Shown piece after piece: positions 1-64,000 of a stretch of DNA of 64,000 bases. Under the pieces are notes generated by a model. The model was not told where the DNA came from. It ran no database searches and saw only the letters and a list, made by a program, of their open reading frames with translations. Source of the stretch: Nocardioides aromaticivorans (GTDB lineage: Bacteria > Actinomycetota > Actinomycetes > Propionibacteriales > Nocardioidaceae); the NCBI RefSeq assembly GCF_013408525.1, contig NZ_JACBZM010000001.1:1302001-1366000 (forward strand), given 5' to 3'. Both the position numbers and the translations under genes were made by a program. Every line of letters starts with the position of its first letter. Position 1 is the first letter of the stretch.

Positions 1-101
1 TCGGGCCGGCGGGCCTTCTCGACCCATTCCTTCATCAGGTCGACGGCGCGGTCCGCGGCCTCGATGTCGACGCCGGCACGGGCATAGGCGTTCTCAGCCA
101 C
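1..101 (-). CDS. purM: phosphoribosylformylglycinamidine cyclo-ligase (AIR synthetase), N-terminus only
   Basis: The 33 visible codons begin VAENAYARAGVDIEAADRAV, the characteristic start of PurM, which closes FGAM to AIR with ATP in the fifth step of purine synthesis. The remainder lies beyond the window edge. The GTG start at 99-101 is preceded by an AAGGGG ribosome-binding site, so unlike many neighbours it has a leader. It follows the purF stop by 17 bases in the same direction, the usual actinobacterial purF-purM pair, and is probably co-transcribed and translationally linked. Confidence 0.9.
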   Translation of the reverse strand, partial: MAENAYARAGVDIEAADRAVDLMKEWVEKARRP

Positions 102-118
102 GGTTCCCCTTGGTTCGC

Positions 119-1579
119 TCACGGGTTGTTGAAGACAGGAAGCGCCTCGCCGTGCGTGCTCGGCTTGAGCGTCGCCTCCAGGAGGTGCTTGCCGAGCAGG
201 CTCTCGTCGGGCAGCTCGATCGGGTACTCACCGGTGAAGCAGGCGGTGCACAGCGTGCTCTGCTGCTGGCCGGTCGCCTCGACCATGCCGTCGAGCGAGA
301 TGTAGCCGAGGCTGTCGGCACCGACACTGGCGGCGATCTCGTCGACGTCGAGGCCGTTGGCGATCAGCTCGGCGCGGGTGGCGAAGTCGATGCCGTAGAA
401 GCAGGGCCACTTGACCGGCGGGCTCGAGATCCGCACGTGGACCTCGGTCGCCCCGGCCTCGCGCAGCATCCGGACCTGGGCGCGCTGGGTGTTGCCGCGC
501 ACGATCGAGTCGTCGACGACGACGATCCGCTTGCCGCGGATCATGTGCTCCAGCGCGTTCAGCTTGAGCCGGATGCCGAGCTGGCGCAGCGTCTGGCTGG
601 GCTGGATGAAGGTGCGCCCGACGTACGCGTTCTTGACGAAGCCCTGGCCGAACGGGATGCCGCTCTCGAGCGCGTAGCCGGAGGCAGCGGGCGTGCCGGA
701 CTCGGGGACCGGGATGACCAGGTCGGCGTCGACCGGGAACTCGCGGGCCAGCTGCCGGCCCATCTCGACGCGCGCCTCGTGGACGCTGCGGCCGGCGATG
801 GTGGCGTCGGGACGGGCGAGGTACACGTACTCGAACACGCAGCCCTTGCGGCGCGGCTCGGCGAACTTGTGGGAGCGCAGGCCGTCCTCGTCGATGACGA
901 GGAGCTCGCCCGGCTCGACCTCGCGGACCACGCTGGCACCGACGGTGGCCAAGGCGGCGTCCTCGCTGGCGACGACCCAACCGCGGTCGAGGCGGCCGAG
1001 CACCAGCGGGCGGATGCCCTCGGGGTCGCGGGCGGCGTACAGGGTGTTCTCGTTCATGAAGACGAACGAGAACGCACCCTCGACCTGCGGCAGCAGCTCC
1101 AGGGCGCGCGACTCCAGCGACTGGTCCGGGTGGTGCGCGAGCAGCGCGGTCACCAGGCTGGTGTCGTTGGTCGACGTCTCGAGGTTGCGGGCGTGGATGT
1201 CGAGCTCGCCGTCGTCGCTCGGCAGGTCCTGCACCATCTCCGCGAGGGCGGCGGTGTTGATCAGGTTGCCGTTGTGGCCGAGCGCGATCGAGCCGTCCTC
1301 GGTGGGCCGGAAGGTCGGCTGGGCGTTCTGCCACGTGCTCGCACCGGTGGTGGAGTAGCGGCAGTGGCCGACCGCGAGGTGGCCCGCGAACGACTCGAGG
1401 GTGTTCTCGTCGAAGACCTGGGACACGAGGCCCATGTCCTTGTAGACGAGGATCTGGCGCCCGTTGCTGACCGAGATGCCGGCCGACTCCTGCCCGCGGT
1501 GCTGCAGGGAGTAGAGGCCGAAGTAGGTCAGCTTGGCGACGTCCTCACCCGGGGCCCATACGCCGAAGACTCCGCACAC
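119..1579 (-). CDS. purF: amidophosphoribosyltransferase
   Basis: PurF commits PRPP and glutamine to purine synthesis by making 5-phosphoribosylamine. The protein has 486 residues. GTG is followed directly by a Cys codon (MCGVFGVW), so the N-terminal nucleophile of the Ntn glutaminase appears once Met is removed, with little or no propeptide. The PRPP loop reads RIVVVDDSIVRGNT. Four cysteines (RRKGC, KWPC, and the pair LCTAC) match the positions that hold the [4Fe-4S] cluster in the Bacillus enzyme, so this is an iron-sulfur type. A TACGCT box lies six bases before the GTG, suggesting leaderless transcription. purM follows. Confidence 0.97.
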   Translation of the reverse strand: MCGVFGVWAPGEDVAKLTYFGLYSLQHRGQESAGISVSNGRQILVYKDMGLVSQVFDENTLESFAGHLAVGHCRYSTTGASTWQNAQPTFRPTEDGSIALGHNGNLINTAALAEMVQDLPSDDGELDIHARNLETSTNDTSLVTALLAHHPDQSLESRALELLPQVEGAFSFVFMNENTLYAARDPEGIRPLVLGRLDRGWVVASEDAALATVGASVVREVEPGELLVIDEDGLRSHKFAEPRRKGCVFEYVYLARPDATIAGRSVHEARVEMGRQLAREFPVDADLVIPVPESGTPAASGYALESGIPFGQGFVKNAYVGRTFIQPSQTLRQLGIRLKLNALEHMIRGKRIVVVDDSIVRGNTQRAQVRMLREAGATEVHVRISSPPVKWPCFYGIDFATRAELIANGLDVDEIAASVGADSLGYISLDGMVEATGQQQSTLCTACFTGEYPIELPDESLLGKHLLEATLKPSTHGEALPVFNNP

Positions 1580-1585
1580 GGCTCC

Positions 1586-1591
1586 AGCGTA
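1586..1591 (-). promoter_or_regulatory. -10 box of purF, leaderless type
   Basis: TACGCT ends six bases upstream of the purF GTG, which places the predicted transcript start at or next to the start codon. Confidence 0.5.
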
Positions 1592-1612
1592 CCGGCGAAG
1601 TGGCCCCAGACC

Positions 1613-3025
1613 TCAGTTGGCGAGGCTGCGGCGAGACGAGCGCTCCACCACGGCCGTGGCGACCTGCGCGGCCTGGGCGCGGATCTCGGGGATGGCGGTC
1701 GACTCCCACAGCGTGCCCTTGCGCGGCGGACCGACGAGGTGGAGGTCCGGGACCGGGTTGCCGGCGGCGTCGACGACCTGCCCCTCGGCGGTCGTGTCGA
1801 GGCCGAGCGCGAGGCGGTCGGGACGGACCGTGCCGCGCGCGAGGAGCGACTGGAGCAGGGGGTCCGCGCTCTGGCGGACGTCGGAGAGGGGGCCGGTGCA
1901 GTTGACGACCGCGTCGACGTCGTACGACGTGGCGTCGGTGGTCGTCACGCGACATCGCTCGCCCCGGTCCTCGGCCGTCGCGATGCTGCTGGCGCGGACG
2001 TGGAGGCGGCCCTCGTAGCGGTAGCGCTGCAGGCGCAGGGCGACGTCGGGCGCCATCCGGTGGCGGCGCACCTCCCAGTCCCGGGCGTAGACCTCGAGGA
2101 AGCGGACCCGCTCGGCGTGCGGCAGCCGGCGCCACAGGTCCTGGGTCGCGGGCCGGACGCCGTCGACGACGGCGCGCCAGTTCACGCCGCGCTCGGCGGC
2201 GGCCGCGCACTCCTCGGCCAGCGCCGTGGCGATCTCGTCGGCGCTCACCGGGCCGGGCCCCTCGGGGACCTTCGTGACCCACGCCGTGTGCGCCTGGCCG
2301 ACGTGCGGCTTCGGCAGCAGGCCGTTGCGGCTCAGCATGGTGACCTCGCGTCCGGGGCCGTCCTCGAGCAGCGTGATCACGGTGTCGATGGCGGTCAGGC
2401 CGGTGCCGACGACCACGACGGAGGCATCGGCGGGCAGCGCCCGCAGGCGGGCCAGCTCCCACGGGTTGGCGACATGCCACGGCGCCTCAGGGAGGGCCTC
2501 GCCCGTGGTCGAGGCGACCAGCGGACGGGGCGGCTGGTTGCCGTGGGCCAGCACGACGGCGGAGGCCTGGCTGCGCGAACGCTCGGTGACGATCTCGAAG
2601 CCGGTCTCCGTCGGCACGACGTCGAGCACCCGGCCGGCACGCACCCGGAGCCGGTCGTCGGCGACGTCGGCCAGCCGGTCCTGGAGGTAGATCGCGTAGT
2701 CGGCCCGGGGCAGGAAGCCCTGCGGGTCGCTGCTGCGGCCGGTCCGCAGCGCCCAGTCGAGGAGGTCGGACGGCGAGTCCGGGAAGGCGCTCATGTGCCG
2801 CGCCCGGACGTTGAGCAGGTGACGTTGGTCGTTGGTGCCGTAGGCGATCCCGCGCCCGACGATGCCGCTGGCCTCGTGGATGACCACCTCGAGGTCCGGG
2901 TCGTCGGAGCGCACCAGCAGGTTGATCGCGGTCAGCACGCCGCTGGCGCCGCCACCGATCACCGCCACCCGGTTGCGCTGGCCGACCTGCCCGGGCTGCG
3001 GCGTACCCGCCTCCGTCACCGTCAT
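1613..3025 (-). CDS. FAD/NAD(P)-binding protein (NAD_binding_9 type)
   Basis: This 470-residue flavoprotein has an N-terminal dinucleotide fold (RVAVIGGGASGVLTAINLL, about residues 19-37) and a second nucleotide motif near VVVVGTGLTAIDTVITLL. It resembles the YdhS/HI0933-like group of cytosolic FAD proteins whose substrates are mostly unknown. No membrane segment is seen. The ATG at 3023-3025 lies seven bases after a TAGACT box, so it is probably leaderless. It lies 33 bases upstream of purF on the same strand, but purF has its own -10. Its 5' side faces the repeat array at 3061-3209. The substrate cannot be read from the sequence. Confidence 0.75.
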   Translation of the reverse strand: MTVTEAGTPQPGQVGQRNRVAVIGGGASGVLTAINLLVRSDDPDLEVVIHEASGIVGRGIAYGTNDQRHLLNVRARHMSAFPDSPSDLLDWALRTGRSSDPQGFLPRADYAIYLQDRLADVADDRLRVRAGRVLDVVPTETGFEIVTERSRSQASAVVLAHGNQPPRPLVASTTGEALPEAPWHVANPWELARLRALPADASVVVVGTGLTAIDTVITLLEDGPGREVTMLSRNGLLPKPHVGQAHTAWVTKVPEGPGPVSADEIATALAEECAAAAERGVNWRAVVDGVRPATQDLWRRLPHAERVRFLEVYARDWEVRRHRMAPDVALRLQRYRYEGRLHVRASSIATAEDRGERCRVTTTDATSYDVDAVVNCTGPLSDVRQSADPLLQSLLARGTVRPDRLALGLDTTAEGQVVDAAGNPVPDLHLVGPPRKGTLWESTAIPEIRAQAAQVATAVVERSSRRSLAN

Positions 3026-3032
3026 GCGAGTG

Positions 3033-3038
3033 AGTCTA
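3033..3038 (-). promoter_or_regulatory. -10 box of the FAD protein gene
   Basis: TAGACT lies seven bases upstream of the ATG, with no ribosome-binding site between. Confidence 0.5.
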
Positions 3039-3060
3039 GCGAATCACTTGACTTTGGGCC

Positions 3061-3209
3061 GAGTTGCCAGTTTGGCGCGTTGACTTGCCGATATGGCGGC
3101 TTGAGTTGCCAGTTCTGTCGACCCACGCAGGCAGAACCGGCAACTCGGCGGACCAGACCGGCAAGTCGACCGGCCAGACCGGCAACTCGACCGGCCAGAC
3201 CGGCAAGTC
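3061..3209. repeat. family A element, copy 1: inverted array with 21-bp period
   Basis: Three 21-base units beginning GA(G/C)TTGCC start at 3061, 3082 and 3103. Four units ending in the reverse complement, GGCAA(C/G)TC, end at 3146, 3167, 3188 and 3209. The halves face each other, so the array could fold into a long imperfect hairpin. It fills the gap between the 3' end of the M20 dipeptidase gene and the promoter of the FAD protein gene. Copy 2 of the same family is at 24005-24270. Confidence 0.9.
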
Positions 3210-3221
3210 GGCGGGTGGGGG

Positions 3222-4574
3222 TCAGGCGCCGAGGTTGCGGAGGAGGAGGGCCTCGGCGAGCAGGACCTTCTCGAACTCGGCCAGGTGCAGGCCCTCGTTG
3301 GGGCCGTGGGCGCGGGTGTCGGGGTCCTCGACGCCGGTGACCAGCACCGACGCGGCAGGGAAGCTCTCGAGGAACTCCGCGATGAACGGGATCGAGCCGC
3401 CGACGCCCATGTCGACCGGCGGGGTGCCGTCCCAGGCCTCGGCGAAGGCGGCGCGGGCGGCGTCGTACGCCGGGCCGGTGGCGTCGATCGCGATCGGCTC
3501 GCCGGTGTCGACCACCTTGGTGGAGAGCTCGGCGCCCCAGGGGACGTTCTTCTCCAGGTGGGCCTGGAGGCAGGCGACGGCGTTCTGGCCGGTGTCGCCC
3601 GGCGCGATCCGGACGGTGACCCGGGCGCGGGCGACGGGCGAGAGCGTGTTGGAGGCGCCGTCGACCTTGGGGGCGTCGAAGCCGGTGACGGTCACGGCCG
3701 GCTTGGTCCACAGCCGCTCGACGGCGGGGCCGCTGCCCACCCAGGACAGGCCGGGGATGGCGCCGGACTCGGCGCGCAGCCGCTCCTCGGGGTAGTCGAC
3801 GTCGGCGGCCGGGCCGCTGACGAGGCCCTCGATGGCGGAGCCGCCGTCGGCGTCCCAGAGCGTGTCGAGCAGGCGGACGAGCGCCATGATCGCGTCGGGC
3901 TCGAGGCCGCCCCACATGCCCGAGTGGACGGCGTGGGTGAGCGTGCGCAGCTCGACGTCGACGCGGATCAGGCCGCGGAGGCTGGTGGTCAGGGCGGGCA
4001 CGCCGATGTCCCAGTTGCCCGAGTCGGCGATCACGATGACGTCGGAGCGCAGCCGGTCCTCGTACTTCTTCAGCAGCTGCGGCAGGGTCGCCGAGGCGAC
4101 CTCCTCCTCGCCCTCGATGAAGAGGCGGACGGTCACCGGCAGCTCGTCACCGAACGCCCGCAGCGCGGCGAGGTGGGTGATGATGCCGGCCTTGTCGTCG
4201 GCGGCACCGCGGCCGTAGAGGCGGCCGTCGCGCTCGGTGGGCTCCCACGGCGGGCTGTCCCAGTCGGCGTGGTCGTTCTCGGGCTGGACGTCGTGGTGGG
4301 CGTAGAGGAGCACCGTCGGCGCGCCCTCCGGTCCCTTCTTCTCCCCGATCACGGCGGGCGGGGCGCCGTCGAAGGCGCGCACGATCTCGACGTCGACGCC
4401 CTCGGCGGCGAACAGCTCGGCAGTGACGCGAGCGCTCTCCTCGACCTGGTCGAGGCGGGCGGGGTCAGCGCTCACGGACTGGATGCGGACAAGTGCCTCG
4501 AGGTCCGATCGGACACCCGGCATGAGGCCGGCGAGACGCGTACGCAGGTCGGTGGTGGTGACAGGTCCGGTCAT
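3222..4574 (-). CDS. M20 family dipeptidase
   Basis: This 450-residue cytosolic zinc dipeptidase/deacylase belongs to the M20 family (PepV/CPG2-like). Metal-site motifs appear in family order: LLYAHHDVQPEND (His, about residue 93), GRGAADDKAG (bridging Asp), IEGEEEV (general base and ligand Glu), IADSGN (Asp) and the late RAHGPNEG (His). The dimerisation insert between the last two is present, so the protein looks intact. It likely hydrolyses dipeptides or N-acyl amino acids; the exact substrate is not predictable. The ATG is six bases from a TAGGTT box. The gene ends beside family A copy 1. Confidence 0.88.
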   Translation of the reverse strand: MTGPVTTTDLRTRLAGLMPGVRSDLEALVRIQSVSADPARLDQVEESARVTAELFAAEGVDVEIVRAFDGAPPAVIGEKKGPEGAPTVLLYAHHDVQPENDHADWDSPPWEPTERDGRLYGRGAADDKAGIITHLAALRAFGDELPVTVRLFIEGEEEVASATLPQLLKKYEDRLRSDVIVIADSGNWDIGVPALTTSLRGLIRVDVELRTLTHAVHSGMWGGLEPDAIMALVRLLDTLWDADGGSAIEGLVSGPAADVDYPEERLRAESGAIPGLSWVGSGPAVERLWTKPAVTVTGFDAPKVDGASNTLSPVARARVTVRIAPGDTGQNAVACLQAHLEKNVPWGAELSTKVVDTGEPIAIDATGPAYDAARAAFAEAWDGTPPVDMGVGGSIPFIAEFLESFPAASVLVTGVEDPDTRAHGPNEGLHLAEFEKVLLAEALLLRNLGA

Positions 4575-4580
4575 GGGCCC

Positions 4581-4586
4581 AACCTA
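4581..4586 (-). promoter_or_regulatory. -10 box of the M20 dipeptidase gene
   Basis: TAGGTT lies six bases before the ATG. It is divergent from the lipoprotein gene at 4628. Confidence 0.5.
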
Positions 4587-4627
4587 TGACAGCCCCGCCC
4601 CCGCGCCACATCCGGCATGATCGACCG

Positions 4628-5188
4628 ATGACGCTTTCTCGGAGCATCATCGCGACCGCCGTCGGCACCCTCCTCCTGCTGGGCCAGACGGCCTGCTCGG
4701 GCGGCGAGGACAGCACCGACGACGACGGCGACGGGGACCGCGGTCCGACCTCCTCCACCGCCGGCGACCAGGAGCCGGCGCAGTTCCGCAAGGTCGTCGC
4801 CGCAGGCGCTCCCTCGGCCTGCACGACCAGCCCGACCGCCCAGCCCGCGCCGGACTCGACGACGACCGCCTGCGACCTCGAGGGAGTGGCCTACCAGCTC
4901 GGCCCCGCCGAGCTCGTGGGCGGTGTCGACCGGGCCGAGGCCGCCGAAGGACCCGACGGCGGATGGCTGATCACGATCGACCTCGACACCGAGGCGGCGG
5001 CCACCTTCGCCGACCTGACGACCGAGCTCTCGGGCACCGGCCAGCAGGTCGCGATCGTCTCCGGCGGCACGATCATCAGCGCGCCGACGATCCAGGCCCC
5101 GATCACCGACGGCCGGGTGCAGATCGCCGGCCCCGAGATCTCCCAGGTCGAGGCACTCACGCTCGCCGACGCCCTCGAGGCCGACTGA
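4628..5188 (+). CDS. lipoprotein with a SecDF P1-head-like domain
   Basis: The 186-residue product starts MTLSRSIIATAVGTLLLLGQ followed by TACSGG. This is a lipoprotein signal with Cys in the lipobox, so it should be anchored outside the cytoplasmic membrane. After an acidic Asp/Gly linker the C-terminal 100 residues (WLITIDLDTEAAATFADLT and VAIVSGGTIISAPTIQAPI) resemble the periplasmic P1-head subdomain of SecD, without any SecD membrane helices. An in-frame ATG at 4586 would place 14 polar residues before the signal and is rejected. A CATGAT box lies six bases from the chosen ATG. The role is unknown; the domain suggests binding of peptide or emerging secreted protein. Confidence 0.7.
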   Translation: MTLSRSIIATAVGTLLLLGQTACSGGEDSTDDDGDGDRGPTSSTAGDQEPAQFRKVVAAGAPSACTTSPTAQPAPDSTTTACDLEGVAYQLGPAELVGGVDRAEAAEGPDGGWLITIDLDTEAAATFADLTTELSGTGQQVAIVSGGTIISAPTIQAPITDGRVQIAGPEISQVEALTLADALEAD

Positions 5189-5196
5189 GCGACCCG

Positions 5197-5553
5197 TCAG
5201 AGCGGGAGGTACGACGACAGGTCGGTCCGCTCGCCGCTCGCCCGGACCCCGCCGGACTCGACCGCGGTCGGCCAGGCGAGCGCGCCGGTCGCCAGCGCGA
5301 TCCACGTCGCGGCGTCGGTCTCGATGACGGCGGGCGGCGTACCGCGGGTGTGGCGGACGCCCTCGATGACCTGCACGGCGGCGTAGGGCGGCACCCGGAC
5401 CTCGACGGACCGGCCGGGCGCGCGCTCCTCGAGGACGGCCAGGAAGTGCTTCACGAGCAGCTTGAGGTCGGCCCGCTCGGCGGTGTCGGCAGCCATCCGG
5501 TCGAGCGCCTCGGCGACGGCGGCGGGGTCGGCGGGCTTGAGTCGCGCGGGCAT
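5197..5553 (-). CDS. sterol carrier family protein
   Basis: The 118-residue protein (MPARLKPADPAAVAEALDRM to DLSSYLPL) matches the small actinobacterial SCP-type family that, by recall, also sits in the mycobacterial purL-purF region. No signal or membrane segment is present. The start overlaps the stop of the upstream ArsR-type gene as TGATG, so the two are translationally coupled. Sterol or lipid binding is a family label only; no ligand can be read here. The ketosteroid isomerase at 38263 is the only other steroid-related gene in the window. Confidence 0.65.
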   Translation of the reverse strand: MPARLKPADPAAVAEALDRMAADTAERADLKLLVKHFLAVLEERAPGRSVEVRVPPYAAVQVIEGVRHTRGTPPAVIETDAATWIALATGALAWPTAVESGGVRASGERTDLSSYLPL

Positions 5554-6122
5554 CAGTCGCCCTCGGGGAGGTCGGGATAGGGCTGCACGAGCAGGAAGAC
5601 CGAGTAGGTGTCGCGGTCCTCGCCCTGCGGCGCGGCGCGGCCGGCGTCCCGGAACCGCTCGACGACCTCCTCTACCTCGCGGGCGAGCTGGTGGGCCTCG
5701 TCGGCGGTCAGTCGTACCGACCACTCGGAGATGTTGCGGCGCTCGCTCTCCCCCTCCGTCTCGGCGAAGGCCCGCTCCACCAGGTGCTGGCCCCACTCGA
5801 CGGCGTTGCGGCGGAACACGGTGTACGCCGCCCGCCCGCCCGGCTGCGCGAGCATGTCGGCGGTCCGGAACCTGATCCCGTCGGGGTCGACCAGCCGCCA
5901 GACCCGGTCGCGGCGGTCGCGGCCGGCCTCCGGGTCCTCCTCGACGAGGCCGTACTTCGCGAGCTGGCGCAGGTGGAAGCTGGCCTGGTTGGCCGGCACG
6001 TCGATGCGGCGGGCGATGTCGGCGGCGCGCAGCGAGCCCGCGGCGGACAGCTCGTGGAGGACCCGGTTGCGCGTGGGATGCGCGATCGCGCGGAGGATCC
6101 GCGGGTCGTCGTACAGGACCAT
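5553..6122 (-). CDS. ArsR-type winged-helix regulator
   Basis: This 189-residue protein has an N-terminal winged helix (ILRAIAHPTRNRVLHELSAA, then ADIARRIDVPANQASFHLRQ) followed by a C-terminal region with no metal-binding cysteine cluster. It is the HTH_20/ArsR type often paired with a divergent exporter. The divergent MFS gene starts 83 bases away. The gap holds three TTGCGCAA octamers, the obvious binding site, which lie over the MFS promoter and also just upstream of this gene, so autoregulation is likely. The inducer is unknown. Confidence 0.85.
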   Translation of the reverse strand: MVLYDDPRILRAIAHPTRNRVLHELSAAGSLRAADIARRIDVPANQASFHLRQLAKYGLVEEDPEAGRDRRDRVWRLVDPDGIRFRTADMLAQPGGRAAYTVFRRNAVEWGQHLVERAFAETEGESERRNISEWSVRLTADEAHQLAREVEEVVERFRDAGRAAPQGEDRDTYSVFLLVQPYPDLPEGD

Positions 6123-6154
6123 GGCGGCAGCCTACCGGCGATGCGCACCACTAG

Positions 6155-6190
6155 TTGCGCAACAACTCTTGCGCAATTGTTGTTGCGCAA
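6155..6190. promoter_or_regulatory. triple TTGCGCAA operator in the ArsR-MFS gap
   Basis: The palindrome TTGCGCAA occurs at 6155-6162, 6169-6176 and 6183-6190, with an exact 14-base spacing. The middle copy supplies a TTGCGC -35 for the MFS gene, 18 bases from TACGGT at 6193-6198. The third copy fills the spacer. Binding of the ArsR-type protein would block polymerase. Confidence 0.8.
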
Positions 6191-6192
6191 CA

Positions 6193-6198
6193 TACGGT
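6193..6198 (+). promoter_or_regulatory. -10 box of the MFS gene
   Basis: TACGGT lies six bases before the ATG at 6205. No ribosome-binding site is visible, so the message is probably leaderless. Confidence 0.5.
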
Positions 6199-6204
6199 GC
6201 GGGT

Positions 6205-7512
6205 ATGCCGTCGTACCGGACCCTCGCCCGCAACCGCGACTTCACCGCGCTCTGGGTCGGGGCGACGGTCTCCGAGCTCGGCAGCCGGGTCACCACCTTC
6301 GCGATGCCGCTCGTCGCCTACGCGATGACCGGGTCGGCGCTGTGGGCGGCGGCGGCCGAGGCCGTCTTCCTGCTCGGCATGGTGGCCATGCTGCTACCGG
6401 CTGGGGTCCTCGCCGACCGGCGACACCGGCTGCGCATCATGCGCTTCTCGCTCGGGTCGGGCGCCCTGCTCTACGCCTCGCTCGTCGTCGCGGGCGCGAC
6501 CGGACTGCTCACCCTCCCCCACCTGCTCGCCGTGGCCCTGCTGACCGGGATCGCGACCGGCCTCTTCGCCCCCGCCGAGTACGCCGCCATCCGCACCGTC
6601 GTGGCCACCGACGAGCTGCCGACCGCGCTGAGCCAGCAGCAGGCCCGCCAGCACGTCGCGGCCCTCGTCGGCGGCCCGGTCGGCGGCGCCCTGTTCGGCC
6701 TCGCCCGCTGGGCGCCCTTCGCCGCCGATGTCGTCACCTACGTGCTCGGCTGGCTGCTCCTCGGCCGGGTCCGCGCCGACCTCTCCCCGACCTCCCCGAC
6801 CTCCCCGACCTCCCCGACCTCCCCGACCTCCCCGGCCGACCGGGCGCGCCCCCTGCACGACCTCGGCGACGGGCTCCGCTTCCTCTGGGGGCGCCCCTTC
6901 CTCCGGGTCCTGCTGCTGTGGTCGCCCGCGGCCAACCTGGCGATCAACGCCCTCTTCTTCACCGCCCTGCTACGGCTCGTCGAGGCGGGTTTCCCGGCGT
7001 GGCAGATCGGCCTCGTCGAGACGGCGATCGGCGCCTGCGGGATCCTGGGCGCGATCGCGGCACCCTGGCTGATCGACCGCTTCCACACCGGCCGGCTGAC
7101 CGTCGCGATCGCCTGGAGCTTCGTGCCGCTCTCCATCCCGCTCGCCCTCTGGAACCATCCGTGGGCGATGGCGCTCGCCGCGTCGTTCGGCCTGTTCCTG
7201 AACCCGGCGGGCAATGCCGGGGTCGGCTCGTACCGGTTGGCGATCACGCCTCCGGAGCTGGTCGGCAGGATGCAGTCGACGATGCAGTTCGCCTCGATGG
7301 TCACGATGCCGCTCGCGCCGGCCCTGGCCGGTGGCCTGCTGGCGGTCCTCGACGGCCGCGACGCGGTGCTGGCACTGACCGGCCTGACCGCCCTGGTCGC
7401 GCTGATTCCGACGCTCTCGCTGTCGGTCCGCTCGGTCCCGCGCCCCGCCGAGTGGCCGCGGCTGCCCGATCCCGAACCGGCGCCCCAACCGGCGCCCGTA
7501 CCGATCGGCTGA
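6205..7512 (+). CDS. MFS transporter, drug-efflux type
   Basis: The 435-residue membrane protein has about 12 hydrophobic segments and the loop 2-3 signature ADRRHRLRIMR, as in the MFS_3/enterobactin-exporter-like group. It starts MPSYRTLARNRDFTALWVG, typical for the family; the longer open frame upstream crosses the operator and is rejected. The central cytoplasmic loop contains a run of Ser-Pro-Thr triplets encoded by a 9-bp tandem repeat (6783-6836). The regulator gene is divergent, so expression should respond to an exported or toxic compound. The substrate is unknown. Confidence 0.88.
   Translation: MPSYRTLARNRDFTALWVGATVSELGSRVTTFAMPLVAYAMTGSALWAAAAEAVFLLGMVAMLLPAGVLADRRHRLRIMRFSLGSGALLYASLVVAGATGLLTLPHLLAVALLTGIATGLFAPAEYAAIRTVVATDELPTALSQQQARQHVAALVGGPVGGALFGLARWAPFAADVVTYVLGWLLLGRVRADLSPTSPTSPTSPTSPTSPADRARPLHDLGDGLRFLWGRPFLRVLLLWSPAANLAINALFFTALLRLVEAGFPAWQIGLVETAIGACGILGAIAAPWLIDRFHTGRLTVAIAWSFVPLSIPLALWNHPWAMALAASFGLFLNPAGNAGVGSYRLAITPPELVGRMQSTMQFASMVTMPLAPALAGGLLAVLDGRDAVLALTGLTALVALIPTLSLSVRSVPRPAEWPRLPDPEPAPQPAPVPIG
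6783..6836 (+). repeat. 9-bp tandem repeat inside the MFS gene
   Basis: Five perfect copies of CTCCCCGAC and a sixth with one change encode Ser-Pro-Thr triplets in the central cytoplasmic loop. The unit is a multiple of three, so copy-number change would preserve the frame. Confidence 0.95.
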
Positions 7513-7554
7513 ACCCACCCGGACACCCGCACCGTTGCTGCCACAATGACGCCC

Positions 7555-8598
7555 ATGCGTCTCCGTCGCCCCGCTGCAGCCGTGCTCGGCCTGCTTGCCG
7601 TCCTGCCCACCCTCGCCGCCTGTGGGGGCGACGGGAGCGAGGTCAAGGTGGGCGACATCGTGGACGCGCGCACGGACGACCAGTTCGTGTCCGAGGGCAA
7701 GGCATCGTCGATCGCGCTGCCGATCGGACGGCTCGAGGTCAGCGCCGGGCGGCCCACGACCAAGCTCGCCGCCAACGACACGGCCCAGCTCGAGGCGGTC
7801 GACGCGCCCGACGGCAGCACCTTCGTCCCGATCACCTGGCAGTACGACGCGGGCACGTTCGGCGACTACGACGACTACCTCGAGTCGGACGCCACCCCGG
7901 TCGTCGACCTGGTGGCCGACAAGGTGACCTACCGCATCCCGGCGCCGGAGCCGAGCGGGACCGGGGCCGACTCCTTCTACGTCCTGGTGGAGGGCGACGG
8001 CAAGGACGCCAGCCTGGAGGTCGACTTCGACGGCGTCAGCCAGAGCGTCGACCTCGCCACCGGCGACCGCGACGAGGGCGCGGCGGCCGGCCTCTACGAC
8101 CTCAAGCCCCGCCGGGAACGCACGGCCTCCTGCACGGCCGACTCCGAGTTCGACATCGAGCCGCCGTCCCGGCTGTCCGACTACGCCTGCAGCGTCACCC
8201 GCACCGCCCGGCTCCCGTACGCCGGCGGGCAGTGGGCCGAGGACGGCGAGACCTGGCTCGCCGTGACCGTGCGGACCACCCTGCGCCGCTACGACCAGAT
8301 CAACACCGACCGGCGCTCGGGCGCGGTCTACCTCGCCGGATCGGTGGAGAGCACCTTCCGGATCGGCAAGACCAAGCCGACCGAGGTCCTCGAGGACAAG
8401 GCGCTGACGACCTGCCCGGACGAGGTCCGCGGCGGCTGCGTCGTGGTCTACCACCTGATCTTCAAGGCCGGCGAGGACACTCCGTCCCGGCTGAGGATGG
8501 ACCAGACCTACGTCCTCGCCCTGAGCGGCGTCTGGGGCGGCTCCGAGGGCAAGGACTCGGTGAAGCTGACCAACGAGGCCAGCATCAAGCTGCGCTGA
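7555..8598 (+). CDS. secreted lipoprotein of unknown function
   Basis: The 347-residue product starts MRLRRPAAAVLGLLAVLPTL then AACGGDG, a clear lipoprotein signal with the lipobox Cys near residue 23. The mature part is acidic, has paired cysteines (SCTADS, YACSV, TTCPDE, GGCVVV) that could form disulfides, and shows no enzyme motif I recognise. The ATG at 7555 is preferred over 7546 because a CACAAT box lies seven bases upstream of it. It is convergent with the secreted protein gene at 8603, with a four-base gap. Confidence 0.7.
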   Translation: MRLRRPAAAVLGLLAVLPTLAACGGDGSEVKVGDIVDARTDDQFVSEGKASSIALPIGRLEVSAGRPTTKLAANDTAQLEAVDAPDGSTFVPITWQYDAGTFGDYDDYLESDATPVVDLVADKVTYRIPAPEPSGTGADSFYVLVEGDGKDASLEVDFDGVSQSVDLATGDRDEGAAAGLYDLKPRRERTASCTADSEFDIEPPSRLSDYACSVTRTARLPYAGGQWAEDGETWLAVTVRTTLRRYDQINTDRRSGAVYLAGSVESTFRIGKTKPTEVLEDKALTTCPDEVRGGCVVVYHLIFKAGEDTPSRLRMDQTYVLALSGVWGGSEGKDSVKLTNEASIKLR

Positions 8599-8602
8599 CG
8601 GA

Positions 8603-9403
8603 TCAGCCGGCCGGCCAGGTCAGCTGCAGGACCACCGGCCCTGCCGACGAGGCGAGCTCGAGCTCGGCGTCGATCGGACCGCCGTCGGGTGTCCAGCCAT
8701 CGTCCTGGGGCCACGGGATCGGGCTGGCACCAGCGCCACCCACACCGGCGACGGTCTTCGTCGTCCAGTGCTCGCAGGCGGGGCACTCGTTGCTGCCCGA
8801 ACCGGTCCCTCCCAGTGCGACCGTGCTTCGCCGGAACTCGAAGTACTGACCCGGGTCCGGGTAGACGACCGCGATCAGCGCGGCCTCGACACGGTCCCGC
8901 ACCTGCTGGACGTCCAGCCGCACGCAGGCCCGCCCGGCGGCAGTCTCCGCGCAGGTGACGGCCGCTCGCGCCTCGGCGACCCCTGTCCGCACCGAGCTGG
9001 CGAGAGCGAACTGGCGCAGCCCCCGGTCGGTCTGGACGACCCAGCCGTCGACCATCCGCGCCGACGAGGCACGCCAGGGCCCGACCCAGCGCGCCGTCGA
9101 CCGCGGGCAGGCCGACGCACCGCAGGCGGGCCGGTCGACGCTCGCCCCGGGACTGCGTTGGCGCAGCGTGAGCGGCTGCGCCCAGTGTCCGGCGGACGGT
9201 GTCACGCTCACCCGGCTCCGGTAGTGCCAGGCACCGCCGTAGCGGGCCTTCTGCTTGACCGCGCAGATCTGCATGCCCGGCTCGCTGGCGCACCGGTAGT
9301 CGGAGACGTCCCAGCGAACGGCCGCCTGGGCTGCCGCGGCCGGCAACAGAAGGGCGACGAGCGGCAGCAGGAGGACGACGAGCAGACCGGGACGGCGACT
9401 CAC
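8603..9403 (-). CDS. secreted Cys-containing protein of unknown function
   Basis: The 266-residue protein begins VSRRPGLLVVLLLPLVALLL followed by PAAAAQA, a Sec signal peptide with an Ala-x-Ala cleavage site. The exported part carries about ten cysteines, several spaced for disulfides (RCASEPGMQICAV, ACGASAC, ECPACEH). No domain is recognised. The GTG at 9401-9403 is chosen because the signal begins there and TATCGT lies six bases upstream. It follows purL in the same direction, but its promoter lies in the 19-base gap between them. Confidence 0.65.
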   Translation of the reverse strand: MSRRPGLLVVLLLPLVALLLPAAAAQAAVRWDVSDYRCASEPGMQICAVKQKARYGGAWHYRSRVSVTPSAGHWAQPLTLRQRSPGASVDRPACGASACPRSTARWVGPWRASSARMVDGWVVQTDRGLRQFALASSVRTGVAEARAAVTCAETAAGRACVRLDVQQVRDRVEAALIAVVYPDPGQYFEFRRSTVALGGTGSGSNECPACEHWTTKTVAGVGGAGASPIPWPQDDGWTPDGGPIDAELELASSAGPVVLQLTWPAG

Positions 9404-9409
9404 ACCACC

Positions 9410-9415
9410 ACGATA
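9410..9415 (-). promoter_or_regulatory. -10 box of the secreted protein gene
   Basis: TATCGT lies six bases before the GTG, within the 19-base gap after the purL stop. Confidence 0.4.
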
Positions 9416-9422
9416 GCCTCGG

Positions 9423-11699
9423 TCAGCGGCCGAGCGCCGCCGGCAGCGTCGCGGTCCAGGCGGCCCGCAGCTCGTCGAGGGCGACCTCGAACTGACCCTC
9501 GACCGCGAGCACGTCGCCACCCGTCGTACCGAGCTCGGTGGCGGGCACGCCGTGGCGGGCCGCGACCGTCATGAGCTCCTCGACCTTGTCGGCGGGCACG
9601 GTGACGATCGCGCGGGCGGTCGACTCGGAGAACAGGCCGACGAAGGCGTCACCCTCGAGCGCCACGCGCGCGCCGACGCCGCTGACCATCGCGGCCTCGG
9701 CCAGCGCCTGGGCGAGGCCGCCGTCGGACAGGTCGTGCGCGCTGGTGGCGACGCCGACGAGGTCGCGCAGGGCGAGGGCGAGGTTGTGCTCATTGGCGAG
9801 GTTGACCGCCGGCGGCCGGCCACCGAGGTGGTCGTGCACGACGTGCGCCCACTCCGAGCCGGAGAGCTCCTCGTGGGTGGTGCCGAGCAGGACGATCCGC
9901 TCGTCCGCGGCCTGGAAGGCCGAGGGGGTACGACGGCGCACGTCCTCGATCACACCGAGGACCGCCACGACGGGCGTCGGCAGGATCGCGGTCTCGCCGG
10001 TCTGGTTGTAGAGGCTCACGTTGCCGCCGGTGACCGGGATGCCGAGCTCGAGGCAGGCGTCCTTGAGGCCCCGGCAGGCCTCGGCGAACTGCCACATCAC
10101 GGCCGGGTCCTCGGGCGAGCCGAAGTTGAGGCAGTCGCTGACCGCCAGCGGCTGCGCGCCGCCGGTGGCGACGTTGCGGTAGGCCTCCGCGAGCGCGAGC
10201 TGCGCGCCGGCGTACGGGTCCAGCTTGGCGAAGCGGCCGTTGCAGTCGGTCGAGATGGAGACACCGAGGTGGGTCTCCTCGTCGACGCGGACCATGCCCG
10301 AGTCGGCCGGCTGCGCGAGGACGGTGTTGCCCTGGACGTAGCGGTCATACTGGTCGGTGATCCACGACTTGTCGCAGAGGTTCGGGCTGGCGACCATCTG
10401 CAGGAGGGTCGCGCGGAGCTCGTCGCCGGTGGCCGGCCGGGCGAGCGCCTCGGCGCCGTCGGCCTGCAGGGCGTCCTGCCAGTCCGGGCGGGCGAACGGG
10501 CGCTCGTAGACCGGGCCGTCGTGCGCGACCGTCCGCGGCGGGACGTCGACGACGGTCTCGCCGTGCCAGTCGATGACCAAGCGGCCGGTCTCGGTGACCT
10601 CGCCGATGACCGAGGCCTCGACGTCCCACTTCGTGGTGATCGCGAGGAAGGCGGCGATGTCGTCGGGCTCGACGACGGCCATCATCCGCTCCTGGCTCTC
10701 GCTCATGAGGATCTCCTCGGGCGAGAGCGTCGAGTCGCGCAGCGGCACCTTGTCGAGGTGGACGTGCATGCCGCCGTCGCCGGCGGACGCGAGCTCGGAG
10801 GTCGCGCAGGACAGGCCCGCGCCGCCGAGGTCCTGGATGCCGGCGACGACGCCGGCCTTGAAGAGCTCGAGCGTGCACTCGATGAGCAGCTTCTCCATGA
10901 ACGGGTCGCCGACCTGGACGCTGGGGCGCTTGGCCGGGCCGTCCGCGTCGAAGGTCTCGGAGGCCAGCACCGAGACACCGCCGATGCCGTCGCCGCCCGT
11001 GCGGGCGCCGTACAGGACGACGAGGTTGCCCTCGCCGGACGCCTTGGCGAGGTGCAGGTCCTCGTGGCGCAGCACGCCGATGCAGCCGGCGTTGACGAGC
11101 GGGTTGCCGAGGTAGGTCGCGTCGAAGACGGCCTCACCGCCGACATTGGGCAGGCCCAGGCAGTTGCCGTAGCCGCCGACGCCGGCGACGATCCCGGGCA
11201 GCACCCGGTGGGTGTCGTCGGCGTCGAGCGGGCCGAAGCGCAGCGGGTCGACGACCGCGACCGGCCGGGCGCCCATCGCGATGATGTCGCGGACGATGCC
11301 GCCGACACCGGTCGCGGCGCCCTGGTAGGGCTCGACGTACGACGGGTGGTTGTGGCTCTCGACCTTGAAGCTGACGGCGTAGCCCTGGCCGATGTCGATG
11401 ACGCCGGCGTTCTCGCCGATGCCCGCGAGCATCGGGCCGATCGGGGTCTCCTGGGGGATCTCGCCGAACTGCCGCAGGTGCACCTTGGACGACTTGTAGG
11501 AGCAGTGCTCGCTCCACATGACCGAGTACATCGCCAGCTCGGCCCCGGTGGGCCGGCGGCCGAGGATCTCGCGGATCCGGGCGTACTCGTCGGCCTTCAG
11601 GCCCAGCTCCGACCAGGGCTGCTCCCGGTCCGGGTCACCGGCCGCCACGGCCACGGTGTCGAGGGTCGAACGAACGGGTGCGGAAGCGGTGTCGGCCAC
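9423..11699 (-). CDS. purL: phosphoribosylformylglycinamidine synthase, large subunit
   Basis: This 758-residue small-type PurL makes FGAM from FGAR with ATP and needs PurQ (glutaminase) and PurS, both encoded at 15.3-16.3 kb. Typical motifs are visible: [20 protein letters not shown] near residue 60, [20 protein letters not shown], and [20 protein letters not shown] with GGAGLSC. The GTG at 11697-11699 lies eight bases after TAGGAT. The longer frame upstream reads through the promoter and is rejected. It is separated from purQS by three unrelated genes, as in mycobacteria. Confidence 0.96.
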
Positions 11700-11707
11700 G
11701 GGCGCCA

Positions 11708-11713
11708 ATCCTA
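11708..11713 (-). promoter_or_regulatory. -10 box of purL
   Basis: TAGGAT lies eight bases before the purL GTG and no ribosome-binding site intervenes. Confidence 0.5.
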
Positions 11714-11730
11714 TCGCCGCTCCCGGCGGA

Positions 11731-12627
11731 TCACTTCTTCCGCTCCCCCATGAGATCGCCCACCGGCCGGGTCGCGAGCTGCCGGAGCACCTCGTCGCGG
11801 TCGGCGGCACTGTGGCCATACACCGTCACCGACCACGGCGCGTCCCGGTAGAGCAGGGCGACCTTGTACTCCCAGTCGCCGCGACGCGGCGAGATGTACC
11901 ACCGGAAGAAGTCCCGCCAGCGGGTGACCGCGCCCTGCACGTCCTGGGCCGAGTACTCCGCGTGGGCCGCGTCCCAGTCCGACCACTCCGAGTAGTGCAC
12001 GCGGACCTGGCCGCCCGACGACGCACGCACCCGGCAGTCCGCCTCCGCGCCACGGTTGCCCATCGTGGCGCTGCAGCGCGGCCCGTCGGCGTCGGGGAAG
12101 ACCCACACCAGGCCCTCGGCGCCCCGCGGCTTCCCGCAGTCGGCGACGTCCTCGGCCGGCCTACCGTCCCAGCACGTGTACGACGCCTCGCCGGCCGTCT
12201 GCGTGACGGGGTCCTCCGCCCCGGCTCCGGTCGGCGTGGCGTCGGCCGCGCCGTCGGACGCCCGCTCCCCTCCCCCGGCCGCGGGGTCGTCGTCACCGCC
12301 CGCCAGCAGCAGCGCGGTGCCGACGCCGACCACGACCGCGAGCACCGCGGCCAGGAGCACCAGCAGGACCGACCGTCCGCGGCGGCGCCCGCCCGGCGGG
12401 CCGACCGGCGGCGGCGCTGCCGGGAGCGGGACGACCGGAGGCGGCGCGAACGGCTGTGGTGCCGGGGGCGGCGGGGGCGGAGCAGCGCCCGGGGACGCCG
12501 GGAGGGTCACCTCGGAGGCCTTCTCGAAGGACACCGGCTGCGTCGGAGCCGCCGGCGCGACGCCGCAACGCGAGCAGGGCTGCACGAGGTCGGCTCGCGG
12601 CGCCCCGCAGTGGGTGCAGAAGTTCAT
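11731..12627 (-). CDS. zinc-ribbon membrane protein with extracellular domain
   Basis: The 298-residue protein starts [20 protein letters not shown] with the ribbon completed by CGV: two CxxC pairs form a cytosolic zinc ribbon. A proline-rich linker with a Pro run follows, then one membrane helix ([20 protein letters not shown], about residues 95-117), an acidic linker, and an extracellular domain of about 150 residues with four cysteines. This layout is common in actinobacterial envelope proteins of unknown role. An AGGGGG site precedes the ATG, and the gene overlaps the stop of the phosphoesterase upstream (ATGA), so the two form an operon. Confidence 0.75.
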
Positions 12628-13730
12628 GGTCGTCCCCCTGGTCCGGCCTGCACGTCGAGGTCCTGGAGCGCGTCGACCTGGCTGCCCGGCACCGGGCCGA
12701 GGCCGAGCAGGTCGGTCACCAGGTTGGCCACGGCCGCGTTGCGCACGGGCGGCACGGCGTCGTACGACGGTTGTGCGTCGCCCGGATCGGCGTAGTCCGG
12801 GTTGAGGACGTACAGGTCCTCGGCGGCGACGCCCGGTCCCCAGACCACGAACGGCACCTGGAAGTCCACGAGCGCGCTGGCGTCGCCGTGGTCCTTCCCG
12901 CCGGGCGGCCCGCCGTGGTCGGCCGTCACCACCACGATGGTCTGCGCGGCCCGCCTCGGGTCCTCCTCGATCGCGTCGACGACCCGCCCGATGGCGTCGT
13001 CGGCCCGGGTGACCGCGGCGTCGTAGGCGGGGCTGTCCCACCCGCTGGCGTGGCCGGTCGCGTCGGTGAGGCCGATGTGGAGGAAGACGAGGTCGCGGCG
13101 GGCGCCCTCGAGGTCGTCGACCACGGCGTCGGTGAGGGCGGCGAGGTCCTCGTCGACGACGAACTCGTCGATCGTGCCGGGCCACGAGCGGTCCCACATC
13201 CGGAACTTGGTCTTGCCGGCGAACACCGCCGAGCTGCCGCCGGCCGCGTGGATGACGGAGAAGACCGAGGGCACCCCTGGGCGGACGTTGCGCGGCGAGT
13301 CGACATTCCAGGTGACCCCGTGACCACCCGCGGCGGCGTCGATCCGGCGGCCGGTGACCATGCCGGTGTGGTTGGGCAGCGTGACGGTGCGCTCGACGGC
13401 GGTGCGGGCGTTCAGGGTCCCGGCCCCGCCCTCGAGGAGGCCGGTGAGGACGGGCATCTGCTGGGGTGTCACGGCGTACGACGCCAGCCCGTCCACCGAC
13501 ACGACGACGACCCGGGGGTGCCGGGGCAGCCGGGCGGGGCGGCTCTCCGGTGCGGGGCCGCTGGTCGTCGGACCGCTGGGCGCGGAGCCGGCCGGGACGT
13601 CACCGCCACCCTGCGCCGGTGCGTCGTCGCGGGACCACCAGAACGCGGCGCCGACGAGCAGCAGGACGAGCGCGACGAGGGCCGCCACGTGGAGGGGCCT
13701 GGCCTCCGGAGCCTTCGAGGTCGCCGGCAC
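12624..13730 (-). CDS. membrane-anchored alkaline phosphatase-superfamily phosphodiesterase
   Basis: This 368-residue protein has an N-terminal membrane anchor (HVAALVALVLLLVGAAFWW, about residues 14-32) and an outside catalytic domain of the nucleotide pyrophosphatase/phosphodiesterase type. Metal and nucleophile motifs are VVVVSVDGL (Asp), VTLPNHTG (the family nucleophile Thr region), GLTDATGHASG (Asp, His) and VVVTADHGG (Asp-His). It should hydrolyse a phosphodiester or phosphomonoester at the cell surface. The GTG is seven bases from TACGCT. The downstream zinc-ribbon membrane protein overlaps by four bases and may work with it. Confidence 0.82.
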   Translation of the reverse strand: MPATSKAPEARPLHVAALVALVLLLVGAAFWWSRDDAPAQGGGDVPAGSAPSGPTTSGPAPESRPARLPRHPRVVVVSVDGLASYAVTPQQMPVLTGLLEGGAGTLNARTAVERTVTLPNHTGMVTGRRIDAAAGGHGVTWNVDSPRNVRPGVPSVFSVIHAAGGSSAVFAGKTKFRMWDRSWPGTIDEFVVDEDLAALTDAVVDDLEGARRDLVFLHIGLTDATGHASGWDSPAYDAAVTRADDAIGRVVDAIEEDPRRAAQTIVVVTADHGGPPGGKDHGDASALVDFQVPFVVWGPGVAAEDLYVLNPDYADPGDAQPSYDAVPPVRNAAVANLVTDLLGLGPVPGSQVDALQDLDVQAGPGGRP

Positions 13731-13737
13731 GGGCGCG

Positions 13738-13743
13738 AGCGTA
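13738..13743 (-). promoter_or_regulatory. -10 box of the phosphodiesterase gene
   Basis: TACGCT lies seven bases before the GTG start. Confidence 0.45.
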
Positions 13744-13796
13744 TCGATCAGGATGCGCGGGCGCTGGCCGACGGGGAACCTCGCGGGAAGTCACCT

Positions 13797-13844
13797 CGCG
13801 GCCGGAGGATTTCCGGCCGCGAATGAACTACACGGTTGTAGTTC
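13797..13844. promoter_or_regulatory. hairpin plus 20-bp dyad upstream of the DUF1906 gene
   Basis: CGCGGCCGGA (13797-13806) pairs with TCCGGCCGCG (13812-13821) over a five-base loop. Right after it, GAACTACA (13825-13832) and TGTAGTTC (13837-13844) form a perfect dyad around CGGT. The stretch lies in a divergent gap and is more AT-rich than its surroundings. A regulator-binding site is likely. Confidence 0.6.
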
Positions 13845-13933
13845 GCCCCGAACCCTGTTACTGGTGTGAAAGTTGTGGTTATCGTGACGTGGCTTCCGAC
13901 AGCCTGATCCGTCTTCCCCTGGAGTTGTCCGCC

Positions 13934-15319
13934 ATGTCTGCCCGGCTCGCCCCCTTGTCCGCCCTGCTCGCGGCGGTGCTCGCAGTGACGCTCCTGGGAC
14001 CCCTGCGCGGTGACCGCGAGGACGCGACGGACCAGCCCGTCGACCTGCTCTCCGCGAGCACCAACCGGCCGACCCCCGGCAGCTTCCGGGGCTATGGCTT
14101 CGACCAGTGCCTGGCGCCCAGCCAGGCCAAGATGGACGCCTGGATGGAGCATTCGCCGTTCATGGCGGCGGGCATCTACATCTCCGGCAACTCCCGCGCC
14201 TGCCGCGACCAGCCCAACCTGACGGCGACCTGGGTGCGCAACCAGCTGGCGCGCGGGTGGCGGCTGCTGCCGATCACCCTCGGCCCGCAGGCGAGCTGCT
14301 CCACGCGCTACCCGAAGTACGGCTCCCGGGTCGACCCGGTGATCAGCGCCGACCCGACCGACGGCTACGCCAGGGCCAAGGCGCAGGGCAAGCTCGAGGC
14401 CGATCGGGCCGTGACGGTCGCGAAGGGCCTCGGCATCGTGCCGAGGAGCACGCTGTTCTACGACCTCGAGGCCTTCGACATCGGCAACGGCGCCTGCAAG
14501 GCGTCGGCCATCCGGTTCGTGCACGCGTGGACGCAGCGACTGCACCAGCTCGGCTACAAGTCGGGCTTCTACTCCAGCGCCGGCTCCGGCATCAAGATGA
14601 TCGACTGGGTCTACCAGAACTACCCGGAGACCTTCGCCCTGCCGGACACCCTCTGGATCGCCCGCTGGGACGGCAACGCCAACACCTCCGTCAGCACCGA
14701 CTACCTGTCCTCGAAGGCCTGGCTGCCGGGCGGCCGGCTGAAGCAGTACCAGGGTGGCCACAACGAGACCTGGGGCGGCGTGACGATCAACATCGACCGC
14801 AACTTCCTCGACCTCGGCACCGGCATGCGGGTCGCGGGCGAGACCCACTGCGGCGGCGTGGCCGTCGACCTGCCGGCCTATCTCGCGATCAAGATGCCCA
14901 CGTCGACGTACACGCCCCCGGCGGACCGGGTGAAGGCGCTGCAGTGCCTGCTCACCGAGAAGAAGCTCTACGCCGGCACGATCAACGGCCGCTACGACCT
15001 CGCCACGCGCCGGGCGGCGTACGCCTGGCAGCGCAGCCGCGGCTTCGCGACCAACTCGACGTGGGGCCGCCGCGACTGGATCACGCTCACCACGGCCGGG
15101 GCGACGCCGGTGCTGAAGTACGGCTCGACCGGCGCCTACGTGCGCCGCGTCCAGCGGGCCCTCAGCGCGGCGATGCCCGACCGCAAGGTCCAGGTCACCG
15201 GTGTGTACGACGCCGCGACCGCGGCCCACGCGGGTGCCTACCGGCGCCAGGTCGGCATGTCGTCGTACAACATCGTCAACACGGCGACCTGGGCGAAGCT
15301 CCAGGCCGGGAGGTTCTGA
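13934..15319 (+). CDS. secreted DUF1906 glycoside-hydrolase-like protein with peptidoglycan-binding C-terminus
   Basis: The 461-residue product has a signal peptide ([20 protein letters not shown]). The DUF1906 domain (GYGFDQCLAPSQAKMDAWM to about residue 310, with TLFYDLEAF and LWIARWDGN) is a TIM-barrel like the Rv2525c family, related to lysozyme-like hydrolases. The C-terminal 150 residues hold two peptidoglycan-binding-like repeats (VKALQCLLTEKKLYAGTING and LKYGSTGAYVRRVQRALSAA). It is probably exported to act on or bind the cell wall. The ATG has a GGAG site nine bases upstream; a longer start at 13823 would bury the signal. Confidence 0.82.
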   Translation: MSARLAPLSALLAAVLAVTLLGPLRGDREDATDQPVDLLSASTNRPTPGSFRGYGFDQCLAPSQAKMDAWMEHSPFMAAGIYISGNSRACRDQPNLTATWVRNQLARGWRLLPITLGPQASCSTRYPKYGSRVDPVISADPTDGYARAKAQGKLEADRAVTVAKGLGIVPRSTLFYDLEAFDIGNGACKASAIRFVHAWTQRLHQLGYKSGFYSSAGSGIKMIDWVYQNYPETFALPDTLWIARWDGNANTSVSTDYLSSKAWLPGGRLKQYQGGHNETWGGVTINIDRNFLDLGTGMRVAGETHCGGVAVDLPAYLAIKMPTSTYTPPADRVKALQCLLTEKKLYAGTINGRYDLATRRAAYAWQRSRGFATNSTWGRRDWITLTTAGATPVLKYGSTGAYVRRVQRALSAAMPDRKVQVTGVYDAATAAHAGAYRRQVGMSSYNIVNTATWAKLQAGRF

Positions 15320-15334
15320 GCCGGCGGCCCAGGA

Positions 15335-16003
15335 TCAGGCGAAGGCCTTCTCGACGAGCGAGGTGAAGAAGCCGAGCCCGTCGAGGCCGCTGCCGGTGAG
15401 CTCCTCGACCGCGTGCTCGGGGTGCGGCATCAGGCCGACGACATTGCCGCGCTCGTTGGTGACGCCGGCGATGTCGTTGAGCGAGCCGTTGGGGTTGACC
15501 TCGAGGTAGCGCGCGACGACCTGGCCCTCCCCCTCGATCCGGGCGAGCGTCTCGGCGTCGGCGACGAAGCCGCCCTCGCCGTTCTTCAGCACGATCCGGA
15601 TCTCCTGGCCCTGCGTGTAGGCGGAGGTCCACGGGGTCGTGGCGTTCTCGACGCGGAGCAGCTGGTCGCGGCAGACGAACTTGCGGTGGTCGTTGCGGAT
15701 CAGCGCGCCCGGCAGCAGGTGGGACTCGCAGAGGATCTGGAAGCCGTTGCAGATGCCGAGGACGGGCATGCCGCCGTTGGCCGCCGCGACGACCTTCTCC
15801 ATGACCGGCGCGAACCGGGAGATGGCGCCGCAACGGAGGTAGTCGCCGTAGGAGAAGCCACCCGGCAGGATCACCGCGTCGACGCCCTTGAGGTCGGCGT
15901 CGCCGTGCCAGAGGGCGACGGCCTCGTTGCCGCCGATGCGGACCGCGCGCTGCGCGTCGACGTCGTCGAGCGAGCCCGGGAAGGTGACGACGCCGACCTT
16001 CAC
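15335..16003 (-). CDS. purQ: phosphoribosylformylglycinamidine synthase, glutaminase subunit
   Basis: This 222-residue class I glutamine amidotransferase supplies ammonia to PurL. The nucleophile Cys is in [10 protein letters not shown] (about residue 87) and the His-x-Glu pair is in MPHPEHAV near the C-terminus. It is full length for the family. The GTG start overlaps the purS stop as GTGA, so purS-purQ is translationally coupled. It is convergent with the DUF1906 gene, separated by 15 bases. Confidence 0.96.
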
Positions 16004-16251
16004 TGCTGGCCCTCGACGCTGACGGTGTAGTTCTCGATGACCGGGTTGGACAGCAACGTCTCGGCCATCTTCTCGACCTCGGCGATCACCGCGTCGGTGA
16101 CCTCGCCGTCGATCTCGATCTCGAACCGCTTGCCCTGGCGGACGTCGGTCACGCCGGTGAAGCCCAGCCGGGGCAGTGCGCCCTGGACGGCCTTCCCCTG
16201 GGGGTCGAGGATCTCGGGCTTCGGCATGACAGCTACGACGACTCGGGCCAC
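16000..16251 (-). CDS. purS: phosphoribosylformylglycinamidine synthase, PurS subunit
   Basis: PurS is the 83-residue bridging subunit that joins PurQ to PurL. The sequence [20 protein letters not shown] and the C-terminus [11 protein letters not shown] are typical. The start is the GTG at 16249-16251, seven bases from a TAGACT box; the much longer open frame upstream is antisense to other genes and spurious. It is the first gene of the purS-purQ operon. Confidence 0.95.
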
Positions 16252-16258
16252 GGCCTGC

Positions 16259-16264
16259 AGTCTA
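16259..16264 (-). promoter_or_regulatory. -10 box of purSQ
   Basis: TAGACT lies seven bases before the purS GTG; the message is probably leaderless. Confidence 0.5.
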
Positions 16265-16362
16265 GGGCCACCGCCGCTCGCGGCTCGATTCGGCGGGGTT
16301 TTCGGACGCCCCTCGCGGGGGATGACATCGGTCGTCGTACTCAACGTCCCGGGGGAGAGACC

Positions 16363-17358
16363 ATGGCCACCGAGCTCGCCGTCGAGCTGTCCGACCTGCG
16401 CGGCTGGAGCCGCCAGGTCGACCGCGCCGGAGATGACTGCACCACGTTGTCGTCGTACATCGCGACCCAGGTGCCCGATGGCGACTTCGGTCGCATCCTG
16501 TCGCTGATCAAGGGCGACTACGAGTCGATGGCCCGCACGGTCGAGCAGGCGCTCGCCACCGACGGCACGCGGCTCGGCCTGACGGGCGACTCGCTCGGCA
16601 AGACGCTGCGCCACTACATCGACACCGACGAGCACGTGTCCCAGAGCTTCGGCGTCGGCGCCCGCATCACCGACGACGGCAACGTGGCCGCGGCCTTCAC
16701 CGACACCGGCGTCAGCACGGCCGCGCCGCCGAGCGTCAGCGGGGAGACGCTGCCCGAGGTCAGCTTCGGCTGGCTGTTCGACAAGGCGTGCGAGCTGATC
16801 AGCTGGGTGGGCGGCCCCGACCTGCGCGCGTGGGTCACCGAGCAGATCGCCGGAGACGTCGCCAAGGCCTCCACGCAGGCCTCGGCGTGGGCCAACGCCG
16901 CGACCGCGATGCGCGCCGTGCAGGGCAACCTCGACCGCGGGGACGGCGCGATCGCGCTGACCTGGAAGGGCGACGCGTCCGTCGCTGCCGGCGCCTATCT
17001 CGACCAGTGGATCAGCTCGCTGCGCGAGCAGGCGGCGTCGATGGACCAGATCGGCCAGTACCTCCTCGACATGGTCGAGCAGTCGGTCGAGATGGCCCAG
17101 GTCGTCGTCGACATCGTCAAGGAGATCATCAGCATCATCAGCGCGGGCTGGTCGATGGCGTCGATCCCGATCTACGGCCAGATCAAGCTCGTCGACAAGG
17201 TCAAGGACGCCATCAAGCTCGTCAACGACGCACGCAAGGTGATCACCGTCTTCTGGAACACGATCAAGCTGGTGGTCGACAGCATCAAGCTGACGATCAC
17301 GGTGTTCGAGAGCGAGTCCCTGCCGGCTGCGCCCTCCCTGCCCGGGGTGCCCGCGTGA
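16363..17358 (+). CDS. type VII secretion-type protein (EspC-like N-terminus, WXG motif)
   Basis: The 331-residue helical protein begins MATELAVELSDLRGWSRQVD. Its first 90 residues resemble the EspC-type helical pairs of ESX secretion. A second helical region contains TWKGDASVAAGAY, a Trp-x-Gly turn as in WXG100 proteins. The C-terminal 120 residues are hydrophobic and amphipathic, with a Lys-rich tail. It is probably an exported or surface T7SS-associated protein. A GGGGGAGAG site precedes the ATG. It leads a three-gene operon; no ESX secretion machinery is encoded in the window. Confidence 0.6.
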   Translation: MATELAVELSDLRGWSRQVDRAGDDCTTLSSYIATQVPDGDFGRILSLIKGDYESMARTVEQALATDGTRLGLTGDSLGKTLRHYIDTDEHVSQSFGVGARITDDGNVAAAFTDTGVSTAAPPSVSGETLPEVSFGWLFDKACELISWVGGPDLRAWVTEQIAGDVAKASTQASAWANAATAMRAVQGNLDRGDGAIALTWKGDASVAAGAYLDQWISSLREQAASMDQIGQYLLDMVEQSVEMAQVVVDIVKEIISIISAGWSMASIPIYGQIKLVDKVKDAIKLVNDARKVITVFWNTIKLVVDSIKLTITVFESESLPAAPSLPGVPA

Positions 17359-17717
17359 GCATGCCCTACCCGCAGCCGGCGGCCGAGCGGGCGTGGCAGG
17401 AGCTGCGGGCGACGCTGGCCCGGGCCCGCGCGAACCTCGACCGGGTCCGGGCGGTGCCCACGACCACGCCCGAGGAGCGCCGCGAGCTGCAGCGGGTGGC
17501 GGCCTCCGGCGCGCTCGGGCCCGAGATGCGCGAGCTGGCCCGCCACGTCGAGGCCGGGCGCACGACCTGGGCCGACGTGTTCGAGGGGACGTCGCCGTAC
17601 ACCGACCTGCTGCGCCCGCACCTGGACCGGATGGTCGCGCTGCACGGCGAGAGCGTGCGGCGACAGATCGAGGCGGACCCCGAGTTCGACCCGATGGCCC
17701 CGCACGATGACATGTGA
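17355..17717 (+). CDS. small helical protein of the type VII-like operon
   Basis: This 120-residue protein is charged and helical (ERAWQELRATLARARANLDR, then RELQRVAASGAL and EMRELARHVEAGRTTWADVF), with no signal or membrane segment. The GTG at 17355 overlaps the previous stop as GTGA; an ATG two codons later is possible. I recognise no named family. Its position suggests a partner or chaperone of the preceding WXG-type protein. Confidence 0.6.
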   Translation: MSMPYPQPAAERAWQELRATLARARANLDRVRAVPTTTPEERRELQRVAASGALGPEMRELARHVEAGRTTWADVFEGTSPYTDLLRPHLDRMVALHGESVRRQIEADPEFDPMAPHDDM

Positions 17718-17727
17718 GGATGGCGCG

Positions 17728-18042
17728 GTGTCGACCGAAGACGGCCACCGGACCGGACCGCTCGCCCAGGCCGGGGTGGCGATCGCCAGCCTCGCCGAGG
17801 CGTGGCTGCGCGACACCGCCTACGTCGCGGTCGGCCTGCTGGCCCTCGTCACCGTGGTCTGTGGCTTCGCCGCCGCGGACGACCTCGCCTACGGCGTCCT
17901 CGGCCTCGTCGCCGGCCTCGGCGCCTTCGGGGTGCCCACCGCAGCGGTGGTGCGTCGGGCCACGGCGAGCCAGGTGTGGCTCGCCCTCCTGATCGGTGCT
18001 GCGATCGGCGGCGGCGGGCTGGCCCTCATCCTCTCGGCCTGA
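17728..18042 (+). CDS. small two-helix membrane protein
   Basis: The 104-residue product has two long hydrophobic stretches (YVAVGLLALVTVVCGFAA and VWLALLIGAAIGGGGLALIL) with a third weaker one between. The GTG at 17728 is chosen because GAGG lies eight bases upstream; an ATG at 17707 would overlap the previous gene by 11 bases. It is the last gene of the operon with the type VII-like proteins and may hold them at the membrane. The function is unknown. Confidence 0.55.
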   Translation: MSTEDGHRTGPLAQAGVAIASLAEAWLRDTAYVAVGLLALVTVVCGFAAADDLAYGVLGLVAGLGAFGVPTAAVVRRATASQVWLALLIGAAIGGGGLALILSA

Positions 18043-18095
18043 CCGGGCCGACCGAGCGTGTGCTGTCCGGCCCACCGGCAGGGCAGACTGGCTGC

Positions 18096-18602
18096 ATGAG
18101 CACTCCCTCCCGCCCCGTGCCCGGCGCGTCCCCGCTCACGCTGGAGTTCCCCCAGTCCCTGGCCGTGTACGACGACTACGAGTCCGCGCAGCGCACGGTC
18201 GACTTCCTCGCGGACGAGAAGTTCCCGGTCGAGCACTGCATGATCGTCGGCACCGACCTCAAGCGGATCGAGCGGATCACCGGTCGGCTGACCACCGGCC
18301 GCGTGGCCCTCGGCGGGATCATGTCGGGCCTGTGGCTGGGCCTGTTCGTCGGCCTCATCTTCAGCATCTTCACCGAGGAGAACACCCTCGCGGTGATCGT
18401 GTCGACGGCCGTGATCGGCGCCGCGTTCGGCGTGATCATGGCGCTCGTCGGCTACGCCCTGTCGGGCGGCAGGCGCGACTTCTCGTCGGTCAGCGCCGTC
18501 GTCGCGACCCGCTACGAGGTGCTGGTCGAGCACAAGGTGGCCGCGCAGGCCCGGGAGCTCCTCGCGAAGCTCCCGGGCGCGCTGCCGAACCCGTTCAGCT
18601 GA
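18096..18602 (+). CDS. general stress protein 17M-like membrane protein
   Basis: The 168-residue protein has an N-terminal soluble domain (LAVYDDYESAQRTVDFLADE, then KFPVEHCMIVGTDLKRIERI), as in the YflT/GSP17M family. A glycine-rich membrane pair follows (LGGIMSGLWLGLFVGLIFSI and VIGAAFGVIMALVGYALSG), then a short tail. Homologues are stress-induced, with no known biochemical role. CAGACT lies six bases before the ATG. It is convergent with the acyl-CoA ligase gene across a 185-base gap. Confidence 0.78.
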   Translation: MSTPSRPVPGASPLTLEFPQSLAVYDDYESAQRTVDFLADEKFPVEHCMIVGTDLKRIERITGRLTTGRVALGGIMSGLWLGLFVGLIFSIFTEENTLAVIVSTAVIGAAFGVIMALVGYALSGGRRDFSSVSAVVATRYEVLVEHKVAAQARELLAKLPGALPNPFS

Positions 18603-18787
18603 GAAGGCGGCGTCCGCCCACCCGTCGCTGTCGGCCTGCCGCCAGACCGAGGTAGGACCTACGGAGGGCAACCGCGGCGCGGCAGCGTGGCGCCCGGGGC
18701 GGAGCCACGTCGGGGCGCGCCCGCGGGCCGAGCGCAGCGAGCGCCCGTGCGGTGCGCCTCGACCGGCGACACGCTCGCGCGATTGAG
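18603..18787. other. convergent intergenic region
   Basis: This 185-base GC-rich gap between two gene ends contains small inverted repeats: GTAGG-A-CCTAC near 18651, and TGAGCTAGCTCA at 18784-18795 overlapping the ligase stop codon. It also holds the repeated hexamer CGAGCG. No open frame or RNA gene is seen. It may serve as a bidirectional terminator without a U-tract. Confidence 0.4.
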
Positions 18788-20344
18788 CTAGCTCAGCTCG
18801 CGCTTGAGGATCTTGCCGGTGGCGGTCATCGGCAGGGCCTCGACGATCTCCACGATGCGCGGGTACTTGTACGCGGCCATCTGCTCCTTGCCCCAGGCCA
18901 CGATCTCCTCGGGGGTGGCGGAGGCACCCGGCTTGAGGATGACGTGCGCCTTGATCTCCTCGCCGTGGCTCTCGTGCGGGACGCCGATGACGGCCGCGAG
19001 GGAGATCGCCGGGTGGGTCAGCAGGACCTCCTCGATCTCGCGCGGGTACACGTTGAAGCCGCCGCGGATGATCATGTCCTTGGAGCGGTCGACGATGTAG
19101 TACCAGCCGTCGGCGTCCTTGCGGCCGAGGTCGCCGGAGCGGAACCAGCCCTCGTCGTTGATCGCCTCGGCGGTGGCGTCGGGCCGCTTGTAGTAGCCCT
19201 TCATGATGTTGTGGCCCTTGATCGCGATCTCGCCGATGCCGTCGGGGTCCTTGACCTCCTCCCAGCTGTCGGGGTCGATCAGCTTCATCTCGACGCCGGG
19301 GATCGGCGTACCGATGGAGCCGACCCGGATGTCCTGGCCCAGGCGCGAGAAGCTGGCGACCGGCGAGGTCTCCGAGAGGCCGTAGCCCTCGAGGATGGTC
19401 ACGCCGAAGCGCTCCTCGAACTGGTGGTGGACCTCGACGGGGAGTGCGGCACCACCCGCGACCGCGACGCGGAGGTTGGCGGCGAGGGTCTTCACGTCGA
19501 CCGTGTCGTCGAGCGCGTTGAGCAGGCCCCAGTACATCGTCGGGACGCCGGCGAAGAAGGTCACCGACTCCTTGAGCATCAGCGCGATGGCCGGCGCGGC
19601 CTCGAAGCGCGGCAGCATCACGACGGTCCCGCCGAACGCGAAGCCGCCGTTCTGGATGACGGTCTGGCCGAAGGAGTGGAAGAGCGGGAGCACGCACAGG
19701 AAGGTGTCGGGCCGCTCGGGGTCCGCGCCGAAGAGGTCGGTGCCGGCGAGCGCGTTGTCGCGCATGTTGCGGTGCCGCAGCTCGGCGCCCTTGGGCTGGC
19801 CGGTGGTGCCCGAGGTGTAGAGGATGACGGCCGTGTCGTCGTCGTCCACGTCGACGGTGTCGAAGGTCGGCGCCTGGCCGGCGAGCGCCTGGCCGAAGGT
19901 CTCCGTGCCCTCGATCGGCGACGGCGCGGCGGGGTCGGCGGTGACGACGAAGAAGTGCTCACAGCCGTCGGCCTGCTCGAAGCCGGCGTGGGCCTCGGCG
20001 CCGATCGGCAGGTCCGGGGTGCCCTGGAAGGCGAAGTACGCCTTCGCGTCGGAGTCGCCCAGGTGGTAGGCGACCTCGCGGCCCTTGAGCAGCACGTTCA
20101 GCGGTACGACGGTCGCGCCGGCCTTGAGGATGCCGTAGTAGATGATCGTGAAGTACGGCAGGTTCGGGCAGCTGATGGCGACCTTGTCGCCCGGCTGGAT
20201 GCCCCGCGAGACCAGCAGGTTGGCCACCTGGTTGGCGGCACCGTTGACCTGCGGGTAGGACAGGCGGGTGTCACCGAAGACGATGGCGGTGCGGTCGGGG
20301 TAGTTCTGGGCACTGTTCTCGAGGAATCCGGCGAGGTTCGTCAT
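18788..20344 (-). CDS. long-chain acyl-CoA ligase (AMP-binding)
   Basis: This 518-residue adenylate-forming enzyme activates a carboxylic acid to acyl-CoA through an acyl-AMP. Motifs are in order: VILYTSGTTGQPKGAELRH (P-loop), EGYGLSETSPV (A5), GWFRSGDLGRKDADGWYYI (A7 and hinge region) and the C-terminal Lys in MTATGKILKRELS. It has no membrane anchor and ends at the usual length. The start is the ATG at 20344, seven bases after TAGGTT. A perfect 14-bp palindrome overlaps the expected -35. Fatty acid is the most likely substrate; chain length is not predictable. Confidence 0.9.
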   Translation of the reverse strand: MTNLAGFLENSAQNYPDRTAIVFGDTRLSYPQVNGAANQVANLLVSRGIQPGDKVAISCPNLPYFTIIYYGILKAGATVVPLNVLLKGREVAYHLGDSDAKAYFAFQGTPDLPIGAEAHAGFEQADGCEHFFVVTADPAAPSPIEGTETFGQALAGQAPTFDTVDVDDDDTAVILYTSGTTGQPKGAELRHRNMRDNALAGTDLFGADPERPDTFLCVLPLFHSFGQTVIQNGGFAFGGTVVMLPRFEAAPAIALMLKESVTFFAGVPTMYWGLLNALDDTVDVKTLAANLRVAVAGGAALPVEVHHQFEERFGVTILEGYGLSETSPVASFSRLGQDIRVGSIGTPIPGVEMKLIDPDSWEEVKDPDGIGEIAIKGHNIMKGYYKRPDATAEAINDEGWFRSGDLGRKDADGWYYIVDRSKDMIIRGGFNVYPREIEEVLLTHPAISLAAVIGVPHESHGEEIKAHVILKPGASATPEEIVAWGKEQMAAYKYPRIVEIVEALPMTATGKILKRELS

Positions 20345-20351
20345 GGCGCAC

Positions 20352-20357
20352 AACCTA
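20352..20357 (-). promoter_or_regulatory. -10 box of the acyl-CoA ligase gene
   Basis: TAGGTT lies seven bases before the ATG start. Confidence 0.5.
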
Positions 20358-20367
20358 CGTGCCGCCC

Positions 20368-20381
20368 GTGACCGCGGTCAC
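20368..20381. promoter_or_regulatory. 14-bp perfect palindrome upstream of the acyl-CoA ligase gene
   Basis: GTGACCG followed by its reverse complement CGGTCAC lies 11-24 bases upstream of the -10, over the expected -35. It is a candidate repressor operator of a TetR/FadR-like kind; no regulator gene adjoins it. Confidence 0.55.
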
Positions 20382-20440
20382 TGTGCGCGGGACCAGACCG
20401 TGCCGACGGGCGATGTGCCCGGGACCAACCCGGGCCGCGC

Positions 20441-21340
20441 TCAGAAGGTGGTGCCGGTGAGCCGCTCGTAGGCCTCGATGTAGCGCGAGCGGGTCCGCTC
20501 GACGACCTCGGGCGGCAGCGGCGGCGGGGCCTCGCCCGACGCCTTGTCCCAGCCGCTCTCGGCGGACAGCGCCCAGTTGCGCACGATCTGCTTGTCGTAC
20601 GACGGCTGCGCGCGACCCGGCTGCCAGTCGTCGGCGGGCCAGTAGCGCGAGGAGTCCGGGGTGAGCACCTCGTCGGCGAGCACGATCGGACCGCCGGCGC
20701 CGGTGACGCCGAACTCGAACTTGGTGTCGGCGAGGATGATCCCCTGCTCGCGGGCGATCCCCTCGGCGCGGCCGTAGACCTGCAGCGTCAGGTCACGCAG
20801 CGCGGCGGCGGCGTCGGCGCCGACGGTGGCGACCACGGCGTCGTACGACACGTTCTCGTCGTGGTCGCCGAGGTCGGCCTTCGTGGCCGGCGTGAAGATC
20901 GGCTCGGGGAGGCGGCTGCCGTCCTCGAGGCCGGCCGGGAGCGCGATGCCGCAGACCTCGCCCGACGCGCGGTAGTCGAGCAGGCCGGAGCCGGTGAGGT
21001 AGCCGCGGGCGACGCACTCGACCGGGAACATGTCCAGCCGCTCGCAGACGACCGCGCGACCGCGGACGGCCTCCGGGACGTCGGTGGAGACGACGTGGTT
21101 GGGGACGAGCGAGGCGAGCTGCTCGAACCACCACAGCGACATCCGGGTGAGGATCTCGCCCTTGTCGGGGATCGTCGTCTCGAGCACGAAGTCGAAGATC
21201 GAGAGCCGGTCGCTCGCGACCATCAGCAGCTTGCCGGTGTGCGGGCCCTCGGTGACCTCGTAGAGGTCGCGCACCTTGCCGGAGTGCAGGTGGCGGTGGC
21301 CGGGGAGCTCCGGGGCGGGCGGGATGTTCGCGAGCGTCAC
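20441..21340 (-). CDS. purC: phosphoribosylaminoimidazole-succinocarboxamide synthase
   Basis: The 299-residue SAICAR synthase joins aspartate to CAIR with ATP. Signatures include HLHSGKVRDLYEV, LLMVASDRLSIFDFVL, PVECVARGYLTGSG, LADTKFEFG and DEVLTPDSSRYW. It is the full length of the actinobacterial type. The GTG at 21338-21340 lies seven bases from TAGGCT, with no ribosome site. The acyl-CoA ligase gene is next downstream but has its own promoter, so purC is probably transcribed alone. Confidence 0.96.
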   Translation of the reverse strand: MTLANIPPAPELPGHRHLHSGKVRDLYEVTEGPHTGKLLMVASDRLSIFDFVLETTIPDKGEILTRMSLWWFEQLASLVPNHVVSTDVPEAVRGRAVVCERLDMFPVECVARGYLTGSGLLDYRASGEVCGIALPAGLEDGSRLPEPIFTPATKADLGDHDENVSYDAVVATVGADAAAALRDLTLQVYGRAEGIAREQGIILADTKFEFGVTGAGGPIVLADEVLTPDSSRYWPADDWQPGRAQPSYDKQIVRNWALSAESGWDKASGEAPPPLPPEVVERTRSRYIEAYERLTGTTF

Positions 21341-21347
21341 GGGTGAC

Positions 21348-21353
21348 AGCCTA
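21348..21353 (-). promoter_or_regulatory. -10 box of purC
   Basis: TAGGCT lies seven bases before the purC GTG. Confidence 0.5.
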
Positions 21354-21369
21354 TTGACCGTCCGCCGCC

Positions 21370-22371
21370 TCAGTCACAGCCGAGCCCCTGCTGGTACTCC
21401 GCCGGCACCCGGCCCCGGCCCACCTCGACGGACATCTCCCAGACCACCTCGGGGTAGTCGCCCTCGGCGTTCATCGCCCGCAGGACCGGCCACTGCCGGC
21501 TCGTGCCGAGCGCGTCCTGGGCGCGCTCCACCCCGGCCGCGTCACCGCGGTCCCTGGCCTCGATGAAGGTCTCGATCCAGCCGCACACCACCGCACCGGC
21601 GACGTCGGCGCCCAGGTGGTACGGGTCGGCCTCGGTGGACTCGATGTCGCCGGCGGCCAGGCCGGGCGGGAGGGGAACTCCCGCCAGCGCCTGTCCGATC
21701 GCGTCGTCGCGCTCCGCGCCGGTGACGAACCTGGCCGGCAGGTGGTCGTCCAGGTCGGCGGCGGCGATCGCGGTCAGCCGCGTGAGCAGGGCGTCGAACG
21801 AGGCCCGGTCCATGCCCGAGCCGCGGACCTCGAGGAAGACGTCGCCGTCGGGCCGGCGGATGACGGTGTGGTCGGTGGCGTCGTAGGCCCACAGCAGGGC
21901 GGGCAGGCCCAGCAGCGTGACCTGCTCACCGGGGTCGACCTTCGGGTCGGCGATCCGCTCGCGGTCGGCGACGTACTGCTGGTGCAGGTCCGCCTCCTTC
22001 CAGCGGATCTCCACCTGCTCGTCGCCCTTCTCGTAGTCCAGCGAGCCGTAGCCGGGCTGCACCGTGGCCGACTCCAGCTCCCAGCCGGGCTGGTCGAGCA
22101 CCGCCAGGGTCCCCTTGCCGGGGGCGGCGAACGGGGGCTCGGTGACCAGGTCGGGGCCGTCCGCGAGCAGGCGCGGCAGACCGATGGCGCCGGCGATCAC
22201 GACGGCGGCGGCCACGGCACCGGCGGCCGGCAGCAGCCAGCGGCGGCGCGCGGTGGGCTCCACCTCGGGGGCGGTCTCGGTGGACAGGCTCATGATCTCC
22301 TCCAGCAGCTCGGCGCGGCCCTCGTCGAGGGACAGGCCGGCGACGCCGGCATCGGTGATCGGGCGGTTCAT
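21370..22371 (-). CDS. membrane protein partner of an ECF sigma factor
   Basis: The 333-residue protein has a short cytosolic N-terminus (MNRPITDAGVAGLSLDEGRA), one membrane helix (WLLPAAGAVAAAVVIAGAIG, about residues 46-66) and a long extracellular domain. The stop of the sigma gene overlaps its start as ATGA, the usual sigma/anti-sigma arrangement. The N-terminus lacks a zinc-binding anti-sigma motif (HxxxCxxC), so anti-sigma function is inferred from context only. The extracellular part has no recognised fold and may sense an envelope signal. Confidence 0.65.
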   Translation of the reverse strand: MNRPITDAGVAGLSLDEGRAELLEEIMSLSTETAPEVEPTARRRWLLPAAGAVAAAVVIAGAIGLPRLLADGPDLVTEPPFAAPGKGTLAVLDQPGWELESATVQPGYGSLDYEKGDEQVEIRWKEADLHQQYVADRERIADPKVDPGEQVTLLGLPALLWAYDATDHTVIRRPDGDVFLEVRGSGMDRASFDALLTRLTAIAAADLDDHLPARFVTGAERDDAIGQALAGVPLPPGLAAGDIESTEADPYHLGADVAGAVVCGWIETFIEARDRGDAAGVERAQDALGTSRQWPVLRAMNAEGDYPEVVWEMSVEVGRGRVPAEYQQGLGCD

Positions 22372-22934
22372 CGGATCCCCTCCTTCGGGCCGATCGGGGC
22401 GGTGTCGCTGGGGAGATGTCCGGCCGGCGCCGGATCGTTGCCGAGCAGGTCGCGCAGGCGCGCCTTCGCTCGGGACAGTCGGGGGCGTACGACGGTGCCG
22501 GGCAGCCCGAGGACCTCGCCGATCTCGCGCGGCTCGAGCCCCTCCCACAGGTGCAGCTGCAGCACCTCCTCGTCGCGGGCGCTGAGCCGCGCCATCGCGG
22601 CCGTCACGTCCGCCCGGTGCACGACCTCGTCGGCGAGGTCGGCCATCGCCTGCGCGACCTGGACCCGCAGCCGCTGGCCGAGCGCGGCGCGGCGGGTGTC
22701 GCCGCGACGCTGGTTGGCGAGCGTGCGCCGGGCGACGCCGTAGAGCCACGGCCGGGCGGCGTCCCCGGCCGGCACGTGGGCGAGGCGGCGCCAGGCCACG
22801 AGGAAGGTGTCCGCCGTCGCGTCGGCGGCGTCCTCGGGACGGTCGGTACGACGCAGCGTGAAGCCGAGCACGGCGTCGAAGTGCGCGGCATAGAGCCGTC
22901 GGAAGTCGTCCTCGCGGGCGGCGGTCTCCCTCAT
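22368..22934 (-). CDS. ECF-type RNA polymerase sigma factor
   Basis: This 188-residue protein has region 2 (DDFRRLYAAHFDAVLGFTLR then TADTFLVAWRRLAHVPA with PWLYGVARRTLANQRRG). Region 4 is MARLSARDEEVLQLHLWEGL then PREIGEVLGLPGTVVRPRLSR. It lacks region 3, so it is group IV. The ATG at 22934 is chosen over an upstream frame because GGGAGGGG lies directly before it. It is coupled to the membrane partner. Target promoters are not evident in this window. Confidence 0.88.
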   Translation of the reverse strand: MRETAAREDDFRRLYAAHFDAVLGFTLRRTDRPEDAADATADTFLVAWRRLAHVPAGDAARPWLYGVARRTLANQRRGDTRRAALGQRLRVQVAQAMADLADEVVHRADVTAAMARLSARDEEVLQLHLWEGLEPREIGEVLGLPGTVVRPRLSRAKARLRDLLGNDPAPAGHLPSDTAPIGPKEGIR

Positions 22935-23027
22935 GCCCCTCCCATGTCCGGATCGAGGACGATCGTTGCACCCCCTCTTCATGTGTATCTAGACTTGGTT
23001 ACATCACTTAGCCCCGTGGAGGCGCAG

Positions 23028-23990
23028 ATGACCCGGCAACCCCGCCCCGACTTCCTCCTCGTCGGCGCGCCCAAGGCCGGCACGAGCGCGCTCCACCTCG
23101 CCCTCGCCGCCCACCCCGACGTCTTCGTGACGACGCCCAAGGAACCGAAGTTCTGGCTCTGCGAGGGCGCGCCGCCCCCGCACTGGGGCGGGCCCGGCGA
23201 CCGCCACTCGCAGCAGGAGTGGGTCTGGCACGAGGAGGCCTACGCCGACCTCTTCCGCCCGGCGCCACCGGGCAGCGTCCGGGGCGAGTCGACTCCCTTC
23301 TACCTCTGGCACCGCGGCGCCCAGCGGCGGATTGCGGATGCCCTCCCGGACGTCAGGCTCGTGGCCGTCGTACGGGACCCGATCGACCGGGCCTACAGCA
23401 ACTGGATGCACCTCTGGTCCGACGGCCTCGAGCCGGAGGCGGACTTCGAGACCGCGTTCGCCCGGCAGGACGAGCGGATCGCCGCCGGCTTCGCGCCCTT
23501 CTGGCGCTACCGCGACCTGGGCCTGTACGGCGAGCAGCTGCGCGACCTCTTCAAGCTCGTCGACCCCGCGCGGGTGCTGATCGTCCGCTACCGCGACATC
23601 GTCGACCACCCGGTCGAGACCGTGGACCGCACCTGCCGCTTCCTCGGCATCCGCGAGGGGCAGGTCACCGGCATCCCGCGCGACAACTCCCGGCCCTATG
23701 TCGCCCCCGGCTGGCGCCCTCGCGTCTTCGGGCCGGCGGTCCGGGCCGGCGCGTGGGCCGGGCAGTTCGCGCCGCCGGAGGTGTGGCGGCGGCTCAGCGT
23801 GCCGGTCGTGGCGCGCCTGCAGACCGCCGACGCGCACCGCCCGTCACTGACGCCGGCCCAACGCGAGCGCCTGCTGCCCGCCTTCGCCCGCGACATCGAG
23901 CTGCTCTCGGACCTGACCGGCGAGGACTTCTCCGACTGGCTCTCGACCCGCGACCGGGGCTCCTTCGCCCAGCGCGCCGCCGCCCGCTGA
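23028..23990 (+). CDS. PAPS-dependent sulfotransferase
   Basis: The 320-residue cytosolic enzyme transfers sulfate from PAPS. The 5'-phosphosulfate loop is VGAPKAGTSAL (residues 12-22) and the 3'-phosphate site is VVRDPIDRAYSNWMHLWSDG (about residues 114-133), with RYRDIVDHP later. GGAGG precedes the ATG. It resembles bacterial heparan-sulfotransferase-like proteins; the acceptor could be a glycan or lipid. It is followed directly by a 21-bp repeat array and is convergent with a glycosidase-like gene. Confidence 0.88.
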   Translation: MTRQPRPDFLLVGAPKAGTSALHLALAAHPDVFVTTPKEPKFWLCEGAPPPHWGGPGDRHSQQEWVWHEEAYADLFRPAPPGSVRGESTPFYLWHRGAQRRIADALPDVRLVAVVRDPIDRAYSNWMHLWSDGLEPEADFETAFARQDERIAAGFAPFWRYRDLGLYGEQLRDLFKLVDPARVLIVRYRDIVDHPVETVDRTCRFLGIREGQVTGIPRDNSRPYVAPGWRPRVFGPAVRAGAWAGQFAPPEVWRRLSVPVVARLQTADAHRPSLTPAQRERLLPAFARDIELLSDLTGEDFSDWLSTRDRGSFAQRAAAR

Positions 23991-24004
23991 CCCACCCCCG
24001 CGCC

Positions 24005-24270
24005 GAGTTGGCCGTTTGGCCCGCCGAGTTGGCCGTTTGGCCCGCCGAGTTGGCCGTTTGGCCCGCCGAGTTGGCGATTTCGTCCGCCGAGTTGGCGGTT
24101 TCGCGCGCCGAGTTGGCGGTTTCGTCCGCCGAGTTGGCGGTTTCTACGGACCGAACGGCCAACTCGATCGACCGAACGGCCAACTCGATCGACCGAACGG
24201 CCAACTCGATCGACCGAACGGCCAACTCGACCGACCGAACGGCCAAGTCGACCGACCGAACGGCCAAGTC
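24005..24270. repeat. family A element, copy 2: inverted array with 21-bp period
   Basis: Seven left units beginning GAGTTGGC start at 24005, 24026, 24047, 24068, 24089, 24110 and 24131. Six right units ending GGCCAA(C/G)TC end at 24165, 24186, 24207, 24228, 24249 and 24270. Spacing is exactly 21 bases throughout. The two halves are reverse complements at the core, so the whole can fold on itself. It fills the convergent gap between the sulfotransferase and glycosidase-like genes. Confidence 0.95.
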
Positions 24271-24281
24271 GGCAGGCTGGG

Positions 24282-25175
24282 TCAGCGCACGACGGTGACG
24301 AGGTCGTGGGCACCGTCCGGCCGGGCAGCCTCGACGTAGAAGCGCACCCGCCCGTCCGGGAGCGGTACGGCGGAGGCGTAGCGCCAGGCGCCGTCACTGT
24401 GCGGCGACGAGATCGGCGGGCCGTCCACGGCGACGTAGCGGGCGCCGTCCCAGGTGGCCACGCCCGTGGTCTCGAACCAGTTCGAGGCGGCGTCCGGCCG
24501 GCCGTCGTACAGGATCGTGCGGGGGCGTCCGTCGACGTCGGGCAGGACAGCGGTGGCGCGGGCGCCGCGGGCGTCCCACTCCCCCGGCCGGCCGGCGAGC
24601 ACCTCACCGTGGTCGGTCCAGGAGAGGCCGTCGGGGCTGCGCAGCAGGCGGCTGGTCATCCGGTCCTCGTGGCCGGTGTCGGTGAGCGGGTGACAGCACA
24701 GGAGCATCTCCCAGCCGTCGGCGCCGTGGGTGACCACGGGGTCCTTGACGGCGACGGTGTCGTCGCCCGGGAGCACCAGGACCCGCTCCCCACCGGGCAG
24801 CTCCTCGGGGGTCGCGGCGGTGAGGCTGTCGACCCACCAGTGCTTGGAGCCGGGCGTCGCGCAGGACAGGTAGAGCCGCCAGCCGACGCCGGGGACCGGC
24901 ACCAGGACGGGTCGCTCGAAGGACTCGCAGCCGAACGCGTCGCGGTGGACCTCCGCGACCGGCGTGAACCGCTCCCCGTCGTCCGAGCGCGCGACGACAA
25001 CGCTGACCCCGCGGCCCTCGTCGAGCGGTCGGCGGACCCGGTAGGTGAGCCAGAAGGTGCCGTCGACCAGCACCGCGCTGGCCGCACCGGCCCAGTTGCC
25101 GGCGCCCGGCGCCGGGGCGGGTACGACGACCCGCGCGTCGTCGTACGTGGGCACGGTGAGGGCAGCCAGGCTCAT
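24282..25175 (-). CDS. glycosyl hydrolase-like five-bladed propeller protein
   Basis: The 297-residue protein starts MSLAALTVPTYDDARVVVPA and has repeated propeller motifs (VLVDGTFWLTYRVRRP, VVVARSDDGERFTPVAEV, SRLLRSPDGLSWTDHGEVL), as in GH43/GH32/GH130-like clans. No signal peptide is seen, so it is cytosolic. The fold is recognisable but the family and substrate are not certain. The ATG at 25175 lies six bases from TATCAT; the longer frame upstream crosses this promoter. The 3' end lies 11 bases from the repeat array. Confidence 0.65.
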   Translation of the reverse strand: MSLAALTVPTYDDARVVVPAPAPGAGNWAGAASAVLVDGTFWLTYRVRRPLDEGRGVSVVVARSDDGERFTPVAEVHRDAFGCESFERPVLVPVPGVGWRLYLSCATPGSKHWWVDSLTAATPEELPGGERVLVLPGDDTVAVKDPVVTHGADGWEMLLCCHPLTDTGHEDRMTSRLLRSPDGLSWTDHGEVLAGRPGEWDARGARATAVLPDVDGRPRTILYDGRPDAASNWFETTGVATWDGARYVAVDGPPISSPHSDGAWRYASAVPLPDGRVRFYVEAARPDGAHDLVTVVR

Positions 25176-25181
25176 GCGCCC

Positions 25182-25187
25182 ATGATA
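25182..25187 (-). promoter_or_regulatory. -10 box of the glycosidase-like gene
   Basis: TATCAT lies six bases before the ATG. Confidence 0.45.
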
Positions 25188-25255
25188 CTCGACCGAACGA
25201 CTCGACATTGGGGGTCGATGCACGGGCCCCGAAGGGCGAATGGCACAGTGTCGCC

Positions 25256-25612
25256 ATGACGGAGTCCGCGCAGACCCCCGACAGCACGCTCGCCCACGGA
25301 CCGGTGGTCTGGGAGGACGAGGTCTGGATCCTCGCCCGGCACGACGCCGGCGACCTGCTCGGCCTGACCCTCCACCACCGTGAGGACGAGGGCCTGGGCC
25401 AGCTGTCCGACGAGCACGCGTCGCAGCTGGGCCGCATCGGCAACCGCTTGATCCGGATCATCGAGCACCTCCCCGAGGCCGGCCGGGTCACCCTCGGCCG
25501 CGTGCCCGGGGCCCACGTCCAGCTCACCTTCGAGGTCGCCGGCGTCTCGGTCGACCAGCTCCACGACGTCGCCGTGAAGCTCGCCAACTGGGGCGGCGAC
25601 GCCCGCGCCTGA
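25256..25612 (+). CDS. small HIT-like protein without the histidine triad
   Basis: The 118-residue protein contains VWEDEVWILARHDAGDLLGL then LTLHHREDEGLGQLSDEHAS and NRLIRIIEHLPEAGRVTLGR. These align with the HIT-like protein at 28357 (WTNDRWRLKHLAER, RIARIVEGLPNIGRCHVMRV), but the terminal HLHVWF is HVQLTF here. I infer a degenerate HIT fold with no nucleotidyl-hydrolase activity. CACAGT lies six bases before the ATG. The MhuD-like gene follows by 13 bases, so they are probably one operon. Confidence 0.6.
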   Translation: MTESAQTPDSTLAHGPVVWEDEVWILARHDAGDLLGLTLHHREDEGLGQLSDEHASQLGRIGNRLIRIIEHLPEAGRVTLGRVPGAHVQLTFEVAGVSVDQLHDVAVKLANWGGDARA

Positions 25613-25625
25613 GGAGGCCACCACC

Positions 25626-25943
25626 ATGTCGGTCGTCAAGATCAACGCCATCCACGTGCCCGAGGGCGCCGGCGCCCAGCTCGAGGAGCGGTTCGCCGCC
25701 CGAGCCGGCGCCGTCGAGGGATCGGCCGGTTTCCTCGGCTTCCAGCTGCTGCGGCCGACGGCCGGCGAGGACCGCTACTTCGTCGTCACCCACTGGGCCG
25801 ACGAGGAGTCCTTCGCCGCGTGGCGCGACGGCCAGGGCCAGGCCGCGCACGCCGAGAAGCCCGGCGAGGCGCCGCGCAAGCCGGTCGCGACCGGCGCCGA
25901 CCTGCTGGAGTTCGAGGTCGTGCTGGACGTGAAGCCGGCCTGA
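25626..25943 (+). CDS. mhuD: haem-degrading monooxygenase, MhuD-like
   Basis: The 105-residue antibiotic-biosynthesis-monooxygenase fold protein is very close to mycobacterial MhuD: MSVVKINAIHVPEGAGAQLE, GFLGFQLLRP, RYFVVTHW, VATGADLLEFEVVLDV. The residues that matter there are present at the same numbers: Asn7, Trp66 and the haem ligand His75. MhuD opens haem and releases iron as mycobilin without CO. GAGG precedes the ATG. It likely serves iron recovery or haem turnover and lies downstream of the HIT-like gene. No haem uptake genes are nearby. Confidence 0.88.
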   Translation: MSVVKINAIHVPEGAGAQLEERFAARAGAVEGSAGFLGFQLLRPTAGEDRYFVVTHWADEESFAAWRDGQGQAAHAEKPGEAPRKPVATGADLLEFEVVLDVKPA

Positions 25944-25958
25944 TCCGGCCGTCCGCGC

Positions 25959-26378
25959 TCAGGCCCCGCCGGCCAACTGCGCCGCCCGGCGCAGGTCCGC
26001 GGCGACCGCGGCCCTGCTGGCGAGGGTGACCAGTCGCCCGACGCCGATGCCCCGCACGCTGAACTCGGCGACGACCGCGGACCCGTCCTCGGCCGGCGAG
26101 AAGAAGAGCGCCAGCTCGGCACGGAACGGGCCGCACCGCCCCTCCTCCACCCACCGCACGCCCGGCTCCGCGAGGGTCGTGCGCATCCGCGGCCGGACGC
26201 CCGGCACCACGGTGACGTCGGTCCAGGTCGTGCCTGCGGCCGTCGCGTCGCCGTCCACGGGTACGACGTCCGCGACCGCGCGCAGCGACGACTGCCACGC
26301 AGGGCGGTTGCGCGGGTCGGCGAGGTAGGCGAACGCCCGGTCCGCCGGGACCGGGAAGGCGACCTGGATCCGGCTCAG
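25959..26378 (-). CDS. SRPBCC (polyketide cyclase/START-like) protein, probable CTG start
   Basis: The 139-residue protein (LSRIQVAFPVPADRAFAYLA then DPRNRPAWQSSLRAV) has the SRPBCC lipid-binding fold pattern. It likely binds a hydrophobic ligand; the function is unknown. The only start near the N-terminus is the CTG at 26376-26378, which overlaps the purB stop as CTGA. No ATG, GTG or TTG lies in frame close to it. Translation coupled to purB is likely. Confidence 0.7.
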   Translation of the reverse strand: MSRIQVAFPVPADRAFAYLADPRNRPAWQSSLRAVADVVPVDGDATAAGTTWTDVTVVPGVRPRMRTTLAEPGVRWVEEGRCGPFRAELALFFSPAEDGSAVVAEFSVRGIGVGRLVTLASRAAVAADLRRAAQLAGGA

Positions 26379-27805
26379 AGGATCGCGCCCGGGTTGTACG
26401 CCGCCGCCGCGGGGTTGGCCTCGACGATCGCGGCGACCTTGCGGACCACCGCCTGCGTCTGGGCGACGGCCGCGCCGGTGAAGGTGATCGGCTCGGCGAC
26501 CAGCGACTGCAGCTGCTCGGCGGTGAGCCCCAGGCGCTCGTCGGCGGCGAGCTTGTCGAACACGTCGTTCTCGGCCTGGCCCTGGCGCACGGCCAGCGCG
26601 GTGCCGACGGCCGCCTCCTTGATCGCCTCGTGGGCGACCTCGCGGCCGACGCCGTTGCGGACGGCCGCCATCAGCACCTTCGTGGTCGCGAGATAGGGCA
26701 GGTAGCGCTCGAGCTCGCGCTGGATGACCGCGGGGAAGGCGCCGAACTCGTCGAGCACGGTGAGGAAGGTCTGGAACAGGCCGTCGACGGCGAAGAACGC
26801 GTCGGGCAGCGCCACCCGTCGTACGACCGAGCAGGAGACGTCGCCCTCGTTCCACTGGTCGCCGGCGAGCTCGCCGACCATGGAGAGGTAGCCGCGGGTG
26901 ACGACGGCGAGGCCGTTGACCCGCTCGCAGGAGCGGGTGTTCATCTTGTGCGGCATCGCGGAGGAGCCGACCTGACCCTCCTTGAAGCCCTCGGTGACGA
27001 TCTCGTTGCCGGCCATCAGCCGGATCGTGGTGGCGAGGTTGGACGGGGCGGCGGTCAGCTGGACCAGCGCGGACAGCACGTCGAAGTCGAGGGAGCGCGG
27101 GTAGACCTGGCCCACGCTGGTGAGCACCCGGTCGAAGCCGAGGTGGCGCGCCACGCGCTGCTCGAGGTCGTCCAGCTTGGCGGCGTCACCACCGAGCAGG
27201 TCGAGCATGTCCTGCGCGGTGCCCATCGGGCCCTTGATGCCGCGCAGCGGGTAGCGCCCGAGCAGGTCGTCGACCCGCTCGATCGCGATCATCAGCTCGT
27301 CGGCGACGGTGGCGAAGCGCTTGCCGAGGGTGGTCGCCTGGGCCGCCACGTTGTGCGACCGGCCGGCCATGACGAGGGTCTCGTACTCACCGGCGAGGCG
27401 GCCGAGCCGGGCGAGCGTCGCGATCGCGCGGTCGCGCAGCAGCGCCAGCGACTGCTTGACCTGCAGCTGCTCGACGTTCTCGGTGAGGTCGCGCGAGGTC
27501 ATCCCCTTGTGGATGTGCTCGTGGCCGGCGAGGGCCGCGAACTCCTCGATCCGCGCCTTCACGTCGTGGCGGGTGACCCGCTCGCGGGCGGCGATGCTGG
27601 CGAGGTCGACACCCTCCTCGCCCTGCGCGGCGACCTTCTCGTAGGCCTCGATCACGCCGTCCGGGACCTCGATGCCGAGGTCCTTCTGCGCCTTCAGCAC
27701 GGCGATCCAGAGCTGCCGCTCGAGGACGATCTTGTGCTCGGGCGACCAGATCTCGGCGAGGTCGGCGGCGGCGTAGCGGGTGGCGAGGACGTTCGGGACG
27801 GTCAC
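26375..27805 (-). CDS. purB: adenylosuccinate lyase
   Basis: The 476-residue enzyme of the fumarase/aspartase superfamily removes fumarate from SAICAR and from adenylosuccinate. The signature loop SSAMPHKMNTRSCERVNGLA (about residue 295) and KGMTSRDLTENVEQLQVKQS are present. The GTG at 27803-27805 is chosen; GAGAAT lies eight bases upstream. An ATG six codons earlier is in frame and cannot be excluded. It works after PurC and with PurA. The SRPBCC gene overlaps its stop. Confidence 0.95.
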   Translation of the reverse strand: MTVPNVLATRYAAADLAEIWSPEHKIVLERQLWIAVLKAQKDLGIEVPDGVIEAYEKVAAQGEEGVDLASIAARERVTRHDVKARIEEFAALAGHEHIHKGMTSRDLTENVEQLQVKQSLALLRDRAIATLARLGRLAGEYETLVMAGRSHNVAAQATTLGKRFATVADELMIAIERVDDLLGRYPLRGIKGPMGTAQDMLDLLGGDAAKLDDLEQRVARHLGFDRVLTSVGQVYPRSLDFDVLSALVQLTAAPSNLATTIRLMAGNEIVTEGFKEGQVGSSAMPHKMNTRSCERVNGLAVVTRGYLSMVGELAGDQWNEGDVSCSVVRRVALPDAFFAVDGLFQTFLTVLDEFGAFPAVIQRELERYLPYLATTKVLMAAVRNGVGREVAHEAIKEAAVGTALAVRQGQAENDVFDKLAADERLGLTAEQLQSLVAEPITFTGAAVAQTQAVVRKVAAIVEANPAAAAYNPGAIL

Positions 27806-27863
27806 GGTGCGCCATTCTCCCATGCCCGCGGCGCCACGAGGAACGAGCGGCGGCGGCCCGGAC

Positions 27864-28364
27864 TCAGCGCAACGGCCGGACGAGCACCATCTCGCCGTCC
27901 TCGTTGGCCCCGCGCACGCCGGTGAACCCGGCCTTCGCCGCGACCCGGAGGCTGGCGGCGTTGTCGGGGGCGATCGAGGCCCGCACCCGTACGCCGGCGG
28001 CGTCGGCCCGCTCCAGCAGGGCACCGAGCGCCTCGGTCGCCAGGCCGTAGCCGCGTGCGGGCGCCACCAGGCCGTAGCCGACCTCCACCTCGGGCACCCC
28101 GTCGTCGGCCGGCTCCGGCGGCCCGAAGAAGCCGATCGAGCCGATGACGAGCCGCTGCTTCAACGACACGATCGAGCGCGGGCCCCACGGGTCGCCGTCG
28201 CGCCAGAGCGACGCGGCGCCGAGGTCGTCCTCGCGCGGGAAGTCCGGGTGCCAGTCGGGCTGCCGCTCGCCCGCGCGCAGGGCCGTGACGGTGGCGGCGT
28301 CCCACAGGACCAGCGCCAGCCGCGCGGTGGTGACGCCGACCGGAGCGCCGGCGGGCTCAGTCAT
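27864..28364 (-). CDS. GNAT family acetyltransferase (RimJ/RimL-like)
   Basis: This 166-residue N-acetyltransferase has the acetyl-CoA loop region VGYGLVAPARGYGLATEALG (about residues 101-120), the Q/R-x-x-G-x-G/A type, and a conserved DNAASLRVAAKAGF C-terminal motif. It resembles the RimJ/RimL subgroup that acetylates protein N-termini or small amines. It overlaps the stop of the HIT-like gene by eight bases, so it is probably co-transcribed. The substrate is unknown. Confidence 0.83.
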   Translation of the reverse strand: MTEPAGAPVGVTTARLALVLWDAATVTALRAGERQPDWHPDFPREDDLGAASLWRDGDPWGPRSIVSLKQRLVIGSIGFFGPPEPADDGVPEVEVGYGLVAPARGYGLATEALGALLERADAAGVRVRASIAPDNAASLRVAAKAGFTGVRGANEDGEMVLVRPLR

Positions 28365-28977
28365 CGAGGCCCACCGCCCTTCCGTCGTACGACGCCAGGG
28401 CGGTGGCGAGCGCGACGAGGTCCTCGCGCCACGGCTCCTCGGGGCCGGCCGGGAGGATGTCGTCCCAGTCGACGGCGAACGAGCCGAGCACCGAGGGCAG
28501 GCCGGCGGTGCGCGCCATGAACCAGACGTGCAGGTGCTCCGCACCGTCGCCGACCCGCATCACGTGGCAGCGGCCGATGTTGGGGAGACCTTCGACGATG
28601 CGGGCGATCCGGACGGCGAGCCGGCCGTACTCGGCCGCCATCGCGTCGTCGAGGTCGTCGAAGTCGAGGTGCTCCCACGGCTCGAGCATCACGACGAGCG
28701 GCAGCCCGCTGCGCTCGGCGAGGTGCTTGAGCCGCCACCGGTCGTTGGTCCAGATCAGCCCGGCCGGCTCGGGCGTGCAGATGGTGCAGTCGACACCGTC
28801 CTCCCCCATGCGCGGCTTCTCCGGGGCCGGCGCGGCCAGCGGCTTGGCGGCCAGCGCGCCGTCGACGACCTCCCACGGGAAGATGTCCCACTCCGCGACG
28901 GACGGCAGCGGCATGCGGCCGTCCGCGTCGGCGGCGGCCATCACCCGGGCGTGGACCTGTTCGGCGGACTCAGCCAT
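28357..28977 (-). CDS. HIT-like protein
   Basis: The 206-residue protein has a CTIC pair (residues 64-67) and a HIT-like core (LPLVVMLEPWEHLDFDDLDD, NIGRCHVMRV, EHLHVWFMAR). The His-x-His-x-x of true HIT hydrolases is only partly kept, so catalytic activity is uncertain. No signal or membrane segment is present. CAGAGT lies six bases before the ATG. It heads an operon with the GNAT gene. It is homologous in its core to the shorter protein at 25256. Confidence 0.7.
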   Translation of the reverse strand: MAESAEQVHARVMAAADADGRMPLPSVAEWDIFPWEVVDGALAAKPLAAPAPEKPRMGEDGVDCTICTPEPAGLIWTNDRWRLKHLAERSGLPLVVMLEPWEHLDFDDLDDAMAAEYGRLAVRIARIVEGLPNIGRCHVMRVGDGAEHLHVWFMARTAGLPSVLGSFAVDWDDILPAGPEEPWREDLVALATALASYDGRAVGLDD

Positions 28978-29006
28978 GGCGCCACTCTGCCAGCCCGCGC
29001 GGCGCG

Positions 29007-29504
29007 TCAGTCAGCCAGGATCCGCTGCCACCACACGACGTCGATCCACCGGTCGAACTTCCGGCCGACCTCGCGGAGCACGCCCTGGCGCTCGAACCCG
29101 CACGCGCGGTGGAGCCCCTCGCTGGCGTCGTTGGGCAGGGAGATGCAGGCCAGCGCCGTGCGGACGCCGCCGGCCGCCATCCGGGCCAGCAGGTCGTCGT
29201 ACAGGGTCCGGCCGAGGCCACGGCCCGAGGCGGCGGGGTCGAGGTAGATGGTGACCTCGCGGGTGCCGTCGTAGGCGCCCTTCGGGCGGAACTCCGAGGA
29301 GTAGGCGAAGCCGAGGACCGTGCCGTCGTCGTCCGCCGCCACCAGGAAGTGGTCACCGGGGTGCGACGAGGCGAGCAGCCCCTCCCACTTGCCGCGCGGC
29401 GGCGGGGTGAGGTCGAAGGTCGCGGTGCCCTCACGGACCTCGCGGGCGTAGATGGCCGCGACAGCATCGAGGTCACCGTCCGTGGCGACCCGGATCGTGG
29501 CCAC
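29007..29504 (-). CDS. GNAT acetyltransferase, phosphinothricin acetyltransferase-like
   Basis: The 165-residue enzyme resembles PAT/Bar and YwnH: MATIRVATDGDLDAVAAIYA, TATFDLTPPPRGKWE, VTIYLDPAASGRGLGRTLYD (acetyl-CoA loop), and ISLPNDASEGLHRACGFERQ then VLREVGRKFDRW. It probably acetylates amino-acid-like amines such as methionine sulfone or phosphinothricin; specificity cannot be read. The GTG lies three bases after the purD stop, so it is transcribed with purD. Confidence 0.85.
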   Translation of the reverse strand: MATIRVATDGDLDAVAAIYAREVREGTATFDLTPPPRGKWEGLLASSHPGDHFLVAADDDGTVLGFAYSSEFRPKGAYDGTREVTIYLDPAASGRGLGRTLYDDLLARMAAGGVRTALACISLPNDASEGLHRACGFERQGVLREVGRKFDRWIDVVWWQRILAD

Positions 29505-29507
29505 CGC

Positions 29508-30791
29508 TCAGTCCTCGGTGAGCGAGGCGCCCTCGACGACGCCGAGCGGCTCGGCGGCGATGTCGGAGCGGCGTTGCAGGCCGTCGAAGCTGATCAGGTC
29601 GGCGGCGGCGTAGGCGCGGGCGCGGGCGTCGGCGACGTCGTACCCGACCGCGCGCACGGCGAGCACGCGGCCACCGGCCGTGACGAGCCGGGGGCCGTCG
29701 GGACCTTCGGCGAGGGAGGTGCCGGCGTGGATCACGTCGACGTCGGAGACACCGTTGGCCGCGCCGACGCCGGTGATGACGTCGCCCTTCGAGGACGACT
29801 CGGGGTAGCCGGCAGAGGCGAGGACGACGGTCACCGAGGCGCCGTCGCGGAAGGTCGGCGCGGGTACGTCGGCGAGGCGGCCCCGCGCGGCGGCGGACAG
29901 CAACTCCCCGAGGGGCGACTCGAGGACGGCCAGCACCGGCTGGATGTCCGGGTCGCCGAAGCGGCAGTTGAACTCGATCACCCGTGGGCCGCTCTTCGTC
30001 AGCGCGAGGCCGACATAGAGGCAGCCGACGAAGGGCGCTCCGCGGCGGCCCATCTCGTCGAGGGTCGGCTGGACGACCTGCTCCATGACCACGGACGCGA
30101 GGTCCGCGGGCGCCCAGGCCAGCGGCGAGTAGGAGCCCATGCCCCCGGTGTTGGGACCGCGACCGCCGTCGAAGATCCGCTTGAAGTCCTGGGCGGGCTG
30201 CAGCGGGTACGCCGTCGTGCCGTCGCAGACCGCGAACAGCGAGACCTCCGGCCCGTCGAGGAACTCCTCGATCACCACGGTGCCGCAGGCCGCGGCGTGC
30301 TCCTCCGCCTCGGCCCGGTCGCGGGTCACCACGACGCCCTTGCCCGCGGCGAGTGCGTCGTCCTTCACGACGTACGGCGCCCCGAACTCGTCGAGCGCGG
30401 CGGCGACCTCCTCGGGGGTCCGGCAGGTGCGCGAGCCGGCGGTCGGCACGCCCGCAGCGGCCATGACCTCCTTGGAGAAGGCCTTGGAGCCCTCCAGCTG
30501 CGCAGCGGCGGCCGACGGCCCGAAGACCGCGATGCCGGCGGCCCGGACGGCGTCCGCGACACCGGCCACGAGCGGCGCCTCGGGGCCCACGACCACCAGG
30601 TCGGCGCCGACCTCGGTCGCCAGCGCGGCCACGGCGTCGCCGTCCATCGGGTCGACCTCGTGCAGCGTCGCGAAGGCACCGATGCCCGGGTTGCCCGGCG
30701 CCGCGTGCACCTCGCTCACCGCGGGGTCGCGGGAGAGAGCGAGGGCGAGCGCGTGCTCGCGGCCACCGGTGCCGATCACGAGGGTCTTCAC
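29508..30791 (-). CDS. purD: phosphoribosylamine--glycine ligase
   Basis: The 427-residue ATP-grasp enzyme forms GAR, the second step of purine synthesis. The N-terminus MKTLVIGTGGREHALALALS, the ATP-grasp region APYVVKDDALAAGKGVVVTR and PNTGGMGSYSPL, and VIEFNCRFGDPDIQPVLAVL are diagnostic. The GTG at 30789-30791 lies eight bases from TAGGAT. It is probably transcribed with the PAT-like gene. It is the most upstream of the purD-B-C-SQ-L-F-M series on this strand. Confidence 0.97.
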   Translation of the reverse strand: MKTLVIGTGGREHALALALSRDPAVSEVHAAPGNPGIGAFATLHEVDPMDGDAVAALATEVGADLVVVGPEAPLVAGVADAVRAAGIAVFGPSAAAAQLEGSKAFSKEVMAAAGVPTAGSRTCRTPEEVAAALDEFGAPYVVKDDALAAGKGVVVTRDRAEAEEHAAACGTVVIEEFLDGPEVSLFAVCDGTTAYPLQPAQDFKRIFDGGRGPNTGGMGSYSPLAWAPADLASVVMEQVVQPTLDEMGRRGAPFVGCLYVGLALTKSGPRVIEFNCRFGDPDIQPVLAVLESPLGELLSAAARGRLADVPAPTFRDGASVTVVLASAGYPESSSKGDVITGVGAANGVSDVDVIHAGTSLAEGPDGPRLVTAGGRVLAVRAVGYDVADARARAYAAADLISFDGLQRRSDIAAEPLGVVEGASLTED

Positions 30792-30799
30792 GGGGGTCG

Positions 30800-30805
30800 A
30801 TCCTA
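30800..30805 (-). promoter_or_regulatory. -10 box of purD
   Basis: TAGGAT lies eight bases before the purD GTG. Confidence 0.5.
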
Positions 30806-30823
30806 TTCGGGAGCGGCCGGGCG

Positions 30824-31690
30824 TCAGGCGCCGAGTCCGTTGCGGGACAGGAAGTCCAGCGCGGCGTCGGCGACCTCCTGCCAGTGGCTGTCGATCACCA
30901 GCGAGTGGCCGACGCCGGGGATCTCCACGATCTCGGTCACGTGGTGCTGGTTCTTGCGCTGCTTCTTGAACGCCGCGTTGGCCATCGCGAAGGGGACGAT
31001 GTGGTCCTTCTCGCCGGTCACCACCAGGAGCGGGCCGCGGTCGGCGTTCTTCTTCGCCGCCTTGGTCTTCGCCGCGGGGTTGAAGTTGGCGGTCGCGGCC
31101 TGGAAGAGCGGCCGCCCGGGGGCCGGGGTGTGGAAGCCGTCGTAGAGGGCGCGAGCCTCCTCCTCGGAGACGGCGTTGGCGAAGCCGTAGCGGAACTCGT
31201 CGAAGGTCAGGGTGACCGTGCGGCCGTAGTTCAGGGGGTTGCCCAGGACCGGGAAGGCCGCCTTGAGCGAGGAGAAGGGCAGCGGCAGGACGCCCTGGCT
31301 CGGGGCCGGGTCGATGGTCACGGTGCCGGCGGCGATCCCCCGGCCGGCGATGATCTGGACGAGCAGTCCGCCGAACGAGTGCCCGATCACGATCGGCTTC
31401 CGGTCGAGGCCCTCGATGACCTCCTGGACGTGGTCGGCGACGTCGCGCACCGAGGTTCCGGCGAGCGAGCCCTCGTTGGCGAGGGCGGCGGCGACGTCCG
31501 CCTCGTCGCCGGGCCAGTCGACGGCGACGGCGGCGTACCCGCGGTCCTCGACGTAGGCCTTCCAGGCGTCCCAGCTGCTGTGCAGCAGCCAGAGGCCGTG
31601 GACGAAGACGACGGGCTGGCGGCCGGAGGCGTTGGCGGCGGCGACCTCGGCGGCCTCGCGGGGGGTGACGGTGCTGGCGGTGGTGTTCAT
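30824..31690 (-). CDS. alpha/beta hydrolase
   Basis: The 288-residue cytosolic hydrolase has the oxyanion region VVFVHGLWLL, the nucleophile elbow VIGHSFGGLLV (Ser, about residue 119), an acidic residue after strand 7 (TGEKDHIVP) and the His in PGVGHSLV. The triad is complete. The ATG has a perfect AGGAGG site. The TetR gene is divergent, and an 18-bp operator lies between them, so the hydrolase is likely its regulated target. The substrate is unknown. Confidence 0.87.
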   Translation of the reverse strand: MNTTASTVTPREAAEVAAANASGRQPVVFVHGLWLLHSSWDAWKAYVEDRGYAAVAVDWPGDEADVAAALANEGSLAGTSVRDVADHVQEVIEGLDRKPIVIGHSFGGLLVQIIAGRGIAAGTVTIDPAPSQGVLPLPFSSLKAAFPVLGNPLNYGRTVTLTFDEFRYGFANAVSEEEARALYDGFHTPAPGRPLFQAATANFNPAAKTKAAKKNADRGPLLVVTGEKDHIVPFAMANAAFKKQRKNQHHVTEIVEIPGVGHSLVIDSHWQEVADAALDFLSRNGLGA

Positions 31691-31712
31691 GGCTTCCTCC
31701 TGTAGGATGTAG

Positions 31713-31730
31713 AAAGAACGTTCGTTCTTT
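31713..31730. promoter_or_regulatory. TetR-type operator between the hydrolase and TetR genes
   Basis: AAAGAAC and GTTCTTT flank GTTC, forming an 18-bp dyad in the 66-base divergent gap, close to both promoters. It is the probable binding site of the adjacent TetR protein. Confidence 0.75.
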
Positions 31731-31756
31731 TTCTTGTCCAACTGTGGAGGATCGCG

Positions 31757-32389
31757 ATGCATTCCGTCAAGAGGGGAATTCGTAGGATCGGTCCCGTGCC
31801 CGACGCTGCGCCCCCGACCACCAAGGTCTCCGAGCCCCGCGAGCGCCTGTTGCGTACGGCGACCCGGCTCTTCTACGAGGAGGGCATCCACGGCGTCGGG
31901 GTCGACCGGGTGCTCGCCGAGGCCGGGGTCACCCGGGCCACGATGTACCGCCACTTCCCGGGCAAGGAGGCGCTCGTCGTCGCCTACCTCGAGCACGAGG
32001 ACGCGGTGATCCGCGGGCTGTTCGCCGCCGCGGCCGAGGAGGCCGCGGCCCGCGACGCCGCGCCGGCCGAGCTGCTCGCCCTCGTCATCGACGGGGTCGC
32101 GCAGGATGCCACCCGGCTGCACACGCGAGGCTGCCCGTTCATCAACGCCAGCGCCGAGTACCCCGACGCCGAGGGGCCGGTGCGGGCCGTCGTACGCACG
32201 CACCGGGAGTGGTTCCGCGGCACCCTGACCGAGCTGGCGACGGCAGCCGGCTCGCCCGATCCCGCCGCCACCGCCGCGTCCCTGGTGCTGCTGCGCGACG
32301 CGATGCTCGTGGGCGGCTACCTCGACGGCCAGGACGTGGCGACGGACTTCCGCGCGACGGCCCGGAAGGTCGCAGGCCTCGACGCCTGA
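31757..32389 (+). CDS. TetR family transcriptional regulator
   Basis: The 210-residue protein has a TetR helix-turn-helix (RERLLRTATRLFYEEGIHGV then DRVLAEAGVTRATMYRHFPG, about residues 27-70) and an all-helical ligand domain with a C-terminal portion of the TetR_C_16/YcdC-like kind. A GGAGG site supports the ATG at 31757; a GTG 13 codons later is possible. It likely represses itself and the divergent hydrolase through the 18-bp dyad. The inducer is unknown. Confidence 0.88.
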   Translation: MHSVKRGIRRIGPVPDAAPPTTKVSEPRERLLRTATRLFYEEGIHGVGVDRVLAEAGVTRATMYRHFPGKEALVVAYLEHEDAVIRGLFAAAAEEAAARDAAPAELLALVIDGVAQDATRLHTRGCPFINASAEYPDAEGPVRAVVRTHREWFRGTLTELATAAGSPDPAATAASLVLLRDAMLVGGYLDGQDVATDFRATARKVAGLDA

Positions 32390-32473
32390 CCCGGCTGCCG
32401 GGTTGCGCGGCGCCGGGTTCGGGCAGACTTGCGCCACACCGTTCCACCACAGTCACCAATCTCGGGGGTTTCC

Positions 32474-34708
32474 ATGCGCGTGCCGAATGTCGGCGAGGAG
32501 TTCGGCCGGTACCGGCTCGACCGGGTGCTCGGCCAGGGCGGGATGGGCATCGTCTTCGCGGCGACCGACCCCCGACTGGGCCGCACCGTCGCCCTGAAGG
32601 TGATCACCGGGGTGCTCGCGCAGTCGCCGGAGTTCCGGGCGCGCTTCCAGGCGGAGGCGGCCGCGCTGGCGCGCCTCGACTCGCCGTACGTGATCGCGAT
32701 CCACGACCACGACGAGGTCGACGGGACGCCGTACATCGTCACCCAGTACGTCGACGGCGCCGACCTCGGCACGCTGCTGAAGGACCAGGGCCCGATGCCG
32801 GCCCGCCAGGCGCTGCTGCTGTGCGCCCAGCTCGCGCGCGGGCTCGGCGACGCCCACCGGGTCGGCGTCATCCACCGCGACGTGAAGCCCGGCAACGTGC
32901 TGCTCCGCGGCGCCGGGACCGACGACGTGCACGCCTACCTCTGCGACTTCGGCATCGCGCGCTCCGACGGCATCGACGGCCCCGCGCCGACCGCGACCGG
33001 CATGGTCGCCGGCACCTGGTCCTACCTCTCCCCCGAGCGCACCGCCGGCCTTCCCGCGTCACCGGCCAGCGACCTCTACGCCCTCGGCTGCCTGCTCTGG
33101 ACCTGCCTCACGGGGCACGAGCCCTACCAGGGCACCGACGTCCAGGTCGCGCTCGCGCACCAGACGGCGCCGATCCCGCAGCTGCCCGGCTCCGGCCAGC
33201 TCGTCGACGGCCTCAACGCCGTGGTCGCCAAGGCCCTCGCCAAGGACCCCGCCGAGCGGTACGACGACGCGGCGGTCCTCCGCGCCGATCTCGAGCGCCT
33301 CGCGGCGCTGGCCACCGACGAGACCATCGAGGCGCCGGTCTCCGCGCCGGGCGCGGTCACCGCCGTACGGCCGACCGGGCCCGCCGCGCCTCCGCCGCCG
33401 CCCCCGCCGCCGAGCCCCGCGGGCAGCGGCGGCGCGGCCCCCACGGCGCCGTCCCAGCCGCGCAGCCCCCACAGGCGGCGCGCCGGCCTGTTGATCGGGG
33501 TCGGCGTCGTGGTGCTCGCACTCGTCATCGGCGGCATCGCCTGGGCGCTGCTGCGCGGGGACGACGACGGGGCGGACGGCGACGAGGCCGCCAAGGAAAA
33601 GCCCGCGGGGACCTTCGGCGACCGCAACGGCGACGGCTACGGCGATGTCGTCCTCACCCAGGCACGCGACGGGCTGGAGCCCCCGTCCGCGGTCTACACC
33701 GTCCCGTCGAACGGCAAGCAGTTCGGCACGCCCGTCCGGGCGCTCCCCGCCGCACCGAGCTTCATCACCACGGTGGGCGACGTCGACGGCGACGCCCGGG
33801 AGGACGTGGTGTGGGTCGACGAGGAGGACGACGTGCTCACCGCCACGGTGCAGCCTGCCGAGGGCGACCCCTGGACCAGCCGACTGACGCTCGACCCGGC
33901 GTGGGAGATCAGCCGCGCCTCCGCCGTGCTGGGCGACGTCGACGGCGACGGCCTCGACGACCTGGTCCTCCTCGGCGACACCGAGGGCGGGGTGGGGGTC
34001 CACGTGTCACTTGCCGGGGACAAGGAGTTCGAGCCGCCGTCGCAGTGGTACCGCTCGCCGCACGCCGAGGCCAGCGGCTTCGGCACCTGGCTGTGGACGG
34101 GCGACATGGACGGCGACGGCGACGACGAGGTCCTGCTCTGGACCGATGCCGAGGAGGACGAGGAGCCCGTCCGCGGCCGCATCGACATGCTCACGGCCAA
34201 CGAGACCCGCGACGGGTTCGAGCAGCTGGCGAAGGAACGGGAGTTCACCGACCCGAAGGTCAACCCGGGCATCGCACCGTGGATGATCGGCGACGTCGAC
34301 GGCGACGGACGTGACGAGATCGTGGCGGTCGGCATCATCCCGCTCGGCGGCGGCGCCTACGACCTCGGCGGCCGCCTCCACACCTACGAGCTGGACGGCG
34401 ACGAGATCCCCCAGCGCCAGTGGTGGCGCAACCTCTCGGAGACCGAGCTCAAGGATCCGGCCAAGAACGTCCAGGGCATCGCGCTGCGCCTCGGCATCAG
34501 CGACGTCAACGGCGACGGCAAGGCCGACGTCGTGCAGTTCGTGGAGGCCCTCGGCCCGAACGGCAAGGAGGCCAAGGACGAGGAACGCGCGCTGCAGCTG
34601 TGGGTGATGCTCTCGGACGGCACCGCGTTCGGCGACCCCCAGCTGTGGAGCACCGTCGACTGCAGCACGCAGTGCGCCGACAACTGGACCATGCTGAGCG
34701 GCGGCTGA
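32474..34708 (+). CDS. Ser/Thr protein kinase with extracellular FG-GAP/VCBS repeats
   Basis: This 744-residue receptor kinase has a full kinase domain: LGQGGMGIVF (residues 19-28), catalytic Lys42 in VALKVI, VIHRDVKPGNVLL (RD type) and CDFGIARSD. A Pro-rich linker and one membrane helix (AGLLIGVGVVVLALVIGGIA, about residues 335-355) follow. The outside domain has six DxDGDxxxD-like loops (DRNGDGYGD, DVDGDAREDV, DVDGDGLDDL, DMDGDGDDEV, DVDGDGRDEI, DVNGDGKADV). These suggest a calcium-binding beta-propeller sensor. A GGGGG site precedes the ATG; a longer in-frame start at 32429 is less likely. Confidence 0.9.
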   Translation: MRVPNVGEEFGRYRLDRVLGQGGMGIVFAATDPRLGRTVALKVITGVLAQSPEFRARFQAEAAALARLDSPYVIAIHDHDEVDGTPYIVTQYVDGADLGTLLKDQGPMPARQALLLCAQLARGLGDAHRVGVIHRDVKPGNVLLRGAGTDDVHAYLCDFGIARSDGIDGPAPTATGMVAGTWSYLSPERTAGLPASPASDLYALGCLLWTCLTGHEPYQGTDVQVALAHQTAPIPQLPGSGQLVDGLNAVVAKALAKDPAERYDDAAVLRADLERLAALATDETIEAPVSAPGAVTAVRPTGPAAPPPPPPPPSPAGSGGAAPTAPSQPRSPHRRRAGLLIGVGVVVLALVIGGIAWALLRGDDDGADGDEAAKEKPAGTFGDRNGDGYGDVVLTQARDGLEPPSAVYTVPSNGKQFGTPVRALPAAPSFITTVGDVDGDAREDVVWVDEEDDVLTATVQPAEGDPWTSRLTLDPAWEISRASAVLGDVDGDGLDDLVLLGDTEGGVGVHVSLAGDKEFEPPSQWYRSPHAEASGFGTWLWTGDMDGDGDDEVLLWTDAEEDEEPVRGRIDMLTANETRDGFEQLAKEREFTDPKVNPGIAPWMIGDVDGDGRDEIVAVGIIPLGGGAYDLGGRLHTYELDGDEIPQRQWWRNLSETELKDPAKNVQGIALRLGISDVNGDGKADVVQFVEALGPNGKEAKDEERALQLWVMLSDGTAFGDPQLWSTVDCSTQCADNWTMLSGG

Positions 34709-34714
34709 TCGCCC

Positions 34715-36634
34715 TCAGAGCCGGGGCAGCAGGGGCTGGATCGGCAGCTCGAGCACGAAGGTCGGCCGCCGTCCGTCGCCGGGAGGCAGGTAGGTCACGT
34801 CGCCGCCGTGGCTGCGGGCGATCTCGCGCACGAGATGCAGGCCGATGCCTGCGCCACCGGCGGGACCGGCGTGCGCGTACCGGTCGAAGAGCCGGGGCTC
34901 CAGCCGCTGGTCGACGCCGTGGCCGCTGTCCTCGACGAGCACGCGGACACCGGACTCGATCCGCTCGCCCGTCAGGTGCACCGGGGCGCGGCCGTGCCGG
35001 ACCGCGTTGTCGAGCAGGTTGTCGAGCGCCTGACCCACCCGCGCGGCATCCGCGACCAGCTCCGCGTCCTGCGCGACCTCGACGGTGACGCCCTCGTGCG
35101 GGTGCACGGCCCGCGCGCGATCGGCCGCCGCCAGCAGTGCTCCGCGCAGCGACATCCGCTCCGGCTGCAGCGACAGGGCGTCGGCGTGGGTGTCCGACGC
35201 AGCGCGCAGGTCGCCGGCGAGCCGCTGGATCCGCTGGGCGCTGCTCGCCATGGCCTCGACGAGCTGGGCCCGCTGGGCGGGGTCGTCGACCTGGTCACCG
35301 AGCAGCAGCGCCGCCGCACCCTCGACCACGGCGGCCGGCGTCCGCAGCTCGTGCGCCGTCACCGCCAGCAGGTTCGCCTGCTGCTCGATCGCCTGGCGCC
35401 GCTGCTCCTCGCGCCCGCGCTTCTCGGTGTGGTCACGGGTGACCTTGGCGAAGCCCCGGTGCCGGCCGTCGTCGTCGAAGACGGCGGTGATCACCACGCT
35501 CGCCCAGAACCGGGTGCCGTCGCGGCGCACGCGCCAGCCCTCCTCGGCGTACGAACCGTCGCGCAGGGCGAGCTCGAGGTTGCGCTCGGGGTGGCTGTCG
35601 AGACGGTCCTCCTCCGGGTAGAACACCCGGTAGTGCTGGCCGACGATCTCGCTCTCGGTGTAGCCCTTGATGCGCTGCGCGCCGGCGTTCCAGCTCGCGA
35701 CGCAGCCGCCGGGATCGAGCATGTAGATCGCGTAGTCGGCCACGGTCGTCACCAGCAGCCGGAACATCTCCTCGCTCTGCCGCAGCGCGACCTCGGAGGT
35801 GATGTCCTGCACCTGGGCGAAGACGTAGAGCGGCGCACCACCCGAGTCGCGGATCGGCGTCAGGCTCACCCGGAGCGTGCTCGCGCCGTCGTCGAGGACG
35901 AGGGGGTGCTCGAAGGTCGCGAAGTCCTCGCCCTGCTCGACGATCCGGAGGAGCGCGTCGTCGAGGTGGTCGCCGTGCTGCCGGGTGAGCACCCCGTAGT
36001 CGAGCCCGACGAGGTCGTCCGGCTCCCGGTCGACCATCGCGGCGAGCTGGTCGTTGGCCCGCACGATCGTCCCGTTGAGCGTGAGCGTCGCCATGCCGAT
36101 GGCGGCCTGGTGGAAGACCTCGCGGTAGCGCTCGAGGTGCTCGTCGAGGGCGGCCTGGTCACGTAGGGCGCGCTCGTCGCTGCCACCGGCGACGCGCAGG
36201 CCGCCGGCCCGGCCGACGCCGGCAGCCCGGCCCGCACCGCCGCCCGCGACCGCCTCGAACGTGTCCGCGACGTGCCGCCACAGGCGCTCGGGGAGCTGCT
36301 CGATCGGGATCGACTTCTCGATGAAGTCGGCCGCACCGAGGTGGCGGGCGCGCTCTGCCAGGCCCCGGCCCTCGAACCCGGTGAAGACGACCACCTTGGT
36401 CCGGGGCGACACGGCGAGCACGAGCGGAAGGGCCTCGAGGCCGTCCAGCACCGGCATCGACGTGTCGAGCAGCATGAGGTCGGGCTCGTGCTCGTGCGCG
36501 AGCATCAGCGCCTCGCCACCGTCGCCGCCCTCGCCGACCACGTCGAACAGGCCCGAGGCCTGCAGGCGCACGCCGACCAGCATCCGCAGCTCCGGTGAGT
36601 CGTCGACCAGCACCACCGTCGCGCGCTCTGCCAC
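34715..36634 (-). CDS. hybrid signalling protein: receiver, PAS, PAS, histidine kinase
   Basis: The 639-residue cytosolic protein has an N-terminal receiver (VVLVDDSPELRMLVGVRLQA, phospho-Asp in LMLLDTSMPVLDG). Two PAS domains follow (ERYREVFHQAAIGMATLTLN and EMFRLLVTTVADYAIYMLDP), then HisKA with the phospho-His in VTAHELRTPAAV and a HATPase (LDNLLDNAVRHG, VEDSGHGV, GAGIGLHLVREIA). No membrane segment is present, so the signal is internal or redox. The GTG at 36634 has an AGGAGG site. It is convergent with the kinase gene by six bases. No partner regulator adjoins it. Confidence 0.88.
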   Translation of the reverse strand: MAERATVVLVDDSPELRMLVGVRLQASGLFDVVGEGGDGGEALMLAHEHEPDLMLLDTSMPVLDGLEALPLVLAVSPRTKVVVFTGFEGRGLAERARHLGAADFIEKSIPIEQLPERLWRHVADTFEAVAGGGAGRAAGVGRAGGLRVAGGSDERALRDQAALDEHLERYREVFHQAAIGMATLTLNGTIVRANDQLAAMVDREPDDLVGLDYGVLTRQHGDHLDDALLRIVEQGEDFATFEHPLVLDDGASTLRVSLTPIRDSGGAPLYVFAQVQDITSEVALRQSEEMFRLLVTTVADYAIYMLDPGGCVASWNAGAQRIKGYTESEIVGQHYRVFYPEEDRLDSHPERNLELALRDGSYAEEGWRVRRDGTRFWASVVITAVFDDDGRHRGFAKVTRDHTEKRGREEQRRQAIEQQANLLAVTAHELRTPAAVVEGAAALLLGDQVDDPAQRAQLVEAMASSAQRIQRLAGDLRAASDTHADALSLQPERMSLRGALLAAADRARAVHPHEGVTVEVAQDAELVADAARVGQALDNLLDNAVRHGRAPVHLTGERIESGVRVLVEDSGHGVDQRLEPRLFDRYAHAGPAGGAGIGLHLVREIARSHGGDVTYLPPGDGRRPTFVLELPIQPLLPRL

Positions 36635-36740
36635 CCGGGCCTCCTGCCGCTGTCCCTGCGTGCCCCACACACGCTCAAGGCCCTGTGCCCACTACGGGGC
36701 GTCACATACCCCTCGGATCCGATGGATTTTCCGGACCGCG

Positions 36741-38024
<1,284 letters not shown>

Positions 38025-38114
38025 TGGTTGCTCCTCGCCACGGACGGAGTCCCTCCGTCCCTCCTGGCGGGACGGCTGCTCAACGCACCACTTGTTGTTG
38101 ATGGTGTCGGTCAA

Positions 38115-38149
38115 GCAAGAAGCCCCGGCAAGGACCGGGGCTCTCTTGC
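38115..38149 (-). promoter_or_regulatory. 5'-terminal hairpin in the purA leader (attenuator or terminator-like)
   Basis: On the minus strand GCAAGA(G)AGCCCCGG pairs with CCGGGGCTTCTTGC around TCCTTG: a 14-bp stem with one bulge. A TAACGT box at 38156-38161 puts the transcript start at about the first base of the stem. The descending arm ends in pyrimidines (TTCTTGCTTG). The hairpin lies in a divergent gap, so it ends neither neighbouring gene. Confidence 0.55.
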
Positions 38150-38197
38150 GGCGCAACGTTACCAAATCGCGATCGAACGGCTAGATTCGTGCGAAAC

Positions 38198-38211
38198 GAG
38201 AACACGTTCTA
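38198..38211. promoter_or_regulatory. KstR-like operator upstream of the ketosteroid isomerase gene
   Basis: GAGAACACGTTCTA matches the mycobacterial KstR motif TnnAACnnGTTnnA at all but one end base. It lies at about +4 to +17 relative to a TAGATT -10 at 38182-38187, where a repressor would block transcription. Confidence 0.6.
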
Positions 38212-38262
38212 CCTTCGACCCGACCCCGACCCGACCCCCGACCCGACCTGCAGGAGCACGCC

Positions 38263-38637
38263 ATGGGCGCCAGCCGCGAGACCATCCTCGAGACCATCCA
38301 GAGCTATGTCGACCTCGTCGCCACCGGCTCGTCCGCCGACGTCGTCGCGCTGTACGCCGACGGCGCCACCGTCGAGGACCCGGTCGGCTCGGAGGTGCGC
38401 ACCACCCGCGAGTCCATCGCCGAGTTCTACGCCGCTCTCGACAGCCTGGAGCAGACCTCGAAGCTGCTGCACGCCCGGGTCTCCGGCAACGAGGCGGCCT
38501 TCGCGTTCGAGCTGGTCACGAAGGCGGGCGATGCGACGTACACGCTGGCGCCGATCGACGTGATGACGTTCGACGACGACGGGAAGATCACCAGCATGCG
38601 GGCGTTCTGGAGCGGTGAGGACATGGTGGTCGGCTGA
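38263..38637 (+). CDS. steroid delta5-3-ketosteroid isomerase
   Basis: The 124-residue NTF2-fold protein is close to Comamonas/Pseudomonas ketosteroid isomerase: VEDPVGSE, IAEFYAAL, EAAFAFEL, LAPIDVMTF, ITSMRAFW. The three catalytic residues of that enzyme (Tyr14, Asp38, Asp99) appear as Tyr15, Asp39 and Asp99. It shifts the delta5 double bond of 3-keto steroids. A GGAG site precedes the ATG and a KstR-like operator lies upstream. It could serve sterol use; no other steroid catabolic enzyme is in the window. Confidence 0.85.
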   Translation: MGASRETILETIQSYVDLVATGSSADVVALYADGATVEDPVGSEVRTTRESIAEFYAALDSLEQTSKLLHARVSGNEAAFAFELVTKAGDATYTLAPIDVMTFDDDGKITSMRAFWSGEDMVVG

Positions 38638-38642
38638 GGCGG

Positions 38643-38756
38643 GAGTTTCACCGGTCGGCCGGTGAAACTCACGGTTGGACGACGAAGTTTCATCGTCCAG
38701 GCGTGAGTTTTGTCGTCCAAGGTCGGGAGTTTCACCGGTCGGCCGGTGAAACTCCC
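38643..38756. repeat. family B element, copy 1: palindrome / inverted repeat / palindrome
   Basis: A 12-bp stem GAGTTTCACCGG around TCGG (38643-38670) is followed by an inverted repeat TTGGACGAC...GTCGTCCAA (38675-38720). Then comes a 14-bp stem GGGAGTTTCACCGG around TCGG (38725-38756). It fills the convergent gap between the ketosteroid isomerase and carboxyltransferase genes, and the last palindrome contains the carboxyltransferase stop codon (38732-38734). Confidence 0.92.
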
Positions 38757-40180
38757 CCGAGCCGCGCCGCCACCTCTGCGACCACCGCCCGCGCCAGCGT
38801 CTCCGGCGTGTCCCCCTCCTCCTCGGGTACGACGCCGTGGACGTCCCCGCTCGCCAGCAGGTCGAGCGCGCCGACCTTCTGCAGGGCGGCCATCTCCGCG
38901 GCACGGGACGGGTCGCCGTGGACGATCACGCTCGCGCCCTCCGGCGGCAGCGGGGACAGCCACCCCCGCGAGGTCGCGAGAACGGTGCGGGCGGGCAGCA
39001 GCGCGAGCGCTCCCCCGCCACACCCCTGGCCGAGGATCACCGAGACCGTCGGTACCGACCGGGTGACCAGGCCGGCGATGCAGCGGGCGATCTCGCCCGC
39101 CATCGCGCCCTCCTCGGCGGCCTGCGACAGCTCGGCGCCGGGGGTGTCGACGACGGTGACGAGCGGCAGCCGCAGCTCCTCGGCGAGCTCCATCGCCCGT
39201 CGCGCCTCCCGCAGCGCGCCGGGCCCCATCGGCGTCGCGGCGCTCTGCCGGGAGCGGTCCTGCCCGACCAGGACGCAGGGCTGGCCGTCGAGACGGGTGA
39301 GCGCGACCAGGACCGAGTCGTCGCGCTCGCCCTCGTCGGTGCCCTTGAGCCGCAGGGTGCTGCTGGCGCCGTACCGGAGCAGGTCGCGCACGCCCACCCG
39401 ACCATCGGCACGGGTCGCCTCGATGTCGTCCCAGACCGGGTGGCCGAGCGTGGTGCCGACGGCGACCGGAGTGCGGCGCTCGAGCGTTGCGGCCGACGGC
39501 GGGTCGACGAGGACGCCGAGGGCGTGGTCGACGAGCGCGGGCAGCTCCTCGGCCGGTACGACGGCGTCGATGACCCCCTTCGCGGCGAGGTTCTCCGCCA
39601 GCTGCACGCCCTCGGGGAACGGCTCGCCGTTGAGCGCCTCGTAGACCTTCGGACCGAGGAAGCCGACGAGGGCGCCGGGCTCGGCGACGGTCACGTGGCC
39701 GAGCGAGCCCCACGACGCGTAGACACCGCCGGTGGTGGGGTGGCGCAGGTGGACGAGATAGGGCAGGCCGGCGGCCTTGTGCTCCATCAGCGCCCGGGAG
39801 ATCTCGACCATCTGCACGAACGCGCGGGTGCCCTCCTGCATCCGGGTGCCACCGGACGACGTGCTCGCCAGGACCGGGAGGCCCTCCGCGGTGGCGCGGC
39901 GTACGGCGGAGGCGATCCGGTTGGCCGCGGCGATGCCGATCGAGCCGGCCAGGAAGCCGAACTCGTTGACGACGAAGGCGACCGGACGCCCGCGGACCGT
40001 GCCCCGCCCGGTCAGCACCGACTCGTCGGTGCCGGCCTTCTCCGCGGCCCGGGCGAGCTCGGCGCGGTACTCCTCGGGGTGGCCGCTGAGGTCGATCGGC
40101 GCGTCCCACGACTCGTAGGAGTCGGCGTCGAGCACGAGCGCGATCAGCTCACGGGCGGTCCAGCGGCGAGAGGTCCCCAT
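38732..40180 (-). CDS. fused acetyl-CoA carboxylase carboxyltransferase (beta-alpha)
   Basis: The 482-residue protein joins an AccD-like N-half (GRGTVRGRPVAFVVNEFGFL, STSSGGTRMQEGTRAFVQM, TTGGVYASWGSLGHVTVAEP) to an AccA-like C-half (VTVVDTPGAELSQAAEEGAM, SVILGQGCGGGALALL, GASVIVHGD). It would transfer carboxyl from biotin to an acyl-CoA, probably acetyl-CoA for malonyl-CoA. No biotin carboxylase or carrier adjoins it, and no zinc ribbon is seen. The ATG is eight bases from TATTGT. Its C-terminus GGVSPADR is encoded by the family B palindrome. Confidence 0.85.
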   Translation of the reverse strand: MGTSRRWTARELIALVLDADSYESWDAPIDLSGHPEEYRAELARAAEKAGTDESVLTGRGTVRGRPVAFVVNEFGFLAGSIGIAAANRIASAVRRATAEGLPVLASTSSGGTRMQEGTRAFVQMVEISRALMEHKAAGLPYLVHLRHPTTGGVYASWGSLGHVTVAEPGALVGFLGPKVYEALNGEPFPEGVQLAENLAAKGVIDAVVPAEELPALVDHALGVLVDPPSAATLERRTPVAVGTTLGHPVWDDIEATRADGRVGVRDLLRYGASSTLRLKGTDEGERDDSVLVALTRLDGQPCVLVGQDRSRQSAATPMGPGALREARRAMELAEELRLPLVTVVDTPGAELSQAAEEGAMAGEIARCIAGLVTRSVPTVSVILGQGCGGGALALLPARTVLATSRGWLSPLPPEGASVIVHGDPSRAAEMAALQKVGALDLLASGDVHGVVPEEEGDTPETLARAVVAEVAARLGGVSPADR

Positions 40181-40188
40181 GGGGCGGA

Positions 40189-40198
40189 ACAATAGGGT
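40189..40198. promoter_or_regulatory. overlapping divergent -10 boxes
   Basis: TATTGT (minus, 40189-40194) serves the carboxyltransferase and TAGGGT (plus, 40193-40198) serves the lipid kinase. They share two bases, and the two start codons are only 24 bases apart. Confidence 0.6.
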
Positions 40199-40204
40199 GA
40201 TCAC

Positions 40205-41128
40205 GTGACAGCGGACCGCGGGCTTCTCGTGATCACCAACTCCGACGCCGGTACGGCCGACCAGGAGGCCCTCGACGCAGCGCTCGCCGTGCTCCGGGAG
40301 CACGCCACGGTCGAGGTCGCCGCGACCTCCTCCCCCGACGAGCTCGACGACGTCCTCGGCGGCGTCGGCGACCGCACCGTGGTCGTGGCCGGCGGCGACG
40401 GGAGCATCCACGCCGTGGTCGCCGCCCTCCACCGCCGCGGCGCCCTCTCCGGTACGACGGTCGGCCTGGTCCCGCTGGGCACGGGCAACGACTTCGCGCG
40501 CACCCTCGGCCTGCCCCTGGATGCCGCCGAGGCGGCCGGGGTGGTCGCCTCGGGACGGGAGCGACGGATCGACCTGGTGGTGGACGACCAGGACGAGATC
40601 ACGGTCAACAGCGTGCACCTCGGCGCCGGCGCGGAGGCCGGCGCGAAGGGCGCGCGCTGGAAGGAGCGGCTGGGCTCGGTCGGCGTCGGCAAGGTCAACC
40701 TCGGCAGGCTCGGCTACCCGATCGGCGCGGTGCAGACGGCGCTCAACCCGCCCACGCTGCGGGTGCGCGTCGAGGTCGACGGCGAGGTGGTCGCCGACCT
40801 CGACGAGAAGGTGCTCATGGTCGCCGTCGGCAACGGCGCCTCCGTCGGCGGCGGGACCGAGCTGACTCCCGACGCCGACCCCGGCGACGGGGAGGCCGAC
40901 GTCCTCGTCGCGACCCCGGTCGGCACGCTCTCGCGGCTCGGCTACGCGCTGCGGCTGCCGTTCGGCCGGCACGGCGAGCACGCCGACGTACGGATCGTCC
41001 GCGGCAGCACGGTCCGGGTCACCGGCACCCCGTTCGACTGCAACAGCGACGGCGAGATCGACGGGCCGTTCCGGGAGCGCACGTGGCGGGTGCTCCCGGC
41101 GGCGTACACGATGCTCGTGCCTGCCTGA
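40205..41128 (+). CDS. diacylglycerol kinase/YegS-like lipid kinase
   Basis: The 307-residue enzyme of the DAGK catalytic family has the nucleotide site VVVAGGDGSIHAVVAALHRR (GGDG) and VGLVPLGTGNDFARTLGLPL (GTGND). It phosphorylates a membrane lipid or sphingosine-like substrate; diacylglycerol is the usual guess. No membrane helix is seen, so it is peripheral. The GTG lies six bases from TAGGGT and the message is leaderless. It is divergent from the carboxyltransferase. lysK follows 22 bases later with its own -10. Confidence 0.87.
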   Translation: MTADRGLLVITNSDAGTADQEALDAALAVLREHATVEVAATSSPDELDDVLGGVGDRTVVVAGGDGSIHAVVAALHRRGALSGTTVGLVPLGTGNDFARTLGLPLDAAEAAGVVASGRERRIDLVVDDQDEITVNSVHLGAGAEAGAKGARWKERLGSVGVGKVNLGRLGYPIGAVQTALNPPTLRVRVEVDGEVVADLDEKVLMVAVGNGASVGGGTELTPDADPGDGEADVLVATPVGTLSRLGYALRLPFGRHGEHADVRIVRGSTVRVTGTPFDCNSDGEIDGPFRERTWRVLPAAYTMLVPA

Positions 41129-41136
41129 GGCCGCAC

Positions 41137-41142
41137 TAGGCT
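41137..41142 (+). promoter_or_regulatory. -10 box of lysK
   Basis: TAGGCT lies eight bases before the GTG at 41151, within the 22-base gap after the lipid kinase stop. Confidence 0.5.
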
Positions 41143-41150
41143 TGCGCCTC

Positions 41151-42836
41151 GTGGCACGAGGACAGCAGAACCAGCAGGAGCCCAGCGACTGGGTGACCCG
41201 GACGGCCGACCTGGCGCTCCGGCACGCCGAGCAGGTCAACGGCGGCACGCTGCCCGACCTGGTCACCTGTGCGTCCGGCATCAGCCCGTCGGGGCCGATC
41301 CACCTCGGCAACCTGCGCGAGTTCCTGACCGTGCACTTCGTCGCCGAGGAGATCCGCCGTCGCGGCATCAACGTGCGCCACCTGCACAGCTGGGACGACT
41401 ACGACCGGTTCCGCAAGGTGCCCGCCGGCGTCGACACCGCCTGGAACGAGCACATCGGCCGGCCGCTGTCGGCCGTCCCCGACCCGACCGGCGAGTTCGC
41501 GAGCTGGGCCGAGCGCTACAAGGCGCCGCTGCGCGCCGCGCTCGCCGACCTCGGCTGCGACATGGTCGAGGTCAACCAGACCGAGATGTACCGCGCGGGC
41601 ACCTACCGCGAGCAGATCCTCACCGCGATCCGCAAGCGCGGCGAGATCGAGACCGTGATGTCCCGGTTCCGCACCAAGAAGGCCGCCGACCCGGTCGAGG
41701 AGGGCGAGTCGACCGCCGAGGAGGACACCGGGCACGGCGCCAGCGAGGACCTCGCCCGGTTCCCCTACAAGCCCTACTGCCGCGGGTGCGGCCGCGACAC
41801 CGTCACCCTGACGTCGTACGACGACGAGACCACCGACCTCGCCTACACCTGCGACGTCTGCGGCGACTCCTTCGTCACCAACGTGGCCACGCAGGACGAG
41901 GGCAAGCTGGTCTGGAAGGTCGACTGGCCGATGCGCTGGACCTTCGAGGGCGTCCACTTCGAGCCGGGCGGCGTCGACCACGCGACCCCCGGGTCGTCGT
42001 ACACGGTCGGCAAGGAGATCGTCGGCCCGATCTTCGGCGGCACCGCCCCGAGCTTCGTCGGCTACTCGTTCGTCGGCGTCGCCGGCATGCCGAAGATGTC
42101 GTCGTCCAAGGGCGGCGTACCGACGGCGGCCGAGGCGCTGCGGATCCTCGAGGCGCCGATCCTGCGCTGGCTCTACGTCCGCCGTCAGCCGAAGCAGGCG
42201 TTCAACGTCGACTTCGGCCAGGAGGTCCTGCGCCTGTACGACGAGTGGGACGCCCTCACGAAGAAGGCCGCCGTCCCGGAGAAGCGTGACGCCGCCGTGC
42301 TGGCGTGGGAGCGCGCCTCGGCGACGTCGAGCGCCGGCACGCTGCCGACCCCGGCGGTCGTCGTACCGTTCCGGATGCTGTCCTCCGTCGCCGACGTCAC
42401 CGCCGGGTCCCGCGAGATCACCGCGCGCACGGTCGGCGCGAGCGAGGCCGACCTCGAGCCGCGGCTCACCAAGGCGGCGACCTGGATCGAGTCCTATGTC
42501 GACCCGGAGGACCGTACGACGGTCCGCGAGACGGCGGACGCCGCACGCCTGGCCGGGCTGAACGAGGACGAGGAGCTCTGGCTGCGCCAGCTGCTCGACC
42601 GGCTGCCCGACTCGTTCGCCGACACCGACGAGCTGACCACGCTGATCTACGGCGTGCCGAAGCTGGCGCGGGGCCTCGCGCTCGAGGACGCCCCGACCGA
42701 CGAGGTGAAGGCCGACCAGAAGGCCTTCTTCAAGCTGCTCTACGAGCTGCTCGTCGCCGCCGAGCGCGGTCCCCGGCTGCCCACCCTCTTCGCGGCGCTC
42801 GGCCCGGAGAAGGTGCGCGCGCTGCTGACGCCCTGA
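41151..42836 (+). CDS. lysK: class I lysyl-tRNA synthetase
   Basis: The 561-residue enzyme is the archaeal-type class I LysRS, not the usual bacterial class II. It has the HIGH-like site SGPIHLGNLREF, the KMSKS loop GMPKMSSSKGGVPT, and a zinc site from CRGC and CDVC (about residues 207-242). An acidic insert precedes the zinc site. Class I LysRS occurs sporadically in actinobacteria. Start choice: the GTG at 41151; a TTG at 41142 would begin inside the -10 box. No class II LysS is in the window. Confidence 0.95.
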   Translation: MARGQQNQQEPSDWVTRTADLALRHAEQVNGGTLPDLVTCASGISPSGPIHLGNLREFLTVHFVAEEIRRRGINVRHLHSWDDYDRFRKVPAGVDTAWNEHIGRPLSAVPDPTGEFASWAERYKAPLRAALADLGCDMVEVNQTEMYRAGTYREQILTAIRKRGEIETVMSRFRTKKAADPVEEGESTAEEDTGHGASEDLARFPYKPYCRGCGRDTVTLTSYDDETTDLAYTCDVCGDSFVTNVATQDEGKLVWKVDWPMRWTFEGVHFEPGGVDHATPGSSYTVGKEIVGPIFGGTAPSFVGYSFVGVAGMPKMSSSKGGVPTAAEALRILEAPILRWLYVRRQPKQAFNVDFGQEVLRLYDEWDALTKKAAVPEKRDAAVLAWERASATSSAGTLPTPAVVVPFRMLSSVADVTAGSREITARTVGASEADLEPRLTKAATWIESYVDPEDRTTVRETADAARLAGLNEDEELWLRQLLDRLPDSFADTDELTTLIYGVPKLARGLALEDAPTDEVKADQKAFFKLLYELLVAAERGPRLPTLFAALGPEKVRALLTP

Positions 42837-42838
42837 GC

Positions 42839-42940
42839 CTGGACGAAGAAACTCACGCTTGGACGACGAAGTTTCGTCGTCCAAGCGTGAGTTCTGTCGT
42901 CCAGGCGCGGGAGTTTCACCGGCCGGCCGGTGAATCTCCC
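42839..42940. repeat. family B element, copy 2: long inverted repeat plus palindrome
   Basis: A perfect 20-bp stem ACTCACGCTTGGACGACGAA (42851-42870) pairs with 42873-42892 over a two-base turn. An outer CTGGACGA/TCGTCCAG pair (42839-42846, 42897-42904) extends it. Then GGGAGTTTCACCGG pairs with CCGGTGAATCTCCC around CCGG (42909-42940, one mismatch). It lies in the convergent gap between lysK and the MFS exporter gene and contains the MFS stop codon (42916-42918). Confidence 0.93.
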
Positions 42941-44430
42941 GCCACGGCCGCCGCCGGCGCCCCACCGAACCCCGCGTGCTTCGGCGCCTCGTAGAACAGC
43001 ACGGCGACCAGCCCGACGGCGTACATCGCGGCGGGCAGCCACAGCGCGTCCTGCATCGCGCTGCTGAACAGCGCGGCGGCATGCGGGTCGGCGATCTTGT
43101 CCGCACCCGCGTCGCCGTGCGCCGCGGCGCCGGGGAGGTAGTGGGCGAGCCGGCTGTCCATCAGCACCGCGATCGCGGCGGCGCCGAGCACGGAGCCGAC
43201 CTGGCGGGTGGCGTTGTAGACGCCCGCACCGGCGCCGGCGAGGCTCATCGGCAGGTTGCGGTTGGCGGTGGCGGCGGTCGGCGCCCAGATGCAGGCGTTG
43301 CCGATGCCGATCACGGCCATCGCGACACCCAGCTCCCAGATCGCGACGTCGGGCTCGAGCCGCCAGAGCAGGAGCAGGAAGCCGACGAGGCTGACCGCGA
43401 AGCCAAACCCGGTGACGATGCGGGGGTGGAGGCGGTCGGTCAGCTTGCCGACCGGCTGGGCCAGGAAGATCGACATCACGGCCATCGGCAGCATGAGCAG
43501 CGCCGCCTGGGTCGGCGAGTAGCCGCGGACGGCCTGGGCGTAGAGCATCAGCGGGAAGCCGAAGGCCGCCGCGATCGAGCCCATGCAGGCGATCGCGACG
43601 TTGGACACGGAGAAGTTGCGGTCCTTGAACAGGCTCAGCGGGACCAGCGGCTCGGCGCGGTTGAACCGCTGCCACAGGATGAAGGCCGCGAGCAGGACGG
43701 CGCCACCGGTGATCATCGCGATGATCCATCCGGCCCAGTCCTCCTGGTGGCCCTCCTGGATGCCGAAGCAGAGCAGGAACATGGCGGCTCCGGAGAGCGC
43801 GACGCCCAGCCAGTCGAACTTGTGCGCATGCGTCGGCAGCGCCGGCACCAGTCGCCACGCCATGACGAAGGCGAGGACGCCGACGGGGATGTTGACGAAG
43901 AAGATCCACTCCCAGCCGAGGCCGTCGGTGAGCACGCCGCCGAGGATCGGGCCGACCACCATCGCGACACCCGCGGTGGCGCCCCAGACGGCCATCGCGC
44001 TGCCGCGCTGCGCGGGCGGGAAGATCCGGGTGATGATCGCCATCGTCTGCGGCGTCATCATCGACGCACCGAAGCCCTGCACGACCCGGGCGACAATCAG
44101 CGCCTCGACCGTCGTGGTCAGGCCGCACCACAGCGAGGCCAGGGTGAAGACGGTGAGGCCGGCGAGGTAGAGGTACTTCGAGCCGAACCGGTCGCCGAGC
44201 CGTCCCGTGATGAGGACGGGCACGGCGTAGGCGAGCATGTAGGCGCTGGTGACCCAGACGACGTCGTTGACCGACGCGTCGAGGTCCTCGATGATCGTCG
44301 GCGTCGCGACGGTCACGATCGTCAGGTCGACCAGGATCATGAAGAACCCGATGACGAGGGCCCACAGGGCCGGCCACGGGGTCGACCCCTCGGTGGGGGT
44401 GCTGGTCTGCGGGGGCGCGCTCTGGGTCAC
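42916..44430 (-). CDS. MFS exporter, DHA2 (EmrB/QacA) family
   Basis: The 504-residue membrane protein has about 14 hydrophobic segments. The DHA2 motifs are ALVIGFFMILVDLTIVTVAT, GRLGDRFGSKYLY (motif A) and RVVQGFGASMMTPQTMAIIT (motif C region). It likely exports drugs or other amphiphiles by proton antiport. The start is the GTG at 44430, giving a short polar N-terminus; no ribosome site is clear. Its last residues AGDSPAGR and its stop are written in the family B palindrome. Confidence 0.9.
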   Translation of the reverse strand: MTQSAPPQTSTPTEGSTPWPALWALVIGFFMILVDLTIVTVATPTIIEDLDASVNDVVWVTSAYMLAYAVPVLITGRLGDRFGSKYLYLAGLTVFTLASLWCGLTTTVEALIVARVVQGFGASMMTPQTMAIITRIFPPAQRGSAMAVWGATAGVAMVVGPILGGVLTDGLGWEWIFFVNIPVGVLAFVMAWRLVPALPTHAHKFDWLGVALSGAAMFLLCFGIQEGHQEDWAGWIIAMITGGAVLLAAFILWQRFNRAEPLVPLSLFKDRNFSVSNVAIACMGSIAAAFGFPLMLYAQAVRGYSPTQAALLMLPMAVMSIFLAQPVGKLTDRLHPRIVTGFGFAVSLVGFLLLLWRLEPDVAIWELGVAMAVIGIGNACIWAPTAATANRNLPMSLAGAGAGVYNATRQVGSVLGAAAIAVLMDSRLAHYLPGAAAHGDAGADKIADPHAAALFSSAMQDALWLPAAMYAVGLVAVLFYEAPKHAGFGGAPAAAVAGDSPAGR

Positions 44431-44487
44431 GATCCGAGTCAACACCCGCGCGCCGACATCGTCTTCCCCGGGGGACACAATGGCTCC

Positions 44488-44910
44488 ATGAGCATCACGC
44501 CCGGCGCCGACCTCATGGCCGGCCCCCCGCCCACCCACCTGCCCGTCGACCCCGCCGCCGAGCTGCTCGCGGCCGGGGAGACGCCCGCTGCCGTCGTACG
44601 CCGCCTCCCGTCCTCGCCCGTCGCCTGGGCGACCCTCGCCGAGCAGGCCCGCGACCAGGGCGCCGACGACGTGACCGTCTACGCCTACTCCCGCGTCGGC
44701 TACCACCGCTCGCTGGACCTGCTGCGCCGCAACGGCTGGAAGGGCAACGGTCCCGTGCCGTGGGAGCACGAGCCCAACCGCGGCTTCCTGCGTGCCCTCG
44801 CCCTGCTCGCCCTCGCGGCGCGCGCGATCGGCGAGACCGACGAGTGGGAGCGCTGCTCCGCGTTCCTGCGCGACTCCAGCCCGACGGCGTACGACGAGCT
44901 CCTGGGCTGA
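44488..44910 (+). CDS. DUF3151 protein
   Basis: The 140-residue cytosolic protein (MSITPGADLMAGPPPTHLPV, then RVGYHRSLDLLRRNGWKGNG, GFLRALALLALAARAIGETD) is a conserved actinobacterial family of unknown function. From recall it also lies between purA and fba in mycobacteria, which fits here. Its helical repeats resemble TPR-like proteins. The ATG lies six bases from CACAAT. The winged-helix gene follows by six bases, so the two are probably co-transcribed. Confidence 0.82.
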   Translation: MSITPGADLMAGPPPTHLPVDPAAELLAAGETPAAVVRRLPSSPVAWATLAEQARDQGADDVTVYAYSRVGYHRSLDLLRRNGWKGNGPVPWEHEPNRGFLRALALLALAARAIGETDEWERCSAFLRDSSPTAYDELLG

Positions 44911-44916
44911 CTCCCG

Positions 44917-45249
44917 ATGCCCGGGGACCTGCCTCGTCTGGGTCCCCGGGTGTGGTGGGTCTACCTCGCGGTGGACCCACCCAAGACGGTCGCCCAGCTG
45001 TCCGACGAGGCTGGGATCGTGCCGTCGTCGGTCCGCACGCACCTGCGCCGCCTCGAGCGGGCGGGGCTGGTCCGGCCGACCCGGGAGCCCGGCGCCGAGC
45101 CGATGTGGGAGCAGGCGCGCGAGCTCGACCCGGCGACCCGCTACCGGATCGTCGGCCGGGTGCAGCGCGGCCGGCTGGTCGAGCCGCGGGACGCGCTCGC
45201 GCCCGAGCACGAGCGACCGCGGCGCTGGTGGTGGCCCCGGGGCCGCTGA
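44917..45249 (+). CDS. small winged-helix DNA-binding protein
   Basis: The 110-residue protein has a winged-helix region (PPKTVAQLSDEAGIVPSSVR then THLRRLERAGLVRPTREPG), the ArsR/MarR-like type. It is followed by a basic Arg/Trp tail (HERPRRWWWPRGR). No ligand domain is present. It could regulate a nearby gene or act as a toxin-antitoxin-like regulator, but no partner is seen. It is transcribed with the DUF3151 gene. Confidence 0.7.
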   Translation: MPGDLPRLGPRVWWVYLAVDPPKTVAQLSDEAGIVPSSVRTHLRRLERAGLVRPTREPGAEPMWEQARELDPATRYRIVGRVQRGRLVEPRDALAPEHERPRRWWWPRGR

Positions 45250-45250
45250 G

Positions 45251-45331
45251 TCAGCGTCGGCGCGACCGCCGCAGCGGGTCGACCACCAGGGCGTCGACCA
45301 CGGCGGCCAGCGAGGTCAGCCAGAGGCGCAC
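45251..45331 (-). CDS. possible 26-residue peptide
   Basis: A GTG-start frame of 26 codons (VRLWLTSLAAVVDALVVDPL then RRSRRR) begins just after the small membrane protein stop, on the same strand. It has a hydrophobic core and a basic tail. No ribosome site is visible and the frame is short, so it may be chance. Confidence 0.2.
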   Translation of the reverse strand: MRLWLTSLAAVVDALVVDPLRRSRRR

Positions 45332-45332
45332 G

Positions 45333-45506
45333 TCAGCCCCGCACGGTGAAGTACACCGCCAGCAGCACCAGGATGATGCCGAGGATCGCGGCGATGGGCA
45401 GGTCGTTGGTCCGCGCGGCGCGGTGGGCGCGGGTGGCATCGGGCCGTTCGCCCACCGGGACGGGCTCGGTGGCGCGGTGCTTGTGGGTCAGTGGGGTGGT
45501 CCGCAT
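45333..45506 (-). CDS. 57-residue single-pass membrane protein
   Basis: This short frame (MRTTPLTHKHRATEPVPVGE, then the helix LPIAAILGIILVLLAVYFTV) has an AAGGAG site five bases before the ATG and a single C-terminal membrane helix with a three-residue tail. It is a tail-anchored-like small protein of unknown function. It lies downstream of ilvA on the same strand but is separated by a 187-base gap, so it probably has its own promoter. Confidence 0.65.
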   Translation of the reverse strand: MRTTPLTHKHRATEPVPVGERPDATRAHRAARTNDLPIAAILGIILVLLAVYFTVRG

Positions 45507-45693
45507 GGGATCTCCTTGTCCGAGACGTACACACCACCGGACGGGACCGGGGCGCGTTCATCACGCGATTTCGGAGGAATCTCCCGGGACGCGTTCTCGG
45601 AACCGGTCACGGCCGGTCTGTCGGCCGGTCGGCCTGCCGATCTGCCGGTCGGCGGGTCCGGGCATGACCCACCGGAGCAGGAGCCGGAGCCGA
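45507..45693. other. ilvA 3' intergenic region with short direct repeat
   Basis: A gap of 187 bases. GCCGGTCGGC occurs at 45624-45633 and 45644-45653, a 20-base period, within a GC-rich stretch rich in GGCCGG. No gene or clear terminator is seen. It may be a degenerate relative of the longer 3'-end arrays. Confidence 0.4.
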
Positions 45694-46983
45694 TCAGTCG
45701 AGGATGAACCCGAACAGCGGGCTGTCCGGCGGCACCTTCTGGACCCGCAGCCGCGAGGCCTCCATCCGCTCCAGCAGTCCGGCGAGGTCGTCGCGGTGCT
45801 GCATCTCGAGGCCGACCAGCGCGGGCCCGGTCTCCCGGTTGTTGCGCTTGGTGTACTCGAAGAGCGTGATGTCGTCGTCCGGGCCGAGCACGTCGTCGAG
45901 GAAGCGACGCAGCGCGCCCGGCTCCTGCGGGAACTCGATCAGGAAGTAGTGCTTGAGGCCCTCGTGGACCAGCGCCCGCTCGACGATGTCGGCGTAGCGC
46001 GAGACGTCGTTGTTGCCGCCGGAGACGACCGCGACGACCTTGCTGCCGGGCTCGAGGCCGGCCCGCGTCTCGTCGAGGCGCAGCGCGGACGCGGCGAGCG
46101 CTCCGGCGGGCTCCGCGATGATGCCGTCGACCTGGTAGAGCGCGAGCATCTCGACGCAGATCAGGCCCTCGGGGACCGCCGCGAGCGACAGGTCGACGGA
46201 CGAGCGGGCGCCGGAGACGGCCTCGTAGGTCAGGTCCCCCACCCGTCGTACGGCGGCACCGTCGACGAACGGGTCCACGGACTCGAGCTCGACGGGCCCT
46301 CCGGCGGCCAGGGCGGCGGCGAGGGAGGCGGCGCCGGACGGCTCGGCCGCGATGACCTTGACGCCCGGCACCCGCTCCGCGAGGACGGTCAGGCAGCCGG
46401 CGATCAGGCCCGCGCCACCGACCGGCAGGACGAGGGCGTCGGGCTGCCAGCCGAGCGCAGCGGACTGGGCGAGGATCTCGGCGGCCACCGTCCCCTGGCC
46501 GGCGATGATCCCGGGGTGGTCGAACGCCGGGATCACGGTCGCGCCGGAGGCGGCGGCGAAGTCGGCGGCGGCGACGGCCGCGTCGTCGTACGCCTCGCCG
46601 GCGATGACCACCTCGACCTGCTCACCACCGAGGGCCGCCACCCGGTCGCGCTTCTGGCGCGGCGTCGTGCGCGGCAGGAAGATCGTCGCGTGCACGCCCG
46701 CGCGGGCGCAGGCGAAGGCGACGCCCTGGGCGTGGTTGCCTGCGCTCGCGCAGGTCACGCCGCGGGCCCGCTCCTCGTCGGTCAGCCCGGCGAGCACGGT
46801 GTAGGCGCCGCGGGCCTTGTAGGAGCGGACCGGCGTGAGGTCCTCACGCTTGAGCCAGACGTCCAGCCCGGTCAGGGCCGAGAGCCGGTCGGCGCGCTGC
46901 AGCGGGGTCGGCGGCACCACCGACGCCAGCAGCCCGGCCGCGCGGTCGACGTCCGCGGTGGTGGGGAGGGACGCTTCAGCCAC
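45694..46983 (-). CDS. ilvA: threonine ammonia-lyase
   Basis: The 429-residue PLP enzyme deaminates threonine to 2-oxobutyrate for isoleucine. The PLP Lys is in PVRSYKARGA, with SAGNHAQGVAFACARAG and the phosphate loop PVGGAGLIAG. The C-terminal 90 residues (LKHYFLIEFPQEPGALRRFL, VGLEMQHRDDLAGLLERM) are a single ACT-like regulatory domain, the short-regulated type. The GTG begins two bases after the fba stop, so fba-ilvA are co-transcribed. A catabolic role is less likely given the regulatory domain. Confidence 0.92.
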   Translation of the reverse strand: MAEASLPTTADVDRAAGLLASVVPPTPLQRADRLSALTGLDVWLKREDLTPVRSYKARGAYTVLAGLTDEERARGVTCASAGNHAQGVAFACARAGVHATIFLPRTTPRQKRDRVAALGGEQVEVVIAGEAYDDAAVAAADFAAASGATVIPAFDHPGIIAGQGTVAAEILAQSAALGWQPDALVLPVGGAGLIAGCLTVLAERVPGVKVIAAEPSGAASLAAALAAGGPVELESVDPFVDGAAVRRVGDLTYEAVSGARSSVDLSLAAVPEGLICVEMLALYQVDGIIAEPAGALAASALRLDETRAGLEPGSKVVAVVSGGNNDVSRYADIVERALVHEGLKHYFLIEFPQEPGALRRFLDDVLGPDDDITLFEYTKRNNRETGPALVGLEMQHRDDLAGLLERMEASRLRVQKVPPDSPLFGFILD

Positions 46984-46985
46984 CG

Positions 46986-48017
46986 TCAGCCGACGGTCTT
47001 CCCGGCCGAGCGGAGGTTCTCGCACGCCTCGACGACGCGCGCGGCCATGCCCGCCTCGGCCGCCTTGCCCCAGGCACGGGGGTCGTAGGCCTTCTTGTTG
47101 CCGACCTCGCCGTCGACCTTGAGGACGCCGTCGTAGTTGCTGAACATGTGGGCCGCCACCGGGCGGGTGAAGGCGTACTGGGTGTCGGTGTCGACGTTCA
47201 TCTTCACCACGCCGTAGTCGACCGCCGCACCGATCTCCTCGGCCGTCGAGCCGGAGCCACCGTGGAAGACCAGGTCGAACGGCTTCGAGCCCTCGGGCAG
47301 GCCGAGCTCCTTGACGACCGCCGCCTGCGCGTCGCGCAGGATCTCCGGGCGCAGCTTGACGTTGCCCGGCTTGTAGACGCCGTGGACGTTGCCGAAGGTC
47401 AGCGCGGTGAGGTAGCGGCCGTTCTCGCCGACGCCGAGCGCGCGCACCGTCGCCAGGGCGTCCTCGGGGGTCGTGTAGAGGTGCTCGCCCATGCCACCGT
47501 CGACACCGTCCTCCTCGCCGCCGACGACGCCGACCTCGATCTCGAGGATGATCCGGGCAGCGGCGGCCTTCGCGAGCAGCTCCTCGGCGATCTGCAGGTT
47601 CTCGTCGAGCGGTACGGCGGAGCCGTCCCACATGTGCGACTGGAACAGCGGCGCCTCGCCGCGCGCGACGCGCTCGGCGGAGATGTCGAGCAGCGGGCGG
47701 ACGAAGCCGTCGAGCTTGTCCTTCGGGCAGTGGTCGGTGTGCAGCGCGATGTTGACGGGGTAGCTCTTGGCGACCTCGGCGGCGTACGCGGCGAACGCGA
47801 CGGAGCCAGTGACCATGTCCTTCACGGTCGGGCCGGAGAGGTACTCCGCACCACCGGTCGAGATCTGGATGATGCCGTCGGCCCCGGCGTCCGCGAAGCC
47901 CTTGAGGGCCGCGTTGAGCGTCTGGGACGAGGAGACGTTGATCGCGGGGAAGGCGAAGGCGCCGGCCTTGGCGGCGTCGAGCATCTCGGCGTACTTCTCG
48001 GGAGTGGCGATGGGCAT
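46986..48017 (-). CDS. fba: fructose-bisphosphate aldolase, class II
   Basis: The 343-residue zinc aldolase of glycolysis has the zinc motif IALHTDHCPKDKLDGFVRPL, then EIEVGVVGGEEDGVDG, TALTFGNVHGVYKPGNVKL and FHGGSGSTAEEI with the phosphate site MNVDTDTQYAF. AGGAG lies before the ATG and TAGGTT at 48062-48067 serves as -10, leaving a leader of about 38 bases. It is the first gene of an operon with ilvA. The neighbours DUF3151, purA and pyrE fit a conserved actinobacterial cluster. Confidence 0.97.
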   Translation of the reverse strand: MPIATPEKYAEMLDAAKAGAFAFPAINVSSSQTLNAALKGFADAGADGIIQISTGGAEYLSGPTVKDMVTGSVAFAAYAAEVAKSYPVNIALHTDHCPKDKLDGFVRPLLDISAERVARGEAPLFQSHMWDGSAVPLDENLQIAEELLAKAAAARIILEIEVGVVGGEEDGVDGGMGEHLYTTPEDALATVRALGVGENGRYLTALTFGNVHGVYKPGNVKLRPEILRDAQAAVVKELGLPEGSKPFDLVFHGGSGSTAEEIGAAVDYGVVKMNVDTDTQYAFTRPVAAHMFSNYDGVLKVDGEVGNKKAYDPRAWGKAAEAGMAARVVEACENLRSAGKTVG

Positions 48018-48073
48018 GCTGGTGGGCTCCTGCGGCAGTGCGGGTGCGGGTCGACTTTTCTCAACCTACCGTG

Positions 48074-48102
48074 ACAACCGTTCGGTGGTGGGCGGCGTAT
48101 CC
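48074..48102 (+). promoter_or_regulatory. candidate ECF-type promoter of the sigma/membrane-partner operon
   Basis: ACAACC (48074-48079) and GTATCC (48097-48102) are 17 bases apart upstream of the partner gene. An AAC-containing -35 is typical of ECF promoters, so autoregulation is possible. It lies next to the fba promoter. Confidence 0.35.
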
Positions 48103-48146
48103 CCCGATGACGGACCATCGACCCAGACGCACCCGGAGGCGACCCG

Positions 48147-48998
48147 ATGCAGGACCTCATCGAACGGCTCGACGCCGAGCTCGGCCGTGCCCCCGACCCC
48201 ACCTTCGACGTCGCCGGCACGCTCGCCTCCGGCCGCCGCGCGGTACGACGCCGCCGGCTCGCCGTGGGCGCCGCCGGCCTCGCCGTGGCGGTGGTCGTGG
48301 GCGGCACCGCGGCGCTCGCCTTCGACAGCGGCGGCACCTCCCGCGGCCGCGACGGCCACACCGCCGACGGGCCGACGGGGAGCCCGTCGGCGACGGTGAC
48401 CAGCGACACCGGGACGTCCGCCGGCGAGGACCAGGTGCCCCTGAGCATCGGCATGGACGGCGTGGTCGATGCGCCCGAGGGCGCCGACGTGATCGAGCGG
48501 GGGCACTTCACCGCGAGCACGGGCGCCGAGGCCGAGATCCTCCACTACTCCATCGACGGCTCGGAGTACTACGCCTACGCCGCGACGGCCGACAGCAGCG
48601 TGGGCTGGACCCGGCTCCCCGCCCAGGGCCTGAGCCTGCGCGAGTGGGCCGAGCAGCAGCTCACGCGCCGTGAGGACGACGGCTCCGCCGACCGCGCCTG
48701 GGTCCGCCTCGACGAGCGCTGGCGGGTCCGCGGGCTGCCCGGGGTCCGGGTCGTCGAGCAGGTCTCCGACCCCGGCCTCGGGGAGAACTTCGCCGGACCC
48801 GGGGAGCCGACGGCGGTGGCCGAGGTCGTTCGTGACGGCCTGACCTACTTCCTCGCGATCCGCAAGGCGCCGGACGGTGCGACGGAGGCGATCCCCTACC
48901 GCAAGGACACGAGGATCACGACGCTCGCCGCCTTCCTCTCCTACGCCCGCGACCAGTACGCCACCAACGAGCAGGGCGGCAGCGAGGGACTGCGGTGA
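48147..48998 (+). CDS. membrane protein partner of a SigE-family sigma factor
   Basis: The 283-residue protein has a short basic cytosolic N-terminus (MQDLIERLDAELGRAPDPTF then SGRRAVRRRR), one membrane helix (LAVGAAGLAVAVVVGGTAAL, about residues 38-57) and an extracellular domain without a known fold. It precedes and overlaps the sigma gene (GTGA). No zinc anti-sigma motif is visible, so its regulatory role is inferred from position. It may sense an envelope state. Confidence 0.65.
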   Translation: MQDLIERLDAELGRAPDPTFDVAGTLASGRRAVRRRRLAVGAAGLAVAVVVGGTAALAFDSGGTSRGRDGHTADGPTGSPSATVTSDTGTSAGEDQVPLSIGMDGVVDAPEGADVIERGHFTASTGAEAEILHYSIDGSEYYAYAATADSSVGWTRLPAQGLSLREWAEQQLTRREDDGSADRAWVRLDERWRVRGLPGVRVVEQVSDPGLGENFAGPGEPTAVAEVVRDGLTYFLAIRKAPDGATEAIPYRKDTRITTLAAFLSYARDQYATNEQGGSEGLR

Positions 48999-49489
48999 GG
49001 CGCGCGGAGCGCGAGGCGGCGTACGTCGAGTTCGCGACCAGTCGCCGCGACCAGCTGCGGCGGATCGCCTACGGCATGTGCGGCGACTGGCACCAGGCCG
49101 ACGACCTCACCCAGACCGCGCTGGTCAAGCTGTACGTCGCGTGGCCGCGGATCACCCGGCACGGCACCGAGGACGCCTACGCCCGCAAGGTCCTGCTGAA
49201 CGTGGCGATCGACGCCTCCCGCCGCCCGGCCCGCCGCGAGGTCCCGACCGACCGCCTGCCGGACCTCGCGGCACCGGCGGGCGTGGGCGTCGAGGATCGC
49301 GGCTCGCTCGTCGCGGCGCTCCAGCAGCTGCCCGCCCAGCAGCGGGCGACGGTGCTGCTGCGTCACTGGCTGGGGCTGTCGGTCACGGAGACGGCGGCCG
49401 AGCTCGGCATCTCGGAGGGGACCGTGAAGAGCCACACCTCGCGTGGGCTCGGCGCGTTGCGGGAGGCGATGGCGGCCGCCGACGCGTGA
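48995..49489 (+). CDS. SigE-family ECF sigma factor
   Basis: The 164-residue group IV sigma factor has region 2 (YVEFATSRRDQLRRIAYGMC, DDLTQTALVKLYVAWPRI) and region 4 (LQQLPAQQRATVLLRHWLGL then SVTETAAELGISEGTVKSHT). The SigE-family label rests on the DLTQTALVKLYVAW pattern. The GTG overlaps the previous stop. Its 3' 107 bases are antisense to the FUSC gene. It may drive its own operon through the promoter at 48074. Confidence 0.88.
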   Translation: MRRAEREAAYVEFATSRRDQLRRIAYGMCGDWHQADDLTQTALVKLYVAWPRITRHGTEDAYARKVLLNVAIDASRRPARREVPTDRLPDLAAPAGVGVEDRGSLVAALQQLPAQQRATVLLRHWLGLSVTETAAELGISEGTVKSHTSRGLGALREAMAAADA

Positions 49490-50504
49490 GCCAGGCCGCG
49501 GCCAGGCCGACGGAGGCGCCGGCGAGCGTCTCGACGAAGCGCGACCCGAGCAGCTCGCCGAGCGGCTCCGGGTGGGCGAGGTCGGTGACGAGCAGGGCGA
49601 GCGGGGTGATGAGGACCAGCGCGAGCCCGTAGTGCCGGGTCACGACCAGCTCGGTGCCGGCCTGCAGCACGGCGACCACGAGGATCGTGGCGACCGCGGA
49701 CAGCGGCAGCACCAGCAGGAGACCGGCGAGCACCAGTCCGAGCAGGGTGCCGACGACGCGGTGCACGCCACGGGCGACCTGCTGGCGCAGCGTCGTCGCC
49801 GCGAGCGGTACGACGGACGCCACCATCGCCCAGTACGGGTGGGCGATGCCCGTCGCGGTCATCAGCCCGCCGGACAGGAGCACGACCACCACGCAGCGGA
49901 TCGCGTGCAGCCGCTGCCGGCCGGCCGGAAGCGGAGGCAGCGGCGGCGGGTGGTCCGGCACGTCGCCGCGGCGTACCTCCACGGCGGTCTCGACGACCGC
50001 GAGCCCGACGGCGAAGGCAGCGGTGGCCAGGCAGGTGCCGATCGCGAGCGGGACCCGGTGCGGCTCGATCGGGACCGACGCGCAGGTGGCCGCGGCGAAG
50101 ACGAGGAAGACCGGTCCCGGCGGTCGCCACCGCCAACGGTCCGACGCGGCGGCACCGATCCCCGACCACACCGCCGCCGCCAGCACCGCCCACCAGGCGC
50201 GGTCCTCGCCGGTGGCGACGAGGGTGCCGCTGGCGACGGCACCGGTGAGCAGCCCGGCGAGCGCGACCTGTTGGCGCCAGCGCCGGCGGTGGGGGACGGC
50301 GCCGCCGTAGATCGCCGCGAAGGCGCCGAAGGTGGCCGCGGCGCCCAGGTCCATCGCGTCGGCGGCGTGGAGGACGAGCAGCGCGACGAGCAGGGTGCCG
50401 CCGGCTCGGATCGCCGCCCACCGGGTGACGGGCGGTGGGCCGACGTGGCGCAGCTCGTCGACCAGCTGGCCGCCGAGGTGGCGAGCCCGGGCGACAGCCG
50501 TCAT
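49383..50504 (-). CDS. FUSC family membrane protein
   Basis: The 373-residue protein has about eight hydrophobic segments in two groups (GGTLLVALLVLHAADAM, GPVFLVFAAATCASVPI, VVVVLLSGGLMTATGIAHP, VVGTLLGLVLAGLLLVLPL), as in the FUSC/aromatic acid exporter-like family. It is perhaps an exporter. Its start overlaps the RNA methyltransferase stop (ATGA). The C-terminal tail after ATRRAHA has low complexity and runs 107 bases antisense into the sigma gene, so the true end is uncertain. Confidence 0.7.
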   Translation of the reverse strand: MTAVARARHLGGQLVDELRHVGPPPVTRWAAIRAGGTLLVALLVLHAADAMDLGAAATFGAFAAIYGGAVPHRRRWRQQVALAGLLTGAVASGTLVATGEDRAWWAVLAAAVWSGIGAAASDRWRWRPPGPVFLVFAAATCASVPIEPHRVPLAIGTCLATAAFAVGLAVVETAVEVRRGDVPDHPPPLPPLPAGRQRLHAIRCVVVVLLSGGLMTATGIAHPYWAMVASVVPLAATTLRQQVARGVHRVVGTLLGLVLAGLLLVLPLSAVATILVVAVLQAGTELVVTRHYGLALVLITPLALLVTDLAHPEPLGELLGSRFVETLAGASVGLAAAWLTRRRPPSPPATRRAHARCGSSRSPPRCRARPPSP

Positions 50505-51181
50505 CCCCGCCACGCCTCGTCACTGGTCAGGTCGGCGTGCTGGCGCACCCACGAGTGCATCGCGATCGCCGCGGCCGCCGAGGCGTTGATCGAGCGGGTC
50601 GACCCGAACTGGGCGATCGAGAAGGTGCCGTCGCAGGCCGCGTGCGCCGCCTCGGAGAGCCCCGGACCCTCCTGCCCGAAGAGGAAGCAGACCCGCTCGG
50701 GGATCTCCATCGTCTCCAGGTGGGCGGACCCGGGAAGGTTGTCGATGCCGAGCAGCGGCACCTGCCGCTCGGCGAGATAGGCGTGCAGCTCGTCGACGGT
50801 CGGGTGGTGCCGGACGTGCTGGTAGCGGTCGGTCACCATCGCCCCGCGCCGGTTCCAGCGGCGGTTGCCGACGATGTGGACCTCGGCCGCGAGGAAGGCG
50901 TTCGCCGAGCGGACGATCGTGCCGATGTTGAAGTCGTGCTGCCAGTTCTCGATCGCCACGTGGAAGCCGTGGCGCCGGGTGTCGAGGTCGGCGACGATGG
51001 CCTCCATCGACCAGTACCGGTAGCGGTCGACGACATTGCGCCGGTCGCCCTCACGGAGCAGCTGCTCGTCGTACACCTCGCTGCCGGGGCCCTCCGGCCA
51101 CGGTCCCGGCCAGGGGCCGACGCCCACCTCGGGCTGCCCGTGGGGCATCGGGTCGTACGGCGCCCGTTGCTCCTCGTCCAC
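50501..51181 (-). CDS. TrmH/SpoU family RNA 2'-O-methyltransferase
   Basis: The 226-residue SPOUT-fold methyltransferase has the motifs GFHVAIENWQHDFNIGTIVR (motif 1, Asn/Arg), VCFLFGQEGPGLSEAAHAAC (motif 2) and FGSTRSINASAAAAIAMHSW (motif 3, knot). It probably modifies a tRNA or rRNA ribose. The GTG lies seven bases from TAGGGT. From recall, mycobacteria carry a homologue (Rv0380c) next to pyrE. It is operonic with the FUSC gene. Confidence 0.88.
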   Translation of the reverse strand: MDEEQRAPYDPMPHGQPEVGVGPWPGPWPEGPGSEVYDEQLLREGDRRNVVDRYRYWSMEAIVADLDTRRHGFHVAIENWQHDFNIGTIVRSANAFLAAEVHIVGNRRWNRRGAMVTDRYQHVRHHPTVDELHAYLAERQVPLLGIDNLPGSAHLETMEIPERVCFLFGQEGPGLSEAAHAACDGTFSIAQFGSTRSINASAAAAIAMHSWVRQHADLTSDEAWRG

Positions 51182-51188
51182 GGGATCG

Positions 51189-51194
51189 ACCCTA
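51189..51194 (-). promoter_or_regulatory. -10 box of the RNA methyltransferase gene
   Basis: TAGGGT lies seven bases before the GTG start. Confidence 0.5.
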
Positions 51195-51221
51195 TCGAGC
51201 ACATTGCTGGGTACCGACAGG

Positions 51222-51227
51222 TAGCGT
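51222..51227 (+). promoter_or_regulatory. -10 box of the DedA gene
   Basis: TAGCGT lies six bases before the GTG at 51234. The divergent RNA methyltransferase promoter is 27 bases away. Confidence 0.5.
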
Positions 51228-51233
51228 TGCCGC

Positions 51234-51977
51234 GTGAACTCGCTGGTCGCGACCCCGCTCGTCGTGCCGATGCTGCTGGGCATCAAGTGGCTCGATCCGG
51301 AGTGGTTGCAGCACGAATACGGCAACACGTTCATCTGGATCGCCCTGGCGATCGTGTTCGTGGAGTGCGGCCTCTTCTTCCCCTTCCTGCCGGGCGACAC
51401 GCTGCTGTTCGCGCTGGGCCTGTTCATCGCGGGGAGCAACACGACCGGCTACTCCGTCATCGGCATCTCCAACGAGCCCGTCGAGCTCTGCATCGCGATC
51501 GCGCTGCTCATCGTCGCGGCGTTCGCAGGCAATGTCGCCGGCTACGAGATCGGGCGCAAGCTCGGTCCGCCGCTCTACGAGCGCGAGGGCCGGGTGCTGA
51601 AGAAGAAGTACTTCGACAACACCAGTGCGTTCTTCGACAAGCACGGCAACAAGGCGCTCGTGATCGGCCGGTTCGTGCCCTTCGTGCGGACCTACATCAC
51701 CGTCGTCGCCGGCGTCACGATGATGGAGCGACGCCGCTTCTTCCTGTGGAGCGCCGTCGGTGCCGTCCTGTGGGTCGTCTCGATCACGCTGCTCGGCTAC
51801 TTCCTCGGAGCCGCGATCCCCGCGCTCGGCGAGAACATCGACTACGTCACGCTCGCCATCCTCGCCTTCTCCGCCATCCCCCTCGCGTGGGAGTGGTGGC
51901 GGCACAAGCGGCCCGCCGCGAAGCGCCGCAAGGCGCTCGCCCAGCCCGCGGAGGGGACGGTCGTCGAGGAGCGATGA
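51234..51977 (+). CDS. DedA family membrane protein
   Basis: The 247-residue protein has the DedA pattern: FVECGLFFPFLPGDTLLFAL near the N-terminus, GNVAGYEIGRKLG, and the Arg motif GRFVPFVRTYITVVAGVTMM (GRFxPxxRT). Five or so membrane segments are visible, and the tail is basic (HKRPAAKRRKALAQ). DedA proteins are linked to lipid-carrier or phospholipid translocation and pH or drug tolerance. The GTG is six bases from TAGCGT. It is transcribed alone. Confidence 0.9.
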   Translation: MNSLVATPLVVPMLLGIKWLDPEWLQHEYGNTFIWIALAIVFVECGLFFPFLPGDTLLFALGLFIAGSNTTGYSVIGISNEPVELCIAIALLIVAAFAGNVAGYEIGRKLGPPLYEREGRVLKKKYFDNTSAFFDKHGNKALVIGRFVPFVRTYITVVAGVTMMERRRFFLWSAVGAVLWVVSITLLGYFLGAAIPALGENIDYVTLAILAFSAIPLAWEWWRHKRPAAKRRKALAQPAEGTVVEER

Positions 51978-52045
51978 GTCCTGCTGTCGGCGGGGGTCAC
52001 TAGGTTCGGCAAGCACCTTCCACCCCGACCGACCAGGAGCGCACC

Positions 52046-52483
52046 GTGGCGATCAACCTCAACCCCTACATCAACTGGCGCGGCCAGGCCCGCGAGGCGA
52101 TGGAGTTCTACCAGTCCGTCCTCGGCGGCGAGCTCAACGTGATGACCTTCGCCGACATGGGCGGCACCGCGGCGGAGGTCGCCGCGGCCGAGGGCGAGAG
52201 CGACTGGGTCATGCACGCGGCCCTGTCCGTTTCCGACTCCGTGCTCCTCATGGGCGCCGACCACCCCAAGCACGTGCCCGGCGAGCCGCAGACCCAGCAG
52301 GTCAGCATCAGCGGCCCGGCCGAGGACGGCGACACCCTCCGCAGCTGGTGGGAGGGCCTCTCCGACGGCGCCACCGTCATGCAGCCGCTCGAGCAGGCGG
52401 CGTGGGGCGACAGCTTCGGCATGCTGAGGGACAAGTACGGCGTCGACTGGCTGGTCAACATCGGCGGGGCTCAGGCGGGGTGA
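52046..52483 (+). CDS. PhnB-like VOC superfamily protein
   Basis: The 145-residue glyoxalase/VOC protein starts MAINLNPYINWRGQAREAME, then FYQSVLGGELNVMTFADMGG, as in the PhnB/3-demethylubiquinone-like group. It lacks an obvious metal triad of a known enzyme, so activity is open. AGGAG precedes the GTG. It is convergent with pyrE across a family C repeat element. Confidence 0.85.
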   Translation: MAINLNPYINWRGQAREAMEFYQSVLGGELNVMTFADMGGTAAEVAAAEGESDWVMHAALSVSDSVLLMGADHPKHVPGEPQTQQVSISGPAEDGDTLRSWWEGLSDGATVMQPLEQAAWGDSFGMLRDKYGVDWLVNIGGAQAG

Positions 52484-52493
52484 GCTGAGGGGC

Positions 52494-52559
52494 TGCATGA
52501 ATCCCCGGTCGACCGGGGATTCATGCACTTGTCAGGGGTTGCAACGCCTGACAAGTGCA
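52494..52559. repeat. family C element, copy 1: 34-bp palindrome plus inverted repeat
   Basis: TGCATGAATCCCCGGTC (52494-52510) is followed at once by its exact reverse complement (52511-52527), with no loop. Sharing its last four bases, TGCACTTGTCAGG (52524-52536) pairs with 52547-52559 around a loop containing the palindrome GTTGCAAC. The right flank GTGCAGGcATTgCCC looks like an eroded half of the second palindrome seen in copy 2. It lies in the convergent gap between the VOC gene and pyrE. Confidence 0.93.
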
Positions 52560-52603
52560 GGCATTGCCCTCCCGGTGTGACAGGTGTGCTTCGTGTGACC
52601 TCG

Positions 52604-53149
52604 TCAGGCCTGGGCAGCCGCCCGCGCCGCGTCGAGCTCGGCCTTGGTCAGCACCGCGCGGACCTCGAGCTCCACGTCGGCGAGCGGGTTCTCCCCCGCC
52701 GGGCTGCGGTCGATGGCGCACACGACGGTCTCGACGATCGCGCCGGCGGAGCGCAGCGCGTTCGTCGCGTCGCGCACCGCGCCGCCGGTGGTGATGACGT
52801 CCTCGATCAGCACGATCCTCCTGCCGTCGAAGGCCGGGCCCTCGGCGAGCTTGGCGGTGCCGTACTCCTTGGCCTTCTTGCGCACGAAGACGACCGGGAT
52901 GCCGACCAGCTGGCTGACGGCCGTCGCGATCGGGATGCCGCCCATCTCCAGGCCCCCGAGCAGCTCGGCGTCGCCGGGCAGCAGCTGGGCGACCTCGCGG
53001 GCCACCCGGGCGAGCAGCTGCGGGTCGGCCTCGAAGAGGTACTTGTCGAAGTACTCGTTGCTGACCTGGCCCGAGCGGAGCGTGAACTCGCCCGTCAGGC
53101 GGCAGGTGGCGTCGATGTCGGCGGCGAGGGCGGTGTCCGTGGTCGTCAC
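52604..53149 (-). CDS. pyrE: orotate phosphoribosyltransferase
   Basis: The 181-residue enzyme joins orotate to PRPP in pyrimidine synthesis. It has FTLRSGQVSNEYFDKYLFEA, GGLEMGGIPIATAVSQLVG, VVFVRKKAKEYGTAKLAEG (the flexible loop Lys/Arg) and the PRPP motif RIVLIEDVITTGGAV. The GTG lies seven bases from TAGCCT, with an overlapping GAGGG. No other pyr gene is near. It lies 17 bases after the Ig-like protein stop. Confidence 0.95.
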   Translation of the reverse strand: MTTTDTALAADIDATCRLTGEFTLRSGQVSNEYFDKYLFEADPQLLARVAREVAQLLPGDAELLGGLEMGGIPIATAVSQLVGIPVVFVRKKAKEYGTAKLAEGPAFDGRRIVLIEDVITTGGAVRDATNALRSAGAIVETVVCAIDRSPAGENPLADVELEVRAVLTKAELDAARAAAQA

Positions 53150-53156
53150 GGCCCTC

Positions 53157-53162
53157 AGGCTA
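53157..53162 (-). promoter_or_regulatory. -10 box of pyrE
   Basis: TAGCCT lies seven bases before the pyrE GTG, inside the 17-base gap after the preceding gene. Confidence 0.45.
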
Positions 53163-53166
53163 GTGG

Positions 53167-54858
53167 CTACCGGATCCGCCCGAACGAGGTCGTCCGGTAG
53201 GTCGGCCGGTAGCCCGCCGCGCTGATCGTCACCCGTACGGCGACGCTCCGGCCGCGCCAGGCCCGCTTCAGGAACAACCGCCTCCCTGTCGCGCCGGCGA
53301 CGACCCGCCCGCCGACGTACCAGCGATAGGCGGCGCGCAGGTGGTGGGCCGTCCCGGCAGCGGAGTAGCGGGGCGCGCTGACGCCGATCCAGCGACGCAC
53401 GCGGGGCGTCGAGGGCTCGAGCCGCACCGGCCAGCGCGCGATCCAGGAGCTCACGATGGTCCCCGGCGCAACGACCGCCGTGGCCGGGGACGCCGAGGAG
53501 CCGGGTCCGGTGAACGGCTGCGGACAGTCGGCGCAGTCGTAGACGAAGGCGGCGCCGACGACCACCCTCAGCCGGTGGCCGACGTCGGCGGGTCGTACGA
53601 CGTAGGTCGGGGACGTGGCGCCCACGATGTCCTGGCCGGAGCGGGTCCACTGGTAGGTGTGGGCGTAGACGAGGGACGGCGACCACGCTCCCGCCGTGGC
53701 CGCCAGCGTGCGGCCGACGGTCGCCGTGCCGGTCACCACCGGCGCCCCCACGGGGATCGGCGTGCCCGCGTGGCTCCAGACGCTGGCGCTCTCGACCGGC
53801 GTGCCGTCGTACACCGAACCGGGGCCGGGAACCGCCCGGACCGAGTAGGCATGGCTGGCGACGACGGGCCAGGTCTCGATGGTGTACGTCGCGCCGGTCG
53901 CCCCCTCGATGGGGACGCCGTCGACGTACCACTGGAAGTCGGTGCCGGCGGACGGGTCCGACCACACCACGTCGGAGTGCGCGGTGAGCGTCCCACCCCA
54001 GACGGCAGGACCGCTGATGCTCACGCCACCACCGACCCGGTCGACGGCGAACCCGAAGGTGTGGGTGCCGACGTCCGCGCCCTGGCTCCCGAGCTCGAAG
54101 GCCAGCACCCCGATCGCTCCTGGGCGCAGCTCCGCGCCCCAGGACCGCATGTTGTCGAACGAGAGCGCGTAGCCGTTGCCCGGAGCGTCGACGAACCGCA
54201 CGGCGTACTGGTGGAGCCACGGTGGCGCGATCAGGTCGAAGCGGAACACGCCGTCGGCGTCGAGGACCTGCACGGGCACCGAGGTGAGCCGGGACCAGCC
54301 CTGGGGAATGCCCCAGTCGCCCCCGTCGTAGGCCCAGAGCTCAGCCACGACCCCGGCGGTGGTGTGTCCGGCGGGCGCAGCGACACGGCCCTGGAAGGGA
54401 TACAGGGCGAGGTCGCCCAGGAGTGCCCGCGGGGCCGCGGTCGTGGTCTGGCCGCCGACGACGCTGACCGTTCCCCCGTCGTGGAGCTCACCGACGGTGC
54501 ACTCGTCGACCGGCTCGTCGCCAGCCCCGGAGGGCCAGTTGGACCCGTTGCAGACCATGCCGGCGAAGTAGGTGCCGAACACGATCGAGTAGTCGCCCGC
54601 GGCCAGGCCGTCGACCTCGAAGGACCCGTCTGCGTCGGCTTCGTCGGTGGCGACGAGCGCCGGATCGGTGGCGGAGCGGACGATCACCCGCACTGCACGC
54701 ACGTCGTAGCCGCTCGGAACGCTCACGCTCCCGACGATCGACCCCGTTGCCGAGGCCGCGACAGGAACCGCGGCCCCGACCGTGGCCCCGACTGCAGCCA
54801 GCGTCGCGGCACACGCCACCGTCAGCGCCGTCAGCGCCGTCCCGAGCCTCCCTCTCAC
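53167..54858 (-). CDS. large secreted protein with carboxypeptidase-regulatory-like and Ig-like domains
   Basis: The 563-residue exported protein has a signal peptide (RLGTALTALTVACAATLAAV, cleavage after a small residue near 38). A Cna-B/regulatory-like domain follows (GSIVGSVSVPSGYDVRAVRV, DEADADGSFEVDGLAAGDYS). Two Ig-like repeats have the pattern WYVDGVPIEGATGATYTI and QWTRSGQDIVGATSPTYVV, with a third at RWYVGGRVVAGATGRRLFLK. No catalytic motif is present. It probably functions in adhesion or surface structure. The GTG lies six bases from AACAAT. pyrE follows. Confidence 0.78.
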   Translation of the reverse strand: MRGRLGTALTALTVACAATLAAVGATVGAAVPVAASATGSIVGSVSVPSGYDVRAVRVIVRSATDPALVATDEADADGSFEVDGLAAGDYSIVFGTYFAGMVCNGSNWPSGAGDEPVDECTVGELHDGGTVSVVGGQTTTAAPRALLGDLALYPFQGRVAAPAGHTTAGVVAELWAYDGGDWGIPQGWSRLTSVPVQVLDADGVFRFDLIAPPWLHQYAVRFVDAPGNGYALSFDNMRSWGAELRPGAIGVLAFELGSQGADVGTHTFGFAVDRVGGGVSISGPAVWGGTLTAHSDVVWSDPSAGTDFQWYVDGVPIEGATGATYTIETWPVVASHAYSVRAVPGPGSVYDGTPVESASVWSHAGTPIPVGAPVVTGTATVGRTLAATAGAWSPSLVYAHTYQWTRSGQDIVGATSPTYVVRPADVGHRLRVVVGAAFVYDCADCPQPFTGPGSSASPATAVVAPGTIVSSWIARWPVRLEPSTPRVRRWIGVSAPRYSAAGTAHHLRAAYRWYVGGRVVAGATGRRLFLKRAWRGRSVAVRVTISAAGYRPTYRTTSFGRIR

Positions 54859-54915
54859 CCGGCCATTGTTCCGGACATCGCTGCCGGTCGCGGCGAAATC
54901 GGGGCAACCGGGCAC

Positions 54916-54921
54916 TAGGGT
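54916..54921 (+). promoter_or_regulatory. -10 box of the aminotransferase gene
   Basis: TAGGGT lies seven bases before the GTG at 54929. Confidence 0.5.
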
Positions 54922-54928
54922 CGGACCC

Positions 54929-56101
54929 GTGCCTCCCGCAGCCCGTCGCGTCGCCGGCATGGGCGAGACGATCTTCGCCGAGATGTCCGCCCTCGCGGTC
55001 CGCACCGGGTCCGTCAACCTCGGCCAGGGCTTCCCCGACACCGACGGCCCGCCGGCGCTGCTCGACGCCGCATCCGCGGCCCTGCACGGCGGCGCCAACC
55101 AGTACGCCCCGGGCATCGGCGTCCCGGTCCTCCGGCAGGCCATCGCTCGCCACCAGCAGCGCAACTACGGCATCGAGCTCGACCCCGACCGGCAGGTCGT
55201 GGTGACCACCGGCTGCACCGAGGCGATCGCGGGAGCGCTGCTCGGCCTGGTCGACCCCGGCGACGAGGTCGTCGTCCTCGAGCCGTACTACGACTCCTAC
55301 ACCGCCATGATCGACTTCGCCGGCGGGGTACGACGCCCGGTGACCCTCCGCGCGCCCGACTTCCGCCTCGACCCCGCCGAGCTCGAGGCCGCCGTGGGAC
55401 CGCGGACCAAGCTGATCCTGCTCAACACCCCGCACAACCCGACCGGCCGCGTGCTCGACGCCGACGAGCTGGCCGCGGTCGCGCGGGTCGCGCAGCAGCA
55501 CGACGTGCTCGTGGTGACCGACGAGGTCTACGAGCACCTCACCTTCGACGACCACCGCCACGTGCCGATCTCGACCCTGCCGGGCATGGCTGAGCGGACG
55601 CTCACGCTGTCGAGCGCGGGGAAGTCGTTCTCGGTCACCGGCTGGAAGGTGGGCTGGGCGACCGGGCCGGCCGAGCTGGTCGGCGCCGTGACCGCCGCGA
55701 AGCAGTGGCTGACCTTCACCTCCGGCGCCCCGCTGCAGCCCGCGGTGGCCGCCGCGCTGGACGAGCAGCACGAGTTCCCCGTCCGGCTCGCGGCCGACCT
55801 GCGCGACCGGCGCGACCAGCTGGTCGGCGGGCTGCGCGAGGCCGGCCTGACGTCGTACACGCCGGAGGGGACGTACTTCGCGACCACCGACGTCAGCGCG
55901 CTCGGTTGGCGCAGCGGGGGCGACTTCTGCCGGGCACTGCCTGAGCGGGCGGGGGTGGTCGCGATCCCGTCGGAGGTCTTCTACGACGACCCGGACGGTC
56001 CCGGCGCGGGGCGGCACCTGGTGCGCTGGGCGTTCTGCAAGCGCCCCGAGGTGATCGACGAGGCGGTACGCCGGCTCGCAGCCGCCGACCTCACGGCCTG
56101 A
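54929..56101 (+). CDS. dapC: N-succinyldiaminopimelate aminotransferase-type PLP enzyme
   Basis: The 390-residue fold-type I class I/II aminotransferase has the PLP Lys in SSAGKSFSVTGWKVGWATG (about residue 230), with PHNPTGRVLDADEL, VVVTTGCTEAIAGALLGLVD and VTDEVYEHLTFDD. It matches the actinobacterial DapC group that makes the lysine precursor, but methionine or kynurenine aminotransferases are close relatives, so the product is likely rather than certain. The GTG at 54929 follows TAGGGT by seven bases. Confidence 0.75.
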   Translation: MPPAARRVAGMGETIFAEMSALAVRTGSVNLGQGFPDTDGPPALLDAASAALHGGANQYAPGIGVPVLRQAIARHQQRNYGIELDPDRQVVVTTGCTEAIAGALLGLVDPGDEVVVLEPYYDSYTAMIDFAGGVRRPVTLRAPDFRLDPAELEAAVGPRTKLILLNTPHNPTGRVLDADELAAVARVAQQHDVLVVTDEVYEHLTFDDHRHVPISTLPGMAERTLTLSSAGKSFSVTGWKVGWATGPAELVGAVTAAKQWLTFTSGAPLQPAVAAALDEQHEFPVRLAADLRDRRDQLVGGLREAGLTSYTPEGTYFATTDVSALGWRSGGDFCRALPERAGVVAIPSEVFYDDPDGPGAGRHLVRWAFCKRPEVIDEAVRRLAAADLTA

Positions 56102-56158
56102 ACCACCCCGCTGCGGGGAAGCACACGACGGAGACCTCTCGGGTGGAAGGCGGCAGCG

Positions 56159-58948
56159 GTGCAGCAGGTCGGCAGGTACACCCTCACGGCGACCCTCGGG
56201 GCCGGCGGCTTCGGGACGGTCTACCTCGCGACCGACCCCGCCACGGGTGAACAGGTCGCGGTCAAGGTCCTCGACTGGCCCGACCACGACGACCGGCGGG
56301 CGATGTTCCGCCAGGAGGTCGCCGCCCTGCTGTCCGTGGCCAGCCCGCACGTCGTCCGGGTGCGCGACGTCATCGACCAGCCGGGGCTCGCGGCGATCGT
56401 CACCGACTACGTCGAGGGCGCCTCGCTGCGGCAGGTGCTCGACCGGCAGGGTCCGCTGACCGGGCCGCAGGCGCTGTCGGTCCTCAGCGGGGCGCTGCGC
56501 GGGCTCGCCGCCGTCCACGCCGCCGGCCTGGTCCACGCCGACCTCAAGCCCGAGAACATCCTGCTCGACCGCTCCGGCAGCTCCCGGCTCATCGACTTCG
56601 GCATCGCCGGTCCGCCGCGGGTCCTCGGCGGGCCGGACACGTGGATCGGCACGCCCGCCTACCTGGCGCCCGAGGTGGTGCTGGGCCAGCACATCGACCT
56701 GCGCTCGGACCTGTACGCCGTCGCGGCCACCCTCTTCGAGCTGCTCGCGGGCCGTCCGCCGTACGTCGGCCCGAACCCCGTCGCGACCGCACTCCTGCAC
56801 GTGCAGGCCCCCGTGCCGGACCTGCGTGCCCTGCACGCCGGGGTGCACGAGCACCTGGCCGTGCTGTGCGCGCAGGACCTCGCCAAGGACCCGGTCTGGC
56901 GCCACCAGAACACCCCGGCCTTCCTGGCCAGCCTGGACCTCGCGGCGACGGCCGCGTTCGGTCCCGACTGGGCCACCGGTACCGCGGTGGCTGGCGCGAC
57001 CGCCTCGGTCGGTGCGCTCGTCGGCGCGACCCTGGCCCTGCTGCCGCACGCCGGCGTCGGCATCCTCGGCGCCGCCCCGATGGCCGGGCCACTCGCCGCC
57101 GCAGCGCTCGGCGCCGCAGGGTTCGCGGGTGGTGGCGCGGCCGGCGGGCTGGCCGGCGGCGGCTTCGCCGGAGGAGGAGCCGCGGGCGGGCTCGCCGGAG
57201 GAGGAGCCGCGGGCGGTCTCGCCGGCGGTGGTGCCGCGGGTGGCCTCGCCGGGAGCGGTGCCGGGGCCGCCGGGACCCTCGGCGGCGCCGCCGCGGCCGG
57301 CGCCGGCGGGAGCGGTGTCGCGGGGACGGGCGGCGGCATCGCGGCGAGCGCCGGCGGGGTCAAGGCCGCGATCGCCGCCGCGGCGGCGGTGGCCACGATC
57401 GGTGCGGGCGCCGCGACGGTCGTCCTCCTCGACGACGACGAGCCGGCGGCCGCCCCGCCGCCGGTCGCGGTCGGTGACGTCTTCGCCTACCTGACAGCAG
57501 ACACGAGCCTGGTCGTGATGAAGGGCGAGGACGAGGTCGGCAGGTTCCCCGATGCGACAGCACCAGCCTGGAGCGGCGACGGGCGCTTCCTGGTCACGAC
57601 CTCCGGTGGGGACGTGGTCCTCGTCGATACGCGGGATGGCGGCGCCGACCGGTCCCGTTGCGTCGCACCGAACGGGTGCACGGAGGCGACCATCTGGGAC
57701 GACGGCCGCGTGGTCGCCATCGACGGTGCACAGCTCGTCACCTTCGGACTCCCCGATCTCGCGGACCGCACCGTGCTGGCCGACGCGCCCGGGCAGGTCG
57801 TCTGGAATGACGTCCTGGCCACGGGTGACGACGTCCTCGCTTTCGGCTTCGACGAGGGGCGCGAGGGCGAGGGCTACCGCGGTGGACCTCCCGCAGTCGC
57901 CCATCACATCACTGAGAGTGGCGCTGTCGAGCCCGTTGCCGGCAGCCTGCGCTCGGTCTCCCTCTGGGGAACGACTCCGGTGCTCAGCACCCGATCGGCG
58001 TACGGCGGGACCCGGGCAGCCGTCATGAACAGCGGGAGCGGCGGCGCCTGTGTCTACGGCAACACGATCTTCCTGGTGGACCCCGCCGATCCCGGACGTC
58101 AGGTGGAGACGGATGCGAGCGCCATGGTCGCCTTGGCGCCCGACGACCACGACGAGCAGGAGTACCAGGTCGTCACCGACCTGTGGTTCGACGGCTCCGG
58201 CGTGCTGCACGCCAGCGGCAACAGCGGACTCTGCGACTTCAACGGCGGCTCGCGACCGGGGGTGCCGCAGCAGATCTGGCGCCTTGACGGAACGACCTGG
58301 GTCCCTGAGGACGACCGGCCACTCCTCACCGCGCGCACGCTCCCGTCGGGCAACCGTCTCGAGCTGGCCCGCGTGACCGCCACCGACCTGGCCGCGGAGG
58401 TCGCGCTCCTGACCCTGGTCGACGCCGACGGCAGCACGGAGATCGCCGACGACGCCACGCGTCTGTTCACTCCTCAGGTCAAGGAAGGAGTTGCTGTCGC
58501 TGCGCCAGCGGCGGCGACACCCACTGAGCTCGCGGGCGACGACGGCGTCGGTGCTCTCGTCGACGGCACCGGAGACACCTCAGCCCTGGCCACCCTCCCC
58601 CGCGACTTCCAGTCCTTCATCGGCAAGCTCGCCCGCACCCAGTACCGGCAGGCGCGTCGGGGCGGGTTCACCACCAGCGACTGCGACGAGTCCTCGACCT
58701 GGGTCAACGTCTCGTTGTACGACGCACGCGGGTTCGCCCGCGGAGGTGTCGGCGCCTGCGGCGGTTACGCGGCCCTCTGGGCGAAGGTCGGCGGCACGTG
58801 GCGGGAGATCCTCGGCACGCAGGAGAGCTGGGACTGCGCAGACCTGGTGAGGTACGAGGTGCCGGCGTCGCTCATTGCCTACGAGGGACACGCCGAGTGC
58901 TACTCCTACGCCGACGGCAACGGTCCCTACGACTACTACCGACCGTGA
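56159..58948 (+). CDS. Ser/Thr kinase-like protein with Gly/Ala repeat and extracellular sensor
   Basis: This 929-residue protein has a kinase domain: LGAGGFGTVYL, Lys36 in VAVKVL, HADLKPENILL and LIDFGIAGP. The catalytic loop reads HAD not HRD, so it is a non-RD type, and Arg loss may alter activation. A region of about 110 residues rich in Gly and Ala follows, including four near copies of a 27-bp repeat (AGGGAAGGL). One membrane helix (AAIAAAAAVATIGAGAATVV) precedes a large outside domain with beta-propeller-like repeats and paired Cys. The GTG is at 56159. Activity is likely but not assured. Confidence 0.8.
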   Translation: MQQVGRYTLTATLGAGGFGTVYLATDPATGEQVAVKVLDWPDHDDRRAMFRQEVAALLSVASPHVVRVRDVIDQPGLAAIVTDYVEGASLRQVLDRQGPLTGPQALSVLSGALRGLAAVHAAGLVHADLKPENILLDRSGSSRLIDFGIAGPPRVLGGPDTWIGTPAYLAPEVVLGQHIDLRSDLYAVAATLFELLAGRPPYVGPNPVATALLHVQAPVPDLRALHAGVHEHLAVLCAQDLAKDPVWRHQNTPAFLASLDLAATAAFGPDWATGTAVAGATASVGALVGATLALLPHAGVGILGAAPMAGPLAAAALGAAGFAGGGAAGGLAGGGFAGGGAAGGLAGGGAAGGLAGGGAAGGLAGSGAGAAGTLGGAAAAGAGGSGVAGTGGGIAASAGGVKAAIAAAAAVATIGAGAATVVLLDDDEPAAAPPPVAVGDVFAYLTADTSLVVMKGEDEVGRFPDATAPAWSGDGRFLVTTSGGDVVLVDTRDGGADRSRCVAPNGCTEATIWDDGRVVAIDGAQLVTFGLPDLADRTVLADAPGQVVWNDVLATGDDVLAFGFDEGREGEGYRGGPPAVAHHITESGAVEPVAGSLRSVSLWGTTPVLSTRSAYGGTRAAVMNSGSGGACVYGNTIFLVDPADPGRQVETDASAMVALAPDDHDEQEYQVVTDLWFDGSGVLHASGNSGLCDFNGGSRPGVPQQIWRLDGTTWVPEDDRPLLTARTLPSGNRLELARVTATDLAAEVALLTLVDADGSTEIADDATRLFTPQVKEGVAVAAPAAATPTELAGDDGVGALVDGTGDTSALATLPRDFQSFIGKLARTQYRQARRGGFTTSDCDESSTWVNVSLYDARGFARGGVGACGGYAALWAKVGGTWREILGTQESWDCADLVRYEVPASLIAYEGHAECYSYADGNGPYDYYRP
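57140..57256 (+). repeat. 27-bp tandem repeat in the kinase gene
   Basis: Three to four near-identical 27-base units encode nine residues each (AGGGAAGGL), with some synonymous drift. They lie in the linker between the kinase domain and the membrane helix. Confidence 0.8.
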
Positions 58949-59976
58949 CGCCTCAGCCGGTACCAGCTCACGACCTCGGGCCGCAGCAGCAGCCACGTGC
59001 CGACGCCGAGCACGCCCGCGACGACCACCAGGGGCGGACCGCTGAGCGTCATCACCAGGGTGAGCATCGTGGCGCACACGCCGGACACGGCCAGCGCGAT
59101 CCGCGCCCAGTTCTGGCCGGTGAAGGCCAGGACGGCGAGCACCAGCGCCGCCATCGCCCACAGCACGAGCCCGGCCGCGATGACGAGGAAGGACGCGACG
59201 AACTGCTGCTCGGTGATGCCGCTCGAGGCGACCAGGTCGGGCTCCTGCTTCTTCAGCTCGGCGAAGAACTCCTCACCCTCCGCGGCGACGACCAGCGCCA
59301 GCAGCGTCATCAGGACGACCGTGAGCGCGGACAGCACCCAGGTGAGGATGCACGCGGCCAGCAGCGCCCCCGGACGTCGTACGACGTCAGGCCGGTGGGC
59401 GGGGAGCCGGTAGCCCGGCACCGGCGGGGCCGGCGGCGGACCCTGGGACGGATCGGCCGGCGCGACCGGAGGAGCCTGTGGCCCGGGCAGGGTGGGGCTG
59501 CCGGAGCGCATCGCCGCGACCCGGGCCGCGCGGCGGTTCTGGTAGGGCTGCAGCCACGGACGCCCGGCGTACCAGTCCCGGGTGGGCTGGGCCCAGAGCA
59601 GGCCGATGCCGAAGACCGCCATCGCGGCGACGACGACATTGCTCGCCAGGGCACCGAGGAAGAGAAGCGGCGCCAGCACCGCGAGGGCGATGCGGGCGCT
59701 GAGCGAGCGCTGGAAGACCTGGAAGCCGAGGATCGTCGACGCGGCGGCGGCGCCACCGCCGACGATGCACAGCACCCGCAACGTGGTCACCAGGCCGTCG
59801 ACGGTCATGCCCTCGAGGTTGTTGGTGGAGAGCCAGGTCTCGATGCTGCGCTGGGCCTCGAGCGTGTGCAGGGTCGAGACCCGCTGCCACGCGGCTGCGA
59901 TCAGCAGCAGCGAGCCACCGATGATCAGCACCCCGGCGAAGGTCGCCTGGGGCGGTCGGGGCTGCTTCTCGCTCAT
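58936..59976 (-). CDS. multi-pass membrane protein of unknown function
   Basis: The 346-residue protein has hydrophobic segments at about residues 14-29, 67-85, 95-120, 205-230, 255-285 and 295-325, and a Pro-rich cytosolic loop (PGPQAPPVAPADPSQGPPPA). It has the general form of DUF-type actinobacterial membrane proteins; I recognise no family. The ATG is at 59976. Its 3' end overlaps the kinase gene end by 13 bases, in the convergent direction. Confidence 0.65.
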   Translation of the reverse strand: MSEKQPRPPQATFAGVLIIGGSLLLIAAAWQRVSTLHTLEAQRSIETWLSTNNLEGMTVDGLVTTLRVLCIVGGGAAAASTILGFQVFQRSLSARIALAVLAPLLFLGALASNVVVAAMAVFGIGLLWAQPTRDWYAGRPWLQPYQNRRAARVAAMRSGSPTLPGPQAPPVAPADPSQGPPPAPPVPGYRLPAHRPDVVRRPGALLAACILTWVLSALTVVLMTLLALVVAAEGEEFFAELKKQEPDLVASSGITEQQFVASFLVIAAGLVLWAMAALVLAVLAFTGQNWARIALAVSGVCATMLTLVMTLSGPPLVVVAGVLGVGTWLLLRPEVVSWYRLRRHGR

Positions 59977-60048
59977 GACCCCATTCCACCAGACCGCACC
60001 ACGCCTCGGGGGCGCCGGGCGGCCGGTCCGGCTCGGCTCGAGGGCAGC

Positions 60049-60171
60049 TCAGTGGCAGGGAGCGCCCTCGCAGCAGGGGCGGATGTAGCCGCATCCGTCG
60101 CACCGCTCGTGGGAGGTCTCCCAGCGCATCATCGTGCTGCAGTTCGGGCACGGCTCGGTCAGGTCAGCCAT
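60049..60171 (-). CDS. 40-residue double CxxC zinc-binding protein
   Basis: The short frame MADLTEPCPNCSTMMRWETS then HERCDGCGYIRPCCEGAPCH has four knuckle cysteines (CPNC, CDGC) plus three more near the end (CC and C), fitting a small zinc ribbon. TAGCCT lies six bases before the ATG, so the transcript should be leaderless. It lies between clpB and the membrane protein gene. The function is unknown. Confidence 0.65.
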   Translation of the reverse strand: MADLTEPCPNCSTMMRWETSHERCDGCGYIRPCCEGAPCH

Positions 60172-60177
60172 GGGGAA

Positions 60178-60183
60178 AGGCTA
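60178..60183 (-). promoter_or_regulatory. -10 box of the 40-residue zinc protein gene
   Basis: TAGCCT lies six bases before the ATG. Confidence 0.45.
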
Positions 60184-60239
60184 GGCCCGGCGCCGCCGGT
60201 CGCCGGGGCGACACGGCAGGTGGGCGGACAGGCAATTCA

Positions 60240-60305
60240 TGCACTTGTCAGGTGTTGCAACGGCCGACAAGTGCAGGAATCCCCGGTCGACCGGGGATTC
60301 CTGCA
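60240..60305. repeat. family C element, copy 2: inverted repeat plus 34-bp palindrome
   Basis: TGCACTTGTC (60240-60249) pairs with GACAAGTGCA (60266-60275) around a loop with GTTGCAAC (60254-60261). It is followed by TGCAGGAATCCCCGGTC (60272-60288) and its exact reverse complement (60289-60305). The left flank AATTCATGCAC looks like the eroded end of the other palindrome. It lies between the clpB 3' end and the small zinc protein gene. Confidence 0.93.
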
Positions 60306-60322
60306 CCTCACGACCCGCCACC

Positions 60323-62914
60323 TCAGCCGGCGAGCACCAGCCCGTCCTCGCCCCGCTCGACCTTCACGGAGCCCCCGTCGGAGACCTCGCCGGAGATCAG
60401 CAGCCGGGCGAGCGGGTCACCGATCGCGTTCTGGATCAGCCGGCGCAGCGGCCGGGCGCCGTAGGCCGGGTCGTAGCCGGTGTCGGCCAGCCAGGCCCGT
60501 GCGTCCGGCGAGACCTCGAGCGAGATCCGCCGGGCCGCGAGCCGCGACTCCAGGGACCGGAGCAGCAGCTCGACGATGTGGCCCAGGTCGTCCCTGGTCA
60601 GCGCGTCGAAGGTGACGATCTCGTCGAGCCGGTTGAGGAACTCGGGCTTGAACGACTGCCGCACGACGCCCAGCACCGCCTCCTTCTGCGCCTCCGGGTC
60701 CATGGTCGGGTCGACCAGGAACTGCGAGCCCAGGTTGGAGGTGAGGATCAGGATCGTGTTGCGGAAGTCGACCGTGCGGCCCTGGCCGTCGGTCAGCCGG
60801 CCGTCGTCGAGCACCTGCAGCAGGATGTCGAAGACCTCGGGGTGCGCCTTCTCGACCTCGTCGAGCAGCACGACGGAGTACGGGCGGCGGCGGACCGCCT
60901 CGGTGAGCTGGCCGCCCTCGTCGTACCCGACATAGCCCGGAGGGGCACCGACGAGCCGCGCGACGGAGTGCTTCTCGGCGTACTCGCTCATGTCGATGCG
61001 GACGATCGCCCGCTCGTCGTCGAAGAGGAAGTCGGCGAGCGACTTGGCGAGCTCGGTCTTGCCGACACCCGTCGGGCCGAGGAAGAGGAACGAGCCGGTC
61101 GGCCGGTTGGGGTCGGAGATCCCGGCCCGCGCCCGTCGTACGGCGTCGGACACCGCGCGCACGGCCTCCTGCTGCCCGATCAGGCGGGCCCCGATGACCT
61201 GCTCCATCTCGAGCAGCTTGGCGGTCTCGCCCTGCAGCAGCCGGCCGGTGGGGATGCCGGTCCAGGCCTCGACGACCTCCGCGATCTGGGTGGCGCCGAC
61301 CTCCTCGCCGACCAGCTTCTCGTCCGGCGTCTCGGCGTCCTCGACGGCCTCCACGGCCTTGATCTGCTGCTCGAGCACGGGGATCTGGCCGTAGAGGATC
61401 TCGCTGGCGCCGGCGAGGTTGCCTTCGCGGGTCAGCTTGTCGGCCTCGATCCGCAGCTGGTCGAGCTGGCGGCGCAACGCGCCCTCGCCCTCGAGCTCGG
61501 ACTTCTCGCGCTCCCAGCGGACCTCGAGCCCGCGCAGCTCCTCCTCCTTGTCGGCGAGGTCGGCGCGCAGCGCCTCCAGCCGCTCGCGGGACGCGTCGTC
61601 GCTCTCCTTGGCGAGCGCGAACTCCTCCATCTTGAGCCGGTCGACCTGGCGGCGGAGCTGGTCGATCTCCTCCGGGGAGGACTCGATCTCCATCCGCAGC
61701 CGCGACGCGGCCTCGTCGACGAGGTCGATGGCCTTGTCCGGCAGCTGTCGGCCGGTGATGTAGCGGTCCGAGAGGGTCGCGGCGGCGACCAGCGCGGCGT
61801 CGGTGATCCGTACGCCGTGGTGCGCCTCGTACTTCTCCTGGATGCCGCGCAGGATCTGGATGGTGTCCTCGACCGACGGCTCGCCGACGAAGACCTGCTG
61901 GAAGCGGCGCTCCAGCGCGGGGTCCTTCTCGATCGACTCGCGGTACTCGTCGAGCGTGGTGGCACCGATCATGTGCAGCTCACCGCGGGCGAGCATCGGC
62001 TTGAGCATGTTGCCGGCGTCCATCTGGCTGTCGCCGCCGGCGCCCGCGCCGACGACCGTGTGCAGCTCGTCGATGAACGTGATGACCTGGCCCTCGGACT
62101 GGCGGATCTCGTCGAGGACGGCCTTGAGCCGCTCCTCGAACTCGCCGCGGTACTTCGCGCCGGCGACCATGCCCATGAGGTCGAGGCTGAGCACGCGCTT
62201 GTGCTTGAGGCTGTCGGGGACGTCGCCCGCGACGACGCGCTGCGCGAGGCCCTCGACGACGGCGGTCTTGCCGACGCCGGGCTCGCCGATGAGGACGGGG
62301 TTGTTCTTGGTCCGCCGGCTCAGCACCTGGATGACGCGACGGATCTCCTGGTCGCGACCGATCACCGGGTCGAGCTTGCCCTCCTCCGCGGCGGCGGTGA
62401 GGTCGACGGAGTACTTCTCGAGCGCCTCGTACGTCGACTCGGCGTCCTGCGAGGTGACGCGACGGTTGCCGCGGACGGCGGTGAGGGCGTCGCGCAGGGC
62501 GTCGGCGGACAGGCCGGCGTCGGTCAGCACCTGGCGGGCCGACGACTCGACGGTCGCCAGCGCGATGAGCAGGTGCTCGGTCGCGACGTAGTCGTCCTTC
62601 ATGGACGCGGCGAGGTCGAGCGCGGACGCGAGCACGCGGGTCAGCGCGGCGGATCCCGCGGGCTGCTGCACCGTGGCGCCGCTGGCGCGCGGCAGCGCGT
62701 CGCGGGCGGCGGACGCCGCGTGGACGACCGCGGTGACGTCGACGCCGGCCTTGGCGACCAGGTTGGCGGCGGTGCCCTCCTCCTGGAGGAGCAGGGCGAC
62801 GAGCAGGTGGACCGGCTCGACGGTGGTGTTGCCCGCCGTGGTGGCGGCGAGCTGGGCGGCCTCGATCGCCTCGCGCGCACGCGTGGTGAACTTGTCGGCC
62901 CCGAACTGGGACAT
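60323..62914 (-). CDS. clpB: ATP-dependent disaggregase ClpB
   Basis: The 863-residue Hsp100 protein extracts polypeptides from aggregates with DnaK. Domains in order: N-terminal repeats (about 1-150), AAA1 with GEPGVGKTA (Walker A) and [12 protein letters not shown], a coiled-coil middle domain (about 400-520, [20 protein letters not shown]), and AAA2 with [22 protein letters not shown] and SNLGSQ. No ClpP-binding tripeptide is evident. AAGGAG precedes the ATG. A HAIR operator upstream indicates HspR control, as in Streptomyces and mycobacteria. Confidence 0.97.
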
Positions 62915-62986
62915 ACGGCGACTCCTTGGGTCAGTGGCTCCATCGTGGCCGGATTTCTCCGACCGGTCACTAGGCCCAACGTCCCT

Positions 62987-63013
62987 AAAGTTGAGTCTGT
63001 TCCACTCAACTTT
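62987..63013. promoter_or_regulatory. HAIR-type HspR operator upstream of clpB
   Basis: AAAGTTGAGT-N7-ACTCAACTTT is a perfect dyad and contains TTGAGT-N7-ACTCAA, which matches the HAIR consensus CTTGAGT-N7-ACTCAAG apart from the outermost bases. It lies 73-99 bases upstream of clpB and just 3' of the Abi-alpha gene. HspR repression relieved by heat is the known use. Confidence 0.85.
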
Positions 63014-63025
63014 GAGAATTTCGGA

Positions 63026-63955
63026 TCAGGCGTCGACGTCCGGCGGTGCCTCGTGCTCGGGCAGGTCGTCGCTCGACGCCGTCTCCTCGTCGACCAGCGC
63101 GAGCTTGCAGAACTCCTCGCCGAAGGGGGTCAGGTGGATGCTGCGACGGACGACCTTGGCGAACTTGACCGAGTGCAGGGCGGCCAGCACGTCGGGCTGC
63201 GCCTCGAGCACCTGGTACTCGAGGTGGTCGTGCACCGCCTCGCGGGAGAACCACACCAGGCCGAGCCGGAAGAGGTTGTTCAGGTACGACGGCACCTGCT
63301 CCAGGTAGCGCAGGCCGGCCCGGGGCCCGACCATGTTCAGCCCGGGCGCCACGAGCTGGCTGCTCACCATGCCGATCGGGCCGCCGGTGCGGATGTCGAC
63401 GCTCGGCTGCGGGCCGTTGCGCAGGAGCATCACCAGGATCCGCGCCTCGTCGGGCGCGAGCTCGTCGAGGATCCGGTCGAAGGCGGGGTGCCGGTCGTCC
63501 TGGCTCCAGACGTCACGGGACTTCTCGAGCAGCTCGTTGCCGCGCTCGCGCAGGGTCTGCGGACGGTTGGCGACGACATGGCCGTCGACGACCGGCGAGG
63601 ACGTGGCGGCCGGACGGGAGCCGGCGCCGCCGAGCGACTCGCCGGCCCGGGTCAGCGCGGTGGCCACCGGCACGCCGCCGGAGACCTGGCGGGCGACCTC
63701 GCCGAGGGCGTTGACGTAGCTGCCGACGTCGCGGATGAGCGAGGCCGCCTCGTCGCGACTGGTCACCGCCTTGCCGACGCGCATCCAGTTGCGGGTCGTC
63801 AGGCGCACGCCCCAACCGGCCGTGTGCAGCGCCGCCGAGCCGGCCACGCGGGCCAGGCCCGGCAGCGACTCCGCGACGGCGGGACCGGTCAGCGCGGGCA
63901 GCCGCGGCAGGCCCTCGTCGTCCAGGCCCGCGTCGGTGGTGTTGTCCTTGGCCAC
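63026..63955 (-). CDS. Abi-alpha (DUF4393) family protein
   Basis: The 309-residue protein has the Abi-alpha pattern in its C-terminal half: LAPDEARILVMLLRNGPQPS, DIRTGGPIGMVSSQLVAPG, VPSYLNNLFRLGLVWFSREA, VRRSIHLTPFGEEFCKLAL. The family name comes from phage-abortive-infection loci, but the biochemical role is unknown. The GTG at 63955 is chosen for a GGAGG site eight bases upstream; GTG or ATG starts up to 63973 are in frame. It precedes clpB on the same strand but ends before the HAIR operator. Confidence 0.75.
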   Translation of the reverse strand: MAKDNTTDAGLDDEGLPRLPALTGPAVAESLPGLARVAGSAALHTAGWGVRLTTRNWMRVGKAVTSRDEAASLIRDVGSYVNALGEVARQVSGGVPVATALTRAGESLGGAGSRPAATSSPVVDGHVVANRPQTLRERGNELLEKSRDVWSQDDRHPAFDRILDELAPDEARILVMLLRNGPQPSVDIRTGGPIGMVSSQLVAPGLNMVGPRAGLRYLEQVPSYLNNLFRLGLVWFSREAVHDHLEYQVLEAQPDVLAALHSVKFAKVVRRSIHLTPFGEEFCKLALVDEETASSDDLPEHEAPPDVDA

Positions 63956-64000
63956 GCTCACATCCTCCATCAACGACCGGTCCGCCGGTCCGCTCCGCGT

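Follow-up and report, generated by a model that had tools for sequence, protein, structure and literature searches.

A gene-end tandem array in Nocardioides aromaticivorans and its probable link to a repeat-associated AbiEi-type nuclease

Two described systems bear on the array reported here. In the REP/RAYT system, the enzyme gene reportedly sits between inverted copies of a repeat that occurs elsewhere in the genome as well, and the repeats have been proposed to be non-autonomous elements (PMC2817692). AbiEi and Rv2827c are reported to bind inverted 23-bp sites separated by 3 or 13 bp, equal to 26 and 36 bp from centre to centre (PMC7319586). In the open literature, with most subscription papers and bioRxiv outside the search, no paper was found that joins DUF559/AbiEi nucleases to dispersed repeats, PMC7319586, PMC2817692, PMC12907096 and PMC3943268 included.

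We analyzed a window of 64,000 nucleotides, the whole stretch of N. aromaticivorans DNA under study, and followed the array at 24005-24270 through the genome and its relatives. With a probability of roughly 70%, we read it as a solo array, without a gene of its own, from a dispersed repeat family whose partner is an AbiEi-DUF559/Vsr-like nuclease encoded elsewhere in the genome, in the manner of REP/RAYT. Below, genomes carry G numbers and loci L numbers.

The array at 24005-24270 and its repeat family

The features of the locus are as follows, with gene calls made by a codon-score script written for this analysis.

3061..3209, no strand: a further array of this family, units arranged >>><<<<, centre distance 36
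23016..23990, + strand: sulfotransferase family gene flanking the array (gene call; PF13469 and PF00685 by Pfam)
23985..23994, no strand: 10-bp inverted repeat close to the outer edges of the array, left arm CGCTGACCCA, holding the stop codon of the + strand gene
24005..24138, + strand: solo array, left half with seven units that start GAGTTGGC, 21-bp step
24139..24157, no strand: array centre, the 8-mer starts on either side of it (last left, first right) being 27 bp apart
24158..24270, - strand: right half with six units, GAGTTGGC/GACTTGGC in minus-strand reading, 21-bp step
24278..24287, no strand: right arm TGGGTCAGCG belonging to that 10-bp inverted repeat, holding the stop codon of the - strand gene
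24282..25175, - strand: convergent flanking gene with no Pfam match, used as the marker for the orthologous slot in relatives

The inverted 21-bp array described by the initial annotation was recovered exactly, with seven inward units facing six opposing ones, every gap within a half being 21 bp and the centre gap 27. In the window, GAGTTGGC starts at 24005, 24026, 24047, 24068, 24089, 24110 and 24131, and GCCAACTC/GCCAAGTC starts at 24158, 24179, 24200, 24221, 24242 and 24263; each half gave a TRF score of 218. The predicted long hairpin was also borne out by strong RNA folds on both strands (z = -10.5 and -10.9, against 100 shuffles). Likeness between units at this locus was 0.85 inside the left half and 0.91 inside the right, compared with 0.71 across halves, in line with the annotation, but this excess was not general, being seen in 9 of 13 two-sided arrays of the genome (p = 0.13). 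Several frames are open across the array because 21 is a multiple of 3; the gene caller nevertheless placed no gene over any part of it, in agreement with the annotation, and a coding array was rejected for this locus. An RNA family identity was likewise rejected, as the window gave no Rfam match at the gathering score.

A search of the genome (5.26 Mb, 2 contigs) for the core named in the annotation, at 21-bp spacing, gave 22 matches, which refuted a single occurrence. The unit-pair pattern GASTTGSC-N13-GASTTGSC had 92 matches in 21 clusters, and its reversed control had none. Many clusters contained two inward-facing halves and some only one. Because a 21-bp pattern served to pick the array loci, their exact internal period is in part a matter of selection. 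An array at L040:3890-4240 was seen by eye to have ordinary hairpin terminator-like sequences on both sides.

Outside this genome, the same pattern was present in 17 of 57 other genomes, with at most three matches each. Arrays of the same 21/22-bp period but with other units were found in the genus, namely GAGTTGGGGTTTGTGACCGTC (G112), GAGTTGGGCCCCATCCGCGTC (G075), GAGTCGGCGCTTGTTGACCGC (G065), GAGTCGGGACTTCTGACGGTC (G059), GAGTCGTCACTTTCTCCCGTT (G034) and GAGTCGAGACTTCTGACGGTT (G018), and a universal unit sequence was rejected because the unit differs by species and the pattern of this genome is rare elsewhere. When 98 genus genomes were searched with one degenerate pattern, which detects only some dialects, a minority rose above the reversed control (118/10 in this genome, 207/8 in G065, 119/4 in G075, 65/12 in G112, 59/13 in G018 and 47/9 in G059) and the rest stayed near it. 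Arrays also occur in named genomes of Amycolatopsis, Crossiella, Prauserella and Saccharomonospora. A search across the phylum was positive in at least 13 of 396 genomes, this one included, with up to five candidates scored per genome. A phage or plasmid origin was rejected, as 50,697 phage records gave no match and 72,556 plasmid records gave four. At loci L115-L139 of G076, about 20 copies of a 26-bp palindrome, GAGTCGGCGCACATGTGCGCCGACTC, were seen, possibly a collapsed two-unit array.

The nuclease gene between inverted arrays

Fifteen loci with two separated arrays were examined. At four of these (L057, L082, L172 and L185), opposed arrays lie about 1 kb apart, and the one gene between them encodes a protein of some 300 residues. 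The remaining loci bracket other genes or none, and the idea that every bracketed gene is cargo was therefore rejected; one locus, L182, faces outward. In this genome the enclosed gene lies outside the window:

G000:C1:4695234-4696151: nuclease gene, a single ORF between inverted arrays of the 24005-24270 unit

The protein matches DUF559 (PF04480) in Pfam, with MTES_1575 and AbiEi below or near the cut-off, and it is also matched by the AbiEi profiles of a defence library. In the predicted structure, residues 1-190 adopt the AbiEi fold, with a winged helix, and the C-terminal domain has the fold of Vsr and of the EDxHD homing endonuclease I-Bth0305I. This model was built from an alignment of the query and 69 of 120 listed homologues; a single-sequence structure was discarded (pLDDT 38.6). 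The acidic and histidine residues of the EDxHD type are conserved in close homologues, and the nuclease residues are mostly conserved. A third, distant paralogue in the same genome (L230, G000:C1:4902443-4903021) shows neither visible arrays nor the conserved histidine.

Eight array-bearing genomes yielded 21 homologues. The best homologue was bracketed by inverted arrays in the dialect of its own genome in seven of the eight (in G014 with a 22-bp step). In the eighth, G065, a lower-ranked homologue has brackets in the genome's own dialect and the best one is bracketed by a 31-bp unit. An enzyme gene between inverted dispersed repeats was present in the genome under study and in G112, G034, G014, G059, G075, G018 and G065. 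Paralogues carry units of 22 bp (L222 in this genome, L221 and L228 in G075, L223 in G112), 31 bp (L220 in G065) or 32 bp (L226 in G014).

The linkage was quantified by a strict automatic test, which asked for one period on both sides, an inverted unit and at least 70% likeness, and which was independent of the 21-bp selection in that periods of 17-34 were allowed. Matching inverted arrays bracketed 28 of 44 homologue loci of the genus. Only 5 of 199 control genes of similar length passed, and since three of these were the nuclease gene itself, the figure becomes 2 of 196, a conservative control because most control genes come from loci chosen for arrays. Strong flanks had periods of 21, 22, 31 and 32 only, which is two or three helical turns. 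Among the 16 loci that failed were five distant homologues without clear arrays, and several others had a one-sided array or a weaker match. In the flanks of L213-L233, the space separating array from nuclease gene repeatedly contains, by eye, a motif like CCTGTGGA/TCCACAGG.

Dispersed copies had been predicted for the second nuclease of this genome (3131707-3132570), and its 22-bp flank pattern gave 24 matches, with none in the control. Four are the flanks of that nuclease itself and 20 fall at ten other places; the six places inspected (four convergent, two tandem) each adjoin a gene 3' end. Across 31 loci, unit sequence tracks protein similarity weakly (Mantel r 0.21, p 0.004), and units therefore evolve fast. 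Presence of a homologue in a genome cannot discriminate, because at E 1e-20 it is too common (84 of 98 genus genomes). At E 1e-10 there were 2984 homologues among 7998 scored, named, where not simply hypothetical protein, DUF559 or 'type IV toxin-antitoxin AbiEi domain'.

Gene ends and the slot in relatives

REP repeats are extragenic and generally avoid divergent gene pairs. In the stretches fetched from five genomes, to which these counts are limited, 105 arrays were distributed over 44 convergent, 45 tandem and 1 divergent context, with 15 inside a called gene; a gene overlooked by the caller may make two of the tandem contexts in this genome, L053 and L056, convergent instead. The background gene pairs of the same loci were 28 convergent, 128 tandem and 74 divergent. 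Divergent pairs are depleted (1 of 90 intergenic arrays against 74 of 230 background pairs, Fisher p ~1e-11) and convergent pairs enriched (44/90 against 28/230, Fisher p ~1e-11). The median distance from an array to a gene 3' end was 7 bp (89 arrays).

The sulfotransferase gene and its convergent neighbour are kept together in at least 26 of 29 listed relatives, and no pair of the 24005-24270 unit was found within 700 bp of the slot in the 29 relatives examined. From the sulfotransferase C-terminal motif to the opposite stop codon, 20 of 26 relatives have at most 60 bp, compared with 318 here; the slot therefore needs no such hairpin. By eye, the slot of G070 (L324) holds an array of another unit, GAGCCTGTAGAGACGTCCGCC, with a 21-bp step, and those of G088 and G118 hold short hairpins. 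Gene-end repeats with a CCTGTCGA core may, to judge from the G070 slot, belong to the same kind as the nuclease-linked arrays. In G063, the closest relative (91% protein identity), the slot is filled by a different inverted element, also by eye. An element of this second kind is also present at 38643-38754 of the window, where palindromes GAGTTTCACCGG...CCGGTGAAACTC occur twice.

Among the loci compared, few array positions are common to different species. An AAA/VWA (Mg-chelatase-like) gene has an internal array at the orthologous place in this genome, G014 and G034, each in its own dialect (L041, L087 and L088); a fliK-like gene shares a position between this genome and G014, and one further position is common to G018 and G036. 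The nuclease cassette adjoins moaA in 8 of 44 loci, with differing units. The cassette is therefore rather stable and the solo arrays change.

These data bear on a domesticated regulator, in which an AbiEi-type protein would use the arrays as operators or roadblocks, the nuclease domain would be secondary and the arrays would insulate convergent genes. Relatives of AbiEi are reported to be DNA-binding autoregulators (PMC7319586), and both the position of the arrays at gene ends and the often fixed place of the nuclease locus suit such a role. Against it stand the conservation of most nuclease residues, the lack of the array in the slot of relatives, the small number of positions shared among the loci compared, and the turnover of the unit sequence between species. 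We consider this reading unlikely, though it survives better than the other alternatives.

DNA or RNA, and the relation to known systems

In G075, 15 of 16 arrays carry the unit in one direction only. In G018, 9 of 19 loci are composite (within L195-L212), one half coming from the 21-bp family and the half that faces it from a 22-bp family, a count that omits L205, where the facing units are 267 bp apart, and L207 and L210, where both families run in one direction. This 22-bp family is the one at the second nuclease of G018, L225, which has an array on the left and a single unit on the right (by eye).

The distances between facing units were mostly 26, 27, 36 or 37 bp, or whole units more; the exceptions were 25, 30, 55 and 60 bp, and 18 and 39 bp in G065. 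In 16 same-family arrays, those with exact facing units and an exact neighbour, the phase concentration at a period of 10.5 bp was 0.95 (phase 4.9), the distances being not fully independent because ten are exactly 36, nine of those in this genome. Collapsed by genome they gave eight values with R 0.94. The nine composite arrays reached 0.93 at the same period and at the same phase (5.05), and all 35 arrays of a looser scan still gave 0.83, with 10.5 bp at the top among the periods tried. The centre sequences of phased arrays look unrelated. This phasing of about 10.5 bp, composites included, argues for a DNA-bound protein over an RNA hairpin. The spacing agrees suggestively with the 26 and 36 bp of AbiEi and Rv2827c, subject to where the 8-mer falls in the bound site.

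A bidirectional terminator or RNA-processing hairpin, in which the transcripts of both genes fold into the long stem and are stopped or trimmed, was among the roles first proposed. It would account for the strong folds on both strands and for the placement at gene 3' ends, and nested partners were slightly more alike than other left-right pairs (p 0.048), which favours pairing. RNA loops, however, do not need quantised spacing; the G075 unit is one-directional, the halves of composites come from different families, the genes of most relatives (20/26) are separated by 60 bp or less, the L040 array lies by eye between two ordinary hairpins, and the nuclease linkage is left unexplained. A primary role of this kind is therefore disfavoured, and improbable in our estimate, although the arrays may have a terminator effect as a by-product. 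The other roles first proposed, a protein-binding array and a REP-like element, fit the dispersed copies, the linked nuclease-like DNA-binding gene, the 3'-end location and the helical phasing.

Somewhat less probable again is self-marking or defence, by which arrays would mark the chromosome and titrate the nuclease or direct it against DNA without arrays. The nuclease domain is related in fold to Vsr and a homing endonuclease, defence-library AbiEi profiles match, and the arrays are species-specific, but a restriction-like mark would have to be far denser than some 20 clusters per genome. It is very improbable that chance palindromes simply grew by neutral slippage, site by site and with no dedicated enzyme: tandem units are prone to slippage and some halves hold near-identical copies, yet one unit recurs at 21 clusters against 0 in the control, one gene family is bracketed, and centres are phased despite unrelated sequences.

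Under the preferred reading, that of a nuclease-linked dispersed family, one protein molecule would dock per unit on a single face of the DNA, 21-22 bp being two turns and 31-32 bp three, with the AbiEi part binding the units. Inward-facing halves would then bring the nuclease domains face to face, and nicking or cutting followed by repair or replication would copy and expand the arrays. Arrays such as that at 24005-24270 would be non-autonomous copies parked at gene ends, where they are least harmful. The findings point to a DNA element, selfish or regulatory, of a kind not yet described. A wider proposal, which we hold only tentatively, is a new class of actinobacterial self-copying or transposable element, in which AbiEi-Vsr nucleases, of one or several kinds in each genome, would dock on inward-facing, helix-phased arrays and copy them into gene 3' ends, nuclease and array dialects would co-evolve, and the G018 composites would dock a hetero-pair. 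Such a reading suggests what function to seek in a protein family that is very large and uncharacterised, and offers an enzyme for dispersed gene-end repeats in actinobacteria. Since many of the nucleases are accompanied by an array of their own, the genome sequence itself supplies a candidate specificity, which is directly testable, and the dialects would record in nature how protein and DNA have co-evolved.

With AbiEi antitoxins of type IV toxin-antitoxin systems the family shares the fold of residues 1-190 and paired inverted sites with centres 26 and 36 bp apart; here, however, a nuclease domain is fused and the sites are dispersed through the genome. A DUF1814 toxin partner was found neither inside the cassette nor next downstream, one ORF lying between the arrays of this genome and moaA following outside the array. 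The C-terminal fold, and the acidic and histidine residues in close homologues, resemble those of I-Bth0305I and Vsr, but the gene was not seen in an intron or intein, and its link is with repeat arrays instead of a single insertion site. The one-gene cassette and the solo arrays without cargo set the family apart from Tn7-like transposon ends. The G+C-rich hairpin of complementary halves that marks a bidirectional intrinsic terminator can form at 24005-24270 but not in one-directional and composite arrays. The closest likeness is to REP/RAYT (TnpA-REP), in the enzyme gene between inverted copies of a dispersed repeat (28 of 44 loci) and in extragenic arrays that avoid divergent pairs, although 15 of 105 were called within genes. 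RAYT, however, is an IS200/IS605-like tyrosine transposase, whereas the enzyme here combines an AbiEi winged helix-turn-helix with a Vsr/EDxHD-like nuclease, and in place of single palindromes there are inward-facing, helix-phased tandem arrays of 21/22 or 31/32 bp.
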